This document shows positions 1 through 35,090 of a stretch of DNA of 35,090 nt, piece after piece. The notes under the pieces were generated by a model. It saw nothing but the letters and a program-made list of their open reading frames with translations, was not told the origin of the DNA and ran no database searches. A program made the translations under genes and the position numbers. Numbering within the stretch: the stretch's first letter is position 1; each line of letters starts with the position of its first letter. The DNA comes from Clostridiales bacterium (GTDB taxonomy: Bacteria > Bacillota > Clostridia > Oscillospirales > Oscillospiraceae): contig JAJPWY010000046.1 of the NCBI GenBank assembly GCA_021205725.1, forward strand, positions 1 through 35,090, given 5' to 3'.

Positions 1-1111
1 TCTTGCCGTGGAACACCTTGACGATCTTCATGGTGGGCTTCTTGTCGGAGATGTCGGCGTCGCCGGAGCCGCTGTGGCCGATGATGGCGATGTCGTCGTT
101 GAAGTCGATGGAGTACATCTCCGCCAGCTGGCCGGTGCCGGAGATGGTCTTGAGGATGCTCATGGCCATAGCCACCTTCATATCGCCCTCCACGGCGCAG
201 GCGGTGCCCTGCTTGATGAGCATGGAGAAGGCGGGGATGAGCATGCTGTCCAGCACACCGGCCTTGCCCTGGGCGTAGCCGTCGTAGTGGGAGGCGATGA
301 GGCCCAGCTGCTCGTCCTTGACCCACTGCTCAAAGGCGACGACGTACTTCGCCATCTCCCAGACCTCTTCAATGCTGCCGCCGCCCTCGATGTCGAAGGT
401 GTCCAGGATGTCCTGGGCCTTGGCCCGGATGGCGTCCTCGTCGGTGACGTTGTCGGCGATGGCCCACATCTTCTCCCAGTCGAACTGCTTGGTGTACAGG
501 CCCATCCGGCGGTAGAGGTTGGACTCGTCGATATACAGGTCCATCATGCCGGGATAGGGGCGGCCGATCTGGGCGATGTTGGTCTGGCGGAAGCGGCGGC
601 GCACCTGGGCCGCCCTGCACCAGTCCTCGATCTCCGCCTGCACGGAGGGGTCGCCCCCCTCCACCACGCCGGTGATGACCGCATGGCGCTTGCCGAACCG
701 CTCCAGGTCGGCCACCATCTCGCCCACGGCGCCGCAGGCATAGCCCTCGCCCAGCCAGGAGGCGATGTCCGTGTGGTCATAGTCCAGGGCCTTCAGCTTC
801 TGGACGTTCACCAGCACCACCGGCACGTCCAGATCCTTCACGGCCGGGAGCATATTGTAGGACGTGGCGTAGGTCAGCAGCTGCAAAAAGACCAGGTCAA
901 CGTCTGCTGCCCGGAACAGGTCGCCCGCCGCCTGGGACTGCTCCTTGGTGGTGACCATGCCCCCGTCCACGATGTCCACCGTGTCCGGGATGGTCTGTTT
1001 GAACGCCTCATACTGGGCCTGAAACTCCGGCACCAGAGAGGGGAACTGGGGCAGATAGGCGCCCAGGGCGATGGAAAAGACGCCTACCTTCGCTTTTGTG
1101 TTGACTAGCAT
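1..1111 (-). CDS. L-arabinose isomerase-family sugar isomerase (3' part outside window)
   Basis: This is a cytoplasmic aldose-ketose isomerase of the AraA/FucI-like fold. The first 370 residues are present and the C-terminus runs off the left edge. The tail aligns by eye with E. coli AraA around its metal site: EGDMK (E308) matches the EGDWK motif, E331 in LAEMYSIDF matches E333, and H346 in IIGHSGSG matches H350. The fourth ligand, a C-terminal His, would lie outside the window. Two ATGs sit close together. The one at 1111 has GGAGGT at good spacing, while the one at 1117 abuts the Shine-Dalgarno, so 1111 is preferred. The gene follows the rhamnulokinase-like gene by 15 bp and is surely cotranscribed with it. 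Family membership is clear. The substrate (arabinose, fucose, rhamnose or a rarer sugar) is not. Confidence 0.8.
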   Translation of the reverse strand, partial: MLVNTKAKVGVFSIALGAYLPQFPSLVPEFQAQYEAFKQTIPDTVDIVDGGMVTTKEQSQAAGDLFRAADVDLVFLQLLTYATSYNMLPAVKDLDVPVVLVNVQKLKALDYDHTDIASWLGEGYACGAVGEMVADLERFGKRHAVITGVVEGGDPSVQAEIEDWCRAAQVRRRFRQTNIAQIGRPYPGMMDLYIDESNLYRRMGLYTKQFDWEKMWAIADNVTDEDAIRAKAQDILDTFDIEGGGSIEEVWEMAKYVVAFEQWVKDEQLGLIASHYDGYAQGKAGVLDSMLIPAFSMLIKQGTACAVEGDMKVAMAMSILKTISGTGQLAEMYSIDFNDDIAIIGHSGSGDADISDKKPTMKIVKVFHGK

Positions 1112-1126
1112 ATTCATACCTCCATT

Positions 1127-2587
1127 TCAGTCGGGTTGGACTTCCTTGATGTTGAAGCTCCTCCGGATGGCGGCTCTGGCCTCCTCCAGGGAGGAGAATT
1201 CGCCTCCATAGATCATCTGGACGATCAGGTTGCCGATGGCGGTGCCCTCCACCGGCCCGGCGTAGACCGGCAGCCCGGCGGCCCGGGCGGTCATCCGGTT
1301 CAAGTACATATCCTGGCACCCGCCGCCCACGATGTTGATACTGGTGTAGGTCTTGCCGGTGAGCTGCTGTAAATCCCGGATGGCCTCGGCGTACCGGCGG
1401 GTCAGGCTGACGTAGACGCACTGCATGATCTCCCCCACCGTCTCCGGGACGGGCTGACCGGTTTTGGCGCAGTAGTCCTTCACCGCCTGTATCATACTGT
1501 CCGGGGCCAGGAACCCGGCGTCGTCCACATCCACCACCGAGGGGAAGTCCTGAGCGCCCTCCGCTGCGGCGATCAGGTCGGGGAACGACCACTGCTTTCC
1601 GCTGATGGTGCGGGCCGTCTTGCCGGAGACGTAATTGACCCCGTTGAGCTCCCGGCGGATGGACTGGATCATCCACAGGCCCATAATGTTTTTCAGATAG
1701 CGGTAGCGATACCACGCCCCGCCCTCGTTGGTGAAGTTCTGGGCCCGGCTGGCCTCGGTGGTGATGGGCTGCCCGTTCTCCACCCCCAGCAGGGACCAGG
1801 TGCCGCTGGAGAGATAGACGGCGTTGTCGTCCCTGGCAGGAACCGCCAGGAATGCGGAGCCGGTGTCGTGGGTGGCGGGCAAAATCACCGTGGCGTTAAA
1901 GCCCACCTGTGCCTGAATTTCCGGCAGCAGCTCCCCCACCACCGTCCCGGGCACGGACAGCTCCCCGAACAGACGGGTGGGCAGGCCCAGCCGGGCGATC
2001 AGCTCCAGGTCCCAGGTCTTTTCCCGGGCGCTCACCAGATTGGTGCTGGTGGCGTTGGTGTACTCCTGCTTTTTCACCCCGGTGAGTAGGAAGTTGAAGT
2101 AGTCCGGGATCATCAGCAGGCTCTCCGCCTGCTCCAGCTGCGACCGATGCTCTTTCTTTAACGCCATGAGCTGGTAGATGGTGTTGAAAATTTGCTTCTG
2201 GATGCCGGTCCTGGCATACAGCTCCTCGGGTGGGATGTTGGCGTCCACCAGGGCGTCCATCCCCTCCGTCCGGCTGTCCCGATAGGCCACGGCGTCCCCC
2301 AGGGGACGGTCATCTTTATCCAGCAGAACGTAGTCCACCGCCCAGGTGTCGATGCCGATCACCGTGGGGATGGTCCCCCGCTCGCCGCATGCCTTCAGTC
2401 CCCCCAGGATACCGTTCCAGAGGTTGTCCATGTCCCAGCAATCGTGTCCGTTTTTCCGTACCTGCCGGTTGTCGAATCGGTAGACCTCCTCCAGGACGAG
2501 CCTGCCCTCCTGAACGCTGCCCAGGATGTGCCGTCCGCTGGAGGCCCCGATGTCGATGGCCAGGTAGCTCCCTGCCATGTTCCTCAC
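1127..2587 (-). CDS. rhaB: rhamnulokinase-like FGGY sugar kinase
   Basis: This protein probably phosphorylates L-rhamnulose, or a related ketose made by the downstream isomerase, using ATP. It is 486 residues, the usual RhaB length (E. coli about 489). It opens with the FGGY/actin-fold phosphate motif AIDIGASSGR. It also carries GIDTWAVDYVLLD and AYRDSRTEGM near the sugar site, the ATP-site stretch LPATHDTGSAF, and GGGCQDMYLNRMTA near the C-terminus. All are typical of RhaB rather than XylB or AraB. The start is uncertain. A GTG at 2587 and an ATG at 2578 are both in frame, and the protein from 2578 begins just ahead of the conserved core. A divergent AraC-type regulator lies upstream, and the isomerase gene follows after 15 bp. 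The pathway is inferred from these neighbours. Confidence 0.88.
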   Translation of the reverse strand: MRNMAGSYLAIDIGASSGRHILGSVQEGRLVLEEVYRFDNRQVRKNGHDCWDMDNLWNGILGGLKACGERGTIPTVIGIDTWAVDYVLLDKDDRPLGDAVAYRDSRTEGMDALVDANIPPEELYARTGIQKQIFNTIYQLMALKKEHRSQLEQAESLLMIPDYFNFLLTGVKKQEYTNATSTNLVSAREKTWDLELIARLGLPTRLFGELSVPGTVVGELLPEIQAQVGFNATVILPATHDTGSAFLAVPARDDNAVYLSSGTWSLLGVENGQPITTEASRAQNFTNEGGAWYRYRYLKNIMGLWMIQSIRRELNGVNYVSGKTARTISGKQWSFPDLIAAAEGAQDFPSVVDVDDAGFLAPDSMIQAVKDYCAKTGQPVPETVGEIMQCVYVSLTRRYAEAIRDLQQLTGKTYTSINIVGGGCQDMYLNRMTARAAGLPVYAGPVEGTAIGNLIVQMIYGGEFSSLEEARAAIRRSFNIKEVQPD

Positions 2588-2651
2588 GCCTTTCCGCTGA
2601 AAATAAAATAAATCTGAAAGTAACCTGTAAAATCACTTCATTTTTTCTTTG

Positions 2652-2679
2652 ATTGTATGTTACCACATCCCCACATCAA
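2652..2679 (-). promoter_or_regulatory. candidate sigma-A promoter of the rhaB-isomerase operon
   Basis: Reading on the minus strand, TTGATG (2679-2674) and TACAAT (2657-2652) are separated by 16 bp in an AT-rich stretch 65 bp upstream of the kinase. The non-consensus -35 fits a promoter that needs an activator, such as the adjacent AraC-family protein. That last point is inference. Confidence 0.5.
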
Positions 2680-2717
2680 AAAGAAAGGCACTAAAAAAAA
2701 GTTTTTAGGGACCTGAT

Positions 2718-2746
2718 TTGCAATTCCCGCCGGTGTGATGTATACT
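2718..2746 (+). promoter_or_regulatory. sigma-A promoter of the AraC-type regulator
   Basis: TTGCAA (2718-2723) and TATACT (2741-2746) are spaced by exactly 17 bp. Predicted transcription starts near 2753, about 33 bases before the regulator's ATG. Confidence 0.7.
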
Positions 2747-2785
2747 GGGTCTGTACACAGGCAGTCAGCGGGAGGAGGTACGCCC

Positions 2786-3748
2786 ATGCGTCAGGAGCTT
2801 TTGGACGCTCTCCGGGTCATCACCCCGGAGGAACAGGAGATTTTAGGAGGAGACCCCGACATCCACCGGGAGCGGTACACCTCCCGGCGGGAGTTCGTGG
2901 TGGACAGTGAAAAGCTGCTGGCCAAGGGGAAGCTCATCGAGATACGGCCCCACACCCGCTTCGCCCACTTCCCCGTCCACCGGCACAACTATGTAGAGCT
3001 GGTCTATATGTGCGCCGGAACCACCACTCACATCATCAACCAGCGGGAGCGCATCGTTTTGCAGGAGGGCGACCTGCTCTTTCTCAACCAGAACGTCTAC
3101 CATGAGATTCTCCCCGCCGCCGAGGGGGATATTGCGGTCAACTTCATCATCCTCCCGGACTTTTTCAAGCGGCCCGTCTCCATGATCGAGCGGGAAAACG
3201 TGCTCCGGGACTTTCTCGTCTCCGCTCTCTCCGGGGAGCGGGCCATCTCCGACTATCTCCACATCCAGGCCAAGGGCATTGTCCCGGTGGAAAACCTGAT
3301 GGAGAGCATGATCTGGACGCTGATCTATCAGCTTCCGGGCACCAACAGCATCAACCAGACCTCCATGGGCCTGCTGCTGATGAACCTGTCCCGGTTTGCA
3401 GACTCTATCAACCGCACCGACCCGGGGCAGGAGGAGCAAAATCTGGTCTTTTCCGTTCTGAACTATATCGACACCCGCTACCGCACCGGCACCCTGGCGG
3501 AGATCTCCGCCGAGCTGGGCCAGCCCACCTATACGGTGAGCCGTCTGCTGAAAAAGCACATGGGGAGCAATTTCCGGGAGCTGCTCCAGTCCCGGAAGCT
3601 CCAGCAGGCCGCCTACCTTCTGGACAACACCACCCTCTCCGCCGACGCCATTATGGAGCGGGTGGGCTACGACAACAGCAGCTATTTCTACCGGAAATTC
3701 CGGGAGCGGTACGGCTGCTCTCCCCGGGAGTACCGGAAGCGGCGCTGA
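2786..3748 (+). CDS. AraC-family transcriptional regulator with cupin sensor
   Basis: This 320-residue cytoplasmic DNA-binding regulator very likely controls the divergent kinase/isomerase operon. The N-terminal half has cupin-type sugar-binding features (HFPVHRHNYVELVYMCAG and an EGDLLFLNQNVYHE strand). The C-terminal about 100 residues hold two helix-turn-helix units, ending in the AraC signature YDNSSYFYRKFRERYGCSPREYR. Start: the ATG at 2786 follows GGAGGAGG (2771-2778) at good spacing. An in-frame GTG further upstream falls inside the promoter and is rejected. The RhaS/RhaR-like arrangement beside rhaB suggests L-rhamnose or a related deoxysugar as inducer, but the ligand cannot be read from sequence. 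Confidence 0.88.
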   Translation: MRQELLDALRVITPEEQEILGGDPDIHRERYTSRREFVVDSEKLLAKGKLIEIRPHTRFAHFPVHRHNYVELVYMCAGTTTHIINQRERIVLQEGDLLFLNQNVYHEILPAAEGDIAVNFIILPDFFKRPVSMIERENVLRDFLVSALSGERAISDYLHIQAKGIVPVENLMESMIWTLIYQLPGTNSINQTSMGLLLMNLSRFADSINRTDPGQEEQNLVFSVLNYIDTRYRTGTLAEISAELGQPTYTVSRLLKKHMGSNFRELLQSRKLQQAAYLLDNTTLSADAIMERVGYDNSSYFYRKFRERYGCSPREYRKRR

Positions 3749-3775
3749 AATCGTCAAAATCTTTTTCATCGTTGA

Positions 3776-3804
3776 TTGACAGAACCGGTAATGTAGGTTA
3801 GAAT
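3776..3804 (+). promoter_or_regulatory. strong sigma-A promoter giving an apparently leaderless mRNA
   Basis: TTGACA (3776-3781) and TAGAAT (3799-3804) are spaced by 17 bp. The expected +1, about 7 bases after the -10, falls on or next to the A of the exonuclease ATG at 3811. No Shine-Dalgarno precedes that ATG. Confidence 0.75.
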
Positions 3805-3810
3805 AATCCC

Positions 3811-4830
3811 ATGAGCTACGTATTTTTTGACCTGGAATGGAACCAGGGCTATCCTCGCTCCGAGGCAGAAAAAATCGACGAGATCATCCAGTTTGGCGCC
3901 CATCGTCTGGACTCCTGGGAGGACGGCGGCGTCTCTTTTTCCGCCTACGTCCGGCCGTCGATTCATAAAAAGCTCCATCATCAGGTGCGAAAGATGGTTC
4001 CCCTGGAGGCCGACAGCCTGAAACGGGCGGGGAGCTTCCGCCAGGTGGCGGCCCAGTTCTTCCGCTGGTGCGGCGAGGGAGCGGAGTTCTTCACCTGGGG
4101 CACCTGCGACGCCCGGGTGCTGGACACCAATCTGTGCTGGTATGGCATGGAGGAGTATCTGGATCTGGAGATCTACGATCTCCAGCGGGCCTTCGACCTG
4201 CTGGTGCTCCACACCTATCACCAGACCGCCCTGGAGACCGCCGTGGCCGCCCTGGGCCTGGATGCGGAGCTGACCTACCACGACGCCGGGCACGACGCCT
4301 TCTATACCGCCCGCATCGGGGCAGAGCTGGTGCGTCGTTTTGGCCCTCTCCCTTCTGAGGCGGAGCTGAATCGGATGGAGGAGGCTCTCCGCCGTCAGCA
4401 GCGCCAGGAGGCCGTCCAGGCCGCCACCCAGACGCTGGAGGAGCTCCTGTCTCAGGGGCAGTCCGCCCTGCGCCGGAGGTGCAGCCAGTTCGCCACCGCC
4501 GGAGACTGCCTGAAAAGCCGGAGCGCCCGGGTGTTCCACTGCCCCCAGTGTGACAACTGGCTGTGCAGCGGCAACTGGTACCGGGTGAACGACTATTATG
4601 TGTCCCGGAGCCGCTGTGTGGAGCACGGTCGGTTTTTCAGCTGTCTCACCCTGGAGGAGACGGAAGACGGTGTGAACGGTCTGCTCCAGGTCTACCCGGA
4701 GGAAGCCGCCCCCGACGGCCTGTTCCATCAGTGCAAGGTGGGAGGCAAGCTCATCGAGGTCAAGCAAATGCCCCGGAAGCGCCGCAGGAGCCACAAAAAC
4801 CGGGACAAGGCTAAAAAGGAAATCAGTTGA
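3811..4830 (+). CDS. DEDDh 3'-5' exonuclease with C-terminal zinc-ribbon-like module
   Basis: This 339-residue cytoplasmic nuclease belongs to the DnaQ/RNase T/KapD superfamily. All five catalytic positions can be seen: D7 and E9 in FFDLEWNQ, D100 in TWGTCDARVL, then H157 and D162 in the HDAGHDAF segment, which makes it the DEDDh class. After a charged helical stretch (about 185-225) the C-terminus carries a Cys/His-rich module with C244, C247, C252, C269, H272 and C278, probably zinc-binding, and a very basic tail (PRKRRRSHKNRDKAKK) suited to nucleic acid. Whether it trims RNA or DNA is unknown. The gene is monocistronic, between its own promoter and a hairpin terminator. The start ATG has no ribosome binding site and sits at the predicted transcription start. 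Confidence 0.85.
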   Translation: MSYVFFDLEWNQGYPRSEAEKIDEIIQFGAHRLDSWEDGGVSFSAYVRPSIHKKLHHQVRKMVPLEADSLKRAGSFRQVAAQFFRWCGEGAEFFTWGTCDARVLDTNLCWYGMEEYLDLEIYDLQRAFDLLVLHTYHQTALETAVAALGLDAELTYHDAGHDAFYTARIGAELVRRFGPLPSEAELNRMEEALRRQQRQEAVQAATQTLEELLSQGQSALRRRCSQFATAGDCLKSRSARVFHCPQCDNWLCSGNWYRVNDYYVSRSRCVEHGRFFSCLTLEETEDGVNGLLQVYPEEAAPDGLFHQCKVGGKLIEVKQMPRKRRRSHKNRDKAKKEIS

Positions 4831-4839
4831 CATAAAAAT

Positions 4840-4879
4840 ATCTGTGCCCGGAGACGATATCAAGTCTCCGGGCACAGAT
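4840..4879. terminator. bidirectional terminator between the convergent exonuclease and anti-sigma genes
   Basis: Perfect 16-bp inverted repeat (4840-4855 with 4864-4879) around an 8-base loop, with T-rich flanks on both strands (TTATTT on plus, ATTTTTATG on minus). Confidence 0.85.
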
Positions 4880-4905
4880 GTTATTTCAACTGCTACAGAG
4901 CGGCG

Positions 4906-5616
4906 TCACTGCCACAGACTGACCGCCACGCTCCACAGGGTCTCCCCGTCCCCGGTGAAGGTCAGCTCCAGCCAGCCGTCCTCACACAGCAGCTCCAGGA
5001 CGGACATGCCGTTTTCATCCTGCCGGACGCTCCCGGCCCAGTCCATCTCCCCCAGGGCTTCGGCGGCCAGGGCGGTCTCCGGGCAGTCCTCCAACCTGTC
5101 GTGCCAGGTCAGGGTCAGCTCGCCCCCGGCTCCGTCCGTCCAGAGCAGGGTGTAGCCGTCCTCCGTCTCTGTGCTCTCCGTCAGGCTATAGCCGTCGGGC
5201 AGCCAGCCGGATATGAGCCATGGAGCGTCCTCTGTGGCAGACTCCTCTGCCCAGTCCTCCGCCGCTTCATCAGTGGTGTCTGCCGTGATCTCGCTGTCCT
5301 CAACCATCTCCGACTCTGCGTCGTCCCAGAACTCCTCGGCAGTCTCCTCCTCGACGGTATCCTCTGCTACCTCCTCCATCACCGCTGTAGAGCAGTCTGC
5401 GCTGATACCGACGTCGCCTGTCCGGTTGTTGTCCAGCATGGGCCAGACGAACCAGCCGATGCCCACAACGACACAGAGGCAGGCAGCCAGGGCCACATAC
5501 CGCCCCCAGGGGATAGGCTTCTGCGCCTCCGGTGTCCAACCGTCTAACTCCAGCAGCCGCCGGTGAAGGTCGGAGGAGACGCTCTGCCGATCCATATAGC
5601 CCTTATATGCGCTCAT
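4906..5616 (-). CDS. membrane anti-sigma factor partner of the ECF sigma factor
   Basis: This 236-residue single-pass protein is expected to hold the upstream-encoded sigma factor at the membrane until an envelope signal arrives. Residues 1-38 are cytoplasmic and would bind sigma. One membrane helix follows (about 39-60, VALAACLCVVVGIGWFVW). Next is a very acidic extracellular stretch (about 75-135, dominated by E and D), then a folded domain beginning WLISGWLPDGY that resembles DUF4367-type sensor domains. The start codon overlaps the sigma-factor stop by four bases (ATGA), so translation is coupled. No CXXC zinc motif of the ZAS family is visible. The identification rests on position, topology and the C-terminal domain; the signal sensed is unknown. 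Confidence 0.8.
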   Translation of the reverse strand: MSAYKGYMDRQSVSSDLHRRLLELDGWTPEAQKPIPWGRYVALAACLCVVVGIGWFVWPMLDNNRTGDVGISADCSTAVMEEVAEDTVEEETAEEFWDDAESEMVEDSEITADTTDEAAEDWAEESATEDAPWLISGWLPDGYSLTESTETEDGYTLLWTDGAGGELTLTWHDRLEDCPETALAAEALGEMDWAGSVRQDENGMSVLELLCEDGWLELTFTGDGETLWSVAVSLWQ

Positions 5617-6098
5617 CCTTCCACCTCCTCCAATAGTGCTCTCAGCTTGCCTCTGGCCCGGCTGAGGCGGCTGCGGACGGTGCCCTCCTTGGCCCCCGTC
5701 ATCCGGGCGATCTCTCCGGTAGACCAGCCCTCGTAGTAGTACAGGTGAATGACCTCTCTGTCCTCCGCAGGCAGTCGGAACAGCTCCTCGATCTCCTCCC
5801 GCTCCTCCGGCCCCGGGGTGGGAATATCCATCTCCAGGGGCAGGTTTTGCCGGGACTTGGAGCGGAGGCGGGAGATGCAGCCGTTCCGGGTCACGGTGAG
5901 CAGCCAGGCCCTCTCATGGGCCTCGTTTTCAAAGACCGGCCGCTTTTCCAGATAGCGCAGAAAGGTCTCCTGGGTCTGATCCTCTGCGTCCTGGACATTG
6001 CCCAGAATGGACAGAGCCAGGCGATAGATGCGGTTCTCCTGTCGGCAGACCAGGGCCTCAAAGTCCCGGTGCTCCGGCGGCTTCTTTCTTCCAAACAC
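5613..6098 (-). CDS. ECF-type RNA polymerase sigma factor
   Basis: This 161-residue sigma-70-family protein contains only regions 2 and 4. Region 2 lies at about 12-80 (LALSILGNVQDAEDQTQETF and AWLLTVTRNGCISRLRS). Region 4 lies at about 105-155 (LPAEDREVIHLYYYEGWSTG then TGAKEGTVRSRLSRARGKLR). It redirects RNA polymerase to a stress regulon and is paired with the overlapping anti-sigma gene. The start is a GTG at 6098. The GGAGG lies 10 bases upstream and can pair with a CCTCC located between it and the start (see 6100-6113), so translation may be damped. A candidate self-recognised promoter lies further upstream. The assignment is firm, the regulon unknown. Confidence 0.9.
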   Translation of the reverse strand: MFGRKKPPEHRDFEALVCRQENRIYRLALSILGNVQDAEDQTQETFLRYLEKRPVFENEAHERAWLLTVTRNGCISRLRSKSRQNLPLEMDIPTPGPEEREEIEELFRLPAEDREVIHLYYYEGWSTGEIARMTGAKEGTVRSRLSRARGKLRALLEEVEG

Positions 6099-6099
6099 G

Positions 6100-6113
6100 G
6101 GAGGCGTCCCTCC
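6100..6113 (-). promoter_or_regulatory. Shine-Dalgarno-sequestering hairpin of the sigma-factor mRNA
   Basis: On the minus-strand transcript the GGAGG ribosome binding site (6113-6109) is followed by four bases and then CCTCC (6104-6100), one base before the GTG start. The five all-GC pairs would hide the ribosome binding site. Confidence 0.45.
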
Positions 6114-6132
6114 TTTTTTCTTCTCGTCATAG

Positions 6133-6162
6133 AATACGTCTCAGGCAGCGGTTTTGCTGCAC
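6133..6162 (-). promoter_or_regulatory. candidate autoregulated ECF promoter
   Basis: GTGCAGC (6162-6156) and CGTATT (6138-6133) on the minus strand are about 17 bp apart and resemble ECF promoter halves (CG-rich -10). No sigma-A promoter is apparent between the metK terminator and the sigma gene. Low confidence without related promoters to compare. Confidence 0.35.
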
Positions 6163-6221
6163 CGGGTGGTGAGAATCCGTTCGGGAAAATCCTACCACGT
6201 TTTGTTCCCCCGGTAAAGGGC

Positions 6222-6253
6222 AAAAATGGCCCGGCAGGACATCCTGCCGGGCC
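6222..6253 (-). terminator. metK intrinsic terminator
   Basis: Perfect 12-bp GC-rich stem (6228-6239 with 6242-6253) followed on the minus strand by ATTTTTG, 22 bases after the metK stop. Confidence 0.9.
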
Positions 6254-6275
6254 GATACATATAGAAGGATAGCGC

Positions 6276-7457
6276 TCAGAGGGCCGCCTTTAGCTCCTCC
6301 ACCTTGTCCAGTCGCTCCCAGGGGAGATCCAGGTCGGGACGGCCGAAGTGTCCGTAGGCGGCGGTCTGCCTGTAGATGGGCCGCCGGAGATCCAAGGTGC
6401 GGATGATGGAGGCGGGCCGCAGGTCGAACACCTGCTGCACCAGCTGGGACAGCCGCTCGTCGCTGACCTTGCCGGTGCCGAAGCTGTCCACCAGGACGGA
6501 CACCGGCCGGGCCACGCCGATGGCGTAGGCCAGCTCGATCTGGCAGCGATCCGCCAGTCCTGCGGCCACCAGGTTTTTGGCGGCATACCGGGCCATGTAA
6601 GCGGCGGAGCGATCCACCTTGGTGGGATCCTTGCCGGAGAAGCAGCCGCCGCCGTGGGCCGCTGCGCCACCGTAGGTGTCCACAATGATCTTCCGCCCGG
6701 TGAGGCCGGAGTCGCCCACAGGGCCGCCCACCACGAAGCGGCCGGTGGGGTTGACATAAAATTTTGTCTCCGGCCGGATATACCGCCGGGGCAGGTTTGG
6801 CCGGATGATCTCCTCGATCACCGCCTCCCGCAGGTCTTTGATACTGATATCCGGGTCGTGCTGGGTGGAGACCACGATGGCCGGGCACCACTCCACGTTG
6901 CCGTGCTCGTCATAGGCCACCGTGACCTGGCTCTTTCCGTCGGGACGGAGCCAGGGGAGAGCGCCGCTCCGGCGCTGGGCGGCCAGGGCCCGGGTCAGAT
7001 TGTGGGCCAGGGCCAGAGGGGCGGGCATCAGCTCCTGGGTCTCCCGGCAGGCATAGCCGAACATCATGCCCTGATCCCCTGCTCCGATGCGGTCGGCCTC
7101 GTCCTCCTGGCCACCCTGGGCCTCGTAGGACTGATCCACCCCCATGGCGATGTCGGGGGACTGCTTGTCCAGGGTGGTGAATACGGCGCAGGTCTGGGCG
7201 TCAAAGCCGTACTCCGGTTTGCTGTAGCCGATGTCAGCCACCGTCTTCCGGACGATGGCAGGGATGTCCACCTGGGCCTTGGAGGTAATCTCCCCCATGA
7301 CCAGCACCATACCGGTGGTGGTGGCCGTCTCGCAGGCCACCCGGCTCATGGGATCCTGGGCCAGCATGGCGTCCAGGACGGCGTCCGAGATCTGGTCACA
7401 GACCTTGTCCGGATGCCCCTCGGTGACAGATTCAGAGGTAAAAATACGGTTGCTCAT
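6276..7457 (-). CDS. metK: S-adenosylmethionine synthetase
   Basis: This enzyme converts methionine and ATP to S-adenosylmethionine, phosphate and pyrophosphate in the cytoplasm. The protein is 393 residues, the normal MetK length. Signature motifs are present: [13 protein letters not shown] near the N-terminus, [13 protein letters not shown] in the middle, and [19 protein letters not shown] in the C-terminal third. The ATG at 7457 is chosen because the protein then begins [17 protein letters not shown] as in the family; an AAAGGA lies 11 bases upstream. An in-frame extension further upstream is the riboswitch leader and is not coding. The gene is monocistronic with a consensus promoter, a SAM-I riboswitch with terminator in the leader, and its own 3' terminator. 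Confidence 0.97.
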
Positions 7458-7533
7458 GGTGTTGTGATTCCTTTCTGTGCTGGGGGTATGACACCCCTGT
7501 TTTTTACAACAACACAGCCCCGTGATTGCCTGC

Positions 7534-7564
7534 AAAAAAACTGCGCACCCATGCGGATACGCAG
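7534..7564 (-). terminator. SAM riboswitch expression-platform terminator
   Basis: On the minus transcript a 10-bp stem with two G-U pairs (7564-7555 with 7550-7541) encloses a GCAT loop and is followed by seven T's (7540-7534). It lies directly 3' of the SAM-I aptamer and about 75 bases before metK, so SAM binding should favour termination. Confidence 0.85.
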
Positions 7565-7576
7565 CAGAGAGCACGC

Positions 7577-7692
7577 TGTCCTCATCTTTACGAAAAACCG
7601 CTGGACTTGGCACCTTACCCATCAGCACGTCTGCTGACAGGGCAGGTTGCCGGGCTTCATCGGGCCAATCCCTCCGCCACTCTTGATAAGGC
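7577..7692 (-). promoter_or_regulatory. SAM-I (S-box) riboswitch aptamer
   Basis: Reading from 7692 downwards, the minus strand shows the S-box landmarks in order: CTTATCAAGAGTGGCGGAGG, then TGGCCCGATGAAGCCCGGCA, then AAGGTGCCAAGTCC, then GTAAAGATGAGGACAG. These are the conserved P1 5' strand, the kink-turn/P2 region, the J3/4 GGTGCCAA and the P1 3' strand. It begins about 10 bases after the predicted transcription start. High SAM is expected to switch off metK. Confidence 0.95.
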
Positions 7693-7709
7693 TGTTTTAT
7701 TGTAAGGCT

Positions 7710-7738
7710 ATTATATGGACTCTATCCCTGTTTGTCAA
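7710..7738 (-). promoter_or_regulatory. consensus sigma-A promoter of metK
   Basis: A perfect TTGACA (7738-7733) and perfect TATAAT (7715-7710) are separated by 17 bp on the minus strand, with the start predicted near 7703. Confidence 0.92.
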
Positions 7739-7751
7739 CCGGACAAACAGG
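7727..7751. promoter_or_regulatory. perfect 10-bp-arm palindrome over the metK -35 element
   Basis: CCTGTTTGTC (7727-7736) and GACAAACAGG (7742-7751) form a perfect inverted repeat with a 5-bp gap, covering the metK -35 box. No T-run follows on either strand, so it is not a terminator. It looks like a repressor operator; the protein is unknown. Confidence 0.6.
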
Positions 7752-7852
7752 CCCGGATGTAACAGATTTGGACCGATTTGCCCTGGCGTCCCATAAGGTC
7801 AGTGGTGAAAAAATGCCGACCTCATTTTTTGTCTCTTTTTCCCCAAAACCTC

Positions 7853-7881
7853 TTGACAATCGGGAACGCCTTGGGTATCAT
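7853..7881 (+). promoter_or_regulatory. sigma-A promoter of the fab operon
   Basis: TTGACA (7853-7858) and TATCAT (7876-7881) are spaced by 17 bp. Transcription is predicted to begin near 7888, just before an inverted repeat and about 50 bases before fabT. Confidence 0.85.
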
Positions 7882-7890
7882 TGGGTAGAT

Positions 7891-7907
7891 AGTTAGTTTG
7901 TTTAACT
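7891..7907. promoter_or_regulatory. probable FabT/MarR operator
   Basis: AGTTA (7891-7895) and TAACT (7903-7907) form a dyad with a 7-bp AT-rich centre, placed in the first 20 transcribed bases. The position suits autorepression by the MarR-type protein encoded immediately downstream. That the binding protein is FabT is inferred from position. Confidence 0.55.
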
Positions 7908-7937
7908 GTTTTGCGGCGCCGGGAGGGGGTTCGGTCT

Positions 7938-8414
7938 ATGGACGACTTTGCGGCCCGGCTGAACGAGCTTCTGGACGAGGCGTATCTGAACATCCTGAGT
8001 ATGGAGGAGCAGAGCGTCCGCTCCTGCACCCATCTGGGGCTCTCCACCGGCGAGTTCCACCTGATCCAGGTGGTGGGCAACGGCGGGGAGGACGGCATCT
8101 CGGTCAGCGAGATCGCCGACGCCATCCACGTGGCCCGCCCCACCGCCAGCGTAGCTGTGAACAAGCTGGCCCGCCGGGGCTTCGTCAGCAAAGAGCGCAG
8201 CGCTCAGGACGGGCGCTCCATCCGGGTGCGGCTCACCCGCCAGGGCAGGCTGGCCTACGCCTACCACCGCTACTATCACCGTCAGCTCTTCAACCGTCTG
8301 ACCGACGAATTCACCCAGGAGGAGAAGGCCGCCCTCATCAAAGGGGTGGAAAAGCTGAACCAGATCTTTCTGGAGACTCTCATTGAGGGCGACAAAGGCA
8401 AGGAAAAGGACTGA
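7938..8414 (+). CDS. fabT: MarR-family repressor of fatty-acid synthesis genes
   Basis: This 158-residue winged-helix regulator heads the fatty-acid operon. The helix-turn-helix is at about 48-75 (ISVSEIADAIHVARPTASVAVNKL) and the wing at about 78-95 (GFVSKERSAQDGRSIRVRL), with helical dimerisation segments at both ends. In streptococci and related Firmicutes, FabT with acyl-ACP as corepressor represses the fab genes. The same role is inferred here from the position directly before acpP and the overlap of its likely operator with the start site. The ATG at 7938 is chosen because it follows GGGAGGGGG (7921-7929) and yields the natural MarR N-terminus. Confidence 0.85.
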   Translation: MDDFAARLNELLDEAYLNILSMEEQSVRSCTHLGLSTGEFHLIQVVGNGGEDGISVSEIADAIHVARPTASVAVNKLARRGFVSKERSAQDGRSIRVRLTRQGRLAYAYHRYYHRQLFNRLTDEFTQEEKAALIKGVEKLNQIFLETLIEGDKGKEKD

Positions 8415-8428
8415 CGGACTCACTTCCG

Positions 8429-8455
8429 CTGAAAAGCCGATGCTGCGGCTTTCAG
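8429..8455 (+). other. stem-loop between fabT and acpP
   Basis: CTGAAAAGCCG and CGGCTTTCAG pair over 10 bp with one bulged A and a 6-base loop. No T-run follows. It may protect or process the acpP message; it is not an obvious terminator. Confidence 0.5.
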
Positions 8456-8493
8456 ATATATTCAAAGATGATTCTTTTTAGGAGGACTCAATC

Positions 8494-8721
8494 ATGGACA
8501 TTTTTGCAAAGGTTGCCGATGTTCTGGCTGACCACACCGGCCGGGACGCTTCCGAGATCACTGCCGACACCACCTTCGAGAGCCTGGGCATCGATTCCCT
8601 GGAGACCGTTGAGATGGTCATGGAGCTGGAGGAGGAGCTGGACTCCGAGCTGGATCTGGACGAGAAGGTCTCCACCGTCGGCGAGCTGGTGGCTTTCATC
8701 GAGAAGAAGCTGGCTGAGTAA
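8494..8721 (+). CDS. acpP: acyl carrier protein
   Basis: This 75-residue acidic helical protein carries growing acyl chains on a 4'-phosphopantetheine arm. The prosthetic group attaches to S35 in LGIDSLETVEMVMELEEEL, the standard ACP helix II signature. Length and acidity are typical. AGGAGG ends 9 bases before the ATG. The gene is followed by a GC-rich stem-loop and then a strong intrinsic terminator before fabD, so acpP mRNA is probably much more abundant than the distal fab mRNA, which fits the high ACP demand of cells. Confidence 0.96.
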   Translation: MDIFAKVADVLADHTGRDASEITADTTFESLGIDSLETVEMVMELEEELDSELDLDEKVSTVGELVAFIEKKLAE

Positions 8722-8733
8722 GCTCGGTCGTCC

Positions 8734-8761
8734 CCATCCGGCTCCGCTGAGGGCCGGATGG
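8734..8761 (+). other. GC-rich stem-loop after acpP
   Basis: CCATCCGGC (8734-8742) pairs with GCCGGATGG (8753-8761) over nine base pairs, without a T-run. It is probably a 3'-end stabilising structure of the short acpP transcript. Confidence 0.5.
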
Positions 8762-8803
8762 CCTGAGCTTCCACTGTTTGCATCTGGAACATAGGGCTTT
8801 TGA

Positions 8804-8833
8804 CTGCCGCCGTCCTGACGGCGGCAGTTTTTT
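8804..8833 (+). terminator. strong intrinsic terminator inside the fab operon
   Basis: CTGCCGCCGTC (8804-8814) and GACGGCGGCAG (8817-8827) form a perfect 11-bp stem followed by TTTTTT (8828-8833), 30 bases before fabD. No good promoter lies between it and fabD, so fabD-fabZ must depend on read-through or antitermination. Confidence 0.9.
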
Positions 8834-8862
8834 CCTGTTGTTCCGTCCATTTTGGAGGTTTT

Positions 8863-9786
8863 ATGAGCAAGATCGCATTTGTATTTTCCGGTCAGGGCGC
8901 ACAGTATCCCGGCATGGGCGCTTCCCTGGCCCAGGCCAGCCCCGCCGCAAAAGCGGTGTTCGACCTGTGTGACAGCATCCGTCCGGGCACCAGCGCCCAG
9001 TGCTTCTCCGGCACCAAGGAGGAGCTGACTGTCACCTCCAACACCCAGCCGGATATGTTCGCCGTAGAGGTGGCCGCCGCCTCCGCTCTGACCGAGGCCG
9101 GTATCCAGCCCGCTGCCCTGGCAGGGTTCTCCGTGGGTGAGATCGGGGCTCTGGCCTTTTCCGGTGCCCTCTCCGTAGAGGACAGCTTCCGCCTGGTCTG
9201 CCGCCGGGGTGAGCTGATGCAGGAGGCCTCCGATGTGGCAGACACCGGCATGGTGGCCGTGGTCAAGCTTCCCCCGGAGAAGGTGGAGGAGCTGGCCGGT
9301 CAGTTCGACCAGGTCTATCCGGTGAACTACAACTCCCCTGCTCAGACCGTATGCGCCGGGCTGTCCGCCTCTATGGGCGACTTCAAGGCCGCTGTCAAGG
9401 CGGCGGGCGGACGGGCTATTCCCCTGCGGGTGGCAGGCGCCTTTCACTCCCCCTTTATGGCTTCCGCCAGTGAGGGACTGGCGGAGGAGCTGAAGGGCTA
9501 CACCTTCCAGGCTCCCAAATACGCCCTCTACTCCAACGTCACCGGCAAGCCCTATGAGGGGCCGGAGGGCTATGCTGACCTGCTGGCCCGCCAGGTCATC
9601 AGCCCGGTGCGCTGGCAGACCATCGTAGAAAACATGATCGCCGACGGCTTTGACACCTTTATCGAGGTAGGCCCCGGCAACACCCTCACCGGTCTGATCG
9701 GCAAGATCGACCCGTCCGTCAAATGCTGCAACGTCGACAGTGCGGACTCGCTCCGCACCACCATTGAGGAGGTAACCAATGGCTGA
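8863..9786 (+). CDS. fabD: malonyl-CoA:ACP transacylase
   Basis: This protein transfers malonyl from CoA to ACP, supplying the extender unit. It is 307 residues, the usual FabD length. It begins with the family motif VFSGQGAQYPGMG, has the nucleophile S90 in GFSVGEIGAL, and has the catalytic H195 in VAGAFHSPFM. GGTGEG-type glycines near the C-terminus appear as EVGPGNTL. The start at 8863 follows TTGGAGG. Sequence further upstream in the same frame is the terminator and cannot be coding. The stop overlaps the fabG start by eight bases, so the two are translationally coupled. Confidence 0.96.
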   Translation: MSKIAFVFSGQGAQYPGMGASLAQASPAAKAVFDLCDSIRPGTSAQCFSGTKEELTVTSNTQPDMFAVEVAAASALTEAGIQPAALAGFSVGEIGALAFSGALSVEDSFRLVCRRGELMQEASDVADTGMVAVVKLPPEKVEELAGQFDQVYPVNYNSPAQTVCAGLSASMGDFKAAVKAAGGRAIPLRVAGAFHSPFMASASEGLAEELKGYTFQAPKYALYSNVTGKPYEGPEGYADLLARQVISPVRWQTIVENMIADGFDTFIEVGPGNTLTGLIGKIDPSVKCCNVDSADSLRTTIEEVTNG

Positions 9787-10528
9787 TTTACAGGGAAAGG
9801 TAGCTCTCGTCACCGGAGCGGCTCGTGGCATCGGCTATGCCATCGCAGACACCCTGGCCCGGGAGGGGGCCAGCGTCGTCCTGCTGGATCTGTGCCCCGA
9901 GGAGAACGGCATCCAGGCCGCTGACACCATTGCCCAGGCCCACGGTGTCACCGCCGCCTTCCGCCGTTGCGATGTGTCCAACTATGATGCCGTCCAGGAG
10001 ACGGTGAAGGCCGTCGTCAAGGAGTTCGGCGGGGTGGATATCCTGGTGAACAACGCCGGTATCACCCGTGACCACGTGCTTCTGGCCATGACCGAGCAGG
10101 AGTGGGACATGGTGCTGAACATCAACCTCAAGAGCATGTTCAACACCATCAAGGCCTGCTATCGCAACTTTATGAAGAAGAAGGCCGGACGGATTATCAA
10201 CATCTCCTCCGTCTCCGGTCTCATCGGCAATGCGGCCCAGGCCAACTACACCGCCGCCAAGGGCGGCGTCATCGCCCTGACCAAGACGGTGGCCCGGGAG
10301 CTGGCTACCCGGGGCATCACCTGCAACGCCGTGGCCCCCGGCGCCATCGAGACGCCCATGACCGCCTCCATGGATCAGGACGCTCTCAAGGGCCTGCTCT
10401 CCACCGTCCCCATGGGTCACATGGGCAAGCCGGAGGACATCGCCGAGTGCGTGGCTTTCCTGGCCAGCGACAAGGCAAAGTATATCACCGGCGAGGTGAT
10501 CCGGGTGGACGGCGGCATCGGCATGTGA
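9779..10528 (+). CDS. fabG: 3-oxoacyl-ACP reductase
   Basis: This NADPH-dependent reductase performs the first reduction of each elongation cycle. It is 249 residues, a classical short-chain dehydrogenase. The Rossmann glycine motif is TGAARGIG (12-19), followed by NNAG at about 91-94. The catalytic triad is S144, Y157 and K161 (YTAAK). The C-terminal ITGEVIRVDGGIGM is the typical FabG ending. Its ribosome binding site GGAGG lies inside the 3' end of fabD and the genes overlap. A 64-bp gap separates it from fabF. Confidence 0.97.
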   Translation: MADLQGKVALVTGAARGIGYAIADTLAREGASVVLLDLCPEENGIQAADTIAQAHGVTAAFRRCDVSNYDAVQETVKAVVKEFGGVDILVNNAGITRDHVLLAMTEQEWDMVLNINLKSMFNTIKACYRNFMKKKAGRIINISSVSGLIGNAAQANYTAAKGGVIALTKTVARELATRGITCNAVAPGAIETPMTASMDQDALKGLLSTVPMGHMGKPEDIAECVAFLASDKAKYITGEVIRVDGGIGM

Positions 10529-10592
10529 GCCGCTTTCCCCCATTTGGCCTCGAATTCTATATCAGGCTGTCTATTATGAAAGGGAAATGTGT

Positions 10593-11828
10593 ATGAGACG
10601 AGTTGTTGTGACCGGACTGGGTGCGGTCAATGCTGTCGGCAACGATGTGCCCACCATGTGGGCAAACCTGCTGGCCGGAAAGCACGGCATTGCCCGGATC
10701 ACCCGATTTGACCTGACGGACTTTAAAGCGACTCTGGCGGCAGAGGTGAAGGATTTTGACCCCCTGCTCTACATGGAGCGCAGCGAGGTTCGCCGCCACG
10801 ACCTCTATATCCAGTACGCCATCGCCGCCGCAGATCAGGCCTTTGCCGAGTCCGGCATCGAGGGCACCATCGACCCCAAGCGGATGGGCTGCTACTTCTC
10901 CTCCGGCATCGGCGGTATGAACACCATGGTGGATGAGCAGAAGAAGCTCATGGCCAAGGGGCCCCGCCGGGTCTCCCCCTACACCATCACCAACATGATG
11001 GGCAACGCCGGGGCCGGATATGTGGCCATCAAGCACCAATGCAAGGGCTCCTGTCTGAGCATTACCTCTGCCTGCGCCTCCTCCACCCATGCCATCGGCG
11101 AGGCCTATCGGAACATCCTCCACGGCTACGCCGACGCTATGGTGGCCGGCGGCGCTGAGGCAACCATTACCCCGGTGAGCATGGCCGGCTTTATCAACTG
11201 CCAGGCCCTCAGCTCCGCCTCCGACCCGAATCGGGCCTCTATCCCCTTCGACAAGGAGCGGGACGGCTTCGTCATGGGCGAGGGCGCTGCCGCCCTCATT
11301 CTGGAGGAGTATGAGCACGCCAAGGCCCGGGGCGCTCACATCTACTGTGAGCTCTGCGGCTATGGCACCACCTGCGACGCCCACCACATCACCGCCCCCG
11401 ACCCGACGGGAGAGGGCGGCGGCGACGCCATCGCCCAGGCCCTGGCCGGTGTGGGCGAGTACGACCCCACCCGGGTCTATGTCAACGCCCACGGCACCTC
11501 CACCCCCATGAACGACAAGATCGAGACGCTGGCCCTGAAGCGGGCTTTCGGCCAGGAGGACGCCTACAAGATCAAGGTCTCCTCCACCAAGGGCGCTACC
11601 GGCCATATGCTGGGCGCTGCGGGAGCTACCGAGGCAGTGATTTCCGTCCTGGCCCTGGCCAACGGGGTGGTGCCTCCCACGGTGGGCTACCAGGTGCCCG
11701 ACCCGGAGTGCGATCTGGACGTGGTGCCCAACCAGGCACGTGAGGTTCCGCTGGACGCCGCTCTCTCCACCTCTCTGGGCTTCGGCGGCCACAACGGCTG
11801 CATCGCCTTCAAAAAGCTGGCGGAGTAA
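10593..11828 (+). CDS. fabF: 3-oxoacyl-ACP synthase II
   Basis: This elongating ketosynthase condenses malonyl-ACP with acyl-ACP. It is 411 residues. The thiolase-fold catalytic triad is visible: C161 in TSACASSTHAIG, H300 in NAHGTSTPMND, and H338 in GATGHMLGAAG. This Cys-His-His set marks the FabF/FabB class, not FabH. AAAGGG lies eight bases before the ATG at 10593, which gives the family N-terminus MRRVVVTGLGAVNAVG. A second ATG six bases upstream is too close to the ribosome binding site. Confidence 0.96.
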   Translation: MRRVVVTGLGAVNAVGNDVPTMWANLLAGKHGIARITRFDLTDFKATLAAEVKDFDPLLYMERSEVRRHDLYIQYAIAAADQAFAESGIEGTIDPKRMGCYFSSGIGGMNTMVDEQKKLMAKGPRRVSPYTITNMMGNAGAGYVAIKHQCKGSCLSITSACASSTHAIGEAYRNILHGYADAMVAGGAEATITPVSMAGFINCQALSSASDPNRASIPFDKERDGFVMGEGAAALILEEYEHAKARGAHIYCELCGYGTTCDAHHITAPDPTGEGGGDAIAQALAGVGEYDPTRVYVNAHGTSTPMNDKIETLALKRAFGQEDAYKIKVSSTKGATGHMLGAAGATEAVISVLALANGVVPPTVGYQVPDPECDLDVVPNQAREVPLDAALSTSLGFGGHNGCIAFKKLAE

Positions 11829-11843
11829 AGGAGGAAGAACCAC

Positions 11844-12260
11844 ATGAATCTGGAAGAGATCAAGCAAATCCTCCCCCATCGGGACAATATGCTCCTGGTA
11901 CAGGAGGCCGAGGTCATCGACGGCGTGGCCCACGCCAAGTATCACGTCTCCGGCGAGGAGTTCTTCCTCAAGGGACATTTTCCGGGCAATCCCGTGGTGC
12001 CCGGCGTCATCCTCTGTGAGATGATGGCCCAGGGTGCGGCGGTGCTGCTGGCCAGTAATCCGGAGTTGAAGGGCAGCACCCCCATGTTCACCAGCCTGGA
12101 CAAGGTGCGCTTCAAGAGCCCGGTGAAGCCCGGGGACACCCTGGAGAGCGAGAGCACCATCACTAAGAGCAAAGGCCCCTTCTACTGGTGCGCCGCCAAG
12201 GGCTATGTGAACGGAAAGCTCAGCGTCACCGCTGAATTCTCCTTCGCCCTTGTCAAATAA
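11844..12260 (+). CDS. fabZ: 3-hydroxyacyl-ACP dehydratase
   Basis: This hotdog-fold dehydratase forms trans-2-enoyl-ACP. It is 138 residues. The active-site motif GHFPGNPVVPGV contains H45, and E59 in ILCEMMAQ is the second catalytic residue, which is FabZ rather than FabA spacing. A GGAGG precedes the start, 15 bp after fabF. It is the last gene of the operon. No enoyl reductase, fabH or acetyl-CoA carboxylase genes follow, so these must lie elsewhere in the genome. Confidence 0.95.
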   Translation: MNLEEIKQILPHRDNMLLVQEAEVIDGVAHAKYHVSGEEFFLKGHFPGNPVVPGVILCEMMAQGAAVLLASNPELKGSTPMFTSLDKVRFKSPVKPGDTLESESTITKSKGPFYWCAAKGYVNGKLSVTAEFSFALVK

Positions 12261-12282
12261 GAAATCATAGATCACAAGAATA

Positions 12283-12330
12283 AATGTCGGATGCCCAACT
12301 CTCCCAAAGGATGGTTGGGCATCCGACATT
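12283..12330. terminator. long hairpin terminator between convergent fabZ and M16 peptidase genes
   Basis: Perfect 17-bp inverted repeat (12283-12299 with 12314-12330), 14-base loop. Minus-strand transcripts run into TTTATTCTT; the plus-strand side lacks a T-run. Confidence 0.75.
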
Positions 12331-12360
12331 CACTGTCTCTGTCAGGCAGCGCCTTGCAAT

Positions 12361-13611
12361 TCACTGTCCCAGCAGCCGCCGGTACTGCTTCTCCTCCGCC
12401 GTCCGGCCCACCACGGACAGGGAGGCCTCCTCCCAGCGGAAGGTCTGAGCCGCCAGGTTGTGGATCTCCTCCCGGGTCACTGCGTCGTAGGCGTCGATGA
12501 TCTCCTCCGGGCTCATCACCCGGCCGTCCTGGAGGAAGGAGCGGGCCAGATGGTTCATGTGGGCGGTGGTGGACTCCAGTGCCATGAGCACGTTGGCCTT
12601 GTCCAGCTCCCGGGCCCGGTCCAGCTCCTCCTGAGAGACGCCGTGCTGGAGAAAGTCGTCCACCACGTTGCGGATGCTGACGATGGCCTGCTCCTCCGTG
12701 TCCCGGCTCTGGGCGGTGCCGATGCAGAAGATGCCCGTGTCCTCGTAGCTGGAGCCGTAGGTGTAGATGTTGTAGCACAGCCCCTGCTCCTCCCGGACAG
12801 TCTGGAACAGCCGGGAGGACATCCCGCCGCCGAGGATGGAGCTGAGCAGCTGCAGCCCATACCGCTTCTGGTCGGCGTTCTCGATGGAGGGGAAGGCCAG
12901 GATGAGCTGGTTCTGCTCGGTGGCCTTGCGCTTGAGGGTGATGGCCTGGCGGTAGCGGCCCGGCCTCCGGCGGGGAGATGTGCCGGGGGCCATCTGAGAG
13001 AACCGGCGGCGGATCTCCTCCACCACCTCGTCGCTGTAGGAGCCGGACAGGGCCACAGTTACCCGATCGGGCAGATAGTGGCTCTCCTTGTAGTCCCGCA
13101 GCCAGTCCCCGGTCATCCTGTCCAGGGTGGCCTTCCGCCCCAGGATGGGCCGGGCCAGAGGGGTGCCCCGGAAGATGGCGGCGTTCAGCCGCTCACTGCA
13201 CACGTCCCCGGGGTCGTCCCGGTACATCCCGATCTCCTCCAGCACCACCCCCCGCTCCGTCTCCACGTCCTCCTGGGCGAATTTGGCGTCGAAGAACATG
13301 GAGGTCAGGATGTCCAGCCCCTCCATCAGGTGGCTGTCCAGAGCGTGGACGTAGAAGCAGGTGCACTCCTTGGTGGTGAAGGCGTTGATCTGCCCGCCGA
13401 TGGCGTCCATCCGGGCGGCCATCTGGGCGGCGGTGTGGGTGTTCGTCCCCTTGAACAGCATGTGCTCGATAAAGTGGGCGGCCCCGGACTGGCTCGCCTG
13501 CTCGTCCCGGGAGCCGGTGGCCACCCAGATGCCCAGAGCGGCGGAGCGGACGGAGGTCAGCGGCTCCGTGAGGACGGTAACGCCGTTGGGGAGCGTCTCC
13601 AGTTGATACAT
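12361..13611 (-). CDS. M16-family zinc metallopeptidase (processing-peptidase-like)
   Basis: This 416-residue peptidase is of the inverzincin type. The inverted zinc motif HFIEH is present with H46, E49 and H50. The distal acidic segment TERGVVLEEIGMYRDDP (about 120-137) carries the third zinc ligand. The second half is the inactive partner domain with RFYRxG-like spacing (GGGMSSRLFQTVREEQGLCY). It corresponds to the MlpA/YmxG group that often follows pnp in Firmicutes. The ATG at 13611 is chosen because AAAGGGGA lies six bases upstream and the protein then begins YQLETLPNGVTVL. It is separated from pnp by an acyltransferase gene. The substrate is unknown. Confidence 0.9.
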   Translation of the reverse strand: MYQLETLPNGVTVLTEPLTSVRSAALGIWVATGSRDEQASQSGAAHFIEHMLFKGTNTHTAAQMAARMDAIGGQINAFTTKECTCFYVHALDSHLMEGLDILTSMFFDAKFAQEDVETERGVVLEEIGMYRDDPGDVCSERLNAAIFRGTPLARPILGRKATLDRMTGDWLRDYKESHYLPDRVTVALSGSYSDEVVEEIRRRFSQMAPGTSPRRRPGRYRQAITLKRKATEQNQLILAFPSIENADQKRYGLQLLSSILGGGMSSRLFQTVREEQGLCYNIYTYGSSYEDTGIFCIGTAQSRDTEEQAIVSIRNVVDDFLQHGVSQEELDRARELDKANVLMALESTTAHMNHLARSFLQDGRVMSPEEIIDAYDAVTREEIHNLAAQTFRWEEASLSVVGRTAEEKQYRRLLGQ

Positions 13612-13645
13612 AAAATTCCCCTTTTCATCGGTAAAGTGGTTCTGA

Positions 13646-14779
13646 TTAGCCTTTACCATCTCCGGCAAAGGCTACCCTTCGGGCGGCCATGCGCTTCTGC
13701 ACTGTGGACACCAGGAGATAGCTCGCCACCCCCACCAGCAGCACGCCGATAAAGGTGGGGAGTGCGTAATCGGTAGTCTCCTCAAGATCAAGTAGATAAG
13801 GTACTACGCTTCTCGCCACATTTTGTCCCAGGAAAATAGGCATACTGAGCCGCCCCAGAAAATCGCACACCCGGTTCTGGAACAGTCGGCTCTCCCCCAG
13901 CAGCCCCTTTTGGCTGAAGGACAGGGTGATTGCCACGCACAGGGCGAATACGGTGAGGAACCCCAGCTTGGAGCGCCAGCCGCTGCAGAAATACAGGAGC
14001 GTTCCCAGATAACAGCCTCCCTCCACCAGGGTAACCAGCAGCCGCTGCCAGAAAGTCAGGGTGCGCTTTGCCAGCTGTTGGCAAACCTCATAGCAGGTCA
14101 TGCCCAGTGACAGCTCCGCCAGCGCCCGCAGATTGCAATAGTAGGTCAGGCCGGACCAGTCGTTATAGTCTGCCAGTTTCCCCGTCTCCTGATACAGCCA
14201 GCCCAAAAGCAGCAGGGCGCACAGCGGCCCAAACAGATGGGTATAGCTGCTGTACCAGCGCCGGGCAATGGGGTACAGGATCGCCATTGCCAGCAGCATG
14301 GAGGAGAGATACCATTCTACCGTCAGCAGGCTTTTGCCAAACAGTCCCGTTCGCTGGAGCAGGAAAAAGCCGCTCACCTGATTCAGTAGCTCAGAAAAGG
14401 TGATGCTCTGATGCGCAACACGCGCCGCCAGCATTAGCAGCTGAAAGAGGATGTGGTAGGGCAAAAAGCTTTTCACCTTGCGCCACAGGAATCGAAGGGT
14501 CTCGTCCCCCAGCGGCGAAGGAACGTACACCTTCCCGCTGCCCTCTGCTGCGGCAATCGCCAGGGCCTCCTGCTCCCGCTGCCGACTCAGTGTGCGGGCC
14601 ATCAGGAAGCCGGAGACGATGAAGAAAAATTCTACTCCCAGATTGCCGTGGCGGAACAGGTTCAGCCCATTGGAAAACTCCTGATTCAGCCCCCAATAAG
14701 TGTAATTCAGATGGAACAGCACGACGCCGACGGCAAAGACAAAGCGCATCAGCTCGATTTTTCCGTTTCTTTTCTCCAT
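13646..14779 (-). CDS. membrane acyltransferase (acyltransferase family 3, OafA/YrhL-like)
   Basis: This 377-residue integral membrane protein has about ten hydrophobic segments. It starts with the family signature RNGKIELMRFVFAVGVVLFH; H22 in that stretch is the expected catalytic His. It continues with NLGVEFFFIVSGFLMARTL, the second conserved block. Such enzymes O-acetylate or acylate surface polysaccharides, lipids or peptidoglycan. The acceptor is unknown. AGGGAG lies eight bases before the ATG. Codon use is visibly less GC-rich than in the flanking pnp and peptidase genes. A terminator separates it from pnp, so it likely has its own transcription and may be a later insertion. Confidence 0.85.
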   Translation of the reverse strand: MEKRNGKIELMRFVFAVGVVLFHLNYTYWGLNQEFSNGLNLFRHGNLGVEFFFIVSGFLMARTLSRQREQEALAIAAAEGSGKVYVPSPLGDETLRFLWRKVKSFLPYHILFQLLMLAARVAHQSITFSELLNQVSGFFLLQRTGLFGKSLLTVEWYLSSMLLAMAILYPIARRWYSSYTHLFGPLCALLLLGWLYQETGKLADYNDWSGLTYYCNLRALAELSLGMTCYEVCQQLAKRTLTFWQRLLVTLVEGGCYLGTLLYFCSGWRSKLGFLTVFALCVAITLSFSQKGLLGESRLFQNRVCDFLGRLSMPIFLGQNVARSVVPYLLDLEETTDYALPTFIGVLLVGVASYLLVSTVQKRMAARRVAFAGDGKG

Positions 14780-14852
14780 AAACCATACTCCCTCTCTGTC
14801 TCTCTCCCAGGTTTGTTTGGATAACTTCTCTTTTCAAAATGCCCGTCGCCTG

Positions 14853-14886
14853 AAAAAGAGCCGGAGGGAAATTCCCTGTCCGGCTC
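14853..14886 (-). terminator. pnp terminator
   Basis: GAGCCGGA (14858-14865) pairs with TCCGGCTC (14879-14886), with further inner pairing of GGGAA/TTCCC. The minus transcript then reads TTTTT (14857-14853). Confidence 0.85.
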
Positions 14887-14948
14887 CTCTTCACTTGCTT
14901 TGAATACCGTGGGCCGCAGGATACCTGCGGTCGGTCTGATTTTCTCTG

Positions 14949-17087
14949 TTACCGCTTCTCCTTCCGGGCCTTGATCTCCCGGAGGGCGTCGATGTGGCTC
15001 AGGTTGATACGGCCCTTCTCGTCGATGTCGGTGACCTTGACCCAAATCATGTCGCCGATGTTCACCGCGTCCTCCACCGTGGCGATACGGTGGTTGGCCA
15101 GCTTGGAGATGTGCACCAGACCGTCCTTGCCGGGGGCCAGCTCCACAAAGGCGCCGAACTTCATGATGCGGACGACCTTGCCAAAGTACAGGCTGCCCAC
15201 CTCGGGGACAAAGACGATGGCATCGATGGCCTTCTTGGCGGCGTCCACGCTGGCGGAGTTGTTGCCGGAGATATAGATGGTGCCGTCTTCCTCCACGTCC
15301 ACCTTGGCGCCGGAGTCGGCCTGGATCTTCTGGATGACCTTGCCGCCGGAGCCGATGACGTCGCGGATGTTCTCCACAGCGATCTTCATCTTGATGAGCT
15401 TGGGGGCGTTGGGGGACAGCTCCGGACGGGGCTCGGAGATGCAGGGGAGCATGATCTCGTCCAGGATCTGGATACGGGCCTCACGGGTCAGCTCCAGGGC
15501 GTTCTTTACGATCTCCAGCGTCAGGCCGTCGTTTTTCAGGTCCATCTGGATGGCGGTGATGCCGGTCTTGGTGCCGGCCACCTTGAAGTCCATCTCGCCG
15601 TGGAAGTCCTCCACGCCCTGGATGTCGATGAAGGTGTTGAAGCCGCCGTCGTCGTCCTGAATCAGGCCGCAGGAGATGCCGGCCACGGGAGCCTTGATGG
15701 GCACGCCGGCGTCCATCAGAGCCAGGGTAGAGCCGCAGATGGAGCCCTGAGAGGTGGAGCCGTTGGAGCTGAGCACCTCGGAGACCACACGGATGGCGTA
15801 GGGGAACTCCTCCTCAGAGGGGATAACAGGCAGCAGCGCCCGCTCGGCCAGAGCGCCGTGGCCGTACTCCCGGCGGTTGGTGCTCTTGCTGCCCTTGGCC
15901 TCGCCCACGGAGTAGCCGGGGAAGTTGTAGTGGTGCATATACCGCTTGGACTCCTCCTCCCAGATGGTGTCCAGCTTCTGGCAGGCGGAGAGGGTATTCA
16001 GGGTGCAGACGGAGAGAACCTGGGTCTGACCACGGGTGAACAGGCCGGAGCCGTGAACCCGGGGCAGAACGCCAACCTCGGCGGCCAGAGGCCGGATCTC
16101 GTTCCGGGCACGGCCGTCTACCCGGTGGCCCTCCAGCAGCCAGGCCTTGACGATCTTCTTCTGGAACTTGTAGGTAATCTCCTCCAGGTACTTGTCCATG
16201 TCGGGATAGTCCTCCAGGAACAGCTCGTGCCAGTGATCCACCAGCTTGTCCCAGCGAGCCTCACGGACGTTCTTGTCGTCGGTGTCCATGGCGGCCTTGG
16301 CCTCGTCCATGGTGGCGTCCACGATCTTGTCAAACAGCTCCTGGTCGAAGTCGGCGTGGGGATAGTCGAACTTGGGCTTGCCGATCTCCTCCACCATCTG
16401 GTTGATGAGCTTAATCTGCTTCTGGATCTCGTCAAAGGCCTTGCAGATGCCCTCGAACATGATCTCGTCGGGGATCTGGTCGGCCCCGGCCTCGATCATG
16501 ACGATCTTCTTGCCGGTAGCCACCACGGTGGTGGCCATCTGGCTCTTGTGGCTCTGCTCCTGGGTGGGGTTAAAGACGATCTGGCCGTCCACATAGCCCA
16601 CGCTCAGGCAGCCCACAGGGCCGTTCCAGGGGATGTCGGAGATGGACAGAGCGGCGGAGGTGCCGATGGTGGCGGCTACCTCGGGGGAGCAGTCCCGGTC
16701 TACGGACAGGACGGTGCAGGTGATGGCCACGTCGTTGCGGAAGTCGTGGGGGAACAGGGGGCGGATGGGCCGGTCGATGCAACGGCTGGCCAGGACTGCG
16801 GGCAGGCTGGGACGACCCTCCCGGCGCATGAAGGAGCCGGGGATGCGGCCCACGGCGTACAGCTTCTCCTCAAAGTCCACGGACAGGGGGAAGAAGTCCA
16901 CCCCGTCCCGGGGCCGGGAGGAGGCGGTGGCGGTGACAAGGACGGTGGTTTCGCCATAGGTGACGACTACGGCGGCGTTGGCCAGCTCTGCCACCTTGCC
17001 CACCTCCAGCTTGAGGGGACGGCCGCACAGATCCATCTCGTAGCACTTGTAGTTGGGGAACTGGCGATGCTTGATAATGATCGACAT
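14949..17087 (-). CDS. pnp: polyribonucleotide nucleotidyltransferase (PNPase)
   Basis: This trimeric 3'-5' phosphorolytic exoribonuclease acts in RNA decay. It is 712 residues. Two RNase PH domains flank a helical linker. The first begins MSIIIKHRQFPNYKCYEMDL; the second holds EFPYAIRVVSEVLSSNGSTS and GISCGLI. The C-terminus has a KH domain (about 565-620, IRDVIGSGGKVIQKI) and an S1 domain (about 630-700, GKVVRIMKFGAFVEL then DGLVHISKLA). The ATG at 17087 is chosen because GGAGG precedes it by 11 bases and homologues start here; longer in-frame versions run into a hairpin leader. It lies downstream of rpsO, the classical rpsO-pnp order. Confidence 0.97.
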   Translation of the reverse strand: MSIIIKHRQFPNYKCYEMDLCGRPLKLEVGKVAELANAAVVVTYGETTVLVTATASSRPRDGVDFFPLSVDFEEKLYAVGRIPGSFMRREGRPSLPAVLASRCIDRPIRPLFPHDFRNDVAITCTVLSVDRDCSPEVAATIGTSAALSISDIPWNGPVGCLSVGYVDGQIVFNPTQEQSHKSQMATTVVATGKKIVMIEAGADQIPDEIMFEGICKAFDEIQKQIKLINQMVEEIGKPKFDYPHADFDQELFDKIVDATMDEAKAAMDTDDKNVREARWDKLVDHWHELFLEDYPDMDKYLEEITYKFQKKIVKAWLLEGHRVDGRARNEIRPLAAEVGVLPRVHGSGLFTRGQTQVLSVCTLNTLSACQKLDTIWEEESKRYMHHYNFPGYSVGEAKGSKSTNRREYGHGALAERALLPVIPSEEEFPYAIRVVSEVLSSNGSTSQGSICGSTLALMDAGVPIKAPVAGISCGLIQDDDGGFNTFIDIQGVEDFHGEMDFKVAGTKTGITAIQMDLKNDGLTLEIVKNALELTREARIQILDEIMLPCISEPRPELSPNAPKLIKMKIAVENIRDVIGSGGKVIQKIQADSGAKVDVEEDGTIYISGNNSASVDAAKKAIDAIVFVPEVGSLYFGKVVRIMKFGAFVELAPGKDGLVHISKLANHRIATVEDAVNIGDMIWVKVTDIDEKGRINLSHIDALREIKARKEKR

Positions 17088-17125
17088 GATTGTGTTTTCC
17101 TCCTTGGAATATGGTTTCATTGGGA

Positions 17126-17217
17126 GGAACAGAGGGCTCTTTTTAGCACTTGAATCCACCCTCCCGCAGATGCCGGAGGACAGATTCAACTGCTAAAAGA
17201 GGCGTTCCCCCTGTTCC
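17126..17217 (-). promoter_or_regulatory. long imperfect hairpin in the pnp leader
   Basis: Nested complementary segments stack into one arm: GGAACAG with CTGTTCC (17126-17132, 17211-17217), CTCTTTTTAGCA with TGCTAAAAGAG (17137-17148, 17191-17201), TTGAATC with GATTCAA (17150-17156, 17183-17189), and CCTCC with GGAGG (17160-17164, 17175-17179). It ends about 38 bases before pnp. It resembles in position the RNase III-cleaved leader hairpin through which PNPase autoregulates in E. coli. Function here is inferred. Confidence 0.75.
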
Positions 17218-17240
17218 GGGGCGTGCTGGGAAACGCACAG

Positions 17241-17270
17241 CAGGGGTGACGTCCTGTGACGCCACCCCTG
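17241..17270 (-). other. stem-loop directly after rpsO
   Basis: CAGGGGTG (17241-17248) pairs with CACCCCTG (17263-17270), and CGTC/GACG extends the stem inside one mismatch. There is no T-run on the minus strand, so it is a 3'-end stabiliser or processing site for rpsO mRNA rather than a full terminator. Confidence 0.55.
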
Positions 17271-17277
17271 GAGTGTA

Positions 17278-17544
17278 TTACTTACGAATGCCCAGCTTGG
17301 CGATGATCGCACGATAGCGCTCAATGTCCTTCTTTGCCAGATAGTCCAGCAGACGGCGGCGCTTACCGACCATTTTCAGCAGACCACGGCGGGAGTGGTT
17401 GTCGTGGGGATGCACCTTCAGGTGCTCGGTGAGCTGCTGAATACGGGTGGTGAGAATGGCGATCTGGACCTCGGGAGAGCCAGTGTCGTTCTCATGGGTG
17501 CGGTTTGCCTCGATGACGGCAGTTTTTTCCTCTTTGCGGATCAT
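17278..17544 (-). CDS. rpsO: 30S ribosomal protein S15
   Basis: This primary 16S rRNA-binding protein is 88 residues, the normal S15 size. Conserved blocks are [36 protein letters not shown] and [13 protein letters not shown]. The ATG at 17544 follows AAGGTGG at eight bases; the in-frame GTG at 17556 overlaps that ribosome binding site and is rejected. It is transcribed with pnp from a promoter 120 bp upstream. Confidence 0.97.
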
Positions 17545-17656
17545 AATGGGTTCCACCTTTTCTGTAAATTCCCGTTGAGCTGAGTGTCAGGCCGGTGAAC
17601 TGGGGACGTCTCTCTCCTGTCTCCTGAGACCAGGCCCACGGGTCTGCGTTACACGC
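17545..17656 (-). promoter_or_regulatory. rpsO 5' leader, possible S15 autoregulatory region
   Basis: The predicted transcript has about 110 untranslated bases before rpsO with several GC-rich self-complementary parts, such as CCTG/CAGG around TCT/AGA. S15 represses its own mRNA by binding leader structures in several phyla. This leader has the right length and place, but I could not match it to a described S15-binding motif. Confidence 0.3.
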
Positions 17657-17662
17657 TTAGTT

Positions 17663-17691
17663 ACTGTATCATATTTTCAGGGCGGTGTAAA
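17663..17691 (-). promoter_or_regulatory. sigma-A promoter of rpsO-pnp
   Basis: TTTACA (17691-17686) and TACAGT (17668-17663) on the minus strand are spaced by 17 bp. Confidence 0.75.
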
Positions 17692-17915
17692 GAGCTTTTT
17701 TCGGAATTTTCTGGTGCACTTTCTCCCTGCTCATGGGGTATCCGGCAAGGTTCTGTCACCGTTCATGGAAACGTTATCTCTCCCCTGTTCGCCCCAGGTG
17801 AACGTTTTTCCGCCTCGTGCGTTCTTTTGGGAAATTTTGTGCAAGTTGTCAAAGGGCCTGTAAACGTCCTGTGAAGATTTTGTCAGGCTGTTCACGGTTT
17901 TTTCGTTCTTTTCCC
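17692..17915. other. intergenic stretch with no supported gene
   Basis: About 220 bp between the back-to-back rpsO promoter and the small-RNA promoter. It is less GC-rich than the genes, with T-rich patches that could act as an upstream element for the 17916 promoter. I see no convincing ORF with a ribosome binding site, no repeat and no RNA fold here. Confidence 0.5.
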
Positions 17916-17944
17916 TTGAAAAATCCTGAAAAAAGGCTTAAACT
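17916..17944 (+). promoter_or_regulatory. sigma-A promoter of a small RNA
   Basis: TTGAAA (17916-17921) and TAAACT (17939-17944) are spaced by 17 bp. The upstream 30 bp are T-rich. No plus-strand protein gene follows within range; a structured region and terminator follow instead. Confidence 0.65.
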
Positions 17945-17949
17945 ACAAA

Positions 17950-18059
17950 ACAGCAAGAGTTTCTTGCACGGGTTCCGCAGGAGTGGAGCCGGAATGTGTG
18001 AGAGGTTTGCTGCTTTACAAGACGTCTGAGTGCACGGCTCAGGCGTTTTGTATTTTTTT
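17950..18059 (+). ncRNA. candidate structured small RNA (about 110 nt)
   Basis: The segment lies between a sigma-A promoter and a strong terminator (9-bp stem 18022-18030 with 18038-18046, then TTTTGTATTTTTTT). Three nested helices stack in its body: CAGCAA/TTGCTG (17951-17956, 18007-18012), TTCTTGCAC/GTGTGAGAG with G-U pairs (17961-17969, 17996-18004), and GGTTCC/GGAGCC (17971-17976, 17985-17990) closing a loop that shows AGGAGT. A competing local hairpin GCAAGA/TCTTGC (17953-17958, 17962-17967) is also possible. ACAAAAC at 17945-17951 is complementary to GTTTTGT at 18045-18051. The flanking genes both point leftward on the minus strand, so it is not a leader. It does not show the SRP RNA GGAA-loop consensus, and I do not recognise a 6S, tmRNA or RNase P core. 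Confidence 0.6.
18022..18059 (+). terminator. terminator of the small RNA
   Basis: ACGTCTGAG and CTCAGGCGT pair over nine positions (one G-U) around a 7-base loop, followed by TTTTGTATTTTTTT on the plus strand. On the minus strand the following sequence is poor in T, so the element points rightward, though it may weakly end the kinase transcript too. Confidence 0.8.
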
Positions 18060-18068
18060 GCGCTCCGG

Positions 18069-19439
18069 TCAGCTCTCGCTCTCTGTCTCCCCTGCGGGAA
18101 ACAGCAGCCGGATCTCCGTCCCCTGCCCCGGCTGGCTCTCCAGCTGGAGCTGGGCGTTGTGGGCGGCGGCGGCGTGCTTGACGATGGACAGGCCCAGTCC
18201 GGTGCCCCCCACCGCCTTGGAGCGGCTCTTGTCCACCCGGTAGAACCGCTCGAACACCCGGCCCTGGTCCTCCTCCGGGATGCCGATGCCCGTGTCCGCC
18301 ACCGACAGCAGCACCCGGTCTCCCAGGCGGCGCACCGTGACCACCACGCTGCCCCCGTCCCGGTTGTACTTGATGGCGTTGTCGCACAGATTGCTAATCA
18401 CCTCGCCCAGCAGCTCCCGGGAGCCCTGGACTGTTCCATGCTCGCCCTGTAACTCCAGGGCAATCTCCCGGCGCTCCGCCTGGGGCCGGATGCGGCGAAG
18501 GGTCTCCTCACAGAGCGGATACAGGTCTACCGCCGTCTTTTCCATCCCGACCCCCAGATCCTCCACCCGGGACAGCTCCAGGATATCCCCCACCAGGGTC
18601 TGGAGCCGTTGGGCCTCGTCGTAGATCTTGCCGGAAAACTCCTTTACGTTCTCCGGCCGGGCGATGCCCTCGTGGATGATCTCCGCATAGCCGGAGATGG
18701 AGGTCAGGGGGGTTTTCAGCTCGTGGGAGACGTTGGCGGTGAACTCCCGGCGGAGCCGATCCTGCCGCTGGTGCTCCTGATCCAGCAGCTCCATCTGCCG
18801 CTTGATCTGGCGGCTCTGGGCGTTGATACGCCGGGCCAGGGGCCGCAGCTCGGGGTATACCCCGTTCTCGTCCGGGTGCTCCAGGTCGATCTCGTTCACC
18901 GGCCGGGCAATGGTCTCCGCAATGCGCCAGGCCAGCAGAGCGGAGAGCAGCACCGCCAGAGCCACCACCAGCAGCAGAGAGGGCCACATGTCCAGCAGCA
19001 TGCTCAGGATTGTCCACTCCGTCCCGGAGACCCGGAGCACAGTGCCGTCGGACAGGAGCAGGGCGTAATAGGTGGTCTTGGTGGCCAGGGTGTCGGAGTA
19101 GCGTATGCTCCAGCCGCTGCCGCTCTTCCAGGCCTCTGCCACCTCCTCCCGCTGGCTGTGGTTCTCCATGGAGGCGGCGTCCGCCTCGCTGTCATAGAGC
19201 ACTGTACCGTCGGTATCGATCCAGGTGACGCGCTGCTGGGTGGCCTCCCGGTTCACCGTCTCCAGGAAGTCTCCGCCTCCGGTTTCCACAGCGGCCCCCA
19301 GATAGGCGGCCTCCTCCTCCAGACGCTGCTGGTTATATTGGGAGAAATAGTCAAACACCGCCAGCACCGTCACCGAAAGACAGGCCAGCAGCACCACCAT
19401 GGCGCAAATGAAGCTATTCCAAAACAGCTTACGCTTCAT
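18069..19439 (-). CDS. PhoR-like membrane sensor histidine kinase
   Basis: This 456-residue kinase phosphorylates the response regulator encoded just upstream. The first transmembrane helix is at about 8-30, an extracytoplasmic sensor domain at about 31-148, and the second helix at about 149-172. A HAMP-like linker and coiled coil follow. The HisKA H-box is FTANVSHELKTPLTSISGYA. The HATPase domain has the N-box NLCDNAIKYNRDGG, G1 VADTGIGIPEED, the F-box FERFYRVDKSRS, and G2 GGTGLGLSIVKHAA. Domain order matches PhoR/ResE-type kinases. Its start overlaps the response-regulator stop by 11 bases. No pst or phoU genes are nearby, so a phosphate role is not shown. Confidence 0.93.
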   Translation of the reverse strand: MKRKLFWNSFICAMVVLLACLSVTVLAVFDYFSQYNQQRLEEEAAYLGAAVETGGGDFLETVNREATQQRVTWIDTDGTVLYDSEADAASMENHSQREEVAEAWKSGSGWSIRYSDTLATKTTYYALLLSDGTVLRVSGTEWTILSMLLDMWPSLLLVVALAVLLSALLAWRIAETIARPVNEIDLEHPDENGVYPELRPLARRINAQSRQIKRQMELLDQEHQRQDRLRREFTANVSHELKTPLTSISGYAEIIHEGIARPENVKEFSGKIYDEAQRLQTLVGDILELSRVEDLGVGMEKTAVDLYPLCEETLRRIRPQAERREIALELQGEHGTVQGSRELLGEVISNLCDNAIKYNRDGGSVVVTVRRLGDRVLLSVADTGIGIPEEDQGRVFERFYRVDKSRSKAVGGTGLGLSIVKHAAAAHNAQLQLESQPGQGTEIRLLFPAGETESES

Positions 19440-20112
19440 CGTCTGTCCTCCTGATCCGGTAGCCGACGCCCCGAACCGTCTCGATCAGATCGCCGGCCCG
19501 CCCCAGCTTTTGCCGCAGGGTGCGCACATGCACATCCACCGTCCGGCTCTCTCCCTGATAGGTATAGCCCCAGACCTCCCGGATGAGCTGCTCCCGGGTG
19601 ACCACCCGATCCTCATTTTTCAGCAGCAGGCACAGCAGGTCGAACTCCTTGCGGGTCAGCACCACCTCTGCTCCCGCCGCCTGGACACGGCGCTTCTCCG
19701 GCCAGACGGTCAGCCCGTCCAGCCGATACACCGGCTCCTGTTTTTCCCGCACCGTCCGGCGGAGCAGGGCACGCACCCGGGCAGTCAGCTCCATCATGCC
19801 AAAGGGCTTGGTCAGATAGTCGTCCGCCCCCAGATCCAGGCCCACCACCTTGTCATACTCGCTGTCCTTGGCGGTGAGCATCATCACAGGGATCTCCTCC
19901 GCCCCCGGTGTTCTGCGCAGGCGGGACAGGATGTCCAGCCCGCTCTCCTCCGGAAGCATAATGTCCAGCAGCACCAGATCGGGCATCTGCTTCTCCATCG
20001 CCGCCCAGAACTGTGAGGGCAGGCCAAAGCCCCTGGCCTCCAGTCCCGTCTGGTTCAGGGTGTAGACCACCAGCTCCCGGATGTTGCCGTCGTCCTCCAC
20101 CAGATAGATCAT
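19429..20112 (-). CDS. OmpR/PhoB-family response regulator
   Basis: This 227-residue DNA-binding regulator has receiver domain 1-115 with acidic pocket E6/D7, phosphoacceptor D50 in DLVLLDIMLP, T80 and K102 in YLTKPF. A winged-helix domain (about 130-222) contains LTRKEFDLLCLLLKNEDRVV and SRTVDVHVRTLRQKLG and ends TVRGVGYRI. Its ATG lies six bases after the stop of the SecB-like gene. No Shine-Dalgarno is visible, so it is probably translated by reinitiation after that gene. This physically ties the chaperone to the two-component system. Confidence 0.94.
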   Translation of the reverse strand: MIYLVEDDGNIRELVVYTLNQTGLEARGFGLPSQFWAAMEKQMPDLVLLDIMLPEESGLDILSRLRRTPGAEEIPVMMLTAKDSEYDKVVGLDLGADDYLTKPFGMMELTARVRALLRRTVREKQEPVYRLDGLTVWPEKRRVQAAGAEVVLTRKEFDLLCLLLKNEDRVVTREQLIREVWGYTYQGESRTVDVHVRTLRQKLGRAGDLIETVRGVGYRIRRTDDEA

Positions 20113-20118
20113 GGCAGA

Positions 20119-20550
20119 TCACACGATGGGCAGAGTAGGCGGGTCATTTTCCCGCCGGGATTGAGAGATGACCACCTTTTGCTCGTCCAGAGGGATTTTC
20201 TTTACCATAAATCCGGGGAACCCGGTGGAGGAAAAGAGCTGGCCCACCGTCGACTGGAGATAGGGGAACAGGGCGTCGTACGCCTGGACATGAACGGCCT
20301 TCTTGTCCTCATCCCCCGCTACCCCCTGACAGGAGAACAGGCCCTCCAGGGTAACGGAGACGGAGAGCGTCTCCTCCCCGCTCTTGTCCTCAAAGCTCTG
20401 ATACAGGGTGGCCACGCAGTTCTGGTTGTTGGAGGCAAATTTGACGTTAAAGTTGAAGTTGCTCCTGAGCTGGAGCTGTCCCTGCTTTTTGATGTCGTTG
20501 CGGAGATGCAGCTCACGGGTGCGCTGTTGGAGCAGAGTGACGGTTGCCAT
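20119..20550 (-). CDS. SecB-like export chaperone family protein
   Basis: This 143-residue cytoplasmic protein is built of beta strands followed by C-terminal helices. The best clue is the segment AYDALFPYLQSTVGQLFSST followed by GFPGF. That resembles the conserved SecB core, where a Phe-Pro-Tyr stretch precedes a long helix and then a Phe-Pro turn. The N-terminal strands (SNFNFNVKFASNN, ATLYQSF, LSVSVTLEGLFSC) also follow the SecB pattern. SecB tetramers keep unfolded exported proteins secretion-competent. Firmicutes usually lack classical SecB but can carry SecB-like proteins. GGAGG lies eight bases before the ATG. It is the first gene of an operon with the response regulator and kinase. 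The fold call is by eye. Confidence 0.65.
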   Translation of the reverse strand: MATVTLLQQRTRELHLRNDIKKQGQLQLRSNFNFNVKFASNNQNCVATLYQSFEDKSGEETLSVSVTLEGLFSCQGVAGDEDKKAVHVQAYDALFPYLQSTVGQLFSSTGFPGFMVKKIPLDEQKVVISQSRRENDPPTLPIV

Positions 20551-20618
20551 GACGGATTCCTCCTTAGACTGATAGAAATTGACAGGGCTTTCCCCACGGG
20601 TCGGTGCAGACGGTCGGC

Positions 20619-20671
20619 AAAAAATGTTACGCCAGCGACCCGTTGACCTTCGGCCACCGCTCGCTGGCGTA
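20619..20671 (-). terminator. terminator/attenuator in the secB-like operon leader
   Basis: TACGCCAGCGA and TCGCTGGCGTA (20628-20638 and 20661-20671) form a perfect 11-bp stem with a partly paired 22-base loop. On the minus transcript it is followed by ACA and six T's (20624-20619). It lies about 70 bases before the first gene. GGCCAT (20679-20674) can instead pair with GTGGCC (20657-20652), which would trap the 5' arm and block the terminator. Confidence 0.65.
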
Positions 20672-20731
20672 GCATGGCCGCCGGACGTCGCTTATGGGGT
20701 GGAGCCCTAAGGCTTCGTCGGGTATGACCAA

Positions 20732-20760
20732 ATGATATCACACTTTTAGGGAAAGGACAA
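20732..20760 (-). promoter_or_regulatory. sigma-A promoter of the secB-like/two-component operon
   Basis: TTGTCC (20760-20755) and TATCAT (20737-20732), 17 bp apart on the minus strand, with an extended TGA just before the -10. The start is predicted near 20725, giving a leader of about 175 bases. Confidence 0.75.
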
Positions 20761-20835
20761 TGACTGAACGAGGTGCGCCTCTGTGCAGGGAAAACCGTTT
20801 CCGGCTTTGTATGCTGCCCGGTGCAGAACGCTCAC

Positions 20836-21360
20836 TCACACCCGGTAGACGTAACCGTCCTTCCGGGGCTTGGGCTGGGGAGCGGGGCCGTCGGCATAGC
20901 CCAGGATGCAGTGACCGATGCCCTCATAGTCCCCCTGGATGCCCAGAGAGGCCAGGATGGCCTTGCCCTCGTCCGTCTCGAACTCCTCCTTCGCCCGGTG
21001 GATCCAGCAGCTGGACAGGCCCACGGCGTGGGCGGCCTCCATCAGGTTGCCCATGACCAGGCTGCCGTCATAGACGTGGGTGGGGACGTTCTTGTCCGCC
21101 AGCACCACCAGCACCACGGGAGCGCCATAGAAGGGGTCGATGCCCGGGTTGCCCATAACGGCGGCGTTCATGGCGGAGAGCTTGTCCCGGAGGGCCTTGT
21201 CGGTGACGGCGATGATGATGGGGGACTGCCGCCCCATGCCGGTGGCGGCGTAGGTGCCCGCCTCCAGCACCTGGTTCAGCAGCTCCTCCGGCACCGGGTC
21301 GGACTTGTAGCTGCGGACGCTCCGGCGGGAGAGAATGGATTCCAATACCTGATTGCTCAT
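20836..21360 (-). CDS. nitroreductase-family FMN protein
   Basis: This 174-residue flavoenzyme has the nitroreductase fold. The FMN phosphate motif RRSVRSYKSDPVPEE lies at the N-terminus (about 12-26). It is followed by AGTYAATGMGRQSP and the conserved helix MGNLMEAAHAVGLSSCWIHR, and a C-terminal GYADGPAPQPKPRK lies near the isoalloxazine site. Such proteins reduce quinones, nitroaromatics or enones with NAD(P)H; the substrate is unknown. GGAGG lies nine bases before the ATG. It has its own promoter within the 3' end of the upstream methionine sulfoxide reductase region and appears monocistronic. Confidence 0.9.
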   Translation of the reverse strand: MSNQVLESILSRRSVRSYKSDPVPEELLNQVLEAGTYAATGMGRQSPIIIAVTDKALRDKLSAMNAAVMGNPGIDPFYGAPVVLVVLADKNVPTHVYDGSLVMGNLMEAAHAVGLSSCWIHRAKEEFETDEGKAILASLGIQGDYEGIGHCILGYADGPAPQPKPRKDGYVYRV

Positions 21361-21407
21361 TGCAGTAGACCTCCTCTGGTCGAGTCATGTGTGGATTTTA
21401 TGCCATT

Positions 21408-21436
21408 ATTATAGGGCGTTTTCCCCTGAAATGCAA
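21408..21436 (-). promoter_or_regulatory. sigma-A promoter of the nitroreductase gene
   Basis: TTGCAT (21436-21431) and a perfect TATAAT (21413-21408), 17 bp apart on the minus strand. Confidence 0.85.
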
Positions 21437-21440
21437 GCTG

Positions 21441-21917
21441 TCAGATGCGCCAGTCGCAGGCGGCCTCGATCACCCGGGCGCACGCCTCCAGGCCCATCCG
21501 GTCGGCGGAGGAGAACCGCCCGAGGCGGGGGCTGTCCACGTCCAGCACTCCCGCCAGACTGCCGTCCGGCCGGTGGAGGGGCACCACGATCTCTGAGCGG
21601 GAGGCCCCGTCACAGGCGATGTGGGTGGGAAACTGTTGAACGTCCGGGACGACGATCGTCTCCCCCCGCTCCGCCGCCGTGCCGCAGACCCCACGGCCCA
21701 GGGGGATACGGATGCAGGCGGGCTTTCCCTGAAAGGGGCCCAGCACCAGTACGCCCTCCCGCAGCAGGTAAAAGCCCGCCCAGTTCAGCCCCTCCAGGGC
21801 GTCCATGAGCAGGGCGGAGGCGTTGGAGAGATCGGCGATCGTGTCCCGATCCCCCTCCAGCAGGGCGGCGAGCCGGGGAACCAGGGTATCATAGGGGGCT
21901 TCCAGAACAGCAGACAT
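21441..21917 (-). CDS. msrC: free methionine-(R)-sulfoxide reductase (GAF domain)
   Basis: This protein reduces free methionine-(R)-sulfoxide, with electrons from thioredoxin. It is 158 residues, a single GAF domain. The blocks NWAGFYLL, LVLGPFQGKPACIRIPLGRG, GVCGTAAERGE, FPTHIACDGASRSEIVVPL and GVLDVDSP are the family signature. The three active-site cysteines fall at C68, C78 and C102. Their spacing of 10 and 24 is identical to that of E. coli MsrC (C84, C94, C118). GAGGT lies six bases upstream of the ATG. It is transcribed from its own promoter. Confidence 0.95.
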   Translation of the reverse strand: MSAVLEAPYDTLVPRLAALLEGDRDTIADLSNASALLMDALEGLNWAGFYLLREGVLVLGPFQGKPACIRIPLGRGVCGTAAERGETIVVPDVQQFPTHIACDGASRSEIVVPLHRPDGSLAGVLDVDSPRLGRFSSADRMGLEACARVIEAACDWRI

Positions 21918-21959
21918 AGGCGCACCTCACTTGCGATAAGATAAAAGGATTCTGACTGT

Positions 21960-21988
21960 ATTTTAGCATGGCGGGCAGCCCCCGTCAA
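21960..21988 (-). promoter_or_regulatory. sigma-A promoter of the methionine sulfoxide reductase gene
   Basis: TTGACG (21988-21983) and TAAAAT (21965-21960) on the minus strand, 17 bp apart. Confidence 0.85.
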
Positions 21989-22085
21989 CGGCAGGAAACA
22001 CACTCCGCACTGTTGGACAAAACCGGTTCAATGGGGAAAAATGGGACAGGGCGGATTTTTGTCCTATGCAAGACGGCGTTCTGTC

Positions 22086-22101
22086 TGATATGATAATATC
22101 A
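22086..22101. promoter_or_regulatory. palindrome in the P-type ATPase promoter region
   Basis: TGATAT (22086-22091) and ATATCA (22096-22101) form a 6-bp dyad around GATA. It overlaps the best -10 candidate, TATGAT (22089-22094). No good -35 is present. It may be an operator with an activator-dependent promoter. A GC hairpin GGCGGGA/TCCCGCC (22105-22111, 22117-22123) follows in the leader. Confidence 0.4.
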
Positions 22102-22169
22102 TCAGGCGGGAGCGTTTCCCGCCCCGGATATCTACCCACCACCCCCCCTGACAAAAGGAGGCCCATCTC

Positions 22170-24788
22170 ATGATATTTCACAGCACCACCCGGGAGCAGG
22201 CGCTGGAGCAGCTCCATTCGGATCGGGAAAACGGTCTGACCGGGCAGCAGGCGGCGGAGCGCCTGGCGGAGCACGGGGAAAACCGGCTCCGGGAAAAGCC
22301 GAAAAAGACCAACCTCCAGCGGTTCATCGACCAATTCAAGGACGCCATGATCCTCATCCTGCTGGCAGCGGCGGCGGTGTCCTTCGTCATCGCCTGCGTC
22401 CAGGGCGACCCCCAGGAGTTTTTTGAACCTGCATTGATTTTACTCATCGTCATCGTCAACGCCGTCATCGGTGTCATGCAGGAGAGCCAGGCGGAGAAGG
22501 CCCTGGACGCACTGAAAAATATGTCCGCTCCCCACGCCCGGGTCATCCGGGACGGGGCGGAGCAGGTGATCGAGGCGGCGCAGCTGGTGCCAGGGGACAT
22601 CATCCGTCTGGAGGCGGGGGACTTCGTCCCGGCGGACAGCCGCCTGCTCCACAGCGTCAGCCTGAAAAGCGAGGAGTCCGCCCTCACCGGCGAGTCGGTG
22701 CCCTCGGAGAAGGACGCCGAGGCGGTGGTGGCGGAGAACGCCCCCCTGGGCGACCGGGCCAATATGGTGTTCTCCGGGTGCAGCATCACCTACGGCACCG
22801 CCACCGCCCTGGTGACCGCCACCGGCATGGACACCGAGATGGGCAAGATTGCCAACCTTCTGGAAGGTGAGGAGGAGGGGCAGACTCCCCTCCAGCAGAA
22901 GCTGGGACAGCTGGGCAAGTACCTGGGTATCGTGGCGGTAGCCGCCTGCGCCATTATCTTCGTCATTGGCCTGGCCAACGGGCTGGAGCCGCTGAGCATC
23001 TTTATGACGGCGGTCTCCCTGGCGGTCTCCGCCATCCCGGAGGGACTGCCCGCCATCGTGACGGTGGTGCTGTCCATCGGCGTCCAGCGGATGGTGAAGA
23101 AAAACGCCATCATCCGCCGTCTCCCCGCCGTGGAGACGCTGGGCAGCGCCTCGGTCATCTGCTCGGACAAGACGGGCACCCTGACCCAGAACCGCATGAC
23201 CCTGGTCAAAACCTATTTGGACGGTGCCGACGGCCCGGAGGACGTGACCGACCACTGCTCCCCGGAGGTGTGCCGCCTGCTCCAGTATGGAACTCTGTGC
23301 AGCGACGGCACGGTAGTATTCCACGATGACGGAGAGGTTCAGCACATCGGCGACCCCACCGAGACCGCCATCGTCCTGGCGGCCCACAACAACGGTATGC
23401 CCAGGGAGCAGCTCAACGCTGACTGCCCCCGGCTGGCGGAGCTGCCCTTTGACTCCGACCGGAAACGCATGACCACGGTGAACCGGGTAGACGGCAAAAT
23501 CGTCGCCATCGTCAAGGGCGCCTTCGACGGTATCGCCCCCCTCTGCGTCCGTGGAGACGTGGCGACCGCCCATCGGGTGAACCAGGAGATGAGCGCCTCC
23601 GCTCTCCGGGTGCTGGCGGTGGCCTATAAAGAGCTGGATGAGGTTCCCCAGCAGCCCACAGAGAAGGTGCTGGAGCGTGACCTGACCTTCCTGGGGCTGG
23701 TCGGGATGATCGACCCGCCCCGTCCCGAGGTGCGGGAGGCAGTCAAGACCTGCCGTCAGGCGGGCATCAAACCGGTGATGATCACCGGCGACCATGTGGT
23801 CACCGCCTCTGCCATTGCCAAGGATCTGGGCATCCTGGAGGATGGCGATCTGGCCATCACCGGCGCACAGCTGGACGCCATGACCAACTCCCAGCTGGAC
23901 AGCCAGGTGGAGCGCACCGCCGTCTATGCCCGGGTCTCCCCGGAGAACAAAATTCGCATCGTCAAGGCCTGGCAGCGGAAGGGCCAGGTGGTGGCCATGA
24001 CCGGCGACGGGGTAAACGACGCCCCCGCTCTGAAAGCAGCGGACATCGGCTGTGCCATGGGCATCACCGGCACCGACGTGGCCAAGGGAGCCGCCGACAT
24101 GACCCTCACCGACGACAACTTCACCACCATCGTGGACGCCGTCCGGGAGGGCCGGGGCATCTACGCCAACATCAAAAAGGTGGTGGGCTACCTCCTGGGC
24201 ACCAACATCGGTGAGGTGATCTGCGTTTTCCTGGCTATGGTGCTGTGGCACAAGTCCCTGTTTCAGTCCATGCAGCTGTTGTGGGTCAACCTGGTCACCG
24301 ACAGCCTCCCGGCCATCGCCCTGGGCATGGAGGCGGTGGAGCCGGACGTTATGAACCGCAAGCCCAAGCCCCGGGACGAGGGCCTGTTCGCCAATGGCTT
24401 CGGGGTGCAGATCGTCCTTCAGGGCCTGATGTTCGGCCTGCTGACTCTGGCGGCCTTCCTGGTGGGCGCCTCTGTCACCGGCAGCGACGAGGGGGGACAA
24501 ACCCTGGCCTTTATGGTGCTGGCCCTGTCCCAAGTGGTGCAGTCGTTCAATATGCGCTCGGAGCGCTCCCTGTTCCGCATCGGCCCCTTCTCCAACGGCA
24601 GGCTGAATCAGGCGGCCCTGGTCTCTGTGGCGCTGATGGCGCTGGTGCTGTTCACCCCGTTGACCACGGTGTTTGGCCTGGTCACCCTGCCCTGGTATCT
24701 GTACCTGGCGGGGGTGGGCCTCACCCTGGTTCCCCTTCTGGTCATGGAGCTCTGCAAGGCCTGCGGACTGATCGGCGAAAGGAAGTGA
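22170..24788 (+). CDS. type IIA P-type cation-transporting ATPase (Ca2+-type)
   Basis: This 872-residue membrane pump very likely exports Ca2+ at the expense of ATP. The N-terminal cation-ATPase domain (1-60) is followed by TM1-2 and the actuator domain with TGES at 173-176. PEGLP in TM4 (290-294) is next. The phosphorylation motif SDKTGTLT has D333, and an N-domain with the KGAFDG block follows. TGDGVNDAPALKAADIGCAMG is the hinge. TM6 carries NLVTDSLPAIALG, with the Asn and Asp used as Ca2+ ligands in SERCA-like pumps, and the C-terminal helices run to the end. AAAGGAGG precedes the ATG. The gene is monocistronic with a hairpin terminator. IIA class is clear; Ca2+ rather than Mn2+ is inferred. 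Confidence 0.93.
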   Translation: MIFHSTTREQALEQLHSDRENGLTGQQAAERLAEHGENRLREKPKKTNLQRFIDQFKDAMILILLAAAAVSFVIACVQGDPQEFFEPALILLIVIVNAVIGVMQESQAEKALDALKNMSAPHARVIRDGAEQVIEAAQLVPGDIIRLEAGDFVPADSRLLHSVSLKSEESALTGESVPSEKDAEAVVAENAPLGDRANMVFSGCSITYGTATALVTATGMDTEMGKIANLLEGEEEGQTPLQQKLGQLGKYLGIVAVAACAIIFVIGLANGLEPLSIFMTAVSLAVSAIPEGLPAIVTVVLSIGVQRMVKKNAIIRRLPAVETLGSASVICSDKTGTLTQNRMTLVKTYLDGADGPEDVTDHCSPEVCRLLQYGTLCSDGTVVFHDDGEVQHIGDPTETAIVLAAHNNGMPREQLNADCPRLAELPFDSDRKRMTTVNRVDGKIVAIVKGAFDGIAPLCVRGDVATAHRVNQEMSASALRVLAVAYKELDEVPQQPTEKVLERDLTFLGLVGMIDPPRPEVREAVKTCRQAGIKPVMITGDHVVTASAIAKDLGILEDGDLAITGAQLDAMTNSQLDSQVERTAVYARVSPENKIRIVKAWQRKGQVVAMTGDGVNDAPALKAADIGCAMGITGTDVAKGAADMTLTDDNFTTIVDAVREGRGIYANIKKVVGYLLGTNIGEVICVFLAMVLWHKSLFQSMQLLWVNLVTDSLPAIALGMEAVEPDVMNRKPKPRDEGLFANGFGVQIVLQGLMFGLLTLAAFLVGASVTGSDEGGQTLAFMVLALSQVVQSFNMRSERSLFRIGPFSNGRLNQAALVSVALMALVLFTPLTTVFGLVTLPWYLYLAGVGLTLVPLLVMELCKACGLIGERK

Positions 24789-24822
24789 CCGCTGCCTCCC
24801 GCAGGCAGGCGGAAATCGACAG

Positions 24823-24866
24823 AAAAGGAGCGTTGCAGGCTTGAAAAGTCCTGCAACGCTCCTTTT
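24823..24866. terminator. bidirectional terminator between convergent ATPase and GTPase-nuclease genes
   Basis: Perfect 17-bp inverted repeat (24823-24839 with 24850-24866) whose arms begin AAAA and end TTTT, giving U-runs in both directions. Confidence 0.9.
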
Positions 24867-24895
24867 CGTCCCTTGTCAGCGAACAGAGGCCGCCC

Positions 24896-27469
24896 TCATC
24901 CTCCGCCAGAGATTTCCATCGCCCGGCGAATCTCATCCTTCACCATATCCATCTCCTCCCGGAAGGCCCGGGCGGAGATGCGAAGACAGCCGTGGCCCAG
25001 GACGATGATCTGCTCCAGGCCGTCAGAGGTGGCCACCCGAACACGGTAACGCTTGCCCAGCTTGTAGGAGGCCTGCTCGATATACTGGTCTGCCGTCTCC
25101 GCCTCCTGGGTGTAGACCACGTGGATATTGTGATACTGTTCCACGTGGCGGACGCCGCCCTTGACCCGGTAGGCGTCAAAGACCAGAATGACCCTGCACT
25201 GGCGGACGGCCTGATAGCTGCACAGATCATCCATCAGAGATTGCCTGGCCCGGTCCATGCTGTTTTTGGACAGCCGGTTCAGGTCGTCCCAGGAGAAAAT
25301 GATGTTGTATCCGTCCACCAGCAGATATTCCTCTATCGGCTCCCAGTCCCGGATGGTCACCGACTGGAGGGGCCGGTAGGGCTTGGAGGGGGAGTCAAAG
25401 GCGTGCTTCCGCCGCACCGGGCCGTAGGTCTGCTCAAAGATGGCCTGTAGCTCCTTGTCCTGAGCGGCAGCGGCAGCGTAGGCCCCGGGCCGGTGGACGG
25501 GGGCAGAGGACGGCTCCGGCTCCGGAGGCGGGGCTTCCCACTCCGGGGTCTCCAGGTGCTGATATTGGGACACCTGGTCCCACTTGACGACAAAGCCCGA
25601 CCCATGGGCGCAAAAGACGGAGTCCGCCGTGTTCTCCACGTCGCTGTCCGGGTCGTAGCCGATGGCGGCGATCACCTCGTCGGCGTTGTGGCAGGGTCGG
25701 TAGCCCCCCGGCAGGAGGGAGAGCTGTCCCCGGCCTCTGGTGTAGGCTACCACCTCGTTGGCGTAGTCGGCCATCTCCGAGGCGGGGGCAGTCCCACGGA
25801 GGATGACCCGGTCCCCCGTCTGCTCCGGGGGCGCGAAATCGCCGGAGCGCTGTTGTAGGTCGCTCGTGGCCCGGCCCAGACACTCCGCCGGGAGGTCCAG
25901 AGTCACCTGGTACCACGGCTCCAGCAGGACGGATTCCGCCTTGCGCAAGCCCTGGCGCACCGCCCGATAGGACGCCTCCCGGAAGTCGCCCCCCTCGGTG
26001 TGCTTCAGGTGGGCCCTGCCCGCCAGGAGGGTGATGACCAGGTCGGTGACGGGGGAGCCGGTGAGCACCCCCAAATGCTCCCGTTCTGCCAGGTGGGTGA
26101 GGATGAGTCGCTGCCAGTTCAGCTCCAGCCTGTCCTGGTCGCAGACGGAGCGGAGCTGTATCCCGCTGCCCGGCTCCAGCAGGAGGTGCACCTCGGCATA
26201 GTGCCGGAGGGGCTCGAAATGGCCCACCCCGGTGACCGGGGCGGCGATGGTCTCCCGGTACAAAATGCGCCCGGGGCCGAAGGAGACCTCCAGCCCGTAC
26301 CGCTCCCGCAGTCTGCGCTGTAAGATCTCCACCTGCACCGGCCCCATGAGCTGGACGAAGATCTCCCCCAGGTGACGGTTCCAGACGGTGTGGAGCTGGG
26401 GATCCTCCTCCTCCAGCTCCCGGAGCTTCGCCAGAACGGTGTGGGCATCCAGCCCGTCCGGGAGCATCACCTGACAGGTCATTACCGGGGCGAGGACGGG
26501 CTCGGCCCCGTCCGGCTCGACGCCCAGGCCCTGTCCCGGCCGGGTGTGGGTCAGTCCGGTGACAGCGCAGACCATCCCCGCCTCCGCCAGACTGACGGCC
26601 TGGAATTTTGCCCCGGAGTACAGCCGGAGCTGATCCGCCTTCTCGCTCCAGGGGACGCCGTTGGCCTCTCCGGAGAGGGGCTCCTTCACCCGGAGGGCGC
26701 CGCCGGTGAGCTTCATCCAGGTCAGCCGGTTCCCCTGGGGGTCCCGGCTGATTTTGAACACCCTGGCCCCGAAGTCCGGCCCGTAGTCCGGGACGGGGCC
26801 AAACCGCTCCAGCCCGTGGAGCAGCCCGTCCACCCCCTCCAGCCGGAGGGCGGAGCCGAACCAGCAGGGGAACAGCTTGCGTTCGCTGATCGCCCGGCCC
26901 AGGGCGTCGTCGGACAGCTCTCCCCGCTCCAGATACTGCTCCAGCAGCTCCTCGGAGCAGACGGCGGCCTCCTCCCCCAGCGGGCGGTCAAAGGGGATGC
27001 AGCCCTCCCCAAAGTGCTGCCGGAGCTGGGCCAGGACAGCCTCCCGGTCGGTTCCCGCCAGGTCGGTCTTGTTGACAAAGAGGAAGACAGGCACCTGATA
27101 GGTCTCCAGCAGCTTCCACAGAGTCTCGGTGTGGCCCTGGACGCCGTCGGTGCCGCTGATGACCAGCACGGCGCAGTCCAGCACCGGCAGCACCCGCTCC
27201 GCCTCGGCGGAGAAGTCCACGTGGCCGGGGGTGTCCAGCAGGGTGACGGTGACTCCCTCCAGAGGCAGGATGGCCTGCTTGGAGAAGATGGTGATGCCCC
27301 GCTCCCGCTCCAGGGAATCGGTGTCCAGAAAGGCGTCCTGATGGTCCACCCGGCCCAGCCGTTTCAGGCAGCCCGCCCGGTACAGCAGCGCCTCGGAGAG
27401 GGTGGTCTTTCCGGCGTCCACATGGGCCAGCATGCCCACGGTGAGATACCGTGTTTTGCCTGCGCTCAT
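24896..27469 (-). CDS. Tet(M)/EF-G-like translational GTPase fused to a C-terminal NYN (Rae1/YacP) ribonuclease domain
   Basis: This single 857-residue protein has two parts. Residues 1-640 are a full Tet(M)-like elongation-factor GTPase. It has a P-loop AHVDAGKTTL (15-24), RGIT (58-60), DTPGHVDF with the catalytic H83, NKTD (133-136) and GSA (205-207). Domains II to V follow, with HTEGGDFREASYRAVRQGL and LLEPWYQVTLDLPAECLGRA in the domain IV region. After a Pro/Glu-rich linker (641-665) and a helix, residues 713-857 form an NYN/PIN-like nuclease close to Rae1 (YacP). Its acidic residues are in place: LLVDGYN (D719), VFDAYR (D765), ETADQYIE (E791, D794) and TSDG (D816). Rae1 cuts mRNA in the ribosomal A site, where Tet(M) and EF-G also bind. 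GGAGGG precedes the ATG. A role in ribosome rescue or mRNA surveillance is inferred. Confidence 0.92.
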   Translation of the reverse strand: MSAGKTRYLTVGMLAHVDAGKTTLSEALLYRAGCLKRLGRVDHQDAFLDTDSLERERGITIFSKQAILPLEGVTVTLLDTPGHVDFSAEAERVLPVLDCAVLVISGTDGVQGHTETLWKLLETYQVPVFLFVNKTDLAGTDREAVLAQLRQHFGEGCIPFDRPLGEEAAVCSEELLEQYLERGELSDDALGRAISERKLFPCWFGSALRLEGVDGLLHGLERFGPVPDYGPDFGARVFKISRDPQGNRLTWMKLTGGALRVKEPLSGEANGVPWSEKADQLRLYSGAKFQAVSLAEAGMVCAVTGLTHTRPGQGLGVEPDGAEPVLAPVMTCQVMLPDGLDAHTVLAKLRELEEEDPQLHTVWNRHLGEIFVQLMGPVQVEILQRRLRERYGLEVSFGPGRILYRETIAAPVTGVGHFEPLRHYAEVHLLLEPGSGIQLRSVCDQDRLELNWQRLILTHLAEREHLGVLTGSPVTDLVITLLAGRAHLKHTEGGDFREASYRAVRQGLRKAESVLLEPWYQVTLDLPAECLGRATSDLQQRSGDFAPPEQTGDRVILRGTAPASEMADYANEVVAYTRGRGQLSLLPGGYRPCHNADEVIAAIGYDPDSDVENTADSVFCAHGSGFVVKWDQVSQYQHLETPEWEAPPPEPEPSSAPVHRPGAYAAAAAQDKELQAIFEQTYGPVRRKHAFDSPSKPYRPLQSVTIRDWEPIEEYLLVDGYNIIFSWDDLNRLSKNSMDRARQSLMDDLCSYQAVRQCRVILVFDAYRVKGGVRHVEQYHNIHVVYTQEAETADQYIEQASYKLGKRYRVRVATSDGLEQIIVLGHGCLRISARAFREEMDMVKDEIRRAMEISGGG

Positions 27470-27521
27470 GTCTGACCCTCCCTTCCTGCCGCTGCCACAC
27501 GGCGATAAAAATGCTCATAGG

Positions 27522-27554
27522 AAAGCGGGGGAAATTGCGGATTTCCCCCGCTTT
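27522..27554 (-). terminator. perfect hairpin between the hydrolase and GTPase-nuclease genes
   Basis: 14-bp perfect stem (27522-27535 with 27541-27554) with a 5-base loop. The T-run on the minus strand is only TTT, so it may be a leaky terminator or an mRNA-stabilising element. No clear promoter follows it before 27469. Confidence 0.55.
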
Positions 27555-27579
27555 TGACGGATTCTGCAATAAAACGATG

Positions 27580-28551
27580 TCACTGAGCCAGAAAGCCCAG
27601 GATGTCCGAAAGGAATTGCTCCAGCACGTCGTTGCCGCTGCGGTAAATTTCGTGCTTGGCGGTGTGATAGACGATCTTCCGCCCCCGGGGCAGGAGGATC
27701 GCCAGATCGTCCTGGGGCGGCAGGAGGACCACAGTGTCCAGCCCCGCCTGACACAGGAGGACGGGGACCTGTACCGTCCTGGCCCTTGCCAGAATGGGGG
27801 CCTGCACGCCGATGGCCTCTCTGGCCCAGGAATAGGTGGCGGCGGTGTTCTGGCGGCACTTGTCCTCCCGCTTGCGCTCCAGATACCAGAGATACCGGGC
27901 TCGAGAGGTGACGCAGCTGGTCTCGAAGCGGTCTACCCCGTCAAAGGGGTGCTGGGTCAGCAGGGGCTTTTCCCCCTGACCGGCGGCGCACATAAACCGG
28001 ACGAGGGCCCGGCCCAGAGGGTTGGGAAAGCCCCCCGCCGCAGGCATGACCATGGGGGCGCAGAGCACACACCGGTCAAAATCCCCGGGGTACTGCTCCA
28101 GGTACAGGATGGCGATGGCCCCGCCCATGGAGTGGCCGAACAGATAGCGCCGCTTTCCCCGGCTCCGGGGCAAGACCTCCTGGGTCACCAGGTGGCGGAG
28201 ATCCTGCACATAGTCGTCAAAGCAGACGGCGTGGGTCAGCCAAGTATCCTCCAGCAGCCGATAGGACTTCCCGTGCCCCATGTGGTCGCAGAGAAAGACC
28301 CCATACCCCGCCTGGAGAAAATACCAGGTCAGCTCGGCGTATTCCAGCGTGGACTCGGTGAAGCCGTGGCTGATAAAGACGACCCGGTCGCTGCCACCCT
28401 CCGGCTCGTACTGCTCCCAGTAGATGCCCTGACCGGGGAGGCGCTCGTCCATACCGGAGGCGGCTTTGCGCTGCGCCAGTTGAAACAGCACCTGCTCCAT
28501 GGCTCCGTCATAGCCCTCCTCCGGCAGGAGGGCGAAGGGAAGGGCGGTCAT
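27580..28551 (-). CDS. alpha/beta hydrolase, lysophospholipase/monoglyceride-lipase-like
   Basis: This 323-residue serine hydrolase has the oxyanion block VVFISHGFTES, the nucleophile elbow GHSMGG, the acid residue in QAGLDTVV, and the catalytic His in TAKHEIYRSGNDV. The set is typical of PldB-type lysophospholipases (COG2267). No signal peptide is seen, so it is probably cytoplasmic. The ATG at 28551 overlaps the stop of the upstream kinase-like gene as ATGA, indicating translational coupling. GGGAGGG abuts the start, closer than usual. The true substrate is unknown. Confidence 0.88.
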   Translation of the reverse strand: MTALPFALLPEEGYDGAMEQVLFQLAQRKAASGMDERLPGQGIYWEQYEPEGGSDRVVFISHGFTESTLEYAELTWYFLQAGYGVFLCDHMGHGKSYRLLEDTWLTHAVCFDDYVQDLRHLVTQEVLPRSRGKRRYLFGHSMGGAIAILYLEQYPGDFDRCVLCAPMVMPAAGGFPNPLGRALVRFMCAAGQGEKPLLTQHPFDGVDRFETSCVTSRARYLWYLERKREDKCRQNTAATYSWAREAIGVQAPILARARTVQVPVLLCQAGLDTVVLLPPQDDLAILLPRGRKIVYHTAKHEIYRSGNDVLEQFLSDILGFLAQ

Positions 28552-29165
28552 CCCTCCCGGCTCCCCTTGGCCTTGACGGCGACGAAGGCGGCGATGGCGT
28601 CCGCCGTCTCCTCCGGGGTCAGTTGGTCGGTGCAGATGCACAGGTCATAGGCGGACATATCTCCCCAGGCGTGCTGGGAGAAGAAGTTGTGGTAGGCGCT
28701 GCGGCCCTTGTCGATCTGGCGGATAAAGAGCTGGGCCATGGGACGGCTGAGCCCCTTTTTCCGGATGACGTTCTGGATGCGCCGCTCCTCGGAGGCGTAG
28801 ACATAGACGCTGACCAGGTCGCAGGTGCCCTTCAACACGCTGTCACCGCAGCGGCCGACGATGACCGCAGGCCCCTCCTGGGCCAGCTCCCGGATGATCT
28901 GGGCCTGGGCCTGGAAAAGCCTGACGTTGATGGGAGTGTCGGTGGCAGGAAGCCCCTGCTCCAGCCGATCCAGAGAGGCGGCAGCGGAGCGCTCCGCCTG
29001 CTCAAACAGCTCCGGGGGCAGGCCGCTCTCCTTGGCGGCCCGATCCAGAATTTCATAGTCGTAATAGGGGATGTTCAGCTTTTGGGCCAGCAGCCTCCCG
29101 GCCTCCCGGCCCTGACTGCCGGACTGACGGCTGATGGTGATAACGGGCAGCGATTGATTTGCCAT
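28548..29165 (-). CDS. cytidylate kinase-like family protein
   Basis: This 205-residue P-loop protein has an N-terminus VITISRQSGSQGREAGRLLA that is a modified Walker A region of the cytidylate-kinase-like (AAA_26) family. IPYYDYEILDRAAKESGL and VIVGRCGDSVL follow, then an arginine-rich lid segment (SEERRIQNVIRKKGLSRP). It differs from Cmk itself, whose loop is GPAGSGKS-like, so CMP as substrate is doubtful. The start is the ATG at 29165, with AAAGGA about 10 bases upstream; an in-frame GTG at 29174 is less likely. It is the first gene of a unit with the hydrolase. Confidence 0.85.
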   Translation of the reverse strand: MANQSLPVITISRQSGSQGREAGRLLAQKLNIPYYDYEILDRAAKESGLPPELFEQAERSAAASLDRLEQGLPATDTPINVRLFQAQAQIIRELAQEGPAVIVGRCGDSVLKGTCDLVSVYVYASEERRIQNVIRKKGLSRPMAQLFIRQIDKGRSAYHNFFSQHAWGDMSAYDLCICTDQLTPEETADAIAAFVAVKAKGSREG

Positions 29166-29243
29166 GGGACGCACTTCCTTTCCGTCGAACGTGTGCCGGA
29201 GGCGGGACAGGCCCGCTCTCTGGCGAAATTTTCTATTGTTATC

Positions 29244-29271
29244 ATTATAGCGTAAATCAGGGAAAATTCAA
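29244..29271 (-). promoter_or_regulatory. sigma-A promoter of the kinase-like/hydrolase operon
   Basis: TTGAAT (29271-29266) and a perfect TATAAT (29249-29244), 16 bp apart on the minus strand. Confidence 0.8.
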
Positions 29272-29290
29272 CGGACGATTTGTAAAAGTT

Positions 29291-29312
29291 GTGAGAATAA
29301 TACTGCACTCAC
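29291..29312 (-). terminator. weak candidate terminator after sdaAA
   Basis: GTGAG and CTCAC pair over five bases around a 12-base loop, followed on the minus strand by AACTTTTAC. It is short, and no better hairpin is seen between sdaAA and the next promoter. Confidence 0.35.
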
Positions 29313-29317
29313 GACGA

Positions 29318-30199
29318 TCACGACCCGTACAGCTCCCGGGTGATGGCCTGGCCCGCCGGGGTGCCGGCGATGCCGCCCATGGCGGTCTCCCGGAGGGCGG
29401 TGAGCAGGCTCCGGCCCACGTGGTACATGGCGTCCAGCACCTGGTCGGGGGGAATGGGGCAGGTCATGCCCGCCAGAGTCAGGTCGGCGGAGAGCAGGGC
29501 GTTCACCGCCTGGGAGGCGTTCCGCTGGGCGCAGGGGATCTGCACCAGCCCGGCGATGGGGTCGCAGACCAGGCCCATGACGTTGATCATGGCATGGCTC
29601 ATGGCGGTGAGGCTCTGCTCCGGAGTGCCGTCCATGAGATAGACCGCCCCGGCGGCGGCCATGGCGGCGGCGGCCCCGCACTCCGCCTGACAGCCCCCCT
29701 CCGCCCCGGAGACGGTGGCGTTCTGAGTGATGACTGCCCCCACGCCGCTGGCGACGATGAGGGCCTCCAGCACCTTCCGGTAGGGGAGAGACAACTCCTC
29801 CTCCAGGGTGAGCAGGACGGCGGGGACGATGCCGCAGGACCCGGCGGTGGGCATGGCGCAGATACGGCCCATGGAGGCGTTGTACTCGCTGCACGACAGG
29901 GCCCGGGCCATGACCCGGTTGAGCATGGGACCGCAGAGGGTTCGGCCGCTGGCGGCGTAGTTGGCCTGGGCCTGGGCGATGCCGGTGATGAGGGTGGGCT
30001 GTCCGGTGTGGCCCGGCTGGGGAGTCTCCAGGGCAGCGGAGGCGGAGCGGGCCATAATGGTGTAGCGCAGCTCCATCCGCTCAAATATTTTCTCCTCGCT
30101 CTGGCCGTTGAGCTCCTGCTCCTCGGCGCAGATAGCCTTCCAGAGAGGCCAGTCCCGCTCCCGGCACAGGGCGAGCATGCTGTCAAAATGAGAATACAT
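29318..30199 (-). CDS. sdaAA: L-serine dehydratase alpha subunit (iron-sulfur)
   Basis: This catalytic subunit deaminates L-serine to pyruvate and ammonia with a [4Fe-4S] cluster. It is about 293 residues. Conserved blocks include TLCGPMLNRVMARALSCSEY, MGRICAMPTAGSCGIVPAVL, GAEGGCQAECGAAAAMAA and GLVCDPIAGLVQIPC, which hold the cluster cysteines and the signature glycines. The ATG at 30199 is preferred, with GGAGG 10 bases upstream. A GTG at 30208 would overlap the sdaAB stop (GTGA) and is the alternative. It is cotranscribed with sdaAB. Confidence 0.95.
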   Translation of the reverse strand: MYSHFDSMLALCRERDWPLWKAICAEEQELNGQSEEKIFERMELRYTIMARSASAALETPQPGHTGQPTLITGIAQAQANYAASGRTLCGPMLNRVMARALSCSEYNASMGRICAMPTAGSCGIVPAVLLTLEEELSLPYRKVLEALIVASGVGAVITQNATVSGAEGGCQAECGAAAAMAAAGAVYLMDGTPEQSLTAMSHAMINVMGLVCDPIAGLVQIPCAQRNASQAVNALLSADLTLAGMTCPIPPDQVLDAMYHVGRSLLTALRETAMGGIAGTPAGQAITRELYGS

Positions 30200-30204
30200 A
30201 TCGT

Positions 30205-30876
30205 TCACGCCTCCGACGGGTTGAGGATGATGGCGTTCTGTACGCCACGGAGCTGGATAAGGGTGTCCCGGATGTCGGCGGGGATGGCGGAGTCCGTCTC
30301 GATGACGGAGCAGGCCACGCCCCCCTTCCGCTTCCGGCCACAGCGGAGGACGCCGATGTTGATGTTGGCATAGGCCAGCTCAGCGCAGATACGGCTGAGC
30401 ATCCCCGGACGATCCTCGTAGATGACCAGCAGGGTGGGGAAATCCAATGTCACGTCGGTCTCGATGCCGTCAAAACTGGTGACCAGCACCCGGCCGCCTC
30501 CCACCGAGCTGCCCACGATCCGGGTGTGGCTGCCGTCCTGGAGGGTGAAGTCCATGACCACCGAGTTCTCGTGGGCGTCCCCCAGGTCGGTGGGGTAAAA
30601 GTCGTAGGTGATGCCCCGCTCCTGAGCGACCTGGAAGGAGCGCTTCATCTCCTCGTCCTCCTGCCGGATGCCCAGGACGCCGGCCACCAGGGCCAGGTCG
30701 GTGCCGTGGCCGTGATAGGTTCGGGCGAAGGAGCCGTGGAGCCCGAAGGAGACATGGGTAAAGGGCTGGTTGAGAAAGAGGGTGGCCAGACGGCTCAGCC
30801 GGGCGGCCCCGGCCGTGTGAGAGCTGGAGGGGCCGACCATGATGGGCCCGGCCACCTCAAACATACTGACGATCAT
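30205..30876 (-). CDS. sdaAB: L-serine dehydratase beta subunit with ACT domain
   Basis: This 223-residue partner of the alpha subunit has the family motif GPSSSHTAGAARL at about 15-27 and the GSFARTYHGHGTD block. The last about 75 residues (LLVIYEDRPGMLSRICAELA onward) are an ACT regulatory domain, which in homologues senses L-serine or stabilises the complex. GGAGGT lies six bases before the ATG. It heads the two-gene operon and has a leader with a GC hairpin. The pair lets the cell ferment serine to pyruvate. Confidence 0.95.
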   Translation of the reverse strand: MIVSMFEVAGPIMVGPSSSHTAGAARLSRLATLFLNQPFTHVSFGLHGSFARTYHGHGTDLALVAGVLGIRQEDEEMKRSFQVAQERGITYDFYPTDLGDAHENSVVMDFTLQDGSHTRIVGSSVGGGRVLVTSFDGIETDVTLDFPTLLVIYEDRPGMLSRICAELAYANINIGVLRCGRKRKGGVACSVIETDSAIPADIRDTLIQLRGVQNAIILNPSEA

Positions 30877-30906
30877 GAGATACCTCCGAGTGGTCGCATA
30901 TTGTTC

Positions 30907-30933
30907 CCGGGCGGCGGAACAGGCACCGCCCGG
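30907..30933 (-). other. GC hairpin in the sdaAB leader
   Basis: CCGGGCGG (30907-30914) pairs with CCGCCCGG (30926-30933) around an 11-base loop, about 30 bases before the sdaAB start. No T-run follows. Its role is unknown. Confidence 0.45.
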
Positions 30934-30956
30934 TCAGGTGAATACGCCACTGATAT

Positions 30957-30985
30957 ATTATACTGATTTTTCCGTTGACACAAGT
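30957..30985 (-). promoter_or_regulatory. promoter of sdaAB-sdaAA
   Basis: Perfect TATAAT (30962-30957) on the minus strand. The -35 is weak: ACTTGT at 17 bp or TTGTGT at 15 bp. Confidence 0.55.
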
Positions 30986-31041
30986 GCTTTTTCCAAATCC
31001 CGCACCGAAACTGCAAGAAAACAGAATTTTTGAATCTGCTC

Positions 31042-31070
31042 TTGTCTTTTCCCGGGAGATGTGTTATTCT
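31042..31070 (+). promoter_or_regulatory. sigma-A promoter of the nucleotidyltransferase gene
   Basis: TTGTCT (31042-31047) and TATTCT (31065-31070), 17 bp apart, start predicted near 31077. Confidence 0.65.
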
Positions 31071-31101
31071 TGTTCGGACACCGTTATGGAGGAGATTCAA
31101 A

Positions 31102-32049
31102 GTGGAGAAACACATTCCGGGGCAACAGGAGGTTGCCCTTGTGATTATGGCGGCCGGTCTGGGTTCCCGGTTTGGCGGCGGTATCAAGCAGCTGGAGCCG
31201 GTGGGCCCCAACGGTGAGATCATTATGGACTATTCCATTCACGACGCCATCGAGACAGGCTATACCCGGGTGATCTTCATCATCCGCAGGGACATCGAGG
31301 CGGACTTCCGGGCCGCCATCGGCGACCGCATCGAAGACATCTGCGCCCGGCGGGGCGTCCGGGTGGATTATGCCTTCCAGGAGCTGCGGGATCTGCCGGA
31401 GGGCTATGACTTTCCGGAGGGCCGTACCAAGCCCTGGGGCACCGGCCAGGCGGTGCTGGCCTGCCGGGATCTGATCCGGGAGCCCTTTGTGGTCATCAAC
31501 GCCGACGATTACTACGGCAAGGAGGCCTTTGCCAAGCTACGTGCCTTCCTGCTGGATGGCAGCAGAACCAAACGGCAGTTCTGCATGGCCGGTTTTATTC
31601 TGAACAACACCCTCAGCGAGAACGGAGGCGTCACCCGGGGCATCTGCCAGGTGGACGAGGACTTCCGGCTGGCGGCGGTGAAGGAGACAAAGCACATCGT
31701 CAAGGTGGACGGCGGCGCCGCCATCCAGGAGGGGGAGACAATCACCCCTATCAACGGTGACAGCCACGTCTCCATGAATATGTGGGGCCTGACCGGGGAG
31801 ATGATCCACATTCTCGATCGGGAGTTCCGAGCATTTTTAGAGCGGATGAGCGACCCCATGAAGGAGGAGTTTTTGCTCCCCATCGTCATGGATCATCTGC
31901 TCCAGCGGGGAGAGGTCACCGTTCAGGTGCTGGAGACGAGAGACAAATGGTTTGGCGTCACCTATCGGGAGGACAAGCCTCTGGTGGTTCAGTCCTTCCG
32001 GGCGCTGATCGACCAGGGCGTTTACGCCGAGGATCTGTACAGCAAATAA
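31102..32049 (+). CDS. sugar-phosphate nucleotidyltransferase
   Basis: This 315-residue protein of the GT-A nucleotidyltransferase fold would make an NDP-sugar from a sugar 1-phosphate and an NTP. The signature is VIMAAGLGSRFGGGIKQLEP (nucleotide loop plus the activating Lys), followed by GTGQAVLACRDLI and the metal-site VINADDYYGKEAF. The C-terminal part is shorter than in GlmU or GlgC and has no left-handed helix. The start is a GTG at 31102 with GGAGGA eight bases upstream. Codons further upstream lie in the promoter. The substrate is unknown. Confidence 0.87.
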   Translation: MEKHIPGQQEVALVIMAAGLGSRFGGGIKQLEPVGPNGEIIMDYSIHDAIETGYTRVIFIIRRDIEADFRAAIGDRIEDICARRGVRVDYAFQELRDLPEGYDFPEGRTKPWGTGQAVLACRDLIREPFVVINADDYYGKEAFAKLRAFLLDGSRTKRQFCMAGFILNNTLSENGGVTRGICQVDEDFRLAAVKETKHIVKVDGGAAIQEGETITPINGDSHVSMNMWGLTGEMIHILDREFRAFLERMSDPMKEEFLLPIVMDHLLQRGEVTVQVLETRDKWFGVTYREDKPLVVQSFRALIDQGVYAEDLYSK

Positions 32050-32053
32050 TCTT

Positions 32054-32086
32054 AAAAACGGGGCTGCTCGCCGCAGCCCCGTTTTT
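32054..32086. terminator. bidirectional terminator
   Basis: Fourteen-bp stem (32054-32067 with 32073-32086) starting AAAAACGGGG and ending CCCCGTTTTT, with T-runs in both directions. It separates the nucleotidyltransferase from the convergent zinc-ribbon gene. Confidence 0.92.
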
Positions 32087-32111
32087 TGTTGTCTTGGGAT
32101 GACCGACGGAC

Positions 32112-32564
32112 TTATTCGTCCTCCTCCAGGTCAGTCTCCTCGCCGAAGCCCACGTCGATCTCCAGCTTCTGTCCGCAGTTGGGGCAGACCGTCTCCCCCT
32201 GGGCTACGGTCTCCTCGTCCAGGTACACCGGGCCGCCGCAGTTGGGGCACTCCAGCTCGTACTCCACGCCGTCTACCATATCCCCGGCGTCGTCATCCTC
32301 GTCATCTTTCTCGTCGTCCTCGTCATCAAACACCTCGGCCAGCTCGCCCACGGCGTCCTCCAGGTCGGCCACAGCGTCGTCCATCTCGTCCAGCTCGTCC
32401 GCCAGGGCGGAGACGGCGTCCGTATTGGCCTCCACATTGGCGGCGATGTCGTCCAGAGCGTCCACGATAGCCAGCAGCAGACGCTGCTCATCGGACTTGT
32501 CCGCGCTCATTCCCATCCCGTCGGCCAGACCCCGGAGATAGGCCGTTTTTTCTGTCAAAGACAT
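32112..32564 (-). CDS. CD1247-type acidic zinc-ribbon protein
   Basis: This 150-residue protein of unknown function resembles a family conserved in Clostridia (CD1247 N-terminal domain). The N-terminal helical part (1-78, SLTEKTAYLRGLADGMG, then heptad-like LAIVDALDDIAANVEANTDA) probably forms a coiled coil. A run of Asp/Glu (79-95) follows, then a zinc ribbon with CPNC at 106-109 and CPNC at 127-130, and an acidic tail. GGAGC precedes the ATG. The gene sits after efp and its ribosome binding site lies right behind the efp terminator, so expression seems to rely on read-through. Confidence 0.85.
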   Translation of the reverse strand: MSLTEKTAYLRGLADGMGMSADKSDEQRLLLAIVDALDDIAANVEANTDAVSALADELDEMDDAVADLEDAVGELAEVFDDEDDEKDDEDDDAGDMVDGVEYELECPNCGGPVYLDEETVAQGETVCPNCGQKLEIDVGFGEETDLEEDE

Positions 32565-32584
32565 CTTATCAGCTCCTTTTTGAG

Positions 32585-32617
32585 AAAAAGTCCCATTATG
32601 CAGGGGCATAATGGGAC
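32585..32617 (-). terminator. efp terminator
   Basis: GTCCCATTATGC (32590-32601) pairs perfectly with GCATAATGGGAC (32606-32617). The minus transcript then reads TTTTT (32589-32585), only about 20 bases before the next start codon. Confidence 0.9.
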
Positions 32618-32627
32618 AGGTTCACGC

Positions 32628-33188
32628 TTACTTACTGCGGGAGAGATACTCGCCGGTGCGGGTATCCACCTGGATACGGTCGCCCACGTTGATGAACAGG
32701 GGTACCCGGATCTCTGCGCCGGTCTCCAGCTTGGCGGGCTTGGTGACGTTGGTGGCGGTGTCGCCCCGGAGACCCGGCTCCGTCTCCACGACCTCCAAAT
32801 CCATGAAGTTGGGAGCCTCGATGCCGAACACGTTCCCCTTGTAGGACAGCACCTTGCACTCGGTGTTCTCCTTCACGAAGCGGAAGGAATCGCCCAGCTG
32901 ATCCCGGTTCAGGGGGATCATGTCATAAGTCTCCACATCCATGAAGTAGTACAGATCGCCGTCGGAGTAGCTGTACTCCATCACCTTCCGCTCAATATAG
33001 GCGGACTCGAACTTGGCCGTGGGGTTAAAGGAAGTCTCAGTGACAGCGCCGGTGATGACGTTCTTCATCTTCGTCCGGACGAACGCCGCACCCTTGCCGG
33101 GCTTGACGTGCTGGAACTCCACCACCTGCATGACCTTACCCTCATACTCAAAGGTGACGCCATTTCTGAAATCGCCTGCTGTAATCAT
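32628..33188 (-). CDS. efp: translation elongation factor P
   Basis: This ribosome E-site factor relieves stalling at polyproline stretches. It is 186 residues, the usual EF-P length. Domain I contains the modification loop [14 protein letters not shown], with K32 at the tip. B. subtilis also uses a Lys at position 32, whereas some bacteria use Arg. The C-terminal OB domains end with [20 protein letters not shown] and [14 protein letters not shown], the standard signature. GGAGG lies eight bases before the ATG. It has its own promoter and a terminator. Confidence 0.97.
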
Positions 33189-33260
33189 TTTCTCAGCCTC
33201 CAAATCAGGTTCTCACTCCCAACAGACGACCCGCCTGCCGGAACGGTATTTTACGTTCCT

Positions 33261-33289
33261 ATTTTAGCCTATTTTCTGCCGCTTGGCAA
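33261..33289 (-). promoter_or_regulatory. sigma-A promoter of efp
   Basis: TTGCCA (33289-33284) and TAAAAT (33266-33261), 17 bp apart on the minus strand. A 6-bp dyad GGAACG/CGTTCC (33240-33245, 33254-33259) covers the expected start. Confidence 0.75.
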
Positions 33290-33337
33290 GGGGCTATCCG
33301 GGAAAAGGGGCGGGAGAACGGCGGATTTCTTTTTCTC

Positions 33338-34384
33338 TCAGCACTCCGCCACGTCAAACTGATACGCCGCCTGCTGATGGTAGGTCTCTCCCGGCCGGAG
33401 GACGGCGGAGGGGAAGTGGGGGAAGTCCGGAGCGCAGGGGAAGCACTGGCTCTCCAGGCAGAAGCCCTGGCGGTTGCCGTAGGTCGCCCCGCCCTTGCCG
33501 GGTCGAGGGCCGTCGGGGGAGATATAGTTGCCGGAATAGAGCTGGGTGCCGGGCTGGGTGGTGTAATAGGTCATGCGGATGCCGGTTTTGTCGCTCCAGG
33601 CGGTGGCGACGGGCCGCTCCATGGAGGGCTCGTCCAGCACCATGTTCAGGTCGTAGCCGGAGCCGTAGGCCAGCATGGGATGGTCTCCGCCGATGTCCCG
33701 GCCAATGGCCTTGGGGGTGCGGAAGTCGAAGGGGGTGCCCTCCACCGGCAAAATCTCACCGGTGAGCAGGCTGGCGCTGTCGCAGGCAGTATAGCGGGAG
33801 GCGTTCATCTGCAGCACCGTGTCCAGGATATCCCCGGTATCGTGGCCCGCCAGGTTGAAATAGACGTGGTTGGTCAGGTTGACGATAGTGGCCCGGTCGG
33901 TGGTCGCCTGATAGTCCAGCAGGAGACAGTTGTCCTCCGTCAGGGTGTAGCGATAGCGGACAGAGAGGTTGCCGGGATAGCCCTCCTCCCCGTCGGGGCT
34001 GAGGAAGGAGAAGGTCAGGGTGTTGCCCTCCATCTCCCCGTCGAATACCCGGAAGCAGTAACTGCCGTGGAGGTGGTTGGGGCCCTCGTTGGCCTGGAGC
34101 TGGTAAGTCTCCCCGTCCAGGACAAACCGGGCGTCCCGGAGCCGGTTGGCGAACCGGCCCACCAGGTTGCCGAAGAAGCAGCCGTCCGCCTCATACTCCG
34201 GCACGGTGTCATAGCCCAGGGCCACGTCCACCAGCTTCCCCGTCCGGTCGGGGACGCGGATGGCCTGAATGGCGGCGGCGTAGGAGAGGACGGACACCTC
34301 CATCCCGTTGCCGTTGGTCATCTGATAGCGGTACACCTTCTGTCCGTCCCGGGTGTAGCCAAAAAACGCCTTTGTAATTGACAT
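33338..34384 (-). CDS. galM: aldose 1-epimerase (mutarotase)
   Basis: This protein interconverts alpha and beta anomers of galactose, glucose and related sugars. It is 348 residues, the usual length. GNLVGRFANRLRDARF and ANEGPNHLHG are conserved. The catalytic His lies in VNLTNHVYFNLAGH and the catalytic Glu near the C-terminus in GFCLESQCFP. AGGAGG lies about eight bases before the ATG. It follows the transketolase subunit gene by 53 bp on the same strand and is probably in its operon. No signal peptide, so cytoplasmic. Confidence 0.94.
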   Translation of the reverse strand: MSITKAFFGYTRDGQKVYRYQMTNGNGMEVSVLSYAAAIQAIRVPDRTGKLVDVALGYDTVPEYEADGCFFGNLVGRFANRLRDARFVLDGETYQLQANEGPNHLHGSYCFRVFDGEMEGNTLTFSFLSPDGEEGYPGNLSVRYRYTLTEDNCLLLDYQATTDRATIVNLTNHVYFNLAGHDTGDILDTVLQMNASRYTACDSASLLTGEILPVEGTPFDFRTPKAIGRDIGGDHPMLAYGSGYDLNMVLDEPSMERPVATAWSDKTGIRMTYYTTQPGTQLYSGNYISPDGPRPGKGGATYGNRQGFCLESQCFPCAPDFPHFPSAVLRPGETYHQQAAYQFDVAEC

Positions 34385-34437
34385 GATGCAGACCTCCTGT
34401 CTGTTGGGAAAAGCGCCGGGGCTTCCCAGCCGGAATC

Positions 34438-35090
34438 TTACTTATTTACGAACGCCTTTGCCACCTCGACGATGTGCTCGGCGGAGAGGCCAAACTGTTT
34501 GAGCAGGGCGGCGGCGGGGCCGGAGTGCCCGAACTCGTCATTGACGCCGATGCGTCTGACCGGAGTGGGGCACTGCTCGCTGAGCAGGCTGCACACCGCC
34601 TCTCCCAGGCCGCCGATGACGGAGTGCTCCTCGCAGGTGATGATTCTGCCGCACTCTCTGGCCGCCTTCAGGACGATCTCCTCGTCCAGGGGCTTGATGG
34701 TGCAGATGTTGATGACCCGGGCGGAGATACCGCTCTCGGCCAGGACCTTCGCCGCCTCCAGGGCCTCGGCCACCAGGATACCGGTGGCGATGATGGCCAC
34801 GTCGCTGCCCTCGGTGAGCTGCTCCCCCTTGCCAATCTCAAAGTGGAAGTCCTCGTCGTGGAACACCGGGCAGGCCGCCCGGCCAAAGCGCATATACACC
34901 GATCCCTTGTGCTCGTAGGCGGCCTTCACGCAGGCCCGGGCCTCCACGTCGTCGGCGGGGCTCATGACCACCATGCCGGGGATGGTGCGCATCAGGGCGA
35001 AGTCCTCGCAGCACTGGTGAGAGGCCCCGTCCTCTCCCACGGAGATGCCGCCGTGGGTGGCGCCGATCTTCACGTTCAGGTGGGGATAGC
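34438..35090 (-). CDS. transketolase C-terminal subunit (5' part outside window)
   Basis: This is the C-terminal half of a split transketolase, which transfers two-carbon units in the pentose phosphate pathway with thiamine diphosphate. The visible 216 codons include KIGATHGGISVGEDGASHQ, the pyrimidine-binding domain end, and the transketolase C-terminal domain (SDVAIIATGILVAEALEAAK, then EEHSVIGGLGEAV and GVNDEFGHSG). The reading frame continues without a start through the window edge, so the N-terminus lies to the right. In Clostridia the N-terminal (thiamine-diphosphate) subunit is normally a separate gene just upstream. Confidence 0.93.
   Translation of the reverse strand, partial: YPHLNVKIGATHGGISVGEDGASHQCCEDFALMRTIPGMVVMSPADDVEARACVKAAYEHKGSVYMRFGRAACPVFHDEDFHFEIGKGEQLTEGSDVAIIATGILVAEALEAAKVLAESGISARVINICTIKPLDEEIVLKAARECGRIITCEEHSVIGGLGEAVCSLLSEQCPTPVRRIGVNDEFGHSGPAAALLKQFGLSAEHIVEVAKAFVNK

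Follow-up and report, generated by a model that had tools for sequence, protein, structure and literature searches.

In the window analysed here, a 35,090-nucleotide stretch of a Clostridiales bacterium contig, positions 17916–18059 of the plus strand hold what we regard, with high confidence, as a genuine sRNA gene. It is a lineage-restricted, structured bacterial sRNA that is not catalogued in Rfam 15, and its layout, fold, covarying conservation and independence from neighbouring genes were all established computationally. Inspection of the sequence, a pattern scan and fold prediction agree that a sigma-A-type promoter is followed here by a rod hairpin of 62 nt and then by an intrinsic terminator; the features are as follows.

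17916–17944, plus strand: sigma-A-type promoter, TTGAAA-17-TAAACT (pattern scan)
17916–17921, plus strand: −35 element TTGAAA, followed by a 17-nt spacer
17939–17944, plus strand: −10 element TAAACT
17951–18012, plus strand: rod hairpin made up of P1, P2 and P3, with AG and GGAA bulges (predicted fold)
17951–17957/18006–18012, plus strand: helix P1
17958–17959, plus strand: AG bulge
17960–17970/17995–18005, plus strand: helix P2
17971–17978/17983–17990, plus strand: helix P3
17971–17990, plus strand: apical core, GGY-NN-YGC-ARNN-GYR-NN-RCC, in the window GGUUCCGC AGGA GUGGAGCC
17991–17994, plus strand: GGAA bulge
18016–18059, plus strand: intrinsic terminator with a 16-bp stem, 5-nt loop and T7 (pattern scan)
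18016–18052, plus strand: terminator stem-loop, followed by seven T at 18053–18059
17278–17556, minus strand: rpsO (S15), upstream and divergent from the sRNA (context only)
18069–19439, minus strand: PhoR-like histidine kinase, downstream and convergent (context only)

Organization of the locus and predicted fold

The initial annotation of this DNA had described a plus-strand sigma-A promoter, TTGAAA-17-TAAACT, set between minus-strand neighbours. Sequence inspection and the pattern scan returned this promoter at the same coordinates, and the neighbours in question are rpsO and the PhoR-like kinase gene. Beyond rpsO, likewise upstream of the sRNA and on the minus strand, lies pnp, whilst the downstream neighbours form a minus-strand PhoR/PhoB-like pair, with the stop codon of the kinase gene located 10 nt beyond the end of the sRNA terminator. 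A promoter-like element occurs at the matching place in all aligned relatives, with −35-like sequences of TTGAAA, TTGCAA or TTGTCA and −10-like sequences of TAAACT, TATAAT, TATGAT or TAAAGT. A short ORF is present within the RNA at 17994–18029 (ATG at 17994, stop at 18029, preceded by AGGAG); as its start or stop is missing in relatives (loci L008, L010 and L111–L115), a conserved peptide was rejected.

The predicted RNA has a minimum free energy of −55 kcal/mol, compared with −31 ± 3.2 for shuffled sequences (z = −7.5); none of 200 shuffles folds as well, and the rod hairpin on its own gives z = −4.8. Three stacked helices and a terminator had been proposed, and P1, P2 and P3 do indeed stack in the predicted fold, at coordinates that agree with that proposal. 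The suggestion of an AGGAGT sequence in the loop holds for AGGA (17979–17982), which is looped, but not for the G and T that follow, which are paired. A competing GCAAGA/TCTTGC hairpin, also suggested, is predicted with a probability of zero for the full-length RNA and is not conserved; it is the best fold only for 5′ fragments of ~25–50 nt, and might at most be a transient folding intermediate.

Distribution among relatives

Searching at the DNA level, we identified full-length versions in six of the genus genomes, including that of the window, and a diverged copy in a seventh, whilst other genomes gave terminator-only matches. Upstream of the latter, the same rod was found in different letters. 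A covariance model (R1) recovered one copy each in 28 of the 32 genus genomes (E ≤ 1e-5); two of the remaining four had weak, chance-level matches and two had none. The members split into several subclades.

When the promoter was included in the covariance model (R3), a search of 400 family genomes returned only two members outside the genus, G084 (genus g54, E 7e-12) and G168 (genus g37, E 1e-6), both of which carry the promoter and the core. In G168 the RNA is divergent from rpsO–pnp and lies between these genes and the small membrane-protein ORF described below, with the rod itself followed by a T-rich tail and no separate terminator. With the exception of G084, family-wide matches to models R1 and R2 were ordinary terminators by eye, and these were dropped by R3. 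The sole additional match at the level of the order, in G752, looks like a tRNA gene flanked by a promoter and a terminator; in view of this false positive, E-values near 1e-6 alone were not trusted, and G168 was accepted because of its core and synteny. A second match in G168 (L227) lacks the core and was discarded. When the regions upstream of rpsO were scanned in 30 genomes from 29 genera, only G168 proved to have the core. Among the genomes searched the sRNA is restricted to this family, although remote members may be missed as a result of the stricter filters used in the large searches.

Conservation and covariation

Covariation in related genomes, which had been put forward as a check on the existence of the RNA, was found. 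In five relatives the rod arms are only 33–53 % identical to those of the window, yet pairing is retained. Native arm pairs reach −18.5 kcal/mol, compared with −10.0 ± 3.4 when arms are swapped between lineages, and in 13 of 18 cases the native pair is better than every swap, with L122 a clear exception. Within the core and terminator, 98.3 % of cells are paired, compared with 35–43 % when the columns are slid; seven pairs are changed on both sides; at 0.374, the covariation score exceeds that of shuffled alignments (0.265), none of 500 being as high. For L116, L122 and L125, the rod alone folds no better than shuffles.

The apical core is paired in 100 % of cells (18 sequences), with both-side changes in two of its six pairs, and is present in two further genera as well. 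Its NN positions, two bases per side, are mostly unpaired in the consensus and paired in the window. On the 3′ side a purine bulge near RGAA follows, which is absent from L012 and L124. Among near relatives, the U-A pair at 17974/17987 is replaced by C-G, and in place of the AGGA tetraloop relatives have AAUC, AAGA, AAAA, AGUA or AGCC, the GGA loop being private to the nearest relatives of the window. The conserved parts of the RNA are brief and lie for the most part within helices, loops and bulges, and no conserved unpaired stretch of at least 7 nt, of the kind that would serve an Hfq-dependent antisense sRNA as its seed, was seen across subclades.

In the subclade of the window, conservation of the terminator hairpin exceeds that of the rod, the hairpin's identity to the window in the same five relatives being 81–97 %, and in several relatives the hairpin also outconserves the rpsO coding sequence (73–86 %). 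Eleven genomes share an identical 19-base heart of the stem-loop, including its loop. This heart occurs in a single copy in the window's genome, and a repeated genomic element was accordingly rejected as its explanation. The stem-loop at 18023–18045 and its homologues are frozen, including the loop, and in some carriers the rod arms have almost fully diverged.

Proposed function

We infer transcription of the locus, action in trans, and a partner that is a protein rather than an mRNA. Sigma-A RNA polymerase would start near 17951 and stop at the terminator, yielding a stable RNA of ~109 nt, such that the sRNA gene would correspond to 17951–18059 and its product would act in trans. The basal P1/P2 rod, free in sequence, would provide a stabilizing scaffold, and the core, consisting of an irregular helix, an ARNN tetraloop and a purine 3′ bulge, would be the recognition element. 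This core would most likely be docked by a protein, thereby forming a small ribonucleoprotein or titrating that protein. A stand-alone, trans-acting sRNA with an apical core that is most likely protein-docked is our preferred, albeit tentative, reading, to which we give somewhat less than an even chance. The more specific proposal, that the core is the site of an RNA-binding protein and founds a small ribonucleoprotein family that most of this genus of uncultured Clostridia has kept regardless of gene neighbourhood, is plausible but more doubtful.

As no long single strand is conserved whilst a compact irregular hairpin is kept, protein docking is favoured over antisense pairing, and we consider it slightly more likely. 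Antisense pairing is the commonest known mode of action for bacterial sRNAs, and a trans-acting antisense RNA, in which mRNA leaders are bound through base pairing by the apical loop, the linker or the loop of the terminator, with only a stabilizing role left to the rod, is itself a plausible if doubtful account of this locus. The frozen terminator hairpin in the window's subclade, with its loop identical across 11 genomes and its conservation beyond that of rpsO in several relatives, keeps this option open and hints at a possible additional role for the terminator loop, such as that of an antisense seed. However, both the tetraloop and the terminator loop vary between subclades, and the lack of a conserved unpaired stretch is unfavourable to pairing. 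Furthermore, complementarity to the start regions of rpsO, pnp, phoR and phoB was at chance level for those four genes, which argues against regulation of the neighbours.

Gene neighbourhood

Within the genus, 14 genomes carry the sRNA beside rpsO, as does G168 outside it; in the other genomes of the genus the two are not within 1.5 kb of each other. The downstream gene, named by reading translations, is variously PhoR-like, pseudouridine synthase-like, phosphodiesterase-like, peptidase-like or a small membrane protein. The last of these belongs to a family of 60–110 aa with an N-terminal MxTxYxxTxxF..NVIDFxxYR motif and one C-terminal transmembrane segment (loci L106–L109, L111–L117, L119, L191, L192, L195 and L199), for which no Pfam or NCBIfam family scored above cut-off.

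Beyond the immediate clade of the window, this ORF is convergent to the sRNA in most loci, usually within ~50 nt, and the convergent arrangement is also seen in two other genera. Type I antitoxin RNAs, such as RatA/txpA and SR4/bsrG, likewise converge on their toxin gene, and the RNA could in principle work with the small membrane protein as a type I antitoxin-like antisense regulator. We consider this unlikely. Unlike such antitoxins, the sRNA is predicted to stop short of the ORF, which is itself longer and is also found without the RNA: in L197 and L207 it lies upstream of rpsO with no recognized sRNA. Beside the sRNA of the window and its nearest relatives the ORF is missing (in L122 it is located elsewhere), and in relatives that have it, no consistent complementarity to the start region of the ORF was seen. 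The adjacency would be explained by a terminator region common to both or by ancestral gene order, and given that the ORF is gone in the window clade and occurs without the RNA, we read the arrangement as old gene order and not as a functional pair.

Among members there is no conserved co-directional downstream gene, and the strand of the downstream gene varies too. As both upstream and downstream genes change between relatives, the data point to a stand-alone sRNA and not a leader. A structured RNA ending in a terminator would also be expected if this were a riboswitch or cis-acting leader controlling a plus-strand gene, or nothing more than a terminator; such an identity is nonetheless very improbable, given that the window has no plus-strand gene close downstream, that downstream genes and their strand vary, and that conservation extends beyond the terminator to the promoter and the fold of the rod.

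Relationship to known RNA classes

Having a promoter and a terminator of its own, a covarying fold and no Rfam family, the locus fits its original description as an unannotated, stand-alone, structured small RNA, and the accompanying remarks that it does not match the SRP RNA consensus and shows no recognizable 6S, tmRNA or RNase P signatures were likewise borne out. No Rfam 15 family matches at the locus in the window or in seven relatives; the SRP RNA, RNase P RNA and tmRNA models gave no match there up to E = 10, and ARAGORN found no tmRNA in the window. The 6S RNA model (RF00013) does not match at the sRNA locus, and the true 6S gene is elsewhere in the window's genome (G000:C39:55994-56188). 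The sRNA resembles 6S RNA in being rod-like and stand-alone with its own promoter, but is ~110 rather than ~190 nt in length and lacks a large central open bubble.

Pairing of an exposed GGA with C-rich targets, one of two initial speculations, is not supported, as the motif is private to the nearest relatives. The other, that the GGA attracts CsrA, did not survive: although the window's AGGA tetraloop recalls the GGA hairpin loops of CsrB/RsmZ-type decoys, it is a single motif private to the nearest relatives, several GGA loops kept across relatives were not found, and the CsrA family (PF02599) is present in 0 of 32 genus genomes with positive controls, making a CsrA-sequestering RNA exceedingly improbable.

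Comparative genomics yields lineage-restricted structured RNAs, for example the 104 candidates of one such report (PMC2864571). Like those, the present sRNA was recognized via a conserved fold, with function not known at discovery; unlike them, it lies outside the families of Rfam 15. We found no earlier report of it in the literature. Regulatory RNA is little charted in these uncultured Clostridia, and an sRNA that shows covariation, has a defined core and a traceable synteny history, and occurs in single copy in approximately nine-tenths of a genus could enter Rfam. It could also serve as bait in the search for an RNA-binding protein or a regulon among bacteria without CsrA.

Other RNA elements in the window

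A SAM riboswitch (RF00162, 76 bits) is found at 7579–7692 on the minus strand, ahead of an S-adenosylmethionine synthetase ORF (6276–7628), which is an ordinary arrangement. The rpsO leader (17557–17660, minus strand) has no Rfam match in the window. Comparison of the window with L197, L199, L203, L204, L205, L207 and L208 revealed a nested structure in this leader that is conserved across several genera and comprises 14 pairs, seven of which have changes on both sides; it is perhaps the S15 autoregulatory leader of this lineage.
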